Source: Alkalicoccus daliensis (GTDB lineage Bacteria > Bacillota > Bacilli > Bacillales > Salisediminibacteriaceae). Taken from it: a stretch of DNA of 64,000 bases. Below are positions 1 to 64,000 of the stretch, piece after piece (the first letter of the stretch is position 1; every line of letters starts with the position of its first letter). A program made the translations under genes and the position numbers. The DNA lies in NCBI RefSeq assembly GCF_900103955.1, contig NZ_FNIL01000013.1, positions 1 through 64,000 of the forward strand. The letters are read 5' to 3'. The notes beneath the pieces are model-generated. The model searched no databases, was not told the origin of the DNA, and was given only the letters and a program-made list of their open reading frames with translations.

Positions 1-155
1 CAAAGGGAAGAACGGAGCGGAAACCGGCGGACGCCTGTGGAAGAACGAGCTGGGAAGATCCCACAGCGCAGCGAGGAAGCTGAGGAGCTCGTCCACGGCA
101 AGCCTGCCGAGTTGCAGCGAAGTTTTCTCCTATCAACAATGAGCAATAACAGAGT
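1..155. repeat. Dispersed intergenic repeat, family B, copy 1
   Basis: This non-coding stretch shares long near-identical blocks with 53268-53500 and a short tail block with 60999-61050. Shared blocks include the opening segment up to the GGCGGACGCCT motif, a block beginning CCTGTGGAAGAACGAGC, and the tail block AGTTTTCTCCTAT followed by an AACAATGAG motif. Copy 1 carries an internal segment (about 84-130) that copy 2 lacks, and copy 2 carries about 120 bases absent here, so the family is modular. There is no open frame or transposase, so it looks like a small non-autonomous repeat. The window edge may truncate it. Confidence 0.7.
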
Positions 156-710
156 TTAATAAATAAAAGGCAGCAGACGATAGCGTGTCGCAAGCCAGCT
201 TTCGTACTTTTCGCCAAACCCTTCTTTCAGCATTTCTTCCTCAATAGAAATACGTCGCAGAAGCAGTGGAAGAAAAAGAACTGCAGTAAAGAAAACACCT
301 GCCAGACTGGAGGTGTATAAGGAAAAGCCAAGAACAATGAACAACAGGCCCGTATAAAGCGGATGACGCAGAATGCGGAAGGGTCCCGAACTGACTAATG
401 TGTCATTTTTTCGCACTTGAACCCCTCTTGTAAACTGTTTACCCAGTTCTTTTATCCCCCAGTAACGCAGAAATATCCCTGCAGCAAATATGAACAGGCC
501 TGTCATGGAAATTCCTGCATAAGGAAGAAGCAGAAATTGAAGCTCCCGGCTGACTAAGGATGTAATTACGATGACGATCACAGAAAGCATTATCCATGGA
601 AAAGAACCTGTATCCTCTTTATCACTTTTACCGCGCCGGCTTTTAAAAAAAAGAAATTCGAGGATCCAGATAATGGAAAGACCAATAAAAACAACATCTA
701 AAATCGGCAT
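156..710 (-). CDS. Isoprenylcysteine carboxyl methyltransferase (ICMT)/PEMT-like membrane protein
   Basis: This 184-residue protein has about five hydrophobic segments and a C-terminal motif of the ICMT/phospholipid methyltransferase family: a V..N..LV.SGPF segment, then RHPLYTG at about residues 112-122, the SAM-binding region. Family members methylate small or lipid-linked substrates at the membrane. The bacterial substrate cannot be told from sequence. The gene points away from the trxB cluster and ends at repeat B copy 1. Its length is typical of bacterial members. The family call is firm; the function is open. Confidence 0.8.
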   Translation of the reverse strand: MPILDVVFIGLSIIWILEFLFFKSRRGKSDKEDTGSFPWIMLSVIVIVITSLVSRELQFLLLPYAGISMTGLFIFAAGIFLRYWGIKELGKQFTRGVQVRKNDTLVSSGPFRILRHPLYTGLLFIVLGFSLYTSSLAGVFFTAVLFLPLLLRRISIEEEMLKEGFGEKYESWLATRYRLLPFIY

Positions 711-828
711 TACTCACCGCCCCTGAAAATATGTAGTCTCTGTGCTTATACCCTCTTTTCACAGTAAATAACCATGAAGTTGTAATTTTCTGATACATTT
801 ACAGTAGGAGAATGTGCAGAAAATCTGA

Positions 829-857
829 TTGTTACGCCCCCAAACCCGTGTTATACT
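829..857 (+). promoter_or_regulatory. Probable sigma-A promoter for the TPR-protein gene
   Basis: TTGTTA at 829-834 and TATACT at 852-857 are separated by 17 bases, a good housekeeping promoter spacing. It lies about 67 bases before the start codon of the TPR gene. This is seen in the sequence; activity is inferred. Confidence 0.6.
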
Positions 858-923
858 GCATAAAGAAAACAAATCCGACTATTAAATACACCAGCTACAC
901 ATTGAAACGGAGGCTCCCCCAGA

Positions 924-1943
924 ATGAACCAGATTGAACAAAGAGCAGGACAGATCATTCCTTTTATGCAGGATGGCAGTTATTTTTATAAAAAAGGAAT
1001 TGAAGCTTACGAGAAAAAAGAAATTACTCGTGCGGTGCAGCTGATAAAACGAGCAATTCAGGCTGAGCCAACGGAACCGGTTTTTCTCTGTCAATTAGCA
1101 ATTGTTCTGTCGGAGGAGGGGGAATACGAGGCCTCCAATGAATGGCTGAACAAAATAAAAGAAGAAGTAGATCCACAGATGAGTGAATGCTATTTTTTTC
1201 TTGCGAATAACCAGGTATACACTGGAGAATTTCATAAAGCAAAAGAAAATCTTGAAAAATATTTTGAACTCGATCAGACCGGGGACTTTCAGGAAGATGC
1301 CGATGCATTGCTTTACCTGATAGATGTAGAGCTGGGAATGGATCAATTACAGATTGACGGAACAAATCCCTTTACTTCTCCTTTAACGATGAGACTGCAT
1401 GAAGGCGAGTATGCGCAGGCAGAAGAACTTGCCAGAGGAATAATCGTCAATAAGCCGGCGTCCTGGCACACCTATGCTCTCCTTGCAGAAGCGCTCTGGC
1501 GGCAGGGCAGCGCAGAAGAAGCTGGACAAATCCTGACGGACCTTTTAATGAAGGAAGAGCCTGATTTCACAGCCCGCTGTCAGTATACGATCTTCTTATA
1601 TGAAACAAATGATGAAGAAGCAGAAAACTGGATCCGTAAATTAAAAACGCTTTACCCTTTAAACCGCTGGGAAAGATATGTTGCTGGAAGAGCTTTATAC
1701 TTTGTAGAAGAATTCGAAGCAGCTTATTCACTGCTTCGTGAAGCTATGCCGCTGGAGCAGCCGGTATATGTGCATCAGCTTGCTGTGGCGGCTGCGCAGT
1801 GCGGCAGGTTTCACCGAGCAAGAAAACTATGGAATCAGGCAGCAGTAATGGAGTCGGACAAACAGCCGAAATTTCTTAATTTGAAATTGAAAATGGATGC
1901 TGCGGAATTGGCAGAAAAACATGATCACGAGTGGCTTTATTAA
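924..1943 (+). CDS. Tetratricopeptide-repeat protein (YvcD-like)
   Basis: This 339-residue, alpha-helical protein has TPR-like repeats at about residues 20-90 and more degenerate ones across the rest, including 90-125, 165-205 and 240-300. TPRs are protein-protein interaction scaffolds, and no catalytic motif is visible. B. subtilis carries a TPR gene (yvcD) at the same place before trxB, so orthology is likely from position. The start ATG follows an ACGGAGG ribosome site. The protein is Glu-rich and has no signal peptide, so it is probably cytoplasmic. Its partner is unknown. Confidence 0.8.
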   Translation: MNQIEQRAGQIIPFMQDGSYFYKKGIEAYEKKEITRAVQLIKRAIQAEPTEPVFLCQLAIVLSEEGEYEASNEWLNKIKEEVDPQMSECYFFLANNQVYTGEFHKAKENLEKYFELDQTGDFQEDADALLYLIDVELGMDQLQIDGTNPFTSPLTMRLHEGEYAQAEELARGIIVNKPASWHTYALLAEALWRQGSAEEAGQILTDLLMKEEPDFTARCQYTIFLYETNDEEAENWIRKLKTLYPLNRWERYVAGRALYFVEEFEAAYSLLREAMPLEQPVYVHQLAVAAAQCGRFHRARKLWNQAAVMESDKQPKFLNLKLKMDAAELAEKHDHEWLY

Positions 1944-2051
1944 ACCTGCCGGGGTATATAGGCAGATAGTTAGACTTCTATTCATAAATTCCTTAAGATA
2001 AGGATAGTTAAATAAATCAATCAATCAGGGGAAATTTATCTAGGAGCGTGA

Positions 2052-3017
<966 letters not shown>

Positions 3018-3455
3018 AAATATATTTATAATGCTGCCTCTCTTTATGTAGATGGTGGATATTAGGACTGAGTGCCTGCAGCGGAATAGATGGCTGAGGC
3101 AGAATTAAAAGTCACAGGGGTTTAACTTTCTTGTAACAACCATGCAATAATGTTTCGCTATACTAAGAATAGTAATAACCCCCCTTTTTAATATTGGTGC
3201 AGCACGGACATAACTTTGTCCGTGCTCTTTTTTTGTGGACTGAAAAATTGAGATTTTACAGGTCATTGAATGTAGGAAGGTCTATTCTGCATACAGTTAT
3301 GGGCTGCGCGCAAAAAAGATGTACTCTCTGCAGTGGGGTAAGGAAAAAATAAGCTGAACCGGTTGAAAATATGCAGGGAAAAATATCCTTTCCCTTTTCC
3401 TCCAAGTCATTATTTATAGTATACTGGAAGTATATTCATAGACAGAGAACCGGGG
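3018..3455. other. trxB-yvcI intergenic region
   Basis: This is a 438-base non-coding gap. It holds a hairpin terminator at 3201-3234, and a TATACT hexamer at 3420-3425 that could be the -10 of the downstream operon although its -35 is weak. No other convincing gene, repeat or RNA was recognised. Confidence 0.5.
3201..3234 (+). terminator. Rho-independent terminator after trxB
   Basis: AGCACGGACA and TGTCCGTGCT form a stem around a short AACTT-type loop and are followed by a run of T. It sits about 185 bases after the trxB stop codon, so it ends trxB transcription or a short transcript started in the gap. Confidence 0.85.
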
Positions 3456-3935
3456 GTGGAGCACTTGCAGCGCATCACTAATTGTATCGTAGCTTACGAA
3501 GATCGGATTCTTATGATTAAAAAGCCCAGAAGAGGCTGGTGGTATCTGCCGGGTGGAAAAATGGAGCATGAAGAACTTGCACCTGAAGCAGTAGAACGCG
3601 AAGTTTATGAAGAAACAGGACTTACTATTAAAAGGCCTTCTATTCGGGGGATTCTTACTCATCTTATTTTGGATGAAGATACTTATTTAGAGAAACGCAC
3701 AATGTTTCTGTTTGAGGCTGCGTCTTTTACGGGAACACTTCGTCAAAAGTCTCCCGAAGGAGAACTTGCGTGGATTCCGGCAGCTGATATGGATAATATA
3801 GAAATGGATGAAGCAGACCGGACTGCTATTAAAGCGGTGTTGGACACGGAAGGAATTTTGTACGGAACACTTACGTATAATCAGCGCAGAGAGCTGCAGA
3901 CATCTAAATTAGAGATGAATGGCAGACGTATTTAA
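3456..3935 (+). CDS. NUDIX hydrolase (YvcI-like)
   Basis: This protein of about 159 residues carries a full Nudix box at roughly residues 33-56: GG-x5-E, then REVYEETGL, the metal-binding pyrophosphohydrolase signature. Family members cleave nucleoside diphosphate-X compounds; its annotation as an 8-oxo-dGTP hydrolase would be a guess. The start is uncertain. GTG at 3456 gives the longest form, but the GGGGGTGGAG site fits TTG at 3465 better. The gene sits directly before rapZ, as in B. subtilis, with 18 bases to the rapZ start chosen here, so they are probably co-transcribed. Confidence 0.88.
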   Translation: MEHLQRITNCIVAYEDRILMIKKPRRGWWYLPGGKMEHEELAPEAVEREVYEETGLTIKRPSIRGILTHLILDEDTYLEKRTMFLFEAASFTGTLRQKSPEGELAWIPAADMDNIEMDEADRTAIKAVLDTEGILYGTLTYNQRRELQTSKLEMNGRRI

Positions 3936-3953
3936 CGCAGGAAGGTGAAGTTT

Positions 3954-4853
3954 ATGTCAGTTGAAGAAGTCAAGAACGAAGAAATAGAGTTAGTAGTAAT
4001 TACCGGTATGTCTGGTGCTGGTAAAACAGTTGCAGTGCAGAGTTTTGAAGATATGGGTTTTTTCTGTGTAGATAATCTTCCTCCGGCACTTATGCCGAAG
4101 TTTATTGACCTGGTAAAAAATTCAGGAGGAAAAATGCAGAAGGTAGCTCTTGTTATAGACCTTCGCGGGAGGGAATTTTTTGACCAGCTGTTTGAGATCA
4201 TTAACAGCATCTCACTGGAAACGAAAATAACTCCTAAAATATTATTTTTAGATGCTGAAGACGAAGCGCTGGTAAAAAGATATAAAGAAACAAGGCGTTC
4301 GCATCCGCTCTCCGATAATACAGCACCGCTAGCCGGGATTACTGCAGAAAGAGATATGCTGGATGAACTGAGAGGTGCAGCCCAGCTGATTATTGACACG
4401 ACAGGATTAAAGCCTCTTCAGCTCAAAGAAAGAATACTGGAGTATTTTTCTACTGACGCTAAGGAAACATTTCACGTGCGTCTGCTTTCCTTTGGATTCA
4501 AGCATGGACTTCCCATTGATGCGGATCTTGTATTCGATGTACGATTTCTTCCCAATCCGCATTACGTGGAGCATATGCGGCCGCAGACCGGGCTGGATAA
4601 AGAAGTGTCTGACTATGTATTGAAATGGGATGAAACGAAAAAATTCATTGAAAAGCTGGAAGACTTTTTGAAATATATGCTGCCACATTACAAGCGCGAA
4701 GGAAAGAGTCAGCTGATTATTGCGATTGGGTGTACAGGCGGGAAGCACCGGTCCGTTACATTAGCCGAGTACTTCCAGAAAAGCCTGGAACAGTTTGATT
4801 ACCAGACATACGTAACGCATAGAGATGTAGAAAAAGGCCGTTTAGAAAAGTGA
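3954..4853 (+). CDS. rapZ: RapZ/YvcJ P-loop nucleotide-binding protein
   Basis: The protein has about 299 residues, with a Walker A motif GMSGAGKT near the N terminus and the conserved VDNLPP and [10 protein letters not shown] motifs of the RapZ family. In enterobacteria RapZ is an RNase E adapter for the GlmZ small RNA. In Bacillus, YvcJ binds and hydrolyses nucleotides and has been linked to competence. ATG 3954 is preferred over an upstream in-frame GTG at 3945, because AGGAAGG at 3939-3945 is correctly spaced and the protein then begins like B. subtilis YvcJ. It overlaps yvcK by 4 bases, indicating translational coupling. Confidence 0.95.
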
Positions 4854-5794
4854 AAAAGGCAAATGTATGCGTCATAGGCGGCGGCACTGGTCTTTCTGTC
4901 CTTCTCCGCGGGCTGAAGACTTTTCCTGTAGAAATTTCTGCGATCGTCACGGTAGCAGACGATGGCGGAAGCTCCGGGCGGCTGCGGGAAGAATTGAATA
5001 TTCCTCCTCCCGGAGATATCAGAAACGTGCTTGTAGCGCTTTCTGAAGTGGAACCTCTAGTAGAAGAATTATTTCAGCATCGGTTTACGAACGGCTCCGG
5101 ACTGATAGGACATTCACTTGGAAATCTTCTGCTGGCAGGAATGAGTAATATCACTGGAGATTTTGCACAGGGCGTTCAGGAAATAAGCAACGTTTTAAAT
5201 GTGAAAGGGAAAGTAATTCCTGCATCCAATGAGCACCTTACTCTTATGGCAGAATTTATAGACGGCACGATTGTAGCAGGGGAATCTAAAATTCCTGCCA
5301 TCGGGAAACAGATTAAAAGAGTTTATCTGGAACCGGAATACCCCCGGCCGATGACAGAGGCAATCTACGCAATTGAGCAGGCCGATCTTATTGTACTGGG
5401 CCCGGGAAGTCTTTATACTAGTATTATTCCAAATCTGCTGGTTCCGGGAATGAAAGAAGCAATGATCCGGGCGAAGGGGACCAAAGTATACATCTGCAAT
5501 GTAATGACACAGCCGGGAGAAACCGATGGCTATTCAGTGTCAGACCACATCAAAGCAATTGATTCACATATTGGCGCGAAAACTGTAGATGCTGTATTAT
5601 TAAATACACAAAAGATCCCAAGTGATTTTGTGAAGAAGTATGAAGAAGAAGGATCTTCCCACGTGGAAGTAGACACAGATAACTTAACAGCGATGAATGT
5701 ACGTATTATAGCGGATGAATTGTTAACGATTACGCAGGATGTTCTGCGGCATGACGCAATGAAAGTTTCGCAGCGGCTCATATCGCTTTTATAA
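4850..5794 (+). CDS. yvcK: Gluconeogenesis/cell-shape factor YvcK (CofD-like)
   Basis: This 314-residue protein of the YvcK/CofD family opens with [14 protein letters not shown], a glycine-rich nucleotide-binding loop, followed by [12 protein letters not shown]. YvcK binds UDP-sugars and is needed for growth on gluconeogenic carbon sources and for normal envelope growth in B. subtilis. The GTG start at 4850 overlaps the rapZ stop. The gene lies in the conserved rapZ-yvcK-whiA-crh string, so it is likely expressed with them. Length is normal for the family. Confidence 0.96.
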
Positions 5795-5819
5795 AGAGAC
5801 TACGGAGGGAGGGGCAACC

Positions 5820-6761
5820 GTGTCTTTTGCATCCATGACAAAAAAAGAATTAACACAGCTGGAACCGGATGAATGCTGTGCAAAAGCGGAGCTGGCTGCT
5901 CTCGTTCGCATGAATGGAGCAGTATCGCTTCGGAACATGCAGATTTCTCTGGATATACAAACAGAAAATGCTGCGATTGCAAGAAGAATATATACTTTAT
6001 TGAAGAAAATCTTCGAGGTCCATGTGGAACTTCTTGTCCGCAAGAAAATGCGCCTTAAGAAAAACAATGTGTATGTGGTGCGTATCTCCCGGGAGGCAAG
6101 GGAGATACTGGAATCACTTAAAATTGTAGATGAGTCTTTTGCTTTCACAAGGTCGATAGACCACTCCCTGATAAAGAAAAACTGCTGTAAGCGGGCATAT
6201 CTTCGGGGGGCATTTCTTGCAGGAGGGTCCGTAAATCATCCGGATACGGCTTCTTATCATTTGGAAATATTCTCTTTTTATGAGGAACACAACCGTTCAT
6301 TGATAGAACTGATGGAAGAGTTTTATTTAAATGCAAAAATGATTGAACGCAAAAAAGGGTTTATTCTTTATTTAAAAGAGGGAGAGAAAATTAGTGATTT
6401 TCTAAACGTGATCGGAGCTCATCAAGCACTGCTGCGTTTTGAAGATACAAGAATCATGAAAGATATGCGTAATTCGGTGAACCGACTCGTTAATTGTGAA
6501 ACAGCAAACTTAAACAAAACCGTAGGCGCTGCAATGCGCCAGGTGGAAAACATCCGGTTTATACGGGATGAAATTGGACTGGAAGCACTGCCGGATAAAC
6601 TGCAGGAAGTTGCTGAACTCCGCATAGAACATCAGGATATTTCCCTGAAAGAGCTTGGGGAAATGCTGCGGGGCGGTAAAGTCAGCAAGTCCGGTATTAA
6701 CCACAGACTCAGGAAAATTGAAGAATTCGCAAATAAACTGCGCGCGGGAGAGAAAATATAG
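5820..6761 (+). CDS. whiA: WhiA-type DNA-binding protein
   Basis: This 313-residue protein has the WhiA layout: an N-terminal LAGLIDADG-like domain (for example [13 protein letters not shown] near residue 130) and a C-terminal helix-turn-helix (about 255-300, ending in [14 protein letters not shown]). WhiA is a sporulation regulator in Streptomyces; in B. subtilis it affects cell division and chromosome segregation. The GTG start at 5820 follows a very strong GGAGGGAGGGG site. It lies 25 bases after yvcK. There is no sign of damage or unusual composition. Confidence 0.96.
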
Positions 6762-6786
6762 CACCCGCGTTTCTTCTAAAGAAAAC

Positions 6787-6800
6787 TGTAAGCGTTTTTA
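6787..6800 (+). promoter_or_regulatory. cre-like catabolite-response element before crh
   Basis: TGTAAGCGTTTTTA matches the CcpA cre consensus TGWAANCGNTNWCA at all but one position. It lies 36 bases before the crh start. Since P-Ser-Crh is a CcpA co-effector, this could be feedback, but one mismatch and no visible promoter leave it as a suggestion. Confidence 0.35.
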
Positions 6801-6836
6801 ATTTTAAGGTTCGATATTTGAAGGAGGAGATAATCA

Positions 6837-7094
6837 ATGATGGAAACAAACGTAACAGTTAAACGCCGCTCAGGATTGCAGGCCCGACCAGCTGCATTAT
6901 TCGTACAGGAAGCAAATAAATTTCACTCTGATATTTTCATTGAAAAAGATGGTAAGAATGTGAATGCAAAAAGTATTATGGGAATTATGAGTATTGCTGT
7001 AGGAACTAATAAAGAAGTGACAATTAAAGCAGATGGACCGGATGAAAAGGAAGCGATTGATGCGCTTACTGCTTTTGTAGAAAAAGAAGATTAA
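6837..7094 (+). CDS. crh: Catabolite repression HPr-like protein Crh
   Basis: The protein has 85 residues and the HPr fold. The phosphotransfer His15 of HPr is replaced by Gln15 (SGLQARPAA), while the regulatory Ser46 (AKSIMGI) is kept, which is the diagnostic pattern of Crh. It therefore cannot act in PTS phosphorelay but can be phosphorylated by HPr kinase and then serve CcpA. The first ATG at 6837 gives Q15/S46 numbering identical to B. subtilis and follows GGAGGAG. It is the last gene of the cluster and is followed by a terminator. Confidence 0.96.
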   Translation: MMETNVTVKRRSGLQARPAALFVQEANKFHSDIFIEKDGKNVNAKSIMGIMSIAVGTNKEVTIKADGPDEKEAIDALTAFVEKED

Positions 7095-7100
7095 AAGACT

Positions 7101-7135
7101 GCCCCGTACTCTGTTCACAAAGCACGGGGCTTTTT
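7101..7135 (+). terminator. Terminator after crh
   Basis: GCCCCGT and ACGGGGC pair across a 16-base loop and are followed by TTTTT. It lies seven bases after the crh stop codon. Confidence 0.85.
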
Positions 7136-7176
7136 CATGCTGTTTTCAGAAGTGGGGAAAATCTGGTTTTTAATAG

Positions 7177-7328
7177 GCTGTCTTGAAAATAAAAGTTTCG
7201 TTCAAAAAAAGTAATCATACTGCTTCACTTTCGGAGAGGCTTACCCAAGGGCTTGTTTTCGACTAACACCTTTAATAGAGTACGCCTTCCATCGATCCAC
7301 AGCCAGCAGGGCAGAGACCGCCATGCTG
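7177..7328 (+). repeat. Dispersed intergenic repeat, family A, copy 1
   Basis: This non-coding element shares its left half (CTTGAAAATAAAAGTT, then CTTACCCAAGGGCTTG and TCGACTA) with copies at 30708-30973 (inverted), 39195-39330 (inverted) and 52847-53120. Its right half (CCATCGATCCACAG and GACCGCCATGCTG) matches only the copy at 39195-39330. There are therefore two subtypes with a common core. No coding capacity was seen. It occupies most of the 307-base crh-clpP gap. Confidence 0.75.
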
Positions 7329-7355
7329 GATTGAACGATCACAGAACCAAAATAA

Positions 7356-7389
7356 AAAACCGGTTCTCCATAAAAGGAGAGCCGGTTTT
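7356..7389 (-). terminator. Terminator after clpP (likely bidirectional)
   Basis: An inverted repeat (CCGGTTCTCC with GGAGAGCCGG, one G-T pair) is flanked by A-runs on the left and T-runs on the right. It stands just beyond the clpP stop codon and reads as a terminator for the minus strand. Confidence 0.8.
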
Positions 7390-7401
7390 ACAAGTTGCAG
7401 A

Positions 7402-7992
7402 TTATACAGTTTGTGATTTCTCCATGATTTCATCGATCAAGCCGTATTCTTTCGCCTGCTCAGCAGTCATGAAATTGTCGCGGTCTGTATCTTTACGTAC
7501 AGTTTCAATAGACTGGCCGGAACGGTCTGCGATAATCTGGTTTAATTTTTCACGCATTTCAATAATTCTCTTCGCGTGAATTTCAATATCAGAAGCCTGC
7601 CCCTGCGTTCCGCCGAGCGGCTGGTGAATCATCACTTCACTGTTAGGCAGTGCAAAGCGCTTGCCTTTTTCCCCGGCCGTAAGCAGGAAAGCTCCCATGG
7701 AAGCAGCCATGCCAATGCAGATTGTCTGCACGTTCGGCTTAATGAACTGCATCGTATCATAGATTGCCATGCCCGCAGTAATTGAGCCGCCCGGGCTGTT
7801 AATGTATAAGGAAATATCTTTATCCGGATCATCTGCTGTTAAGAATAGAAGCTGTGCAACGACAGAATTTGCTACGTTGTCATCAATACCTGAACCGAGC
7901 ATAATAATACGGTCTTTCAGTAAGCGTGAATAAATATCATATGCACGTTCACCACGGTTTGTCTGTTCAATAACTGTAGGTACTAAATTCAT
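7402..7992 (-). CDS. clpP: ATP-dependent Clp protease proteolytic subunit
   Basis: This 196-residue serine peptidase forms the tetradecameric barrel that degrades proteins fed by ClpC, ClpX or ClpE. The catalytic triad is visible: Ser in GMAASMGAF (about 98), His in MIHQPLGG (about 123) and Asp in DRDNFM (about 172). The start follows an AAGGAGG ribosome site on the minus strand. A CtsR operator overlapping a sigma-A promoter lies about 80-110 bases upstream, so heat-shock control by CtsR is expected. Length is canonical. Confidence 0.98.
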
Positions 7993-8069
7993 GAAAAAAT
8001 CCTCCTTTTAAGTAAGTGCCAATCTTGTTTTTGTAGCACGAGCGATACCCTGAAGTATCGTATGTACAC

Positions 8070-8099
8070 ATCATAACTGCAAAGGTCAATGAAGGTCAA
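8070..8099 (-). promoter_or_regulatory. clpP promoter (sigma-A type)
   Basis: On the minus strand, TTGACC (8099-8094) and TATGAT (8075-8070) are 18 bases apart. The -35 element lies inside the CtsR box, the expected geometry for repression. A small palindrome, CGATAC/GTATCG at 8042-8059, lies in the leader and is unexplained. Confidence 0.7.
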
Positions 8100-8100
8100 A
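8084..8100 (+). promoter_or_regulatory. CtsR operator of clpP
   Basis: GGTCAAT-GAA-GGTCAAA fits the CtsR heptad direct repeat (RGTCAAA-NAN-RGTCAAA) with one mismatch. CtsR is the repressor of class III heat-shock genes in Bacillota, and clpP is a classical target. The site overlaps the clpP -35 element. Confidence 0.88.
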
Positions 8101-8296
8101 TATTTTCCCTTCACCTGAAATCACGAAGAATACTTCCGTTGGATAAAAAGTTTTCCTCACCTTTCCGCTTATTGTAACATTAATATACATATCCTTTTCT
8201 GGAAAAGCTCAAACCAGGTCTACATATGATAAAATATATATAATGTGTTTAAAGATAATAAAGACGTGAGTGTCAGCTTTAAAAGGGGGTACAGAG

Positions 8297-9619
8297 ATGA
8301 ACATGGATTTCAGTTTGATACAGCAGCAGTCAATGAAACTCGTGATGACAAATGAACTTCGTCAGGCGATTACCATGCTGCAATACTCTGTACAGGATTT
8401 ACATGAATATCTGCAGGAACAGCAGCTGGAAAATCCTCTGATTGAGCTGAAGGAACCACTGCTTGAAAAAACAACGTCTATAGAAAAAGATTTTTTTCAA
8501 ACAGCTTCTTCAGAAGAAGAAGTTTCTCCCCTTGATTTCCTGACGAATAAAGAAGACGGCCTGCAGGATTATCTTCTTTCACAGCTGCGCGTACAGTCTA
8601 TTTCAAAAGAACTTTACGAGACAGCTTCCTACATTGCTCTATGCACGGATGAAAATGGATATTTAACACTTACTGCAGAAGACTTTGCTGCAGAGCTGAA
8701 AGAGCCGCTGGAAATGGTGGAAGCAGCAATAGAAATAGTACAGCATCTTGAACCGGCGGGTGTTGGCGCAGGATCTCTGAAAGAATGCCTGCTGCTACAG
8801 TTGAAATATATTGATCTGGAGGATCCTCTCGCGGAAAAAATTGTTGCTGAACACCTCGATCTGCTTGCGAAAAAACAATTTAAGCAAATTGCGCGACTTG
8901 AGCAGGTGGAAGTAATTGACGTACAGCACGCAGCGGATTTTATCCAGACACTGAACCCTAAACCAGGAGCAGTGTTTCATCAGGAACCTGCCGAATATGT
9001 TACGCCGGAAGTAACCATTGAAAAAATAGAGGGCAGATGGCAGGTTTCCCTGAATAATGCAGGTCTCCCCAAAATGATGATCAACCGTCAGTATGAACAG
9101 CTGCTGCAAAATAATAACGAAGAAGTTCGACACTATTTAAAGCAGAAGCAGGAGCAGTTTCACTGGATACGAAAGAGTATCGCACAACGACAGGTTACAA
9201 TTTTGAAAGTGACAGAGGCTATTGCTGCATACCAGCAGGAATTTTTAGAAAAAGGCGTAGAATATCTGAAACCTTTAACATTAAAGGTAATTGCAGAAAA
9301 ATTGGAAATCCATGAATCAACCGTATCAAGAGCTACTACGAAGAAATATGTGCAGACACCCCGCGGTCTCTTCGAGCTGAAATACTTTTTTAAATCAGGC
9401 ATTCAGACGCAGTCTGGAGAAGAACAGTCAGCTGACCGGGCAAAAATATGTTTAAAGCGGCTTATTGATGAAGAAGATAAAAGCAAGCCGCTTTCGGATC
9501 AAAAACTGATGGAGAAGCTGCTGGACGAATATACAATTGATTTAAAACGAAGAACGGTAGCGAAATACAGAGAGGAAATGCATATTCCTTCATCTTCAAA
9601 AAGAAAGCGATACGAATAA
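8297..9619 (+). CDS. rpoN: RNA polymerase sigma-54 factor
   Basis: The protein has about 440 residues and is called SigL in B. subtilis. It has a Gln-rich N-terminal activator-contact region (QQQSMKLVMTNELRQAI), a central core-binding domain, a helix-turn-helix (IHESTVSRATTKKYVQTPRG) and the C-terminal RpoN box (RRTVAKYRE), which reads the -24 element. ATG 8297, preceded by AAGGGGGT, is chosen over an in-frame GTG at 8270. It directs sigma-54 promoters together with enhancer-binding proteins, none of which is in this window. The glutaredoxin-like gene follows by 12 bases. Confidence 0.96.
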   Translation: MNMDFSLIQQQSMKLVMTNELRQAITMLQYSVQDLHEYLQEQQLENPLIELKEPLLEKTTSIEKDFFQTASSEEEVSPLDFLTNKEDGLQDYLLSQLRVQSISKELYETASYIALCTDENGYLTLTAEDFAAELKEPLEMVEAAIEIVQHLEPAGVGAGSLKECLLLQLKYIDLEDPLAEKIVAEHLDLLAKKQFKQIARLEQVEVIDVQHAADFIQTLNPKPGAVFHQEPAEYVTPEVTIEKIEGRWQVSLNNAGLPKMMINRQYEQLLQNNNEEVRHYLKQKQEQFHWIRKSIAQRQVTILKVTEAIAAYQQEFLEKGVEYLKPLTLKVIAEKLEIHESTVSRATTKKYVQTPRGLFELKYFFKSGIQTQSGEEQSADRAKICLKRLIDEEDKSKPLSDQKLMEKLLDEYTIDLKRRTVAKYREEMHIPSSSKRKRYE

Positions 9620-9631
9620 GGGGGGCTGCTC

Positions 9632-9871
9632 ATGAAACTTTATTTTTACACGAAAGAAAACTGCCCTCTATGCGATAAGGCCTGGGCAAAGCTGGAAGAC
9701 CTGCAGAGAGAAAAAAATTTTGAAATAGAAGTCAGAGATATTTATACAAATGATGACTGGCTGGAAGTTTATCAAATCCGAATTCCGGTAATAGAAACAG
9801 AGAACGGAATTGTTCTGGACGAAGGAATCGTCAGCTATATCACTCTTGCTGAAAAGTTTGCAGAATTTTAG
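9632..9871 (+). CDS. Glutaredoxin-like thioredoxin-fold protein
   Basis: This 79-residue thioredoxin-fold protein has a CPLC active site at residues 11-14 and a cis-proline segment (RIPVIE) typical of the glutaredoxin/DUF836 family. It probably makes or breaks disulfides or glutathione/bacillithiol mixed disulfides in the cytoplasm; its partner is unknown. It is 12 bases downstream of rpoN with a GGGGGG-type ribosome site, so it is probably in the same transcript. The function is inferred from the fold. Confidence 0.85.
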   Translation: MKLYFYTKENCPLCDKAWAKLEDLQREKNFEIEVRDIYTNDDWLEVYQIRIPVIETENGIVLDEGIVSYITLAEKFAEF

Positions 9872-9901
9872 TTGCGCATAGAGATGTTACTTTGGTACAA
9901 T
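9872..9901 (+). promoter_or_regulatory. Candidate promoter of cggR-gapA
   Basis: TTGCGC (9872-9877) and TACAAT (9896-9901) are 18 bases apart. A weak hairpin (TGCCT/AGGCA) followed by eight T at about 9927-9953 lies between this and the CggR operator. It may be the end of the rpoN transcript, so the true start could be further downstream. Confidence 0.5.
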
Positions 9902-9961
9902 GGAAGGCGTAAGAGAAAGATACTTATGCCTTTCACAGGCAGGCCTTTTTTTTCACCTGAG

Positions 9962-9997
9962 TGGGACGTATTTTGTCTACTGGGGACCTTAAGTGTC
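9962..9997 (+). promoter_or_regulatory. CggR operator (two direct repeats)
   Basis: Two units of NGGGAC-N6-TGTC separated by four bases (9962-9977 and 9982-9997) match the known CggR operator architecture exactly. In B. subtilis tetrameric CggR binds both units and blocks elongation until fructose-1,6-bisphosphate releases it. The site is 28 bases before the cggR start. Confidence 0.93.
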
Positions 9998-10025
9998 CCG
10001 AACGTCAAACCGGAGGAGAATTGGA

Positions 10026-11054
10026 ATGAACATGCTGCTTGATTTACAAAAGAAACTGCTTCCTGACTTAGTAGAAATACTCGGTCTGAGATATCGCGTG
10101 CTGCGTTTTATCCGACTTATGCAGCCGATTGGCAGACGAACGCTTGCATCGAACCTGGACATGTCGGAGCGTGTACTTCGCGGGGAAGTTACCTTTTTAA
10201 AAGAGCAGGGTCTTGTAGCATTTCAATCTGCAGGAATGACGCTCACGGAAGAGGGGCAAATATTACTGAGCCAGCTGGAAACCGTTATGAAAGAAGTGTT
10301 TGACACGCGGGCGATGGAAGAAGAACTCCAGGCACGTCTTGGAGTTGCTGAGGTTCACGTAGTTCCCGGAAACAGTGATGAATACTCCTGGGTAAAAAAA
10401 GAACTCGGGCGCACCTGTGTGAGTGTAGTAAAGCGAAGCCTGCAGCCGTCTGAAAATATCATTGCGGTAACAGGAGGAACTTCTATTGCAGCTGTAGCTG
10501 AAATGCTGGTTCCTGACTCCGATTTAAAAGAATCTCTTTTTGTTCCGGCAAGAGGCGGTTTAGGAGAACAGGTTGAAAATCAGGCGAATACGATATGTGC
10601 AACAATGGCACGCAAAGCAATGGGCTCTTACCGCCTTCTTCACGTTCCGGACCAGCTCAGCAAAGAAGCATATGATTCTTTAATAAGCGAGCCTTCTGTG
10701 CAGTCAATCTTAAAACAGATTCATTCTGCTACGATGGTGATACATGGTATTGGTGAAGCGCATACGATGGCAGAAAGAAGAACGACTTCGGATGAAGTAA
10801 TGAAGAAACTGCGGGAGAAACGTGCCGTAGCAGAAGCATTCGGTTATTATTTCAATGCAGATGGAGAAATTGTGCATAAAGTTCTTACGATCGGTCTTCA
10901 ACTGGAGGATCTTGATCATACTCCGTGCATTATTGCAGTGGCCGGTGGAACTTCAAAAGCAGAGGCAATTGAGGCTTATATGAAACAGGCGCCGAGCCAG
11001 GTTCTCATTACAGACGAAGGTGCTGCAAAAGAAATTCTTGGAAAGAAAGAATAA
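10026..11054 (+). CDS. cggR: Central glycolytic genes regulator
   Basis: This SorC-family repressor of about 342 residues has an N-terminal winged helix (about residues 20-75) and a sugar-phosphate-binding domain related to glucosamine-6-phosphate isomerase (VTGGTSIAAVAEML, GGLGEQVENQANTI). It senses fructose-1,6-bisphosphate and represses the gapA operon. ATG 10026 with GGAGGAG is preferred over an in-frame upstream GTG at 9993, which lies inside the operator. It is autoregulated, judging by the operator just upstream, and is followed by gapA. Confidence 0.95.
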   Translation: MNMLLDLQKKLLPDLVEILGLRYRVLRFIRLMQPIGRRTLASNLDMSERVLRGEVTFLKEQGLVAFQSAGMTLTEEGQILLSQLETVMKEVFDTRAMEEELQARLGVAEVHVVPGNSDEYSWVKKELGRTCVSVVKRSLQPSENIIAVTGGTSIAAVAEMLVPDSDLKESLFVPARGGLGEQVENQANTICATMARKAMGSYRLLHVPDQLSKEAYDSLISEPSVQSILKQIHSATMVIHGIGEAHTMAERRTTSDEVMKKLREKRAVAEAFGYYFNADGEIVHKVLTIGLQLEDLDHTPCIIAVAGGTSKAEAIEAYMKQAPSQVLITDEGAAKEILGKKE

Positions 11055-11094
11055 GCGTTTTTTCAGAAAGTTCAGATATGATTAAAAGAGTTAG

Positions 11095-11115
11095 TTCAAG
11101 GGTAACCCCTTTGAA
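11095..11115 (+). other. Stem-loop before gapA (likely mRNA-stabilising)
   Basis: TTCAAGGG and CCCCTTTGAA pair with a small bulge around a TAA loop, without a T-run. In B. subtilis the cggR-gapA transcript is cut between the genes and a 5' stem-loop protects the gapA message, letting gapA exceed cggR. This element sits in the equivalent place; the role is inferred. Confidence 0.5.
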
Positions 11116-11152
11116 ATAAATATTTTTTACCTACTATAAGGAGGAATTTATC

Positions 11153-12163
11153 ATGGCAGCAACAAAGATTGGTATTAACGGATTTGGACGTATTGGACGG
11201 GTAGTTTTCCGTCAGGCTCTTCAAAACCCTAACGTAGAAGTTGTAGCAGTAAATGACCTTACAGACGCGGATATGCTTGCACACCTGCTTCAGTACGACT
11301 CTGTACACGGTAAGCTTGATGTAGAAGTTTCAGCAAAAGGTGACAATCTTTTAGTAGATGGTAAAGAAATTATTGTAACTGCAGAAAAAGATCCAGCAAA
11401 CCTTAAGTGGGGCGAGCTTGGAGCTGAAATCGTAGTAGAATCTACTGGTATCTTCACAAAGCGTGAAGCTGCTGCGAAGCACCTGGAAGCTGGAGCGAAG
11501 AAAGTAGTTATTTCTGCGCCGGCACAGGATGAAGACGTAACAGTAGTAATGGGTGTAAACGAAGATAAGTATGACCCGGAAAACCATGACGTTATTTCCA
11601 ACGCATCATGTACTACAAACTGTCTTGCACCATTTGCAAAAGTTCTTAACGACAAGTTCGGCTTGAAGCGCGGTATGATGACTACTGTTCACTCTTATAC
11701 AAATGACCAGAGCATCCTGGATCTTCCGCATAAAGACTACCGTCGTGCGCGTGCAGCTGCAGAAAGCATCATTCCAACATCTACTGGTGCAGCAAAAGCA
11801 GTAGCACTTGTGCTTCCAGAGCTGAAAGGGAAATTGAACGGTGGAGCTATGCGAGTTCCAACACCTAACGTATCTCTAGTAGACCTTGTAGCAGAGCTTG
11901 ATAAAGATGTTACAAGAGAAGATGTAAACAATGCATTCAAAGAAGCTGCAGAAGGAGATCTTAAAGGAATCCTTGGCTACAGCGAAGAGCCATTAGTATC
12001 TAAAGACTATAATGGCAACACGTTTGCTTCTACTATTGATGGTCTTTCTACAATGGTAATGGAAGATAACATGGTAAAAGTAATCTCTTGGTATGACAAC
12101 GAAACTGGCTACTCTCAGCAGGTAGTAAACCTTGTTGAGTATATTGCAAAAAAAGGACTCTAA
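11153..12163 (+). CDS. gapA: Glyceraldehyde-3-phosphate dehydrogenase, glycolytic
   Basis: The 336-residue enzyme oxidises glyceraldehyde-3-phosphate with NAD and phosphate. The N-terminal NGFGRIGR binds NAD and the catalytic Cys lies in SNASCTTNCLAPFAKV (about residue 152). An acidic residue after VNDLTD at the end of beta-2 fits NAD preference. Its linkage to cggR marks it as the glycolytic GapA rather than gluconeogenic GapB. Its codons look optimised for high expression, and a terminator follows. Confidence 0.98.
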   Translation: MAATKIGINGFGRIGRVVFRQALQNPNVEVVAVNDLTDADMLAHLLQYDSVHGKLDVEVSAKGDNLLVDGKEIIVTAEKDPANLKWGELGAEIVVESTGIFTKREAAAKHLEAGAKKVVISAPAQDEDVTVVMGVNEDKYDPENHDVISNASCTTNCLAPFAKVLNDKFGLKRGMMTTVHSYTNDQSILDLPHKDYRRARAAAESIIPTSTGAAKAVALVLPELKGKLNGGAMRVPTPNVSLVDLVAELDKDVTREDVNNAFKEAAEGDLKGILGYSEEPLVSKDYNGNTFASTIDGLSTMVMEDNMVKVISWYDNETGYSQQVVNLVEYIAKKGL

Positions 12164-12206
12164 GCACCTGATTTAGTAAATGAACAACCATCCTGAAACA
12201 CCCTTT

Positions 12207-12240
12207 AGGAGGCGGGCCCGTGTCCTGCCTCCTTTTTTTA
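12207..12240 (+). terminator. Terminator after gapA
   Basis: AGGAGGC and GCCTCCT form a seven-base-pair stem with a 13-base loop followed by T7. It ends the cggR-gapA transcript, so pgk needs its own promoter in 12241-12403 (not confidently located) or read-through. Confidence 0.85.
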
Positions 12241-12403
12241 TTTGGAAAACTTGTAAATAGAATACTGGAAGCAGCTGTAACTGAATAGAATATCTGCTTT
12301 TAATTTATTTGAATGCAGGATTTTCCCCAGAGGAACTCGAAAAATAACACAGACAGCTGTATAAAAGCTCCATGAACGTAGACCTGAGAAGGAGGAATGT
12401 TTT

Positions 12404-13588
12404 ATGAACAAGAAATCAATCAGCGATGTTGAAGTAAAAGGGAAAAGAGTATTCTGCCGCGTAGACTTTAACGTGCCTATGAAAGACGGCGAGGTTACAG
12501 ATGATGCCCGTATCCGTGCAGCTGTTCCAACAATTCAGCTGCTTACCGGGAAGGGTGCAAAAGTAATTCTTGCAAGCCATCTCGGACGTCCGAAAGGTGA
12601 GGTAGTAGAGGAACTTCGCCTGAATGCCGTAGCAAAACGTCTAAGTGAGCTTCTTGGAAAAGAAGTAAACAAAACAGATGCAGTATATGGGGAAGAGCCT
12701 AAAGCTGCAATTGATTCACTCGAAGAAGGCGGCATTGTTCTCCTGGAAAATGTACGTTTTGAAGCGGGAGAAGAAAAGAATGACGGAGGCCTGGCAAAGC
12801 AGTTTGCTGATCTTGCTGACTTGTTTGTAAATGATGCATTTGGTGCTGCCCACCGTGCGCATGCTTCCACAGCAGGGATTGCAGAGCACATTCCAGCTGT
12901 ATCAGGTCTGTTGATGGAAAAAGAGCTGGATGTCCTTGGAAAAGCCATGCTTTCACCGGAACGTCCATTTACAGCGATCATCGGTGGAGCAAAAGTGAAA
13001 GATAAAATCGGCGTAATTGATAACCTGCTGGACAAGGTTGATAATTTGATTATCGGCGGAGGTCTTGCTTATACATTTGTAAAAGCCCAGGGATATGAGG
13101 TAGGAAAATCCCTGCTTGAAGAAGACAAGCTGGACTTAGCAAAGCAGTTCATGGCAAAAGCCGAAGAAAAAGGCGTGAAATTCTATATGCCTGTGGATGT
13201 AACCGTAGCAGATGATTTTGGCGAGCACGCAAATACAAAAGTAGTGCCTATTGAAGAAATTCCTGCAGACTGGGAAGCATTGGATATCGGACCGAAAACA
13301 ATTGAAACTTATAAAGAAGTTGTGAAAAATTCCAAGCTGGTTATTTGGAACGGGCCGATGGGCGTGTTTGAAATCGATAAATTTGCAAAAGGAACGATCG
13401 GTGTAGCTGAAGCACTTGCAGAAGCGGAAGACACTTATACCGTAATCGGCGGCGGTGACTCTGCAGCAGCAGTAGAAAAATTCGGCTTTGCTGATAAAAT
13501 GGATCATATGTCGACAGGCGGCGGGGCATCTCTTGAATTTATTGAAGGTAAAGAACTGCCGGGCGTGACAGCATTAAACGATAAGTAA
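12404..13588 (+). CDS. pgk: Phosphoglycerate kinase
   Basis: The 394-residue monomeric enzyme makes ATP from 1,3-bisphosphoglycerate. Recognisable motifs are [11 protein letters not shown] (substrate loop), [15 protein letters not shown], the linker region [13 protein letters not shown] and the C-terminal [13 protein letters not shown], close to the nucleotide site. It starts the pgk-tpiA-gpmI-eno operon, with an AGGAGG ribosome site. Length and order are canonical. Confidence 0.98.
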
Positions 13589-13596
13589 TCTACTAG

Positions 13597-17213
<3,617 letters not shown>

Positions 17214-17227
17214 GTAAGACGTTGATG

Positions 17228-17261
17228 AAGATCCGGAGAGTGACCTCCGGATCTTTTTTTT
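17228..17261 (+). terminator. Terminator after eno
   Basis: AAGATCCGGAG pairs with CTCCGGATCTT around a short AGTGAC-type loop, followed by T8. It closes the glycolytic operon. Confidence 0.9.
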
Positions 17262-17319
17262 GGTTTTTAGGATAAGGGAAGGGCAGGAGTGACTTCCAGG
17301 AAGTTGAGGAAATAGGACG

Positions 17320-17450
17320 TTTACTCCCGCGGAAACGAATTTACTCATTTGTCACATAGATTAACTTTTTTTAAAAGACATTTACTCTCGTGCTGAAGGT
17401 TTACTCTCGCGAAGCAGTAGTTTACTAATTTAAAAAAACTCATTTTACTA
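17320..17450 (+). repeat. Phased TTTACTC array in the eno-secG gap
   Basis: TTTACTC starts at 17320, 17340, 17381 and 17400, and TTTACTA at 17421 and 17444, so units fall roughly every 20 bases with one slot skipped. Several are followed by CTCGCG- or CCCGCG-like bases. It lies in a 513-base gap (17214-17726) that has no convincing gene apart from the eno terminator. The function is unknown. Confidence 0.5.
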
Positions 17451-17726
17451 TTTATTCATTTTTCCAGAGGCATAATTCATTTTTAAAATTCACAGCAGGC
17501 TACTGCAAATTCTCCAGTCCTTATTTAAACCTGTGCTTATGATAAGAAAATGTTAACTTAAAAATCCCCCTGAAAATATCAAAGACAGCAGCGAATTTTA
17601 CTAAAGCTGTTCAGCTCCTGAAAGCAGCAAGTCTTCCTCTCCGATAGAAGTACTCTTGCAACAGCAACCATTTCATGATATATTTTCAGAAGGTAAAAAT
17701 GTTCGTTTTAATAAGGGGTGTATCAC

Positions 17727-17957
17727 TTGGAACAAATTCTGTCTGTGGCGCTTGTCATTATTTCTATTTTGCTGATTACCGCGGTACTGCTTCAATCAGG
17801 ACGCAGTGCGGGACTATCCGGCGCAATTTCCGGTGGAGCGGAGCAAATGGTTGGAAAGCAAAAAGCAAGAGGGCTTGAAGCCGTACTCAGCCGTGCAACG
17901 GTAGTACTTGGTGTGTTATTTTTTGGTTTCGCACTATGGCTTGGCTACTTTATGTAA
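17727..17957 (+). CDS. secG: Preprotein translocase subunit SecG
   Basis: This small membrane protein of about 76 residues has two transmembrane helices (about residues 3-22 and 55-75) flanking the conserved cytosolic loop [20 protein letters not shown]. SecG assists SecYE translocation. The TTG at 17727 is chosen because AAGGGGTG lies six bases upstream and the length then equals B. subtilis SecG; an in-frame GTG at 17718 overlaps that site. A terminator follows directly. Confidence 0.93.
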
Positions 17958-17970
17958 TTACTATGACGTA

Positions 17971-18003
17971 AGCAGCAGATGGAGTGCATCTGCTGCTTTT
18001 TTT
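17971..18003 (+). terminator. Terminator after secG
   Basis: AGCAGCAGAT and ATCTGCTGCT form a ten-base-pair stem with a seven-base loop, followed by T7. Confidence 0.9.
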
Positions 18004-18161
18004 GATGGCTTAATAAATTGATATGGAACATATTCTCTGATGATTTCCTTGTTTTTAAATAGTATAAATCAGGTGGGAAAGCAATTTACAAATTCCGGTT
18101 AAATACAGGGTATTTAGGGAATAATCAGTGATAGAAGATTCCATAGAAAAAGGTGAAGAAC

Positions 18162-18929
18162 ATGATTGGTTGTCTTATTATTCATGGGTTTACAGGAACT
18201 CCCCAGGAAGTAAAAGATATTGAAGCGCAGTTCAAAGAAAAAAACTGGCTCGTATATACACCGGAGCTTCCGGGACACGACGGATCCAGGAATTCTATGA
18301 AAGAAGTTAAATATAAAGAATGGGTATATAAAGCGCAGGTCGCATTGGAAGAAATGATGAAGCGGTGTGAAAAAGTGTATGTGATCGGCTTTTCCATGGG
18401 AGGAGTCATTGCGGGATATCTGGCTGCAAAGTATCCTGTAGACAAACTCGTATTAATTTCTTCAGCCGTATATTATCTAAACCCGAAACAAATTGCAGAA
18501 GATGTAAAAGGGTGGGTCATGGAAGGAATCCGGGGCGAACTGGATCAAAACGAAATTTATCATTTTTACCGTGATAAAATAAAAAGGACCCCTGTTGCAG
18601 CGACGATTGAATTTGCTAAACTGGTAAGGAAGCTGCGTCATGCCCTGGAAGATATTACAGTACCCACTTTAATTGTGCAGGGAGAAAAAGACGGTCTTGT
18701 ACCAATTAAAAGCGCGGAGTATATTTATGAGCATATCCGCTCTGAAGATAAACACATTTATTTATTTGAAAATGCAAAGCATTATATCTGGTTTGGGGAA
18801 GAAAAAGACGCACTGCTGGAAAGGCTCGATTATTTTTTGAGTAATACAGAACAAGAGGACGGCGGGACAGCCAAAAGGAGTAGAAAAGAAAATGATGAAA
18901 ATAGCGCAACCGAAACCATTTACTTTTAA
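18162..18929 (+). CDS. Alpha/beta-hydrolase, carboxylesterase type (first of a tandem pair)
   Basis: This protein of about 255 residues has the HGFTGTP oxyanion-loop motif near the N terminus and a nucleophile elbow GFSMGG (Ser about 86). The acid Asp is likely in QGEKDGLVP and the His in NAKHYIW. It resembles monoacylglycerol-lipase/Est30-type esterases that hydrolyse short-chain esters. ATG 18162 with AAAGGTG is preferred over an in-frame GTG at 18153. Its end overlaps the next esterase by 38 bases in another frame, indicating a tight operon. The two look like diverged duplicates. Confidence 0.88.
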
Positions 18930-19641
18930 AGGAGGGCCGCGGGCAGTACTGCTGCTTCATGGGTTTACCGGCAACTCTGCGGATACAAGAATGCTTGGAA
19001 GATATCTGCAGAAGCGGGGATATACTTCACACGCACCGCATATGAAGGGCCACGGAGTGCCGCCGGAGGAACTCGTGAAAAGCGGTCCGGAAGACTGGTG
19101 GGAAGATGTCAAAGCAGCTTATGAATATTTAAAAGAAGAAGGATATGAAGAAATTGCAGTCGGAGGATTATCTCTGGGCGGCGTATATTCATTGAAACTT
19201 GCTTACACTAAGCCGGTAAAAGGTGTTTTTACGATGTGTTCACCGATGGAAACACAGAATGAAGAGAAGTTGTATAAAGGCGTGGAAGAGTATGCCAGAA
19301 AATACAAACAGAATGAACAGAAGAGTGAAGAACAGGTAAAAGAAGAAATGCAGGCATTTGAAGGCACGCAGCGTGAAACGATTCAAAAGCTTCTCGGCTT
19401 AAATGAAGAAGTACGCAGTAATATCGACACAATTTATGCGCCGACCTTTGTTGCACAGGGTACGAAAGACCAGATGATTGATATTAACAGTGCACAGGTA
19501 ATCTATGATTCTGTGGAGACAGACCACAAAACATTGAAGTGGTACGAAGAATCGGGTCACGTCATTACGCTAGATAAAGAACGAGACCAGTTACATGAGG
19601 ATATTTACGAATTTCTGGAATCACTTGATTGGAAGGAATAA
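18892..19641 (+). CDS. est: Carboxylesterase (Est/YvaK-like, second of the pair)
   Basis: The 249-residue alpha/beta-hydrolase has LLHGFTGNS, the nucleophile elbow GLSLGG (Ser about 94), an Asp in QGTKDQMID and a His in SGHVITLD, a complete triad like Geobacillus Est30 and B. subtilis YvaK. It acts on short-chain esters in the cytoplasm. It sits between secG and rnr, exactly as yvaK does in B. subtilis, so this copy is the likelier ortholog and the upstream gene the extra one. Confidence 0.92.
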
Positions 19642-19688
19642 ACTAATTACTCATGCCCGGTCTCACAAAAATAGAAAGGAGACCAACG

Positions 19689-22004
19689 ATGCAGGAACTA
19701 ACAAAAGAACTCATCCTGGACGAAATTAAACAGGCGGACAAACCGCTGGCAATGAAAGAAATGGAAGAAGCACTGGGTCTCGAAGACGCAGTACGATTTA
19801 AGCAGTGTATTAAACTGCTGAATGAATTAGAAGAAGAGGGCAGTATCGTAAGGACAAGAACGAACCGCTACGGCCTGCCGGAAAGAATGAATCTGCTCCG
19901 CGGGGATGTTATTATGCATCCGAAGGGCTTTGCTTTTATTAAAACAGAAGAAGAAATGGATGATATTTTCATTCCACCGGGTGAAATGAACGGTGCGATG
20001 AATAAAGACAGAGTGCTCGTGAGAATGCAGTCTGAGAGCGGAGGCGCACGGCCGGAAGGTACGATTATCCGTATACTTTCACGCGGCACCTCTACTACGG
20101 TCGGGACGTTTAAAGACGATGGATACTACGGATTTGTTATTCCGGATGACAAACGGATTCCTTCAGATATTTTCATTCCGAAAAATCAGACGCTCGGCGC
20201 TGTAGACGGACACAAAGTAATCGTGGAAATTACAAAATATCCGGAAGGACGTATGAATGCTGAGGGACATGTGAGCAAAATTATCGGTCACAAAAATGAT
20301 CCCGGGGTAGACATTATGTCGATCATTCATAAACATGGCCTGCCCGGCGATTTTCCGGAGGAAGCTATCCGCCATGCGGAGGAAGTACCGGAAACCATTG
20401 ATCCGAAAGATATCGAAGGCCGCCGCGATCTGCGGGAGCAGACGATTGTTACGATAGACGGGGCAGACGCAAAAGACCTGGATGATGCTGTGCAGGTGAA
20501 GCGTCTCGATAACGGTAACTATCTGCTTGGTGTCCACATTGCTGATGTAACGAATTATGTTACTGAAGGCTCTCCAATTGACAAAGAAGCATATGAGAGA
20601 GCAACAAGCTGCTATTTAGTGGACAGAGTAATTCCAATGATTCCGCACCGTTTATCGAACGGAATCTGCTCACTGAATCCGCAGGTGGATCGTTTGACTC
20701 TTTCCTGTGACATGGAAATTTCTCCACAGGGGGAAGTTGTTAACCATGATATATATGAAAGTGTTATCCGAACGAATGAACGTATGACTTATACAGACGT
20801 ACGCAAAATTCTTCTGGAAGAGGATGAAGAAGTTTCAAAACGATATGAGACGCTCATTCCTTTCTTTAAAGATATGGAAGAGCTTGCGGCAATTCTGCGC
20901 AAGAAGCGTTTTGACCGCGGTGCAATAGATTTTGATTTTAAAGAAGCGAAGGTTCATGTAGATGAAGAAGGGAATCCAACAGATGTAACCATTCGTGAGC
21001 GAAGTGTAGCCGAAAAGCTGATTGAAGAATTCATGCTGGCAGCGAATGAAACAGTAGCGGAACATTTCCACTGGATGAAGCTTCCGTTTGTGTACCGGAT
21101 TCATGAAGACCCGGATGAAGCGAAACTGACTCAGTTTCTGGAGCAGATTACAAACTTCGGCTACGTTGTGAAAGGGACAGCGAATTCTGTACACCCGCAG
21201 GCACTGCAAAAGCTGCTGGAAAGTGTAAAAGGAGAATCTGAAGAAACAGTAATCAACACGATGCTGCTCCGTTCTTTAAAGCAGGCAAAATATGATCCGA
21301 CGAATGTGGGCCACTTTGGACTTTCTGCTGATTTCTATACGCACTTCACTTCGCCGATCCGCCGTTATCCGGACCTTATCGTGCACCGGTTAATCCGGAC
21401 GTACCTGATTGAAGGAAAAACGGACGAAAAAACGATGGAAAAATGGCAGGAGAAACTGCCGGAAATCACTTCCCACTCCTCCGATATGGAAAGACGTGCG
21501 GAAGAAGCTTCCAGAGAAACGGACGAACTGAAGAAGGTTCAGTTTATGGAAGACAAAATAGGCGAGGAATATACAGGTATGATCAGCGGAGTAACGAACT
21601 TCGGCCTGTTTATCAAGCTGCCGAATACGATCGAAGGACTTGTACACGTCAGCTACCTTACCGACGATTACTATCATTACGATGAAAATCGTCTGACGAT
21701 GATCGGCGAGCGCAGCGGCAACACTTTCCGTATTGGCGATGAAATTGAAGTCCGTGTTGCAAATGTCAATGTAGATGAGCGGGTAATCGATTTTGAAGTA
21801 ATCGGCATGAAACCGCGGAAAGTGCGCCGAAAAGATCAGCCAAAAGTGATTGAATCGGAGAACAAGCGAAAAGGAAAATCCAGAGGGATTGACTTAAAGC
21901 AGAAAAATGGAAAAGGAAAAGATGCAGGGAGAAAAAGAAAGAAAAAAGCTTTCTATGAAGACCTGCCGAAAAATCAGAAAAAGAAAGCAAAAAAACGCAG
22001 ATAA
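19689..22004 (+). CDS. rnr: Ribonuclease R
   Basis: The enzyme has about 771 residues: an N-terminal helix-turn-helix-like region, two cold-shock domains (about 70-220), the RNB catalytic domain (for example [14 protein letters not shown] with its Mg-binding Asp residues, and [11 protein letters not shown]) and a C-terminal S1 domain ([17 protein letters not shown]). A long Lys/Arg-rich tail follows (about 700-771). RNase R degrades structured RNA 3'-5' and works with tmRNA. ATG 19689, after AAAGGAG, is preferred to an ATG at 19653. It is followed by smpB and ssrA, its functional partners. Confidence 0.96.
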
Positions 22005-22161
22005 TTCAGCTCCGGTGCGTAAACCGCACCGGTTGAAGCTGTTTGCGGCTGTGTTACAATAAGGAAACCGAAACCCTCAGCTTTAACACAGCTTAATTTC
22101 TAAATAAATCAGCTAAGTTACTGTTAAAGAGCTAAAGGAAGTTAGAAAGGATGCACAGCCA

Positions 22162-22629
22162 ATGGCTAATTTTGATAAACCAATTGCACAGAATAAAAAA
22201 GCGAGCCATGATTATGCTATTGAAGAAACATACGAAGCAGGAATGGTTCTTACTGGTACGGAAATTAAGTCTATCCGCAACCGCCGCGTGAACATGAAGG
22301 ATTCCTTCGCGCGTATTTCCAATGGAGAAGCATGGATCCACAATATGCACATCAGTCCCTATGAACAGGGGAACCGCTACAATCATGAACCGGAACGGGC
22401 AAGAAAGCTGCTTCTTCACCGTAAACAGATCAATCAGCTGATCGGATTGACGAAGCAGAAAGGGTACACGCTTGTGCCGCTGAAAGTATATATTAAAAAT
22501 GGAGTGGCAAAAGTACTGATTGGACTCGGAAAAGGGAAGAAAAAGTACGATAAGCGGGAAGATCTGAAACGCAAAGATGCCAAAAGAGATATTCAGCGGG
22601 CCTTGAAAGATGACGCTCTTGGCAGGTAA
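22162..22629 (+). CDS. smpB: SsrA-binding protein SmpB
   Basis: The 155-residue OB-fold protein shows [28 protein letters not shown] and a basic C-terminal tail ([20 protein letters not shown]), which inserts in the empty mRNA channel. SmpB delivers tmRNA to stalled ribosomes. Its gene sits between rnr and ssrA, forming one trans-translation locus. Length and motifs are canonical. Confidence 0.97.
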
Positions 22630-22634
22630 AAGTA

Positions 22635-22662
22635 TTGACAATGCGAACATATGTGTTATAAT
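22635..22662 (+). promoter_or_regulatory. Strong sigma-A promoter of ssrA
   Basis: TTGACA (22635-22640) and TATAAT (22657-22662), both consensus, are 16 bases apart. The mature tmRNA begins about 50 bases further on, so the primary transcript has a leader. That leader contains a perfect eight-base-pair hairpin (CGTTAAGG/CCTTAACG, 22673-22699). Confidence 0.88.
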
Positions 22663-22713
22663 TCATTTATATCGTTAAGGGAACATTTTCTCCTTAACGT
22701 TCTCATTTTGTAT

Positions 22714-23081
22714 GGGGACGTTCTGGATTCGACAGGGATAGGTCGGATTTACGTGGCGAGTCGAGCTGAGTGTCCTCGTAAAAACGCTCACCTTGCCTAT
22801 AGCTGGCAAACAAGAAGATTCTTTCGCACTAGCAGCGGCGTAACAACCCTGCTTGCGGTTCCACCCTTCATCACCCACGTGAAGGATCATGGGACTCACT
22901 CTAGTGGGTTACGGTATGGTTTCCTCCACCTGAGGAAACCTGCAGGAGATTAATCAGGTTAGCCATACGGAAGCCTGTTGGTTGGCTGACGTATCGGCGA
23001 AATATAATAAATCAACTACGCTCGTAGAAGCGTAGGTCACGTTATCCCTGGACGCGGGTTCGATTCCCGCCGTCTCCACCA
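22714..23081 (+). ncRNA. ssrA: Transfer-messenger RNA (tmRNA)
   Basis: This is a one-piece tmRNA of about 368 nucleotides. The 5' end GGGGACG pairs with CGTCTCC before the encoded ACCA 3' end; GTTCGATTCCCGCC forms the T arm. The resume codon is GCT at 22802, and the frame reads (A)GKQEDSFALAAA before TAA at 22841-22843. The tag keeps the ALAA degradation signal but ends in three Ala. It rescues stalled ribosomes with SmpB, encoded just upstream. Confidence 0.97.
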
Positions 23082-23105
23082 TACATAAGCGATGGTGGTT
23101 TTTTT
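23076..23105 (+). terminator. Terminator overlapping the tmRNA 3' end
   Basis: CCACCAT, containing the ACCA end of tmRNA, pairs with ATGGTGG and is followed by T7. A second hairpin (AGCTTTCC/GGAAAGCT) lies at about 23130-23150. Confidence 0.8.
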
Positions 23106-23231
23106 ATGTTTAAATAGAAGAAAGCCTGAGCTTTCCATTGGGAAAGCTTTTGTTTATAATACTGAAATATACCTAATATTCAGTGCAGAAGCACCACAGC
23201 AGAAAATAAAGAAATCGGGGGCTTTATAATA

Positions 23232-24362
23232 GTGAAATACGACGTTATCGTTATTGGGGCTGGCTCCATGGGAATGGCAGCCGGCTTTTATTTATCAAAA
23301 AACGGAAAGAAAACCCTGCTGTTAGATGCACATGATCCTCCGCACAGCAACGGGAGCCATCATGGAGAAACGCGAATAATCCGCTATGCATACGGCGAAG
23401 GAGAAGAGTATGTGCCGTTTGTACTGCGAGCGAAAAAATTATGGGAAGATTTAGAAAGGATCTCAAAGAAAGAATTGTTCCTTCAGACAGGAGTTCTTGG
23501 GGTAGGGAGAGATACTTCAGGTTTTATCCAGAATACTATTTCCAGTGCAGGCAAATATTCTCTCCCTCTCGAAGTATTGACCGCGGAAGATGTACACCGC
23601 CGTTGGCCTGGAATTACGATCCCGGATAATTTTATCGGCTGTTTCGAACCAACTTCTGGAGTTTTGAAGTGTGAGGAGATTATAAAGGTTTATGAAGAGC
23701 TCGCAATAGAGTCCGGTGCGGTTATACATAGAAACAGCAGCGTAAAAGATATTTCCATACACGAGAAAAAAGTAACAGTGACGACAGAAGATGAAACTAT
23801 TACTGCAGGATCCTTAATAATTGCTGCTGGTGCCGGTTCCGGGAAGCTGGTTTCCATGCTGGATCTGGATCTCCCTTTAACCCCTGTTCGAAAAACGTTC
23901 GCCTGGTTTGAGGCTGAGGAAACACAATATAACCAAGAGAAGTTTCCAGCTTTTGCATTTGATACTTTCAATGGTACCTATTACGGCTTTCCCAGCATTC
24001 AGCAGGCAGGATTGAAAATCGGCCGCCATGACGGCGGAGAGAAAGTGAATCCTGAAAAGTCAATGATGCCATTTGGGGCAGCAGCGGAAGATGAGGGAGA
24101 CTTATTGCAATTTTTTCATCAATATATGCCTGATATCCATCAACTAAAGTATGGAAAAACGTGTATGTATACACTGACACCGGACGAGAAGTTCATTATA
24201 GATACGCATCCAGAATATTCGAATGTTGCTATTGCAGCAGGCTTTTCCGGACATGGTTTTAAATTCAGCAGTGCAGTAGGGGAAGCTTTAAGCAACTTAA
24301 TTACTTCAGAAAAAAATGAAGTGGATATTTCTCCATTTTCTCTTAAACGATTTCAAAGGTGA
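23232..24362 (+). CDS. Monomeric sarcosine oxidase / N-methyltryptophan oxidase-like flavoenzyme
   Basis: The 376-residue FAD amine oxidase has an N-terminal VIGAGSMGMAAGFYL dinucleotide-binding motif and HGETRIIRYAYGEG typical of the SolA/MSOX family. A Cys in GKTCMYTLTPD (about residue 310) matches the position of the covalent FAD linkage. The C-terminal GFSGHGFKFSSAVGE closes the FAD site. Such enzymes oxidise N-methylated amino acids, giving formaldehyde and H2O2. The start codon at 23232 (GTG) follows a GGGGG site. It stands alone between tmRNA and a convergent dipeptidase gene. Substrate is not predictable. Confidence 0.88.
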   Translation: MKYDVIVIGAGSMGMAAGFYLSKNGKKTLLLDAHDPPHSNGSHHGETRIIRYAYGEGEEYVPFVLRAKKLWEDLERISKKELFLQTGVLGVGRDTSGFIQNTISSAGKYSLPLEVLTAEDVHRRWPGITIPDNFIGCFEPTSGVLKCEEIIKVYEELAIESGAVIHRNSSVKDISIHEKKVTVTTEDETITAGSLIIAAGAGSGKLVSMLDLDLPLTPVRKTFAWFEAEETQYNQEKFPAFAFDTFNGTYYGFPSIQQAGLKIGRHDGGEKVNPEKSMMPFGAAAEDEGDLLQFFHQYMPDIHQLKYGKTCMYTLTPDEKFIIDTHPEYSNVAIAAGFSGHGFKFSSAVGEALSNLITSEKNEVDISPFSLKRFQR

Positions 24363-24379
24363 TTTTAACAGCCACACCT

Positions 24380-24429
24380 AAAAAACCGTTCTTCCAACCG
24401 AAACATATCGGCGGAAGAACGGTTTTTTT
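24380..24429. terminator. Bidirectional terminator between convergent genes
   Basis: AAAAAACCGTTCTTCC and GGAAGAACGGTTTTTT form a 16-base-pair stem with a 17-base loop. It serves the oxidase gene on the plus strand and the dipeptidase gene on the minus strand. Confidence 0.92.
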
Positions 24430-25798
24430 ACATTACATTTTTCACATCGCGGTAGAATAACGCAAGTGCGTCCATTCCTTTAGAGAAGTGCTCCAAAGGA
24501 AAGCTTTCGTTTGGAGAATGAAGATTGTCTTCCGGCGTGCCGAAACCAAGCAGCACGACAGGAATGCCGAAGAGGCTGTCGATCGTTTCTACAACAGGAA
24601 TAGACCCTCCGAGTCGTACAAATACTGTCTCAGCTTCAAAAGCACTTGTATAGCTTTCCGCTGCCTTGATTAAAAGCGGATGCTTGGGATCGACTTTGTA
24701 TGCTTTCGCAGACAGCGCCTCCCGTTTAATATCTACTGTTACTCCTTTAGGAGTGTTGGCTTCAATAAAATCAACAAGCGCATCCTGAATTTTCTGCGGG
24801 TCCTGTCCTGGAACGAGACGGCAGGTAAGTTTTGCAGTGGCAGAGGAAGGAATAATTGTTTTCGTTCCTTCGCCCTGATATCCGCCGAAAATTCCGTTCA
24901 CTTCCAGTGTAGGCCTTGCCATCGTATGTTCTTTTGCAGTATATCCTTTTTCAGGGGCTGTTTCCGGCACGCCGGTCGTGCTCGGAAAGTCTTCTCCGGG
25001 TGCAGCGTTCATAATTTTTCTTTCTTCTTCGCTCAGGTTCTCTACGTCATCATAAAAACCTGGCACGGTGACGACTTCGTCTGTATTTTTCATTGCGGCA
25101 AGGAGCTGGGAAAGTGCCATTGCCGGATTTTTCACAGCGCCTCCGTACAGTCCGGAGTGCAGATCCCGGTTTGGTCCTTTAACCGTTAATTCCAGGCCGG
25201 TAAATCCTTTCAGGCCGTAAAGGATCGTAGGCACGCCTTTATCCACCATTCCGGAATCGGAAATGAGAGAGAAGTCCGCTTCGAGCAGCTCCTGATTTTC
25301 GCTGAGAAAAGCCCCTAAATGTTCACTGCCGATTTCCTCCTCGCCTTCGATCACTACTTTTACGTTCATTGGGAGTTTGCCTTCTGTTTTCATCATTGCT
25401 TCAAATACCGCGAGGTGCATAAATACCTGCCCTTTATCATCACTTGCACCGCGCGCATAAATTTTACCATTGCGGATGGTCGGCTGGAATGGCTCTGTCT
25501 CCCAGAGTTCATAGGGATCTGCAGGCTGTACATCGTAGTGCCCGTAAAACAGCGCCGTTGGTGCATCTCCTGCCTGCGTATATTCAGCATAAACAAGCGG
25601 ATGACCGCCGGTTTCTTTTCGCTCTACTTTATTAAAACCAATCTCCGTCAGGTAATCAGTTAAAAAGGAAACCGCCTCTTCCATCTCATCTTTTTTCGAG
25701 GGATCGGTGCTGATGCTTTCTATCTTAAGAAAATCACTTAATTTTTTAAACAGCTGATCTTTATTATCCTGCAGGTACTCGGTCACTGCTTCACTCAT
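24428..25798 (-). CDS. M20 family metallopeptidase (dipeptidase)
   Basis: The 456-residue di-zinc peptidase has metal ligands in GHYDVQP (His), GASDDKG (bridging Asp) and EGEEEIGSEH (catalytic and metal Glu), and a central dimerisation domain. It belongs to the CNDP/carnosinase-like branch that cleaves dipeptides or N-acyl amino acids. It is monocistronic on the minus strand with a GGAGTG ribosome site. There is no signal peptide, so it should be cytoplasmic. The family is certain; the substrate is not. Confidence 0.92.
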   Translation of the reverse strand: MSEAVTEYLQDNKDQLFKKLSDFLKIESISTDPSKKDEMEEAVSFLTDYLTEIGFNKVERKETGGHPLVYAEYTQAGDAPTALFYGHYDVQPADPYELWETEPFQPTIRNGKIYARGASDDKGQVFMHLAVFEAMMKTEGKLPMNVKVVIEGEEEIGSEHLGAFLSENQELLEADFSLISDSGMVDKGVPTILYGLKGFTGLELTVKGPNRDLHSGLYGGAVKNPAMALSQLLAAMKNTDEVVTVPGFYDDVENLSEEERKIMNAAPGEDFPSTTGVPETAPEKGYTAKEHTMARPTLEVNGIFGGYQGEGTKTIIPSSATAKLTCRLVPGQDPQKIQDALVDFIEANTPKGVTVDIKREALSAKAYKVDPKHPLLIKAAESYTSAFEAETVFVRLGGSIPVVETIDSLFGIPVVLLGFGTPEDNLHSPNESFPLEHFSKGMDALALFYRDVKNVM

Positions 25799-25899
25799 AA
25801 TTCCACACTCCTTCGATTATCTAAGTATGTATTCTTTCTTCAGTTTACCGTGAGTAAAGAGTTCGTGCAAATCAAAGCAGTGCGTTTCTGAATAACATG

Positions 25900-25914
25900 T
25901 GAATTCTGAAAACT
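25900..25914 (+). promoter_or_regulatory. Possible CodY box before ilvD
   Basis: The 15 bases contain the core TTCTGAAAA and match 10 of 15 positions of the CodY consensus AATTTTCWGAAAATT. They sit just before the -35 element of ilvD, a known CodY target in B. subtilis. The match is weak. Confidence 0.35.
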
Positions 25915-25916
25915 CA

Positions 25917-25945
25917 TTGCGGAAATTGTGAAAAATAGTTAAGAT
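25917..25945 (+). promoter_or_regulatory. ilvD promoter
   Basis: TTGCGG (25917-25922) and TAAGAT (25940-25945) are separated by 17 bases, about 60 bases before the ilvD start. Confidence 0.6.
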
Positions 25946-26003
25946 AGAGGTTATAGCTGAAGCTGTAATTGAAATTGAAGTAATGCAGGAGAGGATGACA
26001 AGA

Positions 26004-27695
<1,692 letters not shown>

Positions 27696-27704
27696 AAAAT
27701 TCAC

Positions 27705-27733
27705 CCCGGCAGATCAGTTCTGCCGGGATTTTT
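27705..27733 (+). terminator. Terminator after ilvD
   Basis: CCCGGCAGA and TCTGCCGGG pair around TCAGT, followed by ATTTTT. Confidence 0.9.
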
Positions 27734-27839
27734 AATTTGCATCACAGGCAGCAGGCTGCTGTATCAGGTGCTGCACTTCTTTTTTAATAATTTAGTCCAA
27801 AATGGCAGTTTAAAACCTATAAATCAGGGAAGATAACAA

Positions 27840-27856
27840 ACATACATCATGTATGT
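27840..27856. promoter_or_regulatory. Palindromic operator of the TetR/AcrR-type regulator
   Basis: ACATACATCATGTATGT is a perfect inverted repeat (8+1+8) located 51 bases before the regulator gene. Its half-sites equal those of the AcrR/TtgR-type operators known from proteobacteria. Autoregulation of the downstream cassette is inferred. A further TTACATAA lies close by at 27862-27869. Confidence 0.65.
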
Positions 27857-27906
27857 AAAACTTACATAATTTACTTTCCATTTTCAGCATAAAGGAGGAA
27901 CTGCAT

Positions 27907-28539
27907 TTGCGGAAAACCAAGGAAGAAACCGCTCAAACGAGAGAGTCTATCATCAACGCCGCAGAAAATTTATTTATTGAAAAGGGTTATGAAGGTGTTT
28001 CTCTCGAAGATATTGCAGCGGAAGTGCACTTAACCCGGGGCGCAGTTCACTGGCATTTTAAAAATAAAAAAGGTGTGCTCCTGGCGATTAGAGAAAGAAT
28101 TGAAATGCCTTTGGAAACACTGGAGAATTTTCTGGCAGACCAAAGTGAAGAAGATCCTCTGGAAGCACTGGGACATACAGTAAAAAAAGCGCTGGAGGAA
28201 TATCAATACAACAGCAGACTGCGGAAACTGACGAAAATCATTCTTCATTTTGAATACAATACGGAAAACGAAAAACTGGGAAAAAAATCTTCTGAACAGC
28301 GGGCACGTAAAGTAGTTACGGAAGTACTGAGAATAGCGCAGAAGCGATCTGCTTTTCAGGTTCCATGGACACCGGAATCCGGAGCGCTTGCTTTCACGGG
28401 ACTGTTTGCAGGAGTTCTTTCCGAGTGGGTCCGGGAAGACACAGAATTTGAATTGATTCCGGATGCAGAAAAAGTACTTACTTCCATTTTAGACATATGG
28501 GGCGCGCAGCTCTCAGAACTTAATAAGCATTCAGGATAA
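27907..28539 (+). CDS. TetR-family transcriptional regulator, AcrR-like
   Basis: The 210-residue protein has an N-terminal helix-turn-helix (about residues 10-56: INAAENLFIEKGYEGVSLEDI, then LTRGAVHWHFKNKKG) very like AcrR. The C-terminal ligand domain (about 60-205) is variable. AcrR relatives usually control multidrug efflux, but no pump is nearby. Instead the gene is 16 bases before gas-vesicle-like genes, in apparent operon. The TTG start at 27907 follows AAAGGAGG. Given the palindrome upstream it probably represses this whole unit; the inducer is unknown. Confidence 0.88.
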   Translation: MRKTKEETAQTRESIINAAENLFIEKGYEGVSLEDIAAEVHLTRGAVHWHFKNKKGVLLAIRERIEMPLETLENFLADQSEEDPLEALGHTVKKALEEYQYNSRLRKLTKIILHFEYNTENEKLGKKSSEQRARKVVTEVLRIAQKRSAFQVPWTPESGALAFTGLFAGVLSEWVREDTEFELIPDAEKVLTSILDIWGAQLSELNKHSG

Positions 28540-28555
28540 AAACAGGAGGGGTAAG

Positions 28556-29383
28556 ATGACTACAGATGTGAATACGCAGAAATTAATTTACTTATACGGA
28601 TTTATTCCTGCCGAGGAAATAAAAGAAAAAGGAGAAATATCTATTCCAGGTATTGATTCCGACTATTCAGTGGAATTCTACACATACGGGGACATTACAG
28701 TGGCTGCCTGTCTTGTGAAAGAAGAAGAATTTAACGAACAGGAATTGAATAAAAAAGTGGAAGACATGAAATGGCTGCAGGAGAAAGCATTTCATCATCA
28801 TGACAATATGAATAAACTGCATGAGAAATATACAATTATACCATTGAAATTCGGCACCATATATCAAAATAAAGAAAGTATGGAAAGTACTATCGGTTCT
28901 TACAGAGAAAATATCCAGCATATATTCCAGGAACTTGAAGGGAAAGAAGAATGGAATATTAAGATCTATACTGATGTAAAAAAATTCAAAGAATCAGTAG
29001 CAGTTACAAGTCCGGCGATCGAAGAAGAACAAAAGAAAATAGAGGAACTTCCGCGGGGAAAACAATTTTTCGCAAAGAAAAAAATCGAAAAGCGGATAGA
29101 AGAACAGGCGGATAATGATATCATCGATTACTGCGAGAATTTTCATGAAGAAGTGAAAAAATACAGTGAAGCAGAAGAAGTAAAGAAAAACTGGGAAAAG
29201 AAATTAACCGGCCGGGAAGACGATATGTGCTGGAATGCCGCTTACCTTATCCCGGAAGAACATGTGGAAAAGGTCGCAAAGCTGGTAAAGGATAAAAGGA
29301 CCGGGGAAGAAAATTTCACTTTTGAAATTACAGGACCGTGGCCGGCTTACCACTTCTCGGATTTTTCAAAAGGAAAAAAGTAA
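28556..29383 (+). CDS. Gas vesicle protein GvpF/GvpL family
   Basis: The 275-residue protein has features of the GvpL/GvpF family: an N-terminal LIYLYGFIPAEE strand, the central HHDNMNKLHEKYTIIPLKFGTIY region and a C-terminal GEENFTFEITGPWPAYHFS segment. GvpF/L proteins are minor or assembly factors that contact GvpA during vesicle biogenesis. An AGGAGGGG site precedes the ATG. It is co-directional with the regulator upstream and a GvpJ-like gene downstream. A charged Lys/Glu-rich insertion (about 155-220) is notable. Confidence 0.85.
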   Translation: MTTDVNTQKLIYLYGFIPAEEIKEKGEISIPGIDSDYSVEFYTYGDITVAACLVKEEEFNEQELNKKVEDMKWLQEKAFHHHDNMNKLHEKYTIIPLKFGTIYQNKESMESTIGSYRENIQHIFQELEGKEEWNIKIYTDVKKFKESVAVTSPAIEEEQKKIEELPRGKQFFAKKKIEKRIEEQADNDIIDYCENFHEEVKKYSEAEEVKKNWEKKLTGREDDMCWNAAYLIPEEHVEKVAKLVKDKRTGEENFTFEITGPWPAYHFSDFSKGKK

Positions 29384-29422
29384 GGGATTATACAGAAATA
29401 GGAGTGAAGGGAGGACGGTAAA

Positions 29423-29746
29423 ATGGAGGATATGCAGCCCGCAAATCTATCCAATGGACTAGTAGAAATACTGGAAACAGTATTAGATAAAGGAGTAGTA
29501 ATTGCCGGAGATATATCTATTAATCTGCAGGATGTGGAACTGCTTACTATTAAAATCCGGCTGGTCGTTGCTTCAGTTGACAAAGCGAAAGAAGTCGGGA
29601 TAGACTGGTGGGAGAGCGATCCGCTGTATTCTACAAGAGCTGTGGAAGCGGAAAAAGAAAATGAACTGCTGAAAGAAAAAATCCATCAGCTGGAAGCCCG
29701 CATAGGATCAGATACTCCCACAACGAAGGAGGAAAATGATGAATAA
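29423..29746 (+). CDS. GvpA/GvpJ-family gas vesicle protein, GvpJ-like
   Basis: This protein of 107 residues has a GvpA-fold core (about 10-65) with LVEILETVLDKGVVIAGDI and VELLTIKIRLVVASVDKA, then GIDWWESDP and a charged coiled-coil tail. The tail and the DWW segment resemble Bacillus GvpJ rather than the short major shell protein GvpA. The end overlaps the next gene by 11 bases. It could be a minor vesicle protein or, lacking a visible GvpA nearby, part of a different nanostructure. Confidence 0.82.
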   Translation: MEDMQPANLSNGLVEILETVLDKGVVIAGDISINLQDVELLTIKIRLVVASVDKAKEVGIDWWESDPLYSTRAVEAEKENELLKEKIHQLEARIGSDTPTTKEENDE

Positions 29747-29981
29747 GCGTGATTTTTTCAAAGATATCTCCAGGTTAATCAAAGATTTGGAACATCAGGA
29801 CCGGTCTATGGTAGCGAGAGTGGAAGAAAAAGAAATAGATGTTGCTGGAAAGAGAGCAGTATTAAAAACGGAAACTTCATTCAAGGCACAGGTTGGAATT
29901 CCAAGTAAAGAAGAACTGGACCTTATAAAACGCAGACAGATAAATGAAACACGGTTGAATAAAGGCAGACTGGAAGAATAG
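29736..29981 (+). CDS. Small charged protein of the gas-vesicle-like cassette
   Basis: This 81-residue protein is rich in Lys, Arg and Glu, with no signal peptide or membrane segment. The N terminus (DFFKDISRLIKDLEH) looks helical; the middle is beta-prone (DVAGKRAVLKTETSFKAQVG). I do not recognise a family. It is translationally coupled to the GvpJ-like gene (11-base overlap, AAGGAGG site inside that gene) and followed by a terminator, so it belongs to the cassette. It could be an accessory Gvp protein that has diverged. Confidence 0.75.
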   Translation: MMNKRDFFKDISRLIKDLEHQDRSMVARVEEKEIDVAGKRAVLKTETSFKAQVGIPSKEELDLIKRRQINETRLNKGRLEE

Positions 29982-29996
29982 TTTCTATATGAAAAG

Positions 29997-30021
29997 GCTC
30001 TCCGGCATGGAGAGCTTTTTT
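29997..30021 (+). terminator. Terminator of the gas-vesicle-like cassette
   Basis: GCTCTCC and GGAGAGC pair around GGCAT, followed by T6. It closes the cassette 15 bases after the last gene. Confidence 0.9.
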
Positions 30022-30078
30022 ATGTAAGAAGAAAATTAATAAGCTGCTTCCTCTTTTTCCGGAAATATCATTTTGCAC

Positions 30079-30108
30079 TTTACAATAGAAAGTTTTTCAT
30101 GCTAAGAT
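30079..30108 (+). promoter_or_regulatory. Promoter of the first SAM-I riboswitch
   Basis: TTTACA (30079-30084) and TAAGAT (30103-30108) are 18 bases apart, about 25 bases before the aptamer. Confidence 0.6.
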
Positions 30109-30133
30109 GTTCACATCCAAAAAACATATTAAA

Positions 30134-30310
30134 CTTATCCAGAGCGGTGGAGGGACTGGCCCTATGAAACCCGGCAACCATTAGGCGTTTTACGTCTGAA
30201 AGGTGCTACATCCTGCAAAGAGTCCGCTCTTTGGGAGATAAGATTATGATTCTGCAGAAGAATACATATCTCAACTCCCGGAGTGCATTAAAGCTCCAGG
30301 AGTTTTTTTT
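30134..30310 (+). promoter_or_regulatory. SAM-I (S-box) riboswitch, first of a tandem pair
   Basis: The aptamer (30134-30242) is closed by P1 CTTATC/GATAAG and contains the S-box core AGAGCGGTGGAGGGACTGGC, then CCCGGCAACC and AAGGTGCTACATCCTGC. A terminator (30274-30310, ACTCC/GGAGT with an internal mismatch, then T8) follows. High S-adenosylmethionine should stabilise the aptamer and allow termination. No gene stands between it and the second riboswitch, so its only visible target is the metY operon by read-through. Confidence 0.96.
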
Positions 30311-30367
30311 ATGCAGCGTAATCAGCGCACAAGGATAAGTTAAAATAATTAAGTTAGAAAAAACAAT

Positions 30368-30396
30368 TGACCAATTGTATGAATGATGATAATATT
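30368..30396 (+). promoter_or_regulatory. Separate promoter for the second SAM-I riboswitch
   Basis: TTGACC (30368-30373) and TAATAT (30391-30396), spaced by 17 bases, lie between the two riboswitches. The second switch can therefore be transcribed independently of the first. Confidence 0.75.
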
Positions 30397-30471
30397 CAAA
30401 CTAATCAATCACTGAGAAAACAAAGCAGTTAAGTCGGGATAGAGTTTTTATCCCATGACAATTACATACTT

Positions 30472-30642
30472 CTCTTATCCAGAGCGGCGGAGGGACTGGC
30501 CCGATGAAGCCCGGCAACCACTGAGTATTTTACTTGGAAGGTGCCAAATCCTGCAGAACTATTTTTAGTTCTGAAAGATAAGGGAGAGCTCGTTATTCGC
30601 GTACTTGCATCTCTCTATCTTTCACAGGTAGAGAGATTTTTT
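30472..30642 (+). promoter_or_regulatory. SAM-I (S-box) riboswitch, second of the pair
   Basis: The aptamer (about 30472-30586) again shows AGAGCGGCGGAGGGACTGGC, CCCGGCAACC and AAGGTGCCAAATCCTGC, closed by CTTATC/GATAAG. The terminator at 30609-30642 has a nine-base-pair stem, ATCTCTCTA/TAGAGAGAT, and T6. metY begins 410 bases later, beyond a family A repeat. It should switch off the metY operon when S-adenosylmethionine is abundant. Confidence 0.96.
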
Positions 30643-30707
30643 GTTTTTCAGGAAGCTTTGTTAATGTTCCTTGTTGGTAAGGAAACTTCGCTTTTACTCG
30701 GCAGGAG

Positions 30708-32837
<2,130 letters not shown>

Positions 32838-32869
32838 ATAAATTTAACTAATTACAGGAGTGATTATTG

Positions 32870-33847
32870 ATGAAGAAAACGTTAGCAGGAACAGCAGCGG
32901 CAGCCGCCGTATTATTAGCAGGGTGCTCAGGAGAATCAGACGCTGGCGCTTCATCACCCGAAACGATCACTGTAGATTACGCCTACTATTCTCCGACTAG
33001 CCTTGTGCTGAAGGATCAGGGCTTTCTGGAAGAAGTTTTCGCAGATGAAAATGTGGAATTTGAATATGTGCTCAGCCAGGGAAGCAACAATGCATTGGAA
33101 TTTCTTTCTGGAGGAAGTGTAGATTTTGGGTCCTCTGCAGGTGCTGCGGCATTAATGGCAAAGGGTAATAATGCTCCAATTAAAAACGTTTATGTTTATT
33201 CACAGCCTGAATGGACAGCACTTGTTACCGGCGAAGGCAGCGAGATTACCTCTGTCGAAGATCTTGCAGGGAAAAAAGTAGCGGCAACGCTAGGAACAGA
33301 CCCTTATATTTTCCTGGTAAGAGCTTTGGACGAAGCCGGAATGAGTGAAGACGATATTGAAATTGTGCCGGTTCAGCATAATGATGGAGCAAACTTACTT
33401 GCAAATGGCGAAGTAGATGCCTGGGCAGGTCTGGATCCGCACATGGCCCGACAGGAACTGGAAATTAATGCAGAACTGTTTTACAGAAATACAGACTTCA
33501 ATACGTACGGCTTCCTGAATGTACGGGAAGAATTTGCAGAAGAATATCCTGAAGCTGTAGAAAAAGTAATTGAAGCCTATGAACTGGCAAGAGAGTGGGC
33601 AATTGAAAATCCGGAAGAAACAGTAGAGATCATTGTAGAAGAAGCGGGCATTGATGCTTCCGTAGCGGAGCTCCAGCTGGAAAGAAACAACTTCGATAAC
33701 CCGCTGCCGGGACAGGAGCACATAGACAGCCTCAGCGCTGCAGGAGAAGTATTACAGTCCTCCGGAAATCTGGATGATACCTTAAGCGTGGATGAATTAC
33801 TGGATGATCTTATTGATCCATCCTTTGCAGAAGAAGTGATTGAGTAA
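32870..33847 (+). CDS. ABC transporter substrate-binding lipoprotein, SsuA/TauA/ThiY-like
   Basis: This lipoprotein of about 325 residues has a signal peptide and lipobox LLAGCSG (lipidated Cys about 19). The NMT1/SsuA-type fold is indicated by DYAYYSPTSLVLKDQGFLEE, QGSNNALEFLSGGSVDFGSSAGAAAL and AWAGLDPHMARQE. Relatives bind aliphatic sulfonates, taurine or thiamin precursors. The ATG at 32870 is preferred to the adjoining TTG. It is followed by matching permease and ATPase genes. The SAM-controlled setting points to a sulfur compound; the exact ligand is not determinable. Confidence 0.9.
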   Translation: MKKTLAGTAAAAAVLLAGCSGESDAGASSPETITVDYAYYSPTSLVLKDQGFLEEVFADENVEFEYVLSQGSNNALEFLSGGSVDFGSSAGAAALMAKGNNAPIKNVYVYSQPEWTALVTGEGSEITSVEDLAGKKVAATLGTDPYIFLVRALDEAGMSEDDIEIVPVQHNDGANLLANGEVDAWAGLDPHMARQELEINAELFYRNTDFNTYGFLNVREEFAEEYPEAVEKVIEAYELAREWAIENPEETVEIIVEEAGIDASVAELQLERNNFDNPLPGQEHIDSLSAAGEVLQSSGNLDDTLSVDELLDDLIDPSFAEEVIE

Positions 33848-33909
33848 AGGAACATAACTGTTTCTGTTTGATTAAATAATTGTTAAAAAGAAAAAGGAGG
33901 CGGTGACAC

Positions 33910-34761
33910 ATGGCTATTTCTCAGGGACATCATGCCGAAAAGGAATCCGTGTTTAAATCAGTAATTAAAGTAAAACAGAAGGAACGACAAGGCATGCCGG
34001 CTTTCCTGAAAACAGCCGGTCTCGCTCTCCTTTTCCCAATTCTGCTTCTTGCACTTTGGGAAGGAGTGACCAGATTCGGTCTTGTAGCGGGACACCTGCT
34101 CCCCGCTCCTTCCGAGATTGTAGGCACGATCTGGGCGATGGGCGTAGACGGAAGCTTATGGGGCCATATGGGCATTACCCTTTACCGCCTTCTTTGGGGC
34201 TTCTTCTGGGGAACAATTGTCGCAGTAGTTATCGGCTCCCTTGTCGCTATGTCCAGAAATGCGGAAACAATGTTTGATCCGCTGATTCAGGCGTTTCGGG
34301 CAATTCCTTCCCTCGCCTGGGTTCCTTTATTTATCCTTTGGCTTGGTATCGGTGAACCATCAAAAGTAACTTTAATTGCGCTGGGTGTATTTTTTCCTGT
34401 GTATTTAAATGTAGTCGGCGGAATTCACTCTGTGGACCGGAAATTAATAGAAGTCGGAAAAGCATACGGCCTCAACCAGTTTCAGCTCGTCCGCCGGATA
34501 ATTTTACCTGCTTCGCTCCCTTCATTTCTTACGGGACTTAGAAGCGGCCTCGGCCTCGGCTGGATGTTTGTCGTTGCGGCGGAGCTTCTCGGAGCAAGCC
34601 AGGGGCTTGGTTATTTACTTGTACTCGGACAGAATACGCTGTCTCCGAATGTAATTCTTGCAAGCATCGTATTGTTTGCGTTTTTAGGAAAAGTGACAGA
34701 CTATGCTCTGAAAAAGCTGCAAACACGGGCTTTGCACTGGCAGGATAATATGAAAAATTAA
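33910..34761 (+). CDS. ABC transporter permease, SsuC-like
   Basis: The 283-residue BPD-type permease has about six transmembrane helices and the EAA loop (EVGKAYGLNQFQLVRRIILPASLP, shown in part) that docks the ATPase. An N-terminal cytoplasmic extension of about 35 residues precedes the first helix. It sits between the binding-protein and ATPase genes with a GGAGGCGG site. It should form a homodimer in the membrane. Sulfonate-type specificity is inferred from family and context. Confidence 0.9.
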   Translation: MAISQGHHAEKESVFKSVIKVKQKERQGMPAFLKTAGLALLFPILLLALWEGVTRFGLVAGHLLPAPSEIVGTIWAMGVDGSLWGHMGITLYRLLWGFFWGTIVAVVIGSLVAMSRNAETMFDPLIQAFRAIPSLAWVPLFILWLGIGEPSKVTLIALGVFFPVYLNVVGGIHSVDRKLIEVGKAYGLNQFQLVRRIILPASLPSFLTGLRSGLGLGWMFVVAAELLGASQGLGYLLVLGQNTLSPNVILASIVLFAFLGKVTDYALKKLQTRALHWQDNMKN

Positions 34762-34776
34762 CGGAGGAGATTCCTT

Positions 34777-35526
34777 ATGAGCATACAGGTGGATAAAGTC
34801 AGCAGAACCTTTCAGGGAACACTTGCTGTAGATGAAATTTCTTTTGAAGCAAAGCAGGGAGAAATTGTAGGGCTGCTAGGAACGAGCGGCTGCGGAAAAA
34901 GTACGATCCTTCGAGCTATTTCGGGTCTGGACACAGAGTATGACGGCACGGTGTGTATTCATGGAAAAGAAACACGCGGAACTTCCCGGGAGCTTGGTGT
35001 GATCTTCCAGGAGCCGCGGCTGATGCCATGGCTCACGGTAATTGATAACGTCTGTTTCGGTCTTACCGGGACGAAAGAAGAAAATCGTGAAAAAGCACGG
35101 GAGATTTTGCGTGTCGTAGGGCTCGAAGATTTTGAACAGCATTACCCGAAGCAGCTTTCGGGAGGCATGGCGCAGCGAACTGCAATTGCGCGTGCGCTCG
35201 TTACCGCTCCTTCGACTCTTCTTCTGGATGAACCTTTCAGTGCGCTGGATGCGTTCACGAAGCTGCAGCTGCAGGATATGGTGTTGGAGCTTTGGGAAAG
35301 CTACAAACCTACAATGGTAATTGTGACACATGATATTGATGAAGCCTTATACCTGTGTGACCGGATCGTTATTTTAAAAGGTCAGCCGGGGGAACTGCAC
35401 GATAATCTGGAAATTACCCAGCCCAAGCCCAGGAAGAAATCAGATACAAAGCTCGCAGAATTAAAAGAATATATATTAGAAAGCCTGGATATAAGCCGCA
35501 CCCCTAAACAGCGTAAGGAGGCATAA
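34777..35526 (+). CDS. ABC transporter ATPase, SsuB-like
   Basis: The 249-residue ATPase has Walker A GTSGCGKST (about 35-43), a Q-loop FQEPRLMPW, signature LSGGMAQRTAIARAL, Walker B LLLDEPFSALDA and the H-loop VTHDIDEA. The RLMPW sequence after the Q-loop is common in the nitrate/sulfonate/taurine subfamily. It energises the preceding permease. Its stop overlaps the next start by one base. Confidence 0.93.
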   Translation: MSIQVDKVSRTFQGTLAVDEISFEAKQGEIVGLLGTSGCGKSTILRAISGLDTEYDGTVCIHGKETRGTSRELGVIFQEPRLMPWLTVIDNVCFGLTGTKEENREKAREILRVVGLEDFEQHYPKQLSGGMAQRTAIARALVTAPSTLLLDEPFSALDAFTKLQLQDMVLELWESYKPTMVIVTHDIDEALYLCDRIVILKGQPGELHDNLEITQPKPRKKSDTKLAELKEYILESLDISRTPKQRKEA

Positions 35527-37211
35527 TGATGACTATTTTAAAAGCAGCAGAAAATGCGAAAGTCAAAGCAAATTTCACTAAAGACGGAGGGGCCGTCAAT
35601 TTTTCCTGGGAAGATGCCGTAAATGGGCTTGCAAAAGTCCCGGAAGGAAAGTGGAACGCGGCCTATGAATGTATCGACCGTCATGTGGAGGAAGGATATG
35701 GAGCAAAAGAGGCACTTTTGTTTACAGACGGTACAGAAGACCGGTCATTTACGTTTGAGGAAGTAAAGAAGATTACTGATGACTATGCACGCGTGTTGAA
35801 AGCGGAGGGAGTATCCGTGGGAGACCGCGTATTTATTTTTCTTCCTAAATCGCCGGAGTGCTACTTCGCTATTTTAGCAGCTATAAAAGTTGGAGCCATT
35901 GCAGGGCCGCTGTTTGAAGCGTTTATGGAAGACGCCGTCCGTGAAAGAATGCAGGACTGTGAAGCGCAGTACTTAATTACAGATGATGTATTAACAAATA
36001 GAGTGCCTTATAAAGATATTACTTCTCTTATAAAAACGTGGCATCTTGATGATCTGGAAGCAGAGGCCGAAGCATTACAGGGTGGAGAAGAGCCGATCGA
36101 ATGGATGGGGGAGCAGGACAGCATGCTGATTCACTATACTTCCGGTTCAACAGGCCAGCCGAAAGGGGTGCTTCATGCACAGAAAGTGCTGCCGCATCAC
36201 TTCATTACCGGTCGCTGGGTACTGGATATTCAGGATGATGATGTCTACTGGTGCACTTCACACCCTGGCTGGGTAACAGGCAGTGTGTACGGCGTATTTG
36301 CTCCGTGGCTTAATCGTGCGACAGTAGTCATTCACGGCGGGCGGTTTGATGCAAAAGAATGGTATGGCCTCCTGGAACGCTTCGGCGTAACTATATGGTA
36401 CAGTGCGCCTACCGCTTTTCGCATGCTGATGAGTGAAGGCGATGTGTACCGTGAATTTGATCTTTCCAAGCTGCGCCATATGCTCAGTGTAGGAGAGCCA
36501 TTGAATCCGGAAGTAATTCATTGGGCAAAAAGAGCTTTTGACGTAAGAATTCACGATACTTGGTGGATGACAGAAACCGGGGGCCATCTCATCGTGAATC
36601 TCCCTTCAGAAACAATTAAACCAGGTTCTATGGGAAGAGCGTTTCCAGGTGTGGAAGTTGGAATTCTTGATGAAAAGAATCAGCCGCTGCCGGCATACGA
36701 ACCAGGAAAGCTTGCAATCAAAGCGCCGTGGCCGGGTTTAATGAAGGAAATCTGGAAAAACGAAGAGAAGTTCCAATCCTATTTTACTGAAAATGGATGG
36801 TACATCTCAGGTGATACTGCATTTCAGGATGAAGAAGGATATGTTTTCTTTCAGGGAAGAGACGATGATCTCATTAAAACAGCTGGAGAACGGGTAGGGC
36901 CTTTTGAGGTGGAATCGAAGCTGATTGAGCACCCTGCGGTGGCGGAAGCAGGTGTTATTGGAAAACCGGATAAAATAAGAGGACAGATTATTAAAGCATT
37001 TATTACGCTCCGCCATGGTTATGAAACGAGCGAAGCACTGGAGAAAGAAATCAGTTTGTTTGTCCGGAAAAATCTTGCAGCGCATGCAGCACCCAAAGAG
37101 ATTGAAGTCGTGAATGAACTGCCAAAAACCAAAATCAGCGGAAAAATTCTTCGGCGGCTGTTAAAAGAGCAGGAGCTGGAGAAAATGGAAAAGGAGGAAC
37201 TGACAACATGA
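35526..37211 (+). CDS. AMP-forming acyl-CoA synthetase, acetyl-CoA synthetase-like
   Basis: The 561-residue ANL enzyme has the P-loop YTSGSTGQPKG, the DTWWMTETGGH motif similar to the acetate pocket of Acs/AcsA, GRDDDLIKTAGERVGPFEVES and the C-terminal catalytic Lys in KTKISGKILRR. It should activate a short acid, probably acetate or propionate, to its CoA thioester. It is embedded between a sulfur-type transporter and homoserine dehydrogenase and overlaps both neighbours. It may therefore supply acetyl-CoA for homoserine acetylation (inference). The Trp/Met of WWM differs from the usual WWQ, so another small acid is possible. Confidence 0.85.
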   Translation: MMTILKAAENAKVKANFTKDGGAVNFSWEDAVNGLAKVPEGKWNAAYECIDRHVEEGYGAKEALLFTDGTEDRSFTFEEVKKITDDYARVLKAEGVSVGDRVFIFLPKSPECYFAILAAIKVGAIAGPLFEAFMEDAVRERMQDCEAQYLITDDVLTNRVPYKDITSLIKTWHLDDLEAEAEALQGGEEPIEWMGEQDSMLIHYTSGSTGQPKGVLHAQKVLPHHFITGRWVLDIQDDDVYWCTSHPGWVTGSVYGVFAPWLNRATVVIHGGRFDAKEWYGLLERFGVTIWYSAPTAFRMLMSEGDVYREFDLSKLRHMLSVGEPLNPEVIHWAKRAFDVRIHDTWWMTETGGHLIVNLPSETIKPGSMGRAFPGVEVGILDEKNQPLPAYEPGKLAIKAPWPGLMKEIWKNEEKFQSYFTENGWYISGDTAFQDEEGYVFFQGRDDDLIKTAGERVGPFEVESKLIEHPAVAEAGVIGKPDKIRGQIIKAFITLRHGYETSEALEKEISLFVRKNLAAHAAPKEIEVVNELPKTKISGKILRRLLKEQELEKMEKEELTT

Positions 37212-38389
37212 GTAATCGGTTAGCAATTATCGGATACGGAACGGTAGGAAGCGGTGTATATGAAGCATTAATTGAAAAGCAGGCAAAAGTAGAAGGGCTG
37301 GTAGGAAACTTTTCGATTCCTGTCATTGTCGTAAAGGATCCTGACGTTCCGCGAAAAGTGAGCAGCAGCACAATTGTAACTACAGATTTCACGGAAATTT
37401 TTAAACAAAAAGTGGATACTGCTGTAGAAGCGACTCCTGATGCAGAAACTGCATATCCAATTGTAAAGGAACTTTTGGAAAATGGTATTACAGTAATTAC
37501 TGCGAATAAAGAATTAGTAGCAAAGTACGGAGAAGAACTTCTTTATACAGCAGCGCTGAAAAACTGCCGCTTTTATTTTGAGGCAGCTGTTGCCGGAGGT
37601 ATTCCTATTTTAACAAGTGTCCGTCACGCGTTGAAGACGAATACGATCGAAAAAGTGGAAGGCATTGTGAACGGCACCTCAAATTTTATTCTGACTAAAA
37701 TGCGTGATGAAGGCACTGCTTTTAATGAAGCTTTAAAACAGGCGCAGGAATTTGGATATGCAGAAGCTGTGCCGGATAAAGATATTGATGGATGGGATGC
37801 CTGGTATAAAACAACCATCCTCAGCCACTGGCTCTACGGGAAACCGCCGGAATGGCAGGAAGAAAAGCCGAAGGGCATTCGTGACATTGATGTCCGTGAT
37901 CTTCACCTGGCAGATGTATTCGGAGGGAGGGTAAAACACGTTGCTTCCCTGGAGGGCACGAAAGCAGCAGTGGAACCAAGGCTGATCCTTGCAGACCATG
38001 CACTGTATGGGGTAGAAGGTGTAAACAACGGCGTACACGTACAGGGTTCGATTTCCGGCTCTCTTTTATTCCAGGGAGCAGGAGCCGGGAAATTTCCAAC
38101 CGCAAGTGCTGTAATTGAAGATATTGTAAACCACTGGACGAACACCGCAGAAGCGGAGCCGCCACAGCTGGAGGAGGAAGTAAAGCCAAAAGAGGCAGAG
38201 ACTTTCCCTTACTGGTTTATTACAGGAAGCGGCTTAGAGAACCTTCCTAACCGTGTAACAGATATTGAAATTGTGGAAGGACGGGAAGGCACCATAATCG
38301 AAGCCGCTAAATCCGAAGCTGTTAAATTCGGAGAAGCAGTATATCCAGTAAGCGGAACACTGAAGAAAATTTTAGTGGCTGCTGGATAA
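37208..38389 (+). CDS. Homoserine dehydrogenase
   Basis: The 393-residue enzyme reduces aspartate semialdehyde to homoserine. It shows IIGYGTVGSGVYEAL (NAD(P) motif), ANKELVAKYG, AAVAGGIPIL and EGIVNGTSNFILTKM, and the dimer region KDIDGWDAWYKTTILSHW. The usual C-terminal ACT domain is not apparent; the last 70 residues are different, so threonine feedback may be absent. It overlaps the ligase gene by four bases and ends the SAM-riboswitch operon. Another hom gene in the thr operon elsewhere is likely, making this a methionine-dedicated copy (inference). Confidence 0.88.
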   Translation: MSNRLAIIGYGTVGSGVYEALIEKQAKVEGLVGNFSIPVIVVKDPDVPRKVSSSTIVTTDFTEIFKQKVDTAVEATPDAETAYPIVKELLENGITVITANKELVAKYGEELLYTAALKNCRFYFEAAVAGGIPILTSVRHALKTNTIEKVEGIVNGTSNFILTKMRDEGTAFNEALKQAQEFGYAEAVPDKDIDGWDAWYKTTILSHWLYGKPPEWQEEKPKGIRDIDVRDLHLADVFGGRVKHVASLEGTKAAVEPRLILADHALYGVEGVNNGVHVQGSISGSLLFQGAGAGKFPTASAVIEDIVNHWTNTAEAEPPQLEEEVKPKEAETFPYWFITGSGLENLPNRVTDIEIVEGREGTIIEAAKSEAVKFGEAVYPVSGTLKKILVAAG

Positions 38390-38419
38390 CAAGAAATTTT
38401 TATGATTTTTTTACGACTG

Positions 38420-38452
38420 ACCTTTACGATGTGCTTATCGTAAAGGTATTTT
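38420..38452 (+). terminator. Terminator of the metY-hom operon
   Basis: ACCTTTACGAT and ATCGTAAAGGT form a perfect 11-base-pair stem with a six-base loop, followed by ATTTT. It separates the operon from the DsbA-like gene. Confidence 0.85.
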
Positions 38453-38512
38453 CCTATGAATGAGCCGTGAAATATACCATAATAGGAAAAGACATCAGAA
38501 AGGATGATATTT

Positions 38513-39106
38513 ATGACATTGAAAGTTCGCATTTACAGCGACTTTGTTTGACCATTCTGCTATTTAGCGGAGGCTCCGCTATTTCGGGCAATAGAAGGAA
38601 AAGAGGCAGAAATCGAATGGCTGCCGTTTGAGCTGCGCCCTTATCCAAATGAGACCTTAAGTCCACACAGCGATTATATCCAGCAGGCATGGCATCAATC
38701 AATACTCCCTATTGCAGAGCAGCTGAATGTAACGATGAATTTGAATATGACCGACCCGCAGCCTCACACGCACTATGCACATGAAGGACTGCTGTTTGCA
38801 AAAGAGCATGATAAAGGAAATGAGTACGCGCATAAAGTGTTCCGTGCTTTTTATGAAGATGGGATAAATATCGGTGATATCTCAGAGCTTCGTAGAATAG
38901 CGGAAGAAACGGGGCTTCCTGGAGAGGACTTCAGCCAGGCGCTGGAGGACAGAGTTTATTCCGACGCAAGAGAAGCTTCGATAAGAAAAGCGTACGAGGA
39001 AGGCGTGCAGGCTGTGCCTACCTTTTACATTGGAGATAAAAAACTCACCGGGCTTCAGTCACAGGAAGCATACGAAAAAGCAGTAACAGAGGCAGAAACC
39101 GAATAA
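38513..39106 (+). CDS. DsbA/FrnE-family thiol oxidoreductase, candidate selenoprotein (in-frame TGA)
   Basis: From ATG 38513, with AAAGGATG upstream, the frame reads MTLKVRIYSDFV, then TGA at 38549-38551, then PFCYLAEAPL and stays open to TAA at 39104-39106, 197 residues in all. The TGA is exactly where FrnE-type DsbA proteins carry the first, nucleophilic Cys of CPxC. The rest is intact: helical insertion and the cis-Pro loop AVPTFYIG. A seven-base-pair hairpin with a GGC loop begins 13 bases after the TGA, fitting the bacterial SECIS model. It would use selenocysteine at residue 13. Alternatives are a nonsense mutation or sequence error. There is no other good start before 38735. Confidence 0.72.
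38565..38581 (+). promoter_or_regulatory. Candidate bacterial SECIS hairpin
   Basis: TAGCGGA-GGC-TCCGCTA is a perfect seven-base-pair hairpin with a three-base loop starting with G. The loop lies 20 bases after the in-frame TGA. The bSECIS model asks for a stem of at least four pairs, a 3-14 base loop with a G in its first two positions and a TGA-to-loop distance of about 16-37; all are met. Confidence 0.65.
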
Positions 39107-39130
39107 ATATTTCTGATGAAAGAAATATTT
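39105..39130 (+). other. AT-rich hairpin after the DsbA-like gene
   Basis: AAATATTTCT and AGAAATATTT form a ten-base-pair stem with a six-base loop right at the stop codon. There is no T-run, so terminator activity is doubtful; it may protect the 3' end. Confidence 0.5.
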
Positions 39131-39194
39131 GTGATAGAAGCAATCGTTTGGAAGGTGATGAAGCACAAGCAGAATCGATCCTGTTTCTTAAAGG

Positions 39195-39330
39195 CAGCAT
39201 GGCGGTCTCCGCCCTGCTGTCTGTGGATCGATGGAAGCTGCGCCCTGATTTAAAGAAATTAGTCGAGAAAGCCCTTGGCAAGCCTCTTCGATATTATAGC
39301 AGTGGTATTACTTCTCTTTAATGAAGCTTT
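39195..39330 (-). repeat. Dispersed repeat family A, copy 3 (inverted)
   Basis: The reverse complement matches copy 1 at 7177-7328 in both the core (AAGGGCTT, TCGACTA) and the right half (CATCGATCCACAG, GACCGCCATGCTG). It lies in a 509-base gap (39107-39615) that otherwise holds a T-rich region and the secY leader hairpins. Confidence 0.7.
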
Positions 39331-39542
39331 TTTTTTAGCAGCAGCTGTTCATGATAGAAATATAAGTAGAAAAGTACCGGACACTGCTTAATCTGTAGAT
39401 TATTTTTTCAAAAACCCCTGTTTTCTCCAATTTTTTTTCAAAAAGGAAAAATTGTCCGCGCATTGAAGAAGCGAATGTGATAGACTAAAAAAGCAGTAAT
39501 TTTTCAAAATTGTCGCTAGTCATATGTTTTGATGGGGGTATC

Positions 39543-39575
39543 TTACACGCATCGTTATGCGTAAACGGTTACGCA
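39543..39575 (+). promoter_or_regulatory. Mutually exclusive leader hairpins before secY
   Basis: Three arms are visible: TTACACGCAT (39543-39552), ATGCGTAA (39557-39564) and TTACGCA (39569-39575). The middle arm can pair with the first or the third, but not both. It lies about 40 bases before the secY start codon. A switch is inferred; no ligand is suggested by the sequence. Confidence 0.4.
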
Positions 39576-39615
39576 GCATCAGAGATTTTTGAGATGAACA
39601 GAGGTGTATAGTTTT

Positions 39616-40917
39616 ATGTTTAATACATTAAAAGGGATGTTTAAAGCTGGAGACTTGCGTAATAAAATTTTCTTTACGCTGTCAATTCTTATTGTCTTCC
39701 GTATTGGAGCGCATCTTCCTGCTCCTGGAGTAAACGCGGATGCGTTAAGCTTTGACGGTCTTGCAGCGCTTGGATTTTTAAATACTTTCGGTGGTGGTGC
39801 ACTGGAGAACTTTTCGATTTTTGCCACAGGAATTATGCCTTATATCACAGCTTCCATTATCGTGCAGCTCCTCCGCATGGATGTAGTTCCAAAATTTGCG
39901 GAATGGGGTCGTGAAGGGGATGCCGGCCGTAAAAAGCTGGCACAGGTAACTCGTTATGGAACAGTTGGAATTGCGTTTGTACAGGCGCTCGGAATGTCTA
40001 TCGGGTTTAACAACCTTATGCCGGGACTTGTGCCGAACCCTTCTGTCACAACGTATCTGATTATCGCCATCACACTGACAGGCGGAACCGCTTTTCTATT
40101 ATGGCTCGGTGAACAGATTACTGCAAAGGGTGTAGGGAATGGTATTTCCATTCTTATCTTTGCCGGTATTGCCGCAGGTATTCCGAATGGTGTAATGCAG
40201 CTGTATTCTATTTACATCGCCGATGCAGGGGACCAGCTGTTTATGAATATTGTTATCGTAGCTTTAATCGTACTTGCGATTCTGGCAGTAGTAGTATTCG
40301 TTATCTTCGTACAGCAGGCAGAACGTAAAGTTCCTGTACAGTACGCGAAACAGATCGCAGCCGGCGGGCGTGCGACTGGCGGCCAGTCATCACACTTGCC
40401 GATCAAGGTGAACGCAGCAGGGGTTATTCCGGTTATCTTTGCCATGTCTCTGTTTATTTTCCCGCCGACAGTAGCGAATTTCGTCGGTGAGGGAAGTCCG
40501 ATCGCTACATGGATTGTACAGACGTTTGACTATACCAATCCAATCGGTATGATAGTGTATGCTGTCCTTATCATTGCGTTCGCTTATTTCTATACGTTTG
40601 TGCAGATGAATCCTGAGCAGATGGCAGAAAATCTGCAGAGACAGAACGGATTTATTCCAGGGGTGCGCCCTGGGAAAGCTACACAGAATTATATTATTAA
40701 ACTGTTATACCGTCTTACGCTGGTAGGCTCTTTATTCCTTGCGACCGTGGCGATTCTGCCATTGATTTTTGGTCAGCTTGCAGGTCTGCCGCCGGCTGTG
40801 CAGATTGGTGGTACTGGTCTTCTGATCGTGGTCGGGGTAGCCCTTGATACGATGAAGAGAATTGAAAGCCAGCTGATCGACCGCCGTTATTCCGGCTTTA
40901 TGCGTCGGCCATCCTAA
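39616..40917 (+). CDS. secY: Preprotein translocase subunit SecY, in a stand-alone locus
   Basis: The protein has about 433 residues and ten predicted transmembrane helices. Canonical SecY motifs include RIGAHLPAPGVN, the GIMPYITASIIVQLL plug-region segment, PVQYAKQIAAGG, and YTFVQMNPEQMAENLQRQNGFIPGVRPG. It forms the SecYEG channel. ATG 39616 is preferred; GTG 39604 overlaps the GAGGTG site. Normally secY lies in the spc ribosomal-protein operon beside adk and map; here there are no ribosomal genes. It is either a second SecY or a moved copy; motifs look fully functional. Confidence 0.93.
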   Translation: MFNTLKGMFKAGDLRNKIFFTLSILIVFRIGAHLPAPGVNADALSFDGLAALGFLNTFGGGALENFSIFATGIMPYITASIIVQLLRMDVVPKFAEWGREGDAGRKKLAQVTRYGTVGIAFVQALGMSIGFNNLMPGLVPNPSVTTYLIIAITLTGGTAFLLWLGEQITAKGVGNGISILIFAGIAAGIPNGVMQLYSIYIADAGDQLFMNIVIVALIVLAILAVVVFVIFVQQAERKVPVQYAKQIAAGGRATGGQSSHLPIKVNAAGVIPVIFAMSLFIFPPTVANFVGEGSPIATWIVQTFDYTNPIGMIVYAVLIIAFAYFYTFVQMNPEQMAENLQRQNGFIPGVRPGKATQNYIIKLLYRLTLVGSLFLATVAILPLIFGQLAGLPPAVQIGGTGLLIVVGVALDTMKRIESQLIDRRYSGFMRRPS

Positions 40918-40939
40918 AATTTTTAAAAAAAGTTTTAAA

Positions 40940-40978
40940 AAGATTCAGCGCTGCAAATGCACGCTGAATCTTTTTTTT
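40940..40978 (+). terminator. Terminator after secY
   Basis: AGATTCAGCG and CGCTGAATCT form a ten-base-pair stem with an 11-base loop, followed by T8. Confidence 0.92.
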
Positions 40979-41024
40979 GTTTAAACGGAAAAAAAGTAAT
41001 GTCAAAGTTTTTTGGTTTTTCTTA

Positions 41025-41053
41025 TTGCGCGTTGGAGAATTTTTCTATATAGT
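41025..41053 (+). promoter_or_regulatory. fadNAE promoter
   Basis: TTGCGC (41025-41030) and TATAGT (41048-41053) are 17 bases apart. The FadR box lies about 38 bases downstream, in the early transcribed region. Confidence 0.65.
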
Positions 41054-41090
41054 AGAGATAGCGCAAGAGATTATTTTTTTAAGAAGAAAA

Positions 41091-41108
41091 TGAATGAGTA
41101 TTCATTCA
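41091..41108. promoter_or_regulatory. FadR operator
   Basis: TGAATGAGTATTCATTCA is a palindrome matching the Bacillus FadR consensus TGAATGANTANTCATTCA. FadR (TetR family) represses beta-oxidation genes until long-chain acyl-CoA binds. It is 26 bases before the fadN start codon. Confidence 0.92.
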
Positions 41109-41133
41109 AAAATATACTGCAAGGAGGTTTCTC

Positions 41134-43518
41134 ATGTCACGACATATTAAAAAAGCAGCAGTTTTAGGTTCGGGCATCATGGGTTCTGGTATCGCAGCTC
41201 ACTTAGCAAACATTGGTATTCCAGTACTTTTACTGGATATTGTACCAAAGGACAAGCAGGAAAGCGGGGGGACTGTCGCTACCCTGGAAGAGAAAAAAGT
41301 GCGCAGCAGCCTGGCGCTGGAGGCAGTAAAAAAGCTTCATAAACAAAAGCCTGCACCGCTTACGCAGAAAGAAAATGCAGATTTGATTGAAGCGGGTAAC
41401 TTTGAAGATGATATGCATCGTTTAAGTGAAGTGGATTGGATCATTGAGGTAGTAGTTGAAAATCTGGAGATAAAACAAAAAGTATTTTCCCAGGTGGAAG
41501 AACACCGCAAACCTGGTTCTATCGTCAGTTCGAACACTTCCGGCATTTCGGTTGAAGCGATGGCTGAAGGACGTTCAGAAGATTTCCGGACACATTTTCT
41601 CGGCACACATTTCTTTAATCCGCCGCGTTATTTAAAGCTCCTTGAAGTCATTCCTACGAAAGATACCAGCGAGGACGTATTATCTTTCATGAAGCAATTC
41701 GGAGAAGATGTACTCGGCAAAGGTGTTGTGGAAGCGAAGGATACCCCGAACTTTATCGGGAACCGGATCGGTACTTACGGACTGCTTGTTACAGCAAGGG
41801 AAATGCAGAAGGGCGGCTTTACGGTAGGGGAAGTTGATTCCGTCACAGGACCTGCATTAGGCAGACCGAAAAGTGCTACTTTCAGAACTCTGGATGTTGT
41901 AGGTCTGGATACATTTATGCACGTAGCAAAAAACGTATATGATCAAGTGGAAGGAGACGAAAAAGAAGTATTTGATCCTCCAGCTTTTATGAAAAAAATG
42001 ATTGAGGAAAAAATGCTGGGCAGCAAAACAGGGAAAGGTTTTTATCAGAAAAAGAAAACAGATAAAGGCAGCGAAATCTATGAGCTGGATTACGAAACGA
42101 TGGAATATAAAGAGCGCACGAAAATGAAAGCGCCTTCTATCCAGCAGAGTAAGCAGGCAAAAGGAAAGGCTGCAAAAATTCAGACGCTTGTTTATGCAGA
42201 TGACAGAGCTGGAGAGCTTGTCTGGAACATCCTGAAACCAACGCTTCTCTACTCAGCGGAAAAAGCTTATGAAATAGCAAACTCTGTTTATGAAGTAGAC
42301 AATGCTATGAAGTGGGGCTTCGGATGGGAACTGGGTCCTTTTGAAACGTGGGATGCGATTGGATTGGAAAAATCAGTGGCACGCATGAAGGAAGAGGGAG
42401 AAACCATTCCTGCATGGATTGAAAAAATGATCGCAGAAGGAAACACAAAGTTTTATGAAGGGTACGGACGCTTCTACCATGAGGGCAGCTATAAAGATGC
42501 GGACGTAAATAAAAAAGTAATTCATCTGAAATCCTATAAAAACGAAAGCAATATTATTATGAAAAATGCGGGTGCCTCCCTCATTGATATTGGTGACGAG
42601 ATCGCAGTGCTTGAATTTACCTCCCCGAATAATTCTATCGGGCTGGATGTCATGCAGATGATCAATAAGTCGATCGATGAAGTCGAGAAAAATTACAAAG
42701 GGCTCGTGATCAACAACCAGGGAAAAAATTTCTGTGTCGGCGCCAACCTGATGATGATGCTGATGGAAGCTCAGGATATGAATTTCCCAGAGCTTGACCT
42801 GGTAGTAAGACAGTTCCAGAAAACTACACAGAAAATAAAATATTCCCAAAAGCCGGTTGTTGCTGCGCCATTCCAGATGACGCTTGGCGGCGGTACAGAA
42901 ATCAGCCTTCCTGCTGCAGGAATTCAAGCTTCCATGGAAACGTATATGGGCCTTGTGGAAACAGGCGTAGGGCTGATCCCAGGAGGCGGGGGTAACAAAG
43001 AGCTTTATCTCCGGCATATAAATGCACTGCCGAAAGGGACGCAGGTGGACCTGCAGGCAGTATCCAATAATGTATTTGAAAAAATAGCGATGGCCAAAGT
43101 GAGCACAAGTGCACATGAAGCAAGAATGCACGGCTTTCTGCGCCAGGAGGATGGTATCAGCATTAACGGAGATCATCTCCTGCACGACGCAAAGCAAAAG
43201 GCATTGTTTCTTTATGAGCAGGGCTACAGAGCACCGAAACATGAAAAAATTCCTGTCGTGGGAGAACGCGGCTACGCGACGATGCTGTTAGGAGCTAAAA
43301 CATTGAAGTTCGGTGGCCATGTTTCAGATCACGATGTGAAAATCGCCGGGAAATTGGCGTTTGTACTGGCAGGCGGACGTGTTCCTTACGGTACGCAAGT
43401 AGATGAGCAGTATTTACTTGATTTGGAAAGAGAAGCATTTTTAAGCCTTATCGGCGAACCGAAAACACAGCAGCGTATGCAGCACATGCTGAGCAAAGGA
43501 AAACCGCTGCGTAATTAG
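41134..43518 (+). CDS. fadN: 3-hydroxyacyl-CoA dehydrogenase / enoyl-CoA hydratase
   Basis: The 794-residue bifunctional enzyme (YusL in B. subtilis) has an N-terminal NAD-binding hydroxyacyl-CoA dehydrogenase (AAVLGSGIMGSGIAAHLA; HFFNPPRYLKLLEVI; NFIGNRIG), a second dehydrogenase C-domain, and a C-terminal crotonase-like domain (about 470-700; KGLVINNQGKNFCVGANL; ETGVGLIPGGGG). It hydrates and oxidises fatty acyl-CoA. It heads the fadN-fadA-fadE operon with AAGGAGG before ATG, controlled by the FadR box upstream. Confidence 0.96.
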   Translation: MSRHIKKAAVLGSGIMGSGIAAHLANIGIPVLLLDIVPKDKQESGGTVATLEEKKVRSSLALEAVKKLHKQKPAPLTQKENADLIEAGNFEDDMHRLSEVDWIIEVVVENLEIKQKVFSQVEEHRKPGSIVSSNTSGISVEAMAEGRSEDFRTHFLGTHFFNPPRYLKLLEVIPTKDTSEDVLSFMKQFGEDVLGKGVVEAKDTPNFIGNRIGTYGLLVTAREMQKGGFTVGEVDSVTGPALGRPKSATFRTLDVVGLDTFMHVAKNVYDQVEGDEKEVFDPPAFMKKMIEEKMLGSKTGKGFYQKKKTDKGSEIYELDYETMEYKERTKMKAPSIQQSKQAKGKAAKIQTLVYADDRAGELVWNILKPTLLYSAEKAYEIANSVYEVDNAMKWGFGWELGPFETWDAIGLEKSVARMKEEGETIPAWIEKMIAEGNTKFYEGYGRFYHEGSYKDADVNKKVIHLKSYKNESNIIMKNAGASLIDIGDEIAVLEFTSPNNSIGLDVMQMINKSIDEVEKNYKGLVINNQGKNFCVGANLMMMLMEAQDMNFPELDLVVRQFQKTTQKIKYSQKPVVAAPFQMTLGGGTEISLPAAGIQASMETYMGLVETGVGLIPGGGGNKELYLRHINALPKGTQVDLQAVSNNVFEKIAMAKVSTSAHEARMHGFLRQEDGISINGDHLLHDAKQKALFLYEQGYRAPKHEKIPVVGERGYATMLLGAKTLKFGGHVSDHDVKIAGKLAFVLAGGRVPYGTQVDEQYLLDLEREAFLSLIGEPKTQQRMQHMLSKGKPLRN

Positions 43519-43535
43519 ATGAAGGAGGGATCGAA

Positions 43536-44717
43536 TTGAAGGAAGCAGTAATTGTTGCAGGAGCGAGAACTCCTGTAGGTAAAGCTAAAAAAGGTACATT
43601 TGCCAGTGTTCGTCCGGATGATCTGGCTGCGATAACTATTAAAGAAACGCTTAAACGGGCAAATGATTTTGACCCTTCCCGAATTGAGGATGTCATTATA
43701 GGTTGTGCAATGCCGGAAGCAGAGCAGGGAATGAATATGGCGCGGAATATTTCTGCACTCTCGGGTCTCCCTGAGCAGGTGCCGGCGATTACAATTAACC
43801 GATATTGTTCTTCCGGCCTGCAGAGTATTGCATATGGTGCGGAGCGGATTATGCTCGGACAGTCCCAGGCAATTATTGCCGGCGGAGCAGAGTCTATGAG
43901 CCTTATTCCTATGGGCGGGCACGTTCTGGCCCCGAACCCGACGCTCGTAGAAAATGCTCCTGAATATTATATGGGCATGGGTTTCACAGCAGAAGAAGTT
44001 GCAAAGCGGTTCGGCGTTTCCAGAGAAGATCAGGATGCTTTTGCGGTAGAAAGCCACCGAAGAGCTGCAGCTGCAATTAAAGCAGGCAGGTTTGAAGATG
44101 AAATTGTGCCGGTTCCTGTGACGCTGCGAACACTAAGCGGAGAAAATAAACTGATAGAGCGGGAAGTAATACTTGCTCAGGATGAAGGTGTCCGTGAAGA
44201 CACTACCCTGGAAACACTGGCAAAGCTGCGACCGGCTTTTAATCAGTTTAACGGGACTGTTACAGCAGGGAATGCGTCCCAGATGAGCGACGGTGCTGCT
44301 TCTGTGCTGGTAATGGATAGAGAAACTGCAGAGCAGGATGGGTTAACGCCGCTTGTGAAATTCCGTTCCTTCGCAGTCGCAGGGGTAGCACCGGAAATTA
44401 TGGGCATCGGTCCTATTGAAGCTATTCCAAAAGCAGTAAAACAGGCAGGATTGTCTCTGGAAGATATCGGATTGTTTGAACTGAACGAAGCCTTTGCTTC
44501 GCAGTCGTTGCAGATTCTGCGCCATCTGAAACTGGATCACGAAAAAGTGAACGTTAACGGCGGCGCAATTGCACTCGGGCATCCACTCGGCTGTACAGGA
44601 ACAAAACTTACGCTCAGTCTCATTCATGAAATGAAACGGCGCGGAGAACAGTTTGGCGTAGTAACAATGTGTATCGGCGGCGGAATGGGAGCTGCGGGAG
44701 TATTTGAACTTTTATAA
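43536..44717 (+). CDS. fadA: Acetyl-CoA acyltransferase (3-ketoacyl-CoA thiolase)
   Basis: The 393-residue thiolase has its nucleophilic Cys in [12 protein letters not shown] (about 90), His in [14 protein letters not shown] and second Cys in [12 protein letters not shown]. It releases acetyl-CoA in the last step of beta-oxidation. The TTG start at 43536 follows AAGGAGGG. It is 17 bases after fadN and 21 before fadE, clearly in one operon. Confidence 0.97.
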
Positions 44718-44738
44718 AAACGAGGAGGATGATGCACT

Positions 44739-46517
44739 ATGGCAACTTCAGAAAAAGTAAAAGGCGGCGGGTTTCTGTTAGAAACGCAGTCAGCAGAAGA
44801 TGTTTTCACACCAGAGGATTTTACGGACGAGCATAAAATGATTGCAAAAACGACAGAGGATTTTGTAAAAGGTAAAGTGGTACCGGAAATTGAACATATT
44901 GAAAACCACGAATTTGATCGATCTGTCCGTCTTTTAAAGCAAGCAGGGGAGCTGGGTCTTCTTGGAGCCGATGTACCGGAAGAATTTGGCGGCATCGGAC
45001 TGGATAAAATCAGTTCTTCTCTTATTACAGAAAAATTTGCACTTGCAGGTTCTTTCTCATTAACACAGGGTGCGCACGTAGGCATCGGATCACTGCCAAT
45101 CGTGTTTTTCGGTAACCAGGAACAGAAAGAAAAGTATCTTCCTGGACTGGCAAGCGGAGAGCAGATTGCTGCATATGCGCTTACTGAGCCTACTTCCGGG
45201 TCGGATGCACTGAGTGCAAAAACTACTGCGAAGCTGACAGAAGACGGCTCCCACTATGTGCTGACTGGTGAAAAGCAGTGGATTACAAATGCCGGTTTTG
45301 CAGATGTATTCGTAGTGTATGCAAAAGTGGACGGCGAACATTTCTCTGCTTTCATTGTAGAGCGGGAGTATGAAGGCGTTTCTGTCGGACCGGAAGAAAA
45401 GAAAATGGGAATTAAAGGTTCCTCTACACGTACGCTGATTTTAGATGAAGCCAAAGTACCGAAGGAGAACCTGCTTGGAGAAGTAGGAAAGGGTCACCTG
45501 ATTGCATTTAATATTTTAAACTTCGGCCGTTATAAGCTTGGCGTGGGCTGTATTGGCGGAGCGAAGAGAGCAATTGAACTTGCTTCCAAATATGCGAACG
45601 AGCGCAAGCAGTTCAAACTTCCAATTTCCAAATTTACTTTGATCCAAAAGAAGCTTGCTGAAATGGCAGCAAAAACATACGCCATGGAAACAACGATCTA
45701 CCGTACTGGCGGGATGATTGACCAGGCGTTTGAAGCACTTTCAGAAGATGAGAAAAAAGATCCTTCTGCCATCGGCAAAGCCATTGGTGAATATGCGATC
45801 GAATGCTCGCTGAATAAATTCTTCGGCTCTGAAGTGCTTGATTTCGCAGTCGATGAAGCAGTGCAAATCCACGGCGGCTATGGTTTTATGGCGGAATACG
45901 AAGTGGAAACTATGTACCGCAACTCGCGCATTAACAGAATTTTCGAAGGAACAAACGAAATTAATAGAATGCTTGTACCAGCAACGATCATGCGTAAAGC
46001 AATGAAAGGTGAACTGCCTCTGCTGGAGCAGGCAGCAGGACTCCAGGAAGAGCTTATGATGATGATGCCGGAAGAAGTCGGTGACGAGACGCTGGAGCAG
46101 GAGAAGTATCTTCTTGCGAATGCAAAGAAAATCTTCCTGATGATCGCTGGAACTGCCGCACAGAAATACGGTGAAAAGCTTTCGAAAGAGCAGGAACTAC
46201 TTGCAAACGTAGCTGATATTGTGAATGAAGTATTCAATATTGAATCTATGATTCTTCGTACTGAAAAAGCAATTGCGAAAGAAGGCGAAGAGAAAAATGC
46301 GCAGAAGATCCTGATGACAGAAGTGTATTCCCAGGAAGCTTTCAATCATATTGAAGCAATTGCAAAGGAATCACTTGTCACACTTGAAGAAGGCGACAGC
46401 TTACGTACGATGCTTTCTATTCTGAAAAAGCTGACCCGCCACACGCCGATTGACCTTATCCAGAAAAAGCGTGAACTTGCAAAAAAAGTCATTGAAGAAG
46501 AGCGTTACGTCGTTTAA
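44739..46517 (+). CDS. fadE: Acyl-CoA dehydrogenase
   Basis: The 592-residue flavoenzyme (YusJ-like) has an N-terminal helical domain, the FAD/substrate segment YALTEPTSGSDA, GEKQWITNAGFADVF, the catalytic Glu region (YRNSRINRIFEGTNEINR) and an extra C-terminal helical domain of about 170 residues that distinguishes it from short-chain dehydrogenases. It catalyses the first step of beta-oxidation. It is the third gene of the FadR operon. Hairpins at 46530-46644 follow. Confidence 0.95.
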   Translation: MATSEKVKGGGFLLETQSAEDVFTPEDFTDEHKMIAKTTEDFVKGKVVPEIEHIENHEFDRSVRLLKQAGELGLLGADVPEEFGGIGLDKISSSLITEKFALAGSFSLTQGAHVGIGSLPIVFFGNQEQKEKYLPGLASGEQIAAYALTEPTSGSDALSAKTTAKLTEDGSHYVLTGEKQWITNAGFADVFVVYAKVDGEHFSAFIVEREYEGVSVGPEEKKMGIKGSSTRTLILDEAKVPKENLLGEVGKGHLIAFNILNFGRYKLGVGCIGGAKRAIELASKYANERKQFKLPISKFTLIQKKLAEMAAKTYAMETTIYRTGGMIDQAFEALSEDEKKDPSAIGKAIGEYAIECSLNKFFGSEVLDFAVDEAVQIHGGYGFMAEYEVETMYRNSRINRIFEGTNEINRMLVPATIMRKAMKGELPLLEQAAGLQEELMMMMPEEVGDETLEQEKYLLANAKKIFLMIAGTAAQKYGEKLSKEQELLANVADIVNEVFNIESMILRTEKAIAKEGEEKNAQKILMTEVYSQEAFNHIEAIAKESLVTLEEGDSLRTMLSILKKLTRHTPIDLIQKKRELAKKVIEEERYVV

Positions 46518-46529
46518 TTTGTTATCCAA

Positions 46530-46553
46530 TTTAGGACAGTTCCCTGTCCTAAA
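46530..46553 (+). other. Perfect hairpin after fadE
   Basis: TTTAGGACAG and CTGTCCTAAA form a ten-base-pair stem with a TTCC tetraloop, 13 bases after the fadE stop. There is no T-run, so it may be a 3'-end stabiliser or a weak terminator. Confidence 0.6.
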
Positions 46554-46599
46554 GAAACTATATATTTCTTTCTGATAGCAGGAAGAACATTCTCTCTTA

Positions 46600-46644
46600 G
46601 GAAAATCCGGATTTCTCGTCTCCCCACGAGTATCCGGATTTTCC
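46600..46644. other. Long 18-bp interrupted hairpin in the fadE-yusI gap
   Basis: GGAAAATCCGGAT pairs with ATCCGGATTTTCC (13 perfect pairs). Inside, CTCGT pairs with ACGAG around a CTCCCC loop, with a small internal bulge. The stem is symmetrical and not followed by T. It is a strong structure of unknown role on either strand. Confidence 0.65.
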
Positions 46645-46746
46645 GCTGTCCGCCGCCTGGAAGGATCTCTATAATTCATCAGACAACACGTGCTTTCTTC
46701 TGGGCAGTCAGCTACAATAGAAATGAATAATAGAAGGAGGTATATC

Positions 46747-47103
46747 ATGACAGTTACTTTTTATCACTATCCAAAATGCAGTACCTGCCAGAAAGCAAAG
46801 AAATGGCTTGAGACTAACGGGATTGATTTTAACGAAATACATATAGTAGAGTCTCCGCCGGCAAAAGAAGAGCTTCGTTCGATGTATGAAGCGAGCGGTC
46901 TTCCACTCAAGAAATTTTTTAACACGAGCGGGAAAAAATACCGGGAACTTGGTCTGAAAGACAAAGTAAGTACAGCTTCCGAAGATGAATTACTGGAGCT
47001 TCTTTCTTCCGATGGCATGCTGATTAAACGTCCGCTTGCAACAGATGGAAAGACGGTGACAGTTGGTTTTAAAGAAGAAGCCTACGAATCAGCGTGGAAA
47101 TAA
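46747..47103 (+). CDS. ArsC/Spx-family protein YusI
   Basis: The 118-residue thioredoxin-fold protein has a CSTC motif (Cys about 12 and 15, in YPKCSTCQKA) and the family segments SGLPLKKFFNTSGKKYRELGL and LIKRPLATDG. It belongs to the arsenate-reductase/Spx superfamily; B. subtilis YusI occupies the same place between fadE and gcvH. ATG 46747 with GAAGGAGG is clear. The reaction is uncharacterised: arsenate reduction or redox sensing are possibilities, and it lacks the Spx transcription context. Confidence 0.9.
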   Translation: MTVTFYHYPKCSTCQKAKKWLETNGIDFNEIHIVESPPAKEELRSMYEASGLPLKKFFNTSGKKYRELGLKDKVSTASEDELLELLSSDGMLIKRPLATDGKTVTVGFKEEAYESAWK

Positions 47104-47114
47104 TCCAGTAGTTG

Positions 47115-47144
47115 TTGCAGGGATGAAGCCCCTTGTATTATAGT
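47115..47144 (+). promoter_or_regulatory. Candidate gcvH promoter
   Basis: TTGCAG (47115-47120) and TATAGT (47139-47144) are 18 bases apart, about 85 bases before gcvH. Confidence 0.5.
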
Positions 47145-47228
47145 GGAGAAGACAGCATTATGACTGCCTGATACATAGCATTGGCAGCGGTCGTTATGAC
47201 CTAATTTTTTGATGGAGGGATTCTTACA

Positions 47229-47612
47229 ATGAGCTTACCAAAAGATTACAAGTATTCTGAAGAACATGAATGGGTGAAAGATGAAGATGGTAAGGTACGT
47301 ATTGGTATTACTGACTTTGCCCAGTCAGAACTTGGAGATATCGTTTTCGTTGAACTTCCTGAAGTAGGAGACGAGCTTGAAGCAGATGAGCCGTTCGGCA
47401 GCGTGGAATCTGTAAAAACAGTATCTGAGCTTTATGCACCAATCAGCGGAAAAGTTGTTGAAATCAACGAAGAACTCGAAGATTCACCTGAACTTGTAAA
47501 CGAATCACCTCATGATCGTGCATGGATGATCGTAATTGATCCTTCCAACCCGGAAGAAATGGATGAATTAATGGATGCAGATGCATATCAGGAAATGATC
47601 GAAGAAGATTAA
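47229..47612 (+). CDS. gcvH: Glycine cleavage system H protein
   Basis: The 127-residue lipoyl carrier has the lipoyl-attachment Lys in [15 protein letters not shown] (about residue 63). It shuttles the aminomethyl group in glycine cleavage, and in Bacillus GcvH is also the octanoyl acceptor for lipoyl-group assembly by LipM/LipL. It is highly acidic. The gene is separate from the other gcv genes, as in B. subtilis. A terminator follows directly. Confidence 0.97.
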
Positions 47613-47622
47613 TGAAAACCGA

Positions 47623-47662
47623 ACCGTTTCATCAGATAATTTCTGGTGAAGCGGCTTTTTTT
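47623..47662 (+). terminator. Terminator after gcvH
   Basis: An imperfect stem (CCGTTTCATCAG with CTGGTGAAGCGG) is followed by CTTTTTTT, beginning 11 bases after the stop codon. Confidence 0.85.
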
Positions 47663-47768
47663 GCACAGTTAACTTTCATATAGGAACTTTACTTCAGCCT
47701 CCAGATTATTTAAACTTCGTTTTTTAGAGAATCTTATGATTAGCTGACGAGAGTAATGCATAGAAAAT

Positions 47769-47782
47769 TGTAAACGCTTCCT
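47769..47782 (+). promoter_or_regulatory. Weak cre-like site before the metN riboswitch
   Basis: TGTAAACGCTTCCT keeps the cre core but differs from the consensus at two of the last three positions. It lies about 35 bases before the -35 element. It may be chance. Confidence 0.25.
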
Positions 47783-47816
47783 GGTTTCCGTTGTTAATTT
47801 GCTTAATATATTTCTG

Positions 47817-47845
47817 TTGACAACGGATTTGGACAGTGATAATAT
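47817..47845 (+). promoter_or_regulatory. Promoter of the metNPQ riboswitch
   Basis: TTGACA (47817-47822) and TAATAT (47840-47845) with a 17-base spacer form a near-consensus sigma-A promoter. Confidence 0.85.
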
Positions 47846-47875
47846 CCATATCAGACGAAAAAAAGAACTGCATAT

Positions 47876-48040
47876 CTTCTTATCACGAGAGGTGGAGGGA
47901 CTGGCCCTATGAAACCCGGCAACCACTAAGCTGCTGCTTAGAAGGTGCCAAATCCTGCGGAATTTATTTCCGGCAGATGAGGAGAAAGACTTTATTTATA
48001 GAGCCTTTCTGCTTATCAGTAAAGCAGGAGGGCTTTTTCT
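47876..48040 (+). promoter_or_regulatory. SAM-I (S-box) riboswitch of metNPQ
   Basis: The aptamer (47876-47984) has P1 CTTCTTATC/GATGAGGAG, the core GAGGTGGAGGGACTGGC, CCCGGCAACC and AAGGTGCCAAATCCTGC. A terminator follows at 48002-48040 (AGCC...CTGCTT paired with AAGCAG...GGCT, then a T-rich tract). S-adenosylmethionine should switch off methionine uptake. It occupies the centre of the 512-base gcvH-metN gap. Confidence 0.96.
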
Positions 48041-48124
48041 TTTTCCATTAATACTTTCGTGCGTTAAAGGGACTAAAGTGATATGATTAATTAGTTTTCG
48101 TCAAGGATGAAAGGAGAACTCCTG

Positions 48125-49150
48125 TTGATTACGCTCTCAAAAATAGCTAAAGTGTTTAACACAAAAGATGGTGAAGTAAAAGCTGTCGATAATATTGATT
48201 TGACGATTGATAAAGGAGAAATATTCGGTGTGATCGGCTACAGCGGAGCAGGGAAAAGTACACTGATCCGGCTGCTGAATATGCTCGAGGCACCTACTTC
48301 CGGAACAGTAGAAGTTGCAGGAAAGTCGATGCACACCCTATCCAGGCAGAAGCTTAGAGCTGCCCGGCAGGAAATCGGCATGATTTTTCAGCACTTTAAT
48401 CTGCTCTGGTCACGCACGGTAGCTGAAAACATTGCTTTTCCTTTAGAAATTAAAGGAGTCAGCAAAACTGAACAGAAAGAGCGGGTAAATGAACTTATTA
48501 AGCTTGTAGGCCTTGAAGGCCGCGGGGGGTCTTATCCTTCCCAGCTCAGCGGTGGCCAAAAGCAGCGTGTCGGTATAGCACGTGCGCTGGCAAATAATCC
48601 ACAGGTGCTGCTATGCGATGAAGCAACATCCGCTCTGGATCCTAAAACGACGGACTCTATTCTGGATCTGCTGGTCGACATTAACAAAAAACTTGGATTA
48701 ACTATCGTGCTGATAACGCACGAAATGCACGTGATCCGAAAAATCTGCCATCGGGTAGCAGTGATGGAAAGCGGAAAAATCGTGGAGCAGGGAGATGTGC
48801 TTGATATTTTCCGGCGTCCAAAGCAGGAAATGACGAAAGAATTTGTAAAGCAGGTAACAGAGCCTGAAGAAACAGAGGAAGCATTGAAGCATCTGCTGGA
48901 TAAGGAAGGCATCGGTCATGTCCTGCAGCTGACTTTCGTAGGCGGCGATACTCAGAGACCTCTGATTACAGATATCGTCCGAAAGTTTGATGTAAACATC
49001 AGTATTCTCCAAGGGAAAATTTCGCAGACACAGCATGGTTCCTACGGCTCTTTATTTATTAGTTTGAGCGGAGAAGAAAAGCTGATTACAGATGTTGTCG
49101 ACTATATAAAGTCGCAGCAGGTGGAAGTCGAGGTGATTCACAGTGCTTAA
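48125..49150 (+). CDS. metN: Methionine ABC transporter ATPase
   Basis: The protein has about 341 residues: Walker A GYSGAGKST, Q-loop FQHFNLL, signature LSGGQKQRVGIARAL, Walker B LLCDEATSALDP, and the C-terminal NIL regulatory domain (about 265-340), where methionine binds to inhibit transport. TTG 48125 is preferred over ATG 48107, because AAAGGAG (48110-48116) is well spaced and the start then matches MetN homologs. It overlaps metP by eight bases. Confidence 0.95.
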   Translation: MITLSKIAKVFNTKDGEVKAVDNIDLTIDKGEIFGVIGYSGAGKSTLIRLLNMLEAPTSGTVEVAGKSMHTLSRQKLRAARQEIGMIFQHFNLLWSRTVAENIAFPLEIKGVSKTEQKERVNELIKLVGLEGRGGSYPSQLSGGQKQRVGIARALANNPQVLLCDEATSALDPKTTDSILDLLVDINKKLGLTIVLITHEMHVIRKICHRVAVMESGKIVEQGDVLDIFRRPKQEMTKEFVKQVTEPEETEEALKHLLDKEGIGHVLQLTFVGGDTQRPLITDIVRKFDVNISILQGKISQTQHGSYGSLFISLSGEEKLITDVVDYIKSQQVEVEVIHSA

Positions 49151-49826
49151 CACGATCCTTGCTTCTGCAGTATTCGGTGATGTAAACTGGGCCAATATGT
49201 GGGAAGCAACTGTAGAAACTCTCTACATGTCTCTGGTAGCATTAATATTTACATTTTTCTTTGGAATTATTCTGGGGCTTCTTTTATACCTTACTGATAA
49301 GAAGCAGATCTGGGAAAATAAAGCTGCACACTTCATTATAGGTGCGTATGTTAATATTTTCAGGTCCATTCCCTTTATTATCTTAATCGTTCTGCTTGTT
49401 CCATTTACACGGACACTGGTAGGAACAATGTTAGGTCCTTCCGCAGCACTGCCTGCGTTAATTATAGGTGCAGCACCATTTTACGCACGAATGGTGGAAA
49501 TTGCTCTCCGTGAAATAGATAAGGGAGTAATTGAAGCCTCTAAAGCAATGGGCGCTTCGAATGGACAAATCATCAGTAAAGTACTGCTTCCAGAATCCAT
49601 GCCGGCACTGGTATCAGGTATTACCGTGACAGCCATCGCCCTCGTAAGCTACACAGCTATGGCGGGAGTGATCGGCGCTGGTGGACTGGGGGACCTTGCT
49701 TTCCGGGACGGATTTCAGCGGAACAATCCGGAAATCACCTTTACAGCAACTGTGATCGTTCTCATCATCGTCTTTATACTTCAGTTTATCGGCGATATGG
49801 TTACGAATAGATTAGACAAGAGATAA
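49143..49826 (+). CDS. metP: Methionine ABC transporter permease
   Basis: The 227-residue permease (MetI type) has about five transmembrane helices and the EAA motif ASKAMGASNGQIISKVLLPE contacting MetN. The N-terminal WANMWEATVETLYMSLVAL is typical. The GTG start lies inside the end of metN, showing translational coupling. It transports methionine with MetN and MetQ. Confidence 0.95.
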   Translation: MLNTILASAVFGDVNWANMWEATVETLYMSLVALIFTFFFGIILGLLLYLTDKKQIWENKAAHFIIGAYVNIFRSIPFIILIVLLVPFTRTLVGTMLGPSAALPALIIGAAPFYARMVEIALREIDKGVIEASKAMGASNGQIISKVLLPESMPALVSGITVTAIALVSYTAMAGVIGAGGLGDLAFRDGFQRNNPEITFTATVIVLIIVFILQFIGDMVTNRLDKR

Positions 49827-49848
49827 CTACAAACAGGAGGAATTTATC

Positions 49849-50844
49849 ATGAAGAAAACTTTACAACTGGCAGGTATCAGCGCATTATCCGTTGCTTTTC
49901 TAGCAGCATGTGGAGATAACAGCGAAAACAATACTACAGAAATTAATAACGGTGGAAATAACGCCGCTGAAAATAATGTAGATGTAAATGAATCAGACGC
50001 AGGTACTGATATTGGAAATAACGCAGCAGATGTAGAAGAAAATAATAACGGCGCAGAAGAAAACAACAACGCTGCGGAAGAAAATAATGAAGCCGCTACA
50101 GAAGATTTTGAAACACTCGTGGTAGGAGCTTCCAACGTGCCGCACGCAGAAATTCTTGAATTTGCAACGCCTTTACTGGAAGAAGAAGGGGTAGAACTTG
50201 AAATCGTTACTTTCAACGATTATATCCTTCCGAACCAGGCTCTTGATGAAGGAGAACTGGATGCAAACTATTTCCAGCATGTTCCTTATTTTGAATCACA
50301 GATTGAAGAATTTGACTATGATTTCGCAAACAAAGGCGGTATTCATATTGAGCCTATCGGTATTTATTCTCAGGATTATGATTCCCTGGAGGATCTTCCG
50401 GAAGGTGCAGATATTATCATGAGCAGCTCAGTTGCAGACCACGGCCGTATTCTTATGATGCTGGAAGAACAGGGGTTAATTACTCTTGAAGATGGCGTTG
50501 GTATTGAAGCGACAATTGAAGATATTGCTGAAAATCCTAATGACTTTAATTTCCAGGATAATGTAGAAGCAGCACTTCTTCCTACTGCTTACGAAAATAA
50601 TGAAGCAGATGCAGTGCTTATCAATTCAAACTACGCACTGGATGCAGGTTTAAATCCGATGGAAGATTCTATCGCAATTGAGTCAGCCGATGGAGACAAC
50701 CCATATGCAAACATCATTGCAGTAAACAGCGAAGATGAAGATGATCCTCGTACAGATATTCTTGTAGAAGTACTTCTATCAGATGAGGTACAGGAGTTTA
50801 TTGAAGAAGAATATGACGGTGCAGTTGTACCAGTACAAGATTAA
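49849..50844 (+). CDS. metQ: Methionine-binding lipoprotein with long Asn/Glu-rich linker
   Basis: The 331-residue lipoprotein has a signal peptide and lipobox FLAACG (Cys about 22). Residues about 23-85 form a low-complexity linker of Asn, Glu, Ala and Asp. The NlpA/MetQ domain then begins (LVVGASNVPHAEILEFATPLL, in part) and includes LPNQALDEGELDANYFQHVPY and a NYALDAGLNP segment. The linker is much longer than usual and would tether the receptor away from the membrane in an acidic, salt-tolerant form. The gene ends the metNPQ operon. Confidence 0.95.
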   Translation: MKKTLQLAGISALSVAFLAACGDNSENNTTEINNGGNNAAENNVDVNESDAGTDIGNNAADVEENNNGAEENNNAAEENNEAATEDFETLVVGASNVPHAEILEFATPLLEEEGVELEIVTFNDYILPNQALDEGELDANYFQHVPYFESQIEEFDYDFANKGGIHIEPIGIYSQDYDSLEDLPEGADIIMSSSVADHGRILMMLEEQGLITLEDGVGIEATIEDIAENPNDFNFQDNVEAALLPTAYENNEADAVLINSNYALDAGLNPMEDSIAIESADGDNPYANIIAVNSEDEDDPRTDILVEVLLSDEVQEFIEEEYDGAVVPVQD

Positions 50845-50850
50845 TAAAGA

Positions 50851-50876
50851 AAGCTCCGCATCCGCGGAGCTTTTTT
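50851..50876. terminator. Bidirectional terminator metQ/asnB
   Basis: AAGCTCCGC and GCGGAGCTT form a nine-base-pair stem with an ATCC loop, followed by T6. It lies between convergent metQ and asnB. Confidence 0.9.
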
Positions 50877-50881
50877 CTTTA

Positions 50882-52765
50882 TTAAGAGATGAGGGGTGTT
50901 TCAGCTGTTCCGGTAGATAAAGGAGTTATTGCATTTTCAATATACATAATATGCCATTTTGCCAGTACATAGAGTGTCCAGATCTTTCTGGCATGATCTG
51001 CTTTTCCATTTTGATGTTCTCTCACTAATTTTTCCGCATAGCCCACCTGGATATATTCTGAGATTCCGCTTGATGCTATTACTGAGAGACACATATCTCC
51101 CCTTTTACCTCGCAGCCACTGCTTTAATGGTACAGGAAAACCAAGTTTCGCTCTGTGCAGTACGTGGTCCGGTACGATGCCCTCCATTGCTTCTCTGAAA
51201 ATTTTCTTTGTAGTATGGCTGTTCACTTTAAGAGAAGTAGGAATTGTTCTTGCAGTTTCGAACACACTGGTATCCAGAAAAGGGACTCTTAATTCAATAG
51301 AATGCGCCATAGACATTTTATCCCCTTTTGCTAGTATATTTCCTGGAAGCCAAAGGTTCATATCAAGATGCTGCATTTTAGTAACTTCATCCTGCTCCTG
51401 TACTTCCTGATAGTAATTACCTGCCCATTCGAATGCAGACATAAGCCCGCTGTCGTTTTTTTCACGCTGAAGATATTCGAGTGCAGGGCCTGTAAAGATT
51501 TTCGCATTCCCTATAAACCTGCTCTCCAGGGGAGTGAAACCGCGCATAAGAAAATTTTTCCCGTAAAACGCAGGGGCGTGGGAAACGAAATCGAGAGCTT
51601 TCCTTTTAAGGGAAGGAGATAATTTCCGGAAATACCTTAATGCCTGCGGCTCCTGATAAATTCTGTAGCCTCCAAAAAGCTCATCTGCTCCTTCGCCGGA
51701 AAGGACTACTTTTACATGCTGGGAAGCCAATTCTGAAACGATAAATAAAGGAACTGCAGAAGGGTCTGCTACAGGATCATCCTGGTGCCAGATCACTTTG
51801 TCTACTGTATCGAAATATGCTTCTTCTGTAATCATCTGCTCATGATGCTCCGTATCAAGCATCCGGGCAGTTACTCTGGCGACCTCACATTCGTTCTGGC
51901 CGCCTTCAAAGCCTACTGAAAATGTTTTTAAATTACCATGCTTTCTCATCATCGCTGTAATTGCTGTGGAATCAATGCCGCTGGAAAGGAAGCTGCCAAT
52001 AGGCACATCACTCTGCATATGCAGTTTTACAGATTCCTCCAGCTTTTCTTTAATAGTAGTCCGAAGTATTTCCCTATCCTGCTTTTCTGGTGAAAATGAA
52101 GGCTCCCAGTATTTTTTGATATTAATTTGGGATCCTTTCACTATCATACAGTGTCCGGGCGGGAGCTTGGACACTCCTTTTACCATCGTTGCTGGTTCAG
52201 GAACATACTGAAAAGAAAGGTAATACATTAAACTTTGTGGATCCAGTGATTTGCCTTCAGGCATTAATGTGACAATACTCTTTAATTCAGAAGAACAGAT
52301 GATTTTCTCTTCATCAGCCCAGTAATAAAAAGGTTTAATGCCGAATGGATCTCTGGCTGCAAACATAATATCTTTTTCAATATCATAAAGAACAAAAGAA
52401 AACATGCCCCGCAGGTAAGAGGTACAGTCTGTACCGTACTCTTCATAAAGGTGCAGAATCGTTTCTGCGTCTCCGTTAGTTTTGAATTTGTGCCCTTTTG
52501 CTTTTAGTTCTTCACGGAGCTGCAGGTAGTTGTAAATCTCCCCGTTGCAGATAAGCGCCAATGTTCCATCTTCGTTCGTCAGCGGCTGCCTGGCATGTGC
52601 TACATCCAGAATAGAAAGTCTCCGGAAACCGAGCCCGACATCTCCGTGAATCCAGGTGTTCTCATCATCCGGACCTCTATGTATCATCTGGTTGCCCATT
52701 GCTACTAATTGACAGTGTGTAACAGCAGTATTTTGAAACATTTTGATTGCATTGATTCCGCACAT
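50882..52765 (-). CDS. asnB: Asparagine synthase (glutamine-hydrolysing)
   Basis: The 627-residue protein has an N-terminal class II glutaminase domain with nucleophile Cys2 (MCGINAI), RGPDDE and GEIYNYLQLR motifs. The C-terminal synthetase domain has the ATP pyrophosphatase loop SSGIDSTAITA (about 255) and SGEGADELFGGY. It makes asparagine from aspartate with glutamine-derived ammonia. B. subtilis has three such genes (asnB, asnH, asnO) and the exact counterpart is not clear. It is monocistronic on the minus strand, convergent with metQ. Confidence 0.93.
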   Translation of the reverse strand: MCGINAIKMFQNTAVTHCQLVAMGNQMIHRGPDDENTWIHGDVGLGFRRLSILDVAHARQPLTNEDGTLALICNGEIYNYLQLREELKAKGHKFKTNGDAETILHLYEEYGTDCTSYLRGMFSFVLYDIEKDIMFAARDPFGIKPFYYWADEEKIICSSELKSIVTLMPEGKSLDPQSLMYYLSFQYVPEPATMVKGVSKLPPGHCMIVKGSQINIKKYWEPSFSPEKQDREILRTTIKEKLEESVKLHMQSDVPIGSFLSSGIDSTAITAMMRKHGNLKTFSVGFEGGQNECEVARVTARMLDTEHHEQMITEEAYFDTVDKVIWHQDDPVADPSAVPLFIVSELASQHVKVVLSGEGADELFGGYRIYQEPQALRYFRKLSPSLKRKALDFVSHAPAFYGKNFLMRGFTPLESRFIGNAKIFTGPALEYLQREKNDSGLMSAFEWAGNYYQEVQEQDEVTKMQHLDMNLWLPGNILAKGDKMSMAHSIELRVPFLDTSVFETARTIPTSLKVNSHTTKKIFREAMEGIVPDHVLHRAKLGFPVPLKQWLRGKRGDMCLSVIASSGISEYIQVGYAEKLVREHQNGKADHARKIWTLYVLAKWHIMYIENAITPLSTGTAETPLIS

Positions 52766-52846
52766 AATTTTTTCTCCTTTAAGTTTTATAAAAAAAAGAT
52801 TTTAATGAACGAAAGAAACAAACTAAGGGGATAAGATTTTAAAAAA

Positions 52847-53120
52847 GGCTACCTTGAAAATAAAAGTTCCGCTAAAAAGAAGTAATACTGCTGCTTCACT
52901 TTCGGAGCGGCTTACCCAAGGGCTTGTTCTCGACTAATTTTGACGGAAAGAACGTCCGCCAAAATGGATTCTCCAACTGCGCTCATCCTTTGGGTGTCCT
53001 CTCCTTCGTTCCACAGCAGTATTAATTTTCATACTTCATGGTGCAAAAATTTTGCATGAGTGTCTCTGTTAAAGTCTGATGTTGATATAAGAACATTACG
53101 CTTGCGGCTCCTTTTTCTGC
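52847..53120 (+). repeat. Dispersed repeat family A, copy 4
   Basis: About 270 bases are near-identical to the reverse complement of 30708-30973, including the hairpin ATTTTG.CGGA/TCCG.CAAAAT (52937-52965) and the blocks GGGTGTCCTCTCCTTCGTT and TTTTGCATGAGTGTCTCTG. With copy 2 it forms a widely spaced inverted pair. Bases 53121-53267 hold no recognisable gene. Confidence 0.82.
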
Positions 53121-53267
53121 GCTTGCCGCGGAGAAATCCTTCAGCTATCCCTTCCTTTCGTCCGGCATGATCTTCACGCTTTCTTTTTCTGCAGGCGTCT
53201 TCACCGCCTTGTCTTTATTTTGTTGATAGAAAAGCTTGTAATAAAAACAATCTTTTCTTTTGTTTCG

Positions 53268-53500
53268 CAAAGGGAAGAACGGAGCGGAAACCGGCGGACG
53301 CCTTTGTAGAGAGTGAGCACTGCTCCACTCGACCAGCAGGCACCTTCACCAAAAACGTGAAGATGCCTTTAAGATCATTTGGTCGGCTGCGCAAATGCTT
53401 TCGGCGGTAAAAGTGCATACCGCCTGTGGAAGAACGAGCTGGGAAGATCCCACAGCGCAGCGAAGTTTTCTCCTATTAACAATGAGTATTAACAGAGCTT
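53268..53500 (+). repeat. Dispersed repeat family B, copy 2
   Basis: It shares both end blocks with copy 1 (1-155). Between them is a segment of about 120 bases (53306-53426) not found in copy 1, containing CACCTTCAC and GTGAAGATG arms that can pair. It has no coding capacity. Bases 53501-53740 show no recognisable feature. Confidence 0.72.
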
Positions 53501-53782
53501 TAAAAAAGAACATACAGTTTTTAACAAGAAAAATATATCATGGAAAGACAGCATTTGGTAGCATAAAAGAGCATTTTACACAAATAATATAGGAAGAGTA
53601 AGTGAGTGTATTACAAAGGGGAATATATTCAATTGTCAGAAAATATGACCAACTCTGCGCATTGGTTCACAAACTTGCGGATGCTAAAATAAGATTTATC
53701 CGATTCCGAAAGAAACGGATCAAAAAATTTGGAAGGATCGTGATTTATTATCCATCAGATCGATACGAAACAGACTACTGAT

Positions 53783-53926
53783 ATGGAAAAAGCTATGCAT
53801 TCCAATCACGGAATGGGATATGGGGAGTACAACAGTAAGCTCGAGAACCGTCTGCAGGTGGAAGTAAGCCGGCAGAAGGATTACGAACAAAGTCAGAAAA
53901 TCGTACAACAGTTTATGCATGGATAA
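53783..53926 (+). CDS. Small hypothetical protein, start uncertain
   Basis: This 47-residue frame is followed 11 bases later by a strong terminator, which suggests a real short gene. The sequence is hydrophilic and Gln/His/Met-rich (MHSNHGMGYGEY near the start, ending QQFMHG). I do not recognise a family. No ribosome site precedes ATG 53783. The frame stays open upstream to a TGA at 53741-53743, and an ATT codon at 53747 is ten bases after GGAAGG (53731-53736), so a non-ATG start giving about 59 residues, or an N-terminal frameshift, is possible. Confidence 0.4.
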   Translation: MEKAMHSNHGMGYGEYNSKLENRLQVEVSRQKDYEQSQKIVQQFMHG

Positions 53927-53937
53927 ATAGTCATACC

Positions 53938-53967
53938 CGGCAGCCCCCAGCGGCTGCCGTTTTTTTA
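53938..53967 (+). terminator. Terminator after the small ORF
   Basis: CGGCAGC and GCTGCCG pair around an eight-base loop and are followed by T7. Confidence 0.88.
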
Positions 53968-54664
53968 TGGATAAAATACACGCTGTTAGTATTCTGTACT
54001 TTTATCAATGTAGAATGGAGACCATCCTGCAGAAAAATGCACCATGTCCTGCTAACTGCAATACGTGGTGAAGAGCCATGGTGATTTTAAAATAAGAATT
54101 GTCGGAAATACTTTCTTCACCTGTAAAGAACTACTATAATATAGAAGGGATATGAACTGGGAGTTTCATTAAAAAAGCATGCGAAGAAACGAAAGACAGA
54201 CTCAACAGTAAATTTAATCAAAAGCAGGGGGGGAGAAAAGTAATATTGAATCTGTTTTTCTATTAAATGAAGAGCTTTCTGGAAAAATTGCTTTAAAGAA
54301 GAAGGGCAATTATTTTCCATAGGGTTCTGTTCTTTAAACAATCGGGATGTAAATAAGATTCATTCTCAATTAAAATAAAAAAGAAGCATCCATTGAGAAT
54401 AGATGCTTGAGAATTTTTATAGGATATTCCGGTGTTATTTAGTGATATAATCAACAGCCGCATGGTTCGATAGAGAAATGTTGTATTTCCCTTGAACTCA
54501 GTTTATATTTACGATAAGATTAGAATGAGAATAATTTGAGAATAAATCGAAGGTTTTATGTTATGATATATAAAGTGGTTTAAATGCGTGGAAACGCGTA
54601 TTGGCACGTTTATTATCATAACATGTTTATAAACTAACTTTCAAAAAATATGGAGGTATATTTC
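53968..54664. other. Gene-poor region before sufC
   Basis: About 700 bases hold no convincing gene. A hairpin AAGCATC/GATGCTT lies near 54387-54411. TGAGAAT occurs four times (near 54396, 54411, 54527 and 54537), with its complement ATTCTCA at 54362, so alternative pairings are possible. A TATGAT hexamer at about 54563 is the best -10 for the suf operon, but the -35 is unclear. Confidence 0.5.
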
Positions 54665-55447
54665 ATGACTAAACCAAGCTTGAGCGTAAAAGATCTTCAC
54701 GTATCTATTGAGGATAAAGAAATTCTGAAAGGATTCGGAATCGATGTAAAGGGTGGAGAGATCCACGCGATTATGGGACCAAACGGTACAGGTAAGTCTA
54801 CACTCGCATCTGCTCTTATGGGACACCCGAATTATGAGGTTACAAGCGGAGAAGCTACTTTTAACGGCGAAGATTTATTTGAGATGGAAGTAGACGAGCG
54901 TGCCCGTGCAGGACTATTTCTTGCAATGCAGTATCCAAGTGAAGTATCCGGCGTGACTAATGCTGACTTTATCCGTTCTGCGATGAATGCAGACCGTGAT
55001 GAAGATGACCAGGTTTCCCTTATGCAGTTCATCCGAAAAATTGATGACAAAATGTCTACACTTGAAATAGATCAGTCTTTCCAGCACCGTTATTTAAACG
55101 AAGGTTTCTCCGGTGGTGAGAAAAAGCGTAACGAAATTTTACAGCTGTTAATGCTTGAGCCGAAGATTGCGATTCTTGATGAAATCGACTCCGGTCTGGA
55201 CATTGACGCACTTAAAGTAGTGGCAAAAGGAATTAACGAGATGCGCAGCGATGATTTTGGCTGCATGATCATTACGCACTACCAGCGTTTATTAAATTAC
55301 ATTGAGCCTGACTTTGTTCACGTAATGATGCAGGGTAAGATTGTTAAATCCGGCGGACCTGAGCTTGCGAAAAAGCTGGAGGAAAAAGGTTACGAGTGGA
55401 TCAAGGAAGAATTAGGAATTGAAGACGAAAGAGTAGGGCAGGAATAA
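54665..55447 (+). CDS. sufC: Fe-S cluster assembly ATPase SufC
   Basis: The ATPase has about 260 residues: Walker A GPNGTGKST, Q-loop MQYPSEVSGV, signature GFSGGEKKRNEILQL and Walker B AILDEIDSGLD. SufC forms the SufBCD scaffold complex in the cytoplasm. ATG 54665 follows GGAGG; an in-frame ATG at 54650 lies before that site. It is the first gene of sufCDSUB. Confidence 0.97.
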   Translation: MTKPSLSVKDLHVSIEDKEILKGFGIDVKGGEIHAIMGPNGTGKSTLASALMGHPNYEVTSGEATFNGEDLFEMEVDERARAGLFLAMQYPSEVSGVTNADFIRSAMNADRDEDDQVSLMQFIRKIDDKMSTLEIDQSFQHRYLNEGFSGGEKKRNEILQLLMLEPKIAILDEIDSGLDIDALKVVAKGINEMRSDDFGCMIITHYQRLLNYIEPDFVHVMMQGKIVKSGGPELAKKLEEKGYEWIKEELGIEDERVGQE

Positions 55448-55468
55448 GCTGCAGGAGGAGGATATAAC

Positions 55469-56776
55469 ATGACGACAGAATTGACGTTTCCAGTAAACGA
55501 ACAACAGCTTCAAAGTTTTTCGAAAGATCGTCAGGAGCCTCAGTGGTTTACCGACCAGCGCCTGGCTGCTCTTGATAAAGCAGGAAAGCTTGAGCTTCCA
55601 AAGCCGGATAAGACGAAAATTACGAAATGGAATTTCAGTTCTTATTCGTATGATGCAAACGCAGAAGCGAGCTCTTCCTATGCAGAACTTTCTGATGCTG
55701 TCCGCACCCTTGTAGGCGGAGAAAGCAAAATTGAAAATCTGCTGACACAGAAAAACGGCCGTACAAACTACACTGCTGTGCAGGAAGAGCTGACAAATCA
55801 GGGAGTTATTTTTACTGATATGCAGACAGCACTGCAGGAACATGGAGATCTTGTACAGAAATATTTCATGCAGGATGCTGTTTCGGTGGATGAGCACAGT
55901 CTTACTGCTGCGCACGCAGCGCTGCTGAACGGGGGTGTTTTCATCTATGTCCCTCAAAATGTAGAAGTGAAAGCGCCGCTTCAGGCAATTTTTGCGCACG
56001 AAGGCAGCTTTGGCTTATATAATCATGTATTGATCGTTGCAGAAGCAAACAGTTCCCTGACTTATATCGAGAACTATCTCAGCGAAGGTTCATCGAATGA
56101 GGCTGTAGCGAACGTTATTGCAGAAGTATACGTGGCAGACGGCGCAAAAGTGAATTATGGTGCTGTAGATAATTTTGCAGATTCTGTTACAACTTACGTA
56201 AACCGCCGCGGCCAGGTGAACGGCACGGACGCAGAACTTTACTGGGCGCTTGGATTAATGAACGATGGCAATACGGTTTCTGAAAACACTACCTATCTGC
56301 ACGGGAGAGGTTCCCGCGGAGATACAAAAAGTGTAACGATCGGAAGAGGTACACAGACTTCCAATTTTACGACGAATATGATTCATTTCGGTAAAGATAC
56401 CGATGGACAGATTTTAAAGCATGGAGTTATGAAAGAACAGGCTACCTCTATCTTTAATGGCATTTCCAAAATTGAACACGGCGCTACAAAAGCAAATGGG
56501 GAGCAGACTGAGCGTGTACTCATGCTGAGCGAGAAAGCGCGAGGGGACGCAAACCCAATTCTTCTTATTGAGGAAGATGATGTAACTGCCGGACACGCAG
56601 CTTCTGTCGGTAAAATTGATCCGCTGCAGATGTTCTATCTGATGTCGCGCGGCCTTTCGCGAAAAGAAGCAGAGCGCTTAATCATTCACGGTTTCCTTGA
56701 GCCGGTCGTAGGAGCACTTGCTATCGATTCTGTTAAAGAGCAGATGTATGATGTAATCGAAAGGAAAGTGTACTAA
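55469..56776 (+). CDS. sufD: Fe-S cluster assembly protein SufD
   Basis: The 435-residue right-handed beta-helix protein is homologous to SufB. The C-terminal core includes LHGRGSRGDTKS, FNGISKIEHGATKANGEQ and ASVGKIDPLQMFYLMSRGLS, with the conserved His in AGHAASVG. It pairs with SufB and SufC to build clusters. It is 21 bases after sufC with AGGAGGAGG and ends directly at sufS. Confidence 0.96.
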   Translation: MTTELTFPVNEQQLQSFSKDRQEPQWFTDQRLAALDKAGKLELPKPDKTKITKWNFSSYSYDANAEASSSYAELSDAVRTLVGGESKIENLLTQKNGRTNYTAVQEELTNQGVIFTDMQTALQEHGDLVQKYFMQDAVSVDEHSLTAAHAALLNGGVFIYVPQNVEVKAPLQAIFAHEGSFGLYNHVLIVAEANSSLTYIENYLSEGSSNEAVANVIAEVYVADGAKVNYGAVDNFADSVTTYVNRRGQVNGTDAELYWALGLMNDGNTVSENTTYLHGRGSRGDTKSVTIGRGTQTSNFTTNMIHFGKDTDGQILKHGVMKEQATSIFNGISKIEHGATKANGEQTERVLMLSEKARGDANPILLIEEDDVTAGHAASVGKIDPLQMFYLMSRGLSRKEAERLIIHGFLEPVVGALAIDSVKEQMYDVIERKVY

Positions 56777-58439
<1,663 letters not shown>

Positions 58440-58447
58440 TCCATTCT

Positions 58448-58476
58448 TTGTCAATCGAGGCTGAATGATGTAGAAT
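58448..58476 (+). promoter_or_regulatory. Internal promoter before sufB
   Basis: TTGTCA (58448-58453) and TAGAAT (58471-58476) are 17 bases apart in the 136-base sufU-sufB gap. It could boost SufB, the scaffold subunit. Confidence 0.55.
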
Positions 58477-58575
58477 GTAATTATAAGTTGCAACACAATA
58501 TGACGCTTGTCGTTCATGTCAATATAGAGCAGCAGGGAGCGCAGGCTCCGTAAGATTTAGAAGGAGGGTTTCACC

Positions 58576-59973
58576 ATGGCTAAGAAAATGCCTGAAATGG
58601 AAGAGTACCAATATGGTTTCTCAGATAAAGATGTTTCGATTTTCCGTTCGAAAAAAGGTCTGACTGAAGAAATCGTACGAGAAATTTCCAGAATGAAAGA
58701 AGAGCCGCAGTGGATGCTTGATTTCCGCCTGAAGGCTTTAAAGCAATTTTATAAAATGCCGATGCCTCAGTGGGGCGGCGATATTTCTGATCTTGATTTT
58801 GATGAAATCACTTATTATGTGAAGCCGTCAGAGCGTTCTGAAACTTCATGGGATGAAGTGCCGGAAGAAATTAAAAACACATTTGATAAGCTTGGTATTC
58901 CTGAAGCAGAGCAGAAATATCTTGCTGGTGTTTCCGCACAGTATGAGTCTGAAGTAGTTTATCACAGCATGAAGACGGAACTTGAAGAGCAGGGGATCGT
59001 ATTTAAAGATACGGATACGGCACTTCGCGAGAATGAAGATCTCTTCCGAGAGCATTTCGGAAAAGTAATTCCTCCAGCGGATAACAAATTCGCAGCATTA
59101 AACTCTGCAGTATGGTCCGGCGGATCATTCATTTATGTTCCAAAAGGAGTGAAGACGGACAGCCCGCTGCAGGCGTACTTCCGTATTAACTCTGAAAACA
59201 TGGGACAGTTTGAACGTACCCTGATCATTGCAGATGAAGACAGCTCTGTACACTATGTAGAAGGTTGTACAGCACCAGTTTATACAACCAACTCTCTTCA
59301 CAGTGCGGTAGTTGAAATCATTGTTAAAAAAGATGCTTACTGCCGTTATACAACGATTCAGAACTGGGCTCCAAACGTATTTAACCTGGTAACGAAGCGT
59401 GCAGTGGCAGAAGAAAATGCGACAATGGAATGGGTCGATGGAAATATCGGTTCTAAGCTTACAATGAAATACCCGGCTGTAGTTATGAAAGGCCGCGGTG
59501 CACGAGGAAACGTTCTTTCCATTGCAATTGCAGGAAAAGGACAGCACCAGGATGCAGGCGCAAAAATGACGCACCTCGCACCTGACTGCTCTTCATCCAT
59601 CGTGTCGAAATCAATTTCCAAGCATGGCGGAAAAGTAACGTACCGTGGTATTGTTCACTTCGGCCGCAGATCTGAACGCTCGCGTTCCAACATTGAGTGT
59701 GACACACTTATTATGGATAACGAGTCTACTTCAGATACAATTCCGTACAATGAAATCCTTAACAACAACATTTCTCTGGAACACGAAGCGACAGTTTCGA
59801 AAGTTTCAGAAGAGCAGCTTTTCTATCTGATGAGCCGTGGTGTTTCCGAGCAGGAAGCAACAGAAATGATTGTTATGGGCTTCATTGAGCCATTCACAAA
59901 AGAACTTCCGATGGAGTATGCGGTAGAAATGAACCGCCTTATCAAGTTCGAAATGGAAGGTTCTATCGGTTAA
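58576..59973 (+). CDS. sufB: Fe-S cluster assembly protein SufB
   Basis: The 465-residue beta-helix scaffold shows [19 protein letters not shown] near the N terminus, FIYVPKGVK, the Cys in VEGCTAP (about 235), and [21 protein letters not shown] at the C terminus. It assembles nascent clusters with SufC and SufD. It is preceded by AGAAGGAGGG and ends the suf operon, with a wobble-rich terminator at 59990-60025. Confidence 0.97.
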
Positions 59974-59989
59974 TTTATATGAATTCATG

Positions 59990-60025
59990 GAGCGGACTTG
60001 CTTAACAGCGGGTTCGCTCTTTCTT
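59990..60025 (+). terminator. Terminator after sufB
   Basis: GAGCGGACTTGC and GCGGGTTCGCTC can form 12 pairs including three G-U, followed by a T-rich tract. Confidence 0.7.
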
Positions 60026-60053
60026 TCAAATTTTTCAGGGATGGTGAAGACCA

Positions 60054-60920
60054 TTGAGCGACATTCGAATTGGATTGACAGGATGGGGAGATCATGGCAC
60101 GCTTTATGAAGGACTTCCTTCTTCTGCCTCAAAGCTGGAGGCGTATGCATCGCACTTTCCGGTAGTAGAACTGGACTCTTCTTTTTATGCAATTCCCCCG
60201 CAGAAAAATGTGGATAAATGGCTCCGTGAGACGCCGGAGTCTTTTCAATTTGTTGTGAAGGCATATCAGGGAATGACCGGGCACCAGCGCGGAGAAATTC
60301 CTTTTAACACGAAAGAAGAAATGCTGGAAGCTTATCGTAAAACGTTTCAGCCTATGAAAGAAGCAGGGAAACTTTCCTACGTATTGTGTCAATTCCCACC
60401 GTGGTTCGACTGCCAGCAGAAACATGTGCAATATTTAAAATGGCTGCGGCAGGAGCTTCGTGACTTTCCAGCAGCATTGGAGTTTCGAAACAACTCATGG
60501 TTCAACAAAGAATTTTATGACAGGACGCTGCAGTACATGGAACAGGACAACTGGATTCACACCGTGTGTGATGAACCCCAGATAGGGGAAAAGTCTGTTC
60601 CATTCGTTCCGGTGGCAACGGATAAGGAGCACACTTTCGTTCGACTGCATGGACGCAATAAAGCAGCCTGGCAGAAGCCGTCCCGTGGAGAAGAATGGAG
60701 AAACACAAGATACTTGTATGACTATAATGAAGAAGAACTGTCGGATATGGTGAAAAAAATAAGGAATCTTTCTGCCCAGTCTAAAATTGTGACAGTAGTT
60801 TTCAACAATAACTCTGGCGGGCATGCAGCAGGGAATGCAAAAGAATTTATCCGTATGCTGAATATTAATTACGAAGGTCTGGCACCACGGCAGCTGGACT
60901 TGTTTGGAGATCAGGATTAG
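60054..60920 (+). CDS. DUF72 family protein (YunF-like)
   Basis: The 288-residue TIM-barrel-like DUF72 protein begins RIGLTGWGDHGTLYEG and has the family segments VVELDSSFYAIP, FVVKAYQGMTGH, VLCQFPPWFD and the C-terminal FNNNSGGHAAGNAKEF. The biochemical role of DUF72 is not established. B. subtilis yunF lies in the same suf-yun region. The TTG start at 60054 follows GGGATGG-type bases. Length is normal. Confidence 0.88.
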   Translation: MSDIRIGLTGWGDHGTLYEGLPSSASKLEAYASHFPVVELDSSFYAIPPQKNVDKWLRETPESFQFVVKAYQGMTGHQRGEIPFNTKEEMLEAYRKTFQPMKEAGKLSYVLCQFPPWFDCQQKHVQYLKWLRQELRDFPAALEFRNNSWFNKEFYDRTLQYMEQDNWIHTVCDEPQIGEKSVPFVPVATDKEHTFVRLHGRNKAAWQKPSRGEEWRNTRYLYDYNEEELSDMVKKIRNLSAQSKIVTVVFNNNSGGHAAGNAKEFIRMLNINYEGLAPRQLDLFGDQD

Positions 60921-60998
60921 CATAGCAATAAGCACTGAGTGTTCCTGAAATTGGCTATGCATACCATGTTTGCTGTTCGAAATCTCCTCGACAGGACA

Positions 60999-61050
60999 GT
61001 TGCAGCAAAGTTTTCTCTTATCAACAATGAGCGGAGCATTCACAGAGCTT
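60999..61050 (+). repeat. Dispersed repeat family B, partial copy 3
   Basis: About 50 bases match the tail block of family B (GTTGCAGC.AAGTTTTCTC, then TATCAACAATGAG and ACAGAGCTT), as at 113-155 and 53456-53500. The rest of the unit is missing. Confidence 0.65.
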
Positions 61051-61117
61051 ATATAAAAATGGACTTTTGTTTGCAAAGTAGTCCTATAGATAGCTGACTA
61101 GAGGGAGTATTGTCAAA

Positions 61118-61939
61118 ATGGAATGGATTGCGTTGGTATTTTTAGGGTTAACAGCTGCGGTTGTCGGCAGTGTGATGGGTCTCGGGGGCGGAATCATTAT
61201 TGTGCCAGCTCTTTTGCTGCTCGGTGGAGTGACAGAAGTACTGGAAGGAATATCTCCACAGACAGCTGTCGGGACTTCGCTGCTTGTCATGATTTTTACA
61301 GGGCTTTCATCTACAATTGCTTATATGAAACAAAAGGTAGTTGATATTCAAAGCGGTTTAATATTTTTTGCAGGAAGTGGTCCCGGGGCATTATTTGGGG
61401 TATGGTTAAATAGTGGAGTGAATGTGGAAAGTTTTCTCATCGCTTTTGGAAGTTTTATTATTCTGGTTTCCTTTATCCTGCTCGTCCGCAGTAAGATCAA
61501 GCCGCTCCCTCTTCGTCCGCGTGGTATCCGCAGAGTATATACAGAGCAGAGTGGAGAAGTGCGGGTTTATGGGTATGAACCTTCTATTGCGATCGGAATT
61601 GCTTTTTTTGTAGGAATGTTTTCCGGGCTGTTCGGTATAGGGGGAGGATCCCTCATGGTTCCGGCGATGATTATCCTGTTTGCTTTTCCGCCGCATATGG
61701 CTGTTGCTACTTCCATGTTCCTCGTATTTCTTTCCGCGTTTGTAAGTTCAGTTTCTCATATTGCTCTAGGCAATGTGGATTGGATATATGCAGCCGCACT
61801 TATCCCCGGTGCATGGTTCGGTGGAATAATCGGTGCCTGGATCAATCAAAAATTAAAAAGTGATACACTCGTGCTGGCATTGCGAATAGTATTATTACTC
61901 ATCGGTCTTCGGCTTATTTTCGAAGGAGTCACCGGGTAG
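61118..61939 (+). CDS. TauE/SafE family anion permease (YunE-like)
   Basis: The 273-residue membrane protein has about eight transmembrane helices in two repeats, each opening with a glycine-rich motif (VVGSVMGLGGGIIIVPALLL; MFSGLFGIGGGSLMVPAMII). The TauE/SafE family exports sulfite or sulfoacetate or moves other anions. A charged cytoplasmic loop lies at about 125-155. It is 11 bases before yunD, so they are likely co-transcribed. Substrate unknown. Confidence 0.9.
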   Translation: MEWIALVFLGLTAAVVGSVMGLGGGIIIVPALLLLGGVTEVLEGISPQTAVGTSLLVMIFTGLSSTIAYMKQKVVDIQSGLIFFAGSGPGALFGVWLNSGVNVESFLIAFGSFIILVSFILLVRSKIKPLPLRPRGIRRVYTEQSGEVRVYGYEPSIAIGIAFFVGMFSGLFGIGGGSLMVPAMIILFAFPPHMAVATSMFLVFLSAFVSSVSHIALGNVDWIYAAALIPGAWFGGIIGAWINQKLKSDTLVLALRIVLLLIGLRLIFEGVTG

Positions 61940-61949
61940 GGGGAAAACA

Positions 61950-63323
61950 TTGACTGCGTTAACAATAATTCATACAAATGATTTACATAGTGAGCTGGAC
62001 AGATGGTCTGCTGTGACGGCGCTTATTAAAAACCGGCGGGCAGCAGCGGAAAAAGAAGGACAAGATGTTCTTTTATTTGATTTAGGGGATCACTGCGACA
62101 GAGTGCACCCATTAACAGAGGGACTTGTCGGAAAAGGAAATACAGAACTTTTAAATGCAATGAATTACGATGCAGTAACTATAGGGAATAATGAAGGAAT
62201 TACACTTGCCAAATCAGAGCTGAATTCTCTTTATACAGAAGCAGAATTTGATATTCTTTTAGCAAATCTTTACGCATCTCAGAAGGAAAGACCTTCCTGG
62301 GCGATGCCCTGGAAAATATATCCTGTGGAGAACGAAAAAAAAGTAGCGGTGATAGGGCTGACTATACCTTTTTACGCTTTTTATGAAGAGCTGGGCTGGC
62401 AGGTCACGGACCCACTGGAAGAAATCGAGACATTTTTATCGGAAATAGAAAATGATGTTGATTTTATCATCTGTTTATCTCATCTCGGGCTTCGGCTTGA
62501 TAAAGAAATAGCAGATAAATTTCCGCAGATAAAGCTTATCCTGGGTGCACATACACATCACGTGCTTGAAGATGGGTTGAAGATAAACGAAACCTGGCTT
62601 CATCAATGTGGACGTTCGGGGTCTCATGTCGGGGAAATTACGGTAGATCTGGAGCATGGCGAAATATTGAAAATCCAGACACATTTAGTTGACTTAAATT
62701 TCCGGGACGAAGAGACCGACCGGCTCCTTGAAAAAGTGGAAGCAGAAGCTCTTCCCTTTCTTCAGGAAAAAGTAGCAGATCTCCCAGCCCCTATGAATGT
62801 TTCCTGGTATAAAGAGTCTCCTTTAGTTAAGGAAGCAGCAGAAGCATTGAGAGAATGGTGTGGCGCAGATATCGCGATGTTTAACGCGGGATTACTGCTT
62901 CAGGGACTGCCTGCCGGAACCATCACAAAGAAACACCTGCATGAAATTTGTCCGCATCCCATCAATCCTGCAAAAGTTTCTGTGCGTGGAGATGATTTAA
63001 TTAAATTAATGTACCAATCGAACCAGGATAATATGGTACACTATGCTTTAAAAGGATATGGTTTTCGCGGTAAAGTTTTAGGTGCTACATTCTTTTCTGC
63101 TTCTGTGTGGACTGTTCAGACAGCTGAAGAAATTCTCAAGGCAGCCGATCAAATAGATGAAGAGAAAATATATACACTGGCGGTACCTGACCTTTTTACT
63201 TTCAGTCATCTTTATCCCATAGTGACAGAACTGCAGACAAAAAGTTATTTTATGCCTGAGTTTCTGCGCGATGTGCTGGCTTGGAAGCTTTCCAAAGCTT
63301 ATAGTCTAAATAGAAGGAGTTAA
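61950..63323 (+). CDS. Metallophosphoesterase / 5'-nucleotidase-like protein (YunD)
   Basis: The 457-residue protein has an N-terminal calcineurin-like phosphoesterase domain: IIHTNDLHSELDRW, DLGDHCDR, GNNEG, SHLG and GAHTHH metal ligands. A C-terminal 5'-nucleotidase domain (about 280-440) follows. Unlike secreted 5'-nucleotidases it has no signal peptide, so it acts in the cytoplasm, perhaps on nucleotides or UDP-sugars. The TTG start follows GGGGG. It corresponds to B. subtilis yunD by position. Confidence 0.9.
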   Translation: MTALTIIHTNDLHSELDRWSAVTALIKNRRAAAEKEGQDVLLFDLGDHCDRVHPLTEGLVGKGNTELLNAMNYDAVTIGNNEGITLAKSELNSLYTEAEFDILLANLYASQKERPSWAMPWKIYPVENEKKVAVIGLTIPFYAFYEELGWQVTDPLEEIETFLSEIENDVDFIICLSHLGLRLDKEIADKFPQIKLILGAHTHHVLEDGLKINETWLHQCGRSGSHVGEITVDLEHGEILKIQTHLVDLNFRDEETDRLLEKVEAEALPFLQEKVADLPAPMNVSWYKESPLVKEAAEALREWCGADIAMFNAGLLLQGLPAGTITKKHLHEICPHPINPAKVSVRGDDLIKLMYQSNQDNMVHYALKGYGFRGKVLGATFFSASVWTVQTAEEILKAADQIDEEKIYTLAVPDLFTFSHLYPIVTELQTKSYFMPEFLRDVLAWKLSKAYSLNRRS

Positions 63324-63328
63324 CTCGG

Positions 63329-64000
63329 ATGAAACTTGCAGCACTCAATCAGGTGAAACCTAATACCAGACTTGCAAAACCTATCTACAACGATGAAGGA
63401 CAGGCATTGCTGCAAATCGGTGCATATTTAACAGAACGTGTCATTGCGCTGTTGAAAGAAAAAGGCGTTTCCTATGTATATATTCAGTACGAAGGTACAG
63501 AAGACATTGAAGTAAAAGATGGAATTGATCCAGTCATACGCAAACAGTCTATTAAAGTGATCAGAGAAAATTTCCAGGCAGTATCCAACAGCTTAGCTTT
63601 AAAAAAGACGGTGGATATGGATTCCGTAAGTGAATCTTTTTCTGATATCGTTACAGAAGTCCTGAATGATGTAATGAATCAAAAAGAAGCCGTTTCCCTG
63701 TTAGCTGATGTTGTATGTTACGACACTTACATTTTCCACCATTCCTTAAACGTCACTATCTATTCCCTGTCTCTCGGTAAAGCTCTCGGCCTGAATCAGG
63801 AAGAACTCCACAAGCTGGGATTAGGGGCATTACTTCATGACATTGGTAAAATGTCTGTATCAGCAAATATACTTAACAAAACTGAAAAATTAACAAATGA
63901 TGAATTTGATGAAATAAAAAAGCATACTACGTTAGGCTTTGAAATACTAAGAAAAAGCCACACACTTTCACTGCTGACCGCCCATTGTGCTTTTCAGCAT
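63329..64000 (+). CDS. HD-GYP domain phosphodiesterase, partial (cut by window end)
   Basis: The first 224 residues are visible; the frame is open to the window end. Residues 1-70 form an N-terminal DUF3391-like segment (MKLAALNQVKPNTRLAKPI). The HD domain starts at about 125 with HHSLNVTIYSLSLGKAL and LLHDIGKM carrying metal-binding His-Asp. The GYP part is beyond or at the edge (FEILRKSHTLS). Such proteins typically hydrolyse cyclic di-GMP. ATG 63329 follows AGAAGGAG, five bases after yunD, so it may be co-transcribed. Confidence 0.88.
   Translation, partial: MKLAALNQVKPNTRLAKPIYNDEGQALLQIGAYLTERVIALLKEKGVSYVYIQYEGTEDIEVKDGIDPVIRKQSIKVIRENFQAVSNSLALKKTVDMDSVSESFSDIVTEVLNDVMNQKEAVSLLADVVCYDTYIFHHSLNVTIYSLSLGKALGLNQEELHKLGLGALLHDIGKMSVSANILNKTEKLTNDEFDEIKKHTTLGFEILRKSHTLSLLTAHCAFQH

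Follow-up and report, generated by a model that had tools for sequence, protein, structure and literature searches.

The gene at 38513-39106 of the window, by which we mean the whole 64,000-nt stretch of DNA analysed here, seems at first sight to be broken by a stop codon, and the question it raises is whether translation ends at this TGA or whether the codon is read as selenocysteine (Sec). The evidence speaks strongly for the latter, and we put the probability that the gene encodes a selenoprotein, with Sec inserted at UGA codon 13 by means of a downstream hairpin, at roughly 96 %. The window lies on contig C18 of a 3.78-Mb Alkalicoccus genome (Bacillaceae, NCBI order Caryophanales), and the gene with its associated elements is on the forward strand.

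The interrupted frame and its hairpin

The frame at 38513-39106 comprises 198 codons and ends in TAA, its only internal stop being the TGA of codon 13 (38549-38551); it translates as MTLKVRIYSDFV-TGA-PFCYLAEAPLF..., the TGA standing in the context DFV-TGA-PFCYL. The first-pass annotation had described a frame interrupted by this TGA alone, exactly at the first Cys of a CPxC motif, open on both sides and with the cis-Pro loop kept, and each of these points was borne out: the motif is by homology a CPFC of the DsbA/FrnE type, a Cys codon occupies the same site in 60 copies of the subfamily, and the codon CCT for Pro169 is present at 39017-39019. With TGA as Sec the product would have 197 residues and would be, on profile, structure and alignment matches, a FrnE-type DsbA-like thiol oxidoreductase, in which Sec13 is the first catalytic position of UPFC and Cys16 (38558-38560) is presumed to be the resolving Cys. 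UPFC at 13-16, including Cys16, and P169 are invariant in a 12-row ortholog alignment (A1), so that the protein has both the CXXC motif, in Sec form, and the cis-Pro by which DsbA/FrnE proteins are recognised; the cis-Pro role of Pro169 is one that we take over from the thioredoxin fold. A ribosome-binding-site match, AAAGGA (38499-38504, by eye), stands 8 nt 5' of the ATG.

Just 3' of the TGA, folding gives a bSECIS-like hairpin with a 5' arm TAGCGGA (38565-38571), an apical loop GGC with G first (38572-38574) and a 3' arm TCCGCTA (38575-38581), that is, a perfect stem of 7 bp closed by a 3-nt loop, with a stem-loop energy of -8.5 kcal/mol. The stem begins 13 nt and the loop 20 nt after the TGA; the seven-pair hairpin with a G-first loop reported earlier is therefore real, its distance of 20 bases, however, being true only of the loop. 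Published rules for bSECIS elements (model of PMC13188914, as given there) ask for a loop of 3-9 nt, a stem of 4-16 bp, a G in the first two loop positions, a loop 16-37 nt after the UGA and an MFE of -7.5 or lower, and the window hairpin falls within every one of these limits (7 bp, GGC, 20 nt, -8.5). Taken singly, the fold is unexceptional for its composition (z -1.05 and z -1.25 in two runs), and the energy z-score of the window sequence was set aside as uninformative; the hairpin weighs mainly by its conservation in relatives and not by the energy of a single fold. That TGA and hairpin together are more than coincidence, as argued earlier, is borne out by a search of the window for frames joined across a TGA (a start codon 5 or more codons ahead of the TGA, at least 100 open codons after it, and less than 70 % overlap with ORFs of at least 130 aa). 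It found two such frames, with downstream folds of -15.4 kcal/mol for this gene vs -2.2 kcal/mol for the other.

A terminator-like inverted repeat (38420-38447, 12 pairs, T-rich tail) lies between the upstream gene and the selenoprotein gene and suggests that the latter is transcribed apart, the signal being weak (one repeat found against a shuffle mean of 0.8). In eight loci compared (L048-L055, gene names by eye), a secY-like gene follows 3' in 8/8 and an upstream dehydrogenase-like gene is common to 5/8. The window also holds genes read by eye as an ABC transporter substrate-binding protein, permease and ATPase, then an acyl-CoA-synthetase-like gene (32867-37211), as well as a tmRNA with the tag GKQEDSFALAAA and three SAM riboswitches, of which two are ~230 nt apart (22714-23081, 30132-30244, 30472-30584 and 47877-47983).

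Selenocysteine machinery and the TGA across relatives

No match over cut-off to a sel gene was found in the 64,000-nt window, where ARAGORN finds only the tmRNA, in agreement with the first-pass annotation, which had placed the required machinery elsewhere and held that its absence from the genome would refute the reading. All four components are present over cut-off within ~6 kb of one another on another contig, C15: tRNA-Sec (59.2 bits; ARAGORN anticodon tca), selB (387 bits), selA (518.2 bits) and selD (401.6 bits), each over its curated cut-off and selD with an in-frame TGA of its own (KKAGUGCKIGP). A protein search of the genome found a single place, the window's own gene, which is a plausible client of the Sec machinery besides SelD. 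Formate dehydrogenase was considered as a client in this genome and rejected, none of four formate-dehydrogenase-like matches having an internal stop.

Within the family, 27 of the 35 genomes searched gave a match to the window protein. Twelve orthologs, counting the window gene, all carry the hairpin motif and have their TGA at one shared codon (12/12); the other 11 are 59-76 % identical to the window gene, each with one single TGA in an otherwise open frame, and residues 7-20, on either side of the TGA, do not vary across the 12-row alignment A1. Close relatives with scattered stops, which would have indicated decay, were thus not seen among the 11 orthologs, and because all of them have the same TGA a sequencing error is unlikely. 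Two remoter family copies (38-40 % identity) also have TGA, and the other 13, of FrnE type with 25-33 % identity, divide into 8 TGA and 5 Cys copies. selA is over cut-off in 28/35 family genomes; five genomes at least 99 % complete (G008, G009, G023, G029 and G030) have neither selA nor a TGA copy, and the two family genomes with TGA and without selA are both incomplete, namely G005 (80 %), where tRNA-Sec and selB are over cut-off, and G017 (76 %), where neither is.

The search across the order covered 397 genomes drawn from a larger group, of which at least 367 matched the search profile and 181 have selA over cut-off. Places were taken down to about E 7e-33 among the matches listed, plus one further locus (L165), so that sampling of FrnE-type copies beyond the family is very thin. 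Window-subfamily places were combined with those of the family search, keeping copies whose frame runs uninterrupted across the site once TGA is allowed, and this gave 97 copies in 91 genomes. Left out were the named loci L048-L071, partly from the same genomes, the second fetches L072-L075, L163 (motif located at a wrong place, class TCT, group B), L071 and L166 (no motif) and L062 (decayed, missed by the scan); five of the named loci (L056, L057, L059, L060 and L063), unmatched to counted genomes, are further TGA copies, all with the motif.

The catalytic codon is TGA in 37 of the 97 copies (36 genomes) and Cys in 60, the two states that an alignment of homologs had been expected to reveal. 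The motif GCGGAGnnnCCG is present in 37/37 TGA copies vs 0/60 Cys copies, and exactly one in-frame TGA occurs in 36 of the 37, vs none in any of the 60. The machinery goes with the codon: selA is over cut-off in 34/36 genomes with a TGA copy vs 15/55 Cys-only genomes (Fisher p 6e-11, kinship ignored), being absent from two TGA genomes (G005 and G405) and 40 Cys-only genomes, and tRNA-Sec is over cut-off in 45/48 TGA-bearing genomes (groups A, B and C) vs 15/32 others searched, the three without it being G017, G065 and G405. Among these, the G405 copy (L117, G405:C17:167907-168476) has TGA and hairpin, yet its genome, 99 % complete, has no selA, selB or tRNA-Sec over cut-off; the assembly may have a gap there, or the machinery may have been lost recently, and the case counts against the rule. 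The G065 copy (L165, G065:C32:45011-46237), of FrnE type, has TGA at the catalytic codon and no hairpin within the bSECIS rules; selA and selB are over cut-off in this 200-contig assembly and tRNA-Sec is not.

These distributions bear on the possibility that the gene is a pseudogene, in which a nonsense change at the catalytic Cys stops translation after 12 residues. One base suffices to turn a Cys codon into TGA, and decayed relatives do exist: L166 has two TAA and one TAG, L062 has several stops, and L132 is the exception among the 37 TGA copies, a decaying duplicate. However, all three bear damage beyond the catalytic codon, whereas the same TGA recurs in 37 copies from 36 genomes, 36 of them with no further in-frame stop across the matched region, and the hairpin goes with it, which leaves decay of the window gene very improbable. 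As the copies were chosen as open with TGA read through, the set by itself cannot prove that TAA and TAG are absent from the site; among the subfamily places listed, non-TGA stops occur in G299 only and lie after the site. In L132 (G053:C28:230753-231931) a second TGA replaces a Trp codon and the cis-Pro is lost; its contig also carries an intact TGA copy (L100), ~209 kb away.

A still smaller chance attaches to termination at the TGA with re-initiation at 38735, where an ATG opens a 123-aa ORF of the standard code (38735-39106 in the ORF list): the C-terminal product would have neither the active site nor the first strand, and the invariance of residues 7-20 in the 12 rows is what is expected if they are translated. 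That a suppressor or a changed genetic code makes TGA mean Cys or Trp would suit the Cys found in the other 60 copies and is just as remote, since TGA also serves as a normal stop, terminating 4/42 window ORFs of at least 200 aa, and the TGA copies accompany a hairpin and selA that general suppression would not need. The reading as a selenoprotein, first offered as a candidate, is supported by the machinery in the genome, the intact relatives and the tie between hairpin and TGA.

Constraint on the RNA and exchange between Sec and Cys

Codon usage downstream of the site differs between the two classes of copies. Codons +6, +7 and +9 are GCG, GAG and CCG in 37/37 TGA copies, while Cys copies that encode these residues have GCG in 4/35, GAG in 3/31 and CCG in 12/50, and position +8 holds A, V, F or S in 37/37 TGA copies vs K or Q in 33/60 Cys copies. 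Folding of the next 48 nt, compared with synonymous-codon controls, gives a mean z of -1.39 in TGA copies and +0.34 in Cys copies (Mann-Whitney p 1.3e-11), with 9/37 and 2/60 copies, respectively, reaching p 0.05 singly. A hairpin of bSECIS geometry at -5 kcal/mol or lower occurs in 37/37 TGA vs 5/60 Cys copies; without the energy limit 39/60 Cys copies also have one, and the stem-loop alone reaches -7.5 in 16/37 TGA and 2/60 Cys copies.

Hairpin covariation, which had been proposed as a check on homologs, was not found. The 37 TGA rows hold no compensatory stem changes, the stem being nearly invariant; a set of eight FrnE rows has one varying pair (GC/GU/AU), matched by 289/500 shuffles, and four rows of a third group have one varying stem pair, not above shuffles. 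As the stem hardly varies, covariation is uninformative and lends no support as proof of the hairpin. TGA copies outside the window subfamily mostly have hairpins of their own: that of FrnE-type copies is different, with a GGA loop placed 29 nt past the TGA in 8/9, and that of the third group is distal (34 nt, 3/4).

Sec and Cys appear to have been exchanged more than once. A tree of 117 copies with the Sec column masked implies 12 Sec/Cys changes, 6 of them forced by well-supported branches, and a tree of 97 copies in which the Sec residue and those after it, 13 in all, are masked implies ~8, of which 3 are forced. There are only three supported independent Sec/Cys contrasts; the hairpin follows Sec in 3/3, and selA differs in just ~0.7 of the 3, so that the link with selA is owed chiefly to deeper splits. 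One Cys copy that groups with TGA copies (L086, G146:C3:41932-42510) keeps the full hairpin stem with the first loop G changed to A. This hairpin is likely a relic of a Sec ancestor, the genome still having selA and selB, and relic hairpins after a Sec-to-Cys change have been described before (in PMC1794560).

Four genomes hold TGA and Cys copies of the subfamily together, and with the close Sec/Cys pairs and the relic hairpin they make the old question of when Sec repays its cost testable on natural enzyme pairs. More tentatively, and at somewhat less than even odds, FrnE-type seleno-DsbAs may account in large part for the retention of the Sec machinery in many Bacillaceae-like bacteria, with at least three hairpin types (a GCGGA stem in the window subfamily, a GGCGUC stem in FrnE proper and a distal CUUAACC stem in the third group), repeated Sec/Cys exchange and a hairpin that shapes the protein at residue +8.

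Predicted function and known DsbA-like selenoproteins

The read-through protein matches the DSBA domain PF01323 (114.6 bits vs a cut-off of 25.6, E 6.3e-33), and its nearest solved structure by sequence is Deinococcus FrnE (5cp1, E 5.9e-15). An AlphaFold2 model built with 23 aligned sequences has a mean pLDDT of 96.4 and a thioredoxin-type fold, its best solved Foldseek match being FrnE again (5co3, TMq 0.85). None of the NCBIfam models searched with the protein was over cut-off; NF041057 (Rcas_1661 family (seleno)lipoprotein) was rejected at 32.5 bits vs a curated cut-off of 190. By eye, no signal peptide is seen.

In the mechanism that we propose, SelB with Sec-tRNA(Sec) would bind the mRNA hairpin just 3' of the UGA, and Sec would be inserted at codon 13 in place of termination. 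The product would be a cytosolic thiol oxidoreductase of FrnE type and DsbA fold whose active site reads Sec-Pro-Phe-Cys, Sec13 acting as the attacking selenolate and Cys16 resolving the mixed selenenylsulfide. We infer redox direction, substrate and physiological role, as we do Sec insertion itself; by analogy, the protein is most likely a disulfide reductase or isomerase of the cytosol, and its likeliest role would be to reduce or isomerise protein or low-molecular-weight disulfides during oxidative stress.

FrnE of Deinococcus radiodurans (DR_0659; PDB 5co3, 5cnw and 5cp1) is the nearest solved relative in both sequence and fold. It is described in PMC8945050 as a predicted cytoplasmic thiol oxidoreductase with a CPxC active site, deletion of frnE giving greater sensitivity to oxidative treatments. 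At 25-26 % identity, it has Cys where the window protein has Sec, and the window protein, in which Cys16 is the sole cysteine, lacks the C-terminal CXXXXC of FrnE. YjbH and the cytosolic disulfide reductase DsbM (PDB 6ghb and 5hfi) belong to the same fold class by Foldseek at 16-19 % identity, a likeness that carries no sequence evidence of shared function. Likened by description, Lmo1059 of Listeria is a Cys-type DsbA-family protein that has the same CPFC motif in Cys form, and PMC10715225 credits it with GSSG reductase activity and a part in oxidative stress tolerance.

Under the standard code the locus shows only the 123-aa fragment, and automatic annotation would likely cut such genes short; read through, it reveals an enzyme that is conserved and probably depends on selenium, present in this form in 36 of the 91 genomes compared that have the subfamily. 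In the open literature searched (subscription journals and preprints lying outside it), the portions available held no report of this subfamily, of its near-invariant hairpin or of repeated Sec/Cys switching, which is weak evidence of absence, and no paper was found there on Alkalicoccus with selenocysteine or on DsbA-like proteins with selenocysteine in Bacillota. The 2006 survey gives three selenoproteins in three families for Bacillales (PMC1794560), and the DsbA-like counts of 41 and 45 in the 2016 survey (PMC5029168) may include members of the window's order.

The kind of protein is already known, since DsbA-like selenoproteins appear in both the 2005 study and the 2026 review. They are described as COG2761 / PF01323 proteins with UxxC, or as 'DsbA-like protein form 1' (PMC1088965, PMC1794560, PMC13188914 and PMC5029168); the 2005 study assigned nine from the Sargasso Sea to COG2761 (PMC1088965), and the 2026 review lists DsbA-like under PF01323 with UxxC (PMC13188914). 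Examples named in these sources come from marine metagenomes and from anaerobes such as Anaeromyxobacter and Desulfovibrio, and the comparison with them is by description and not by sequence. With these known DsbA-like selenoproteins the window protein shares the Pfam domain, a UxxC motif with Sec in first place and a bSECIS element downstream.
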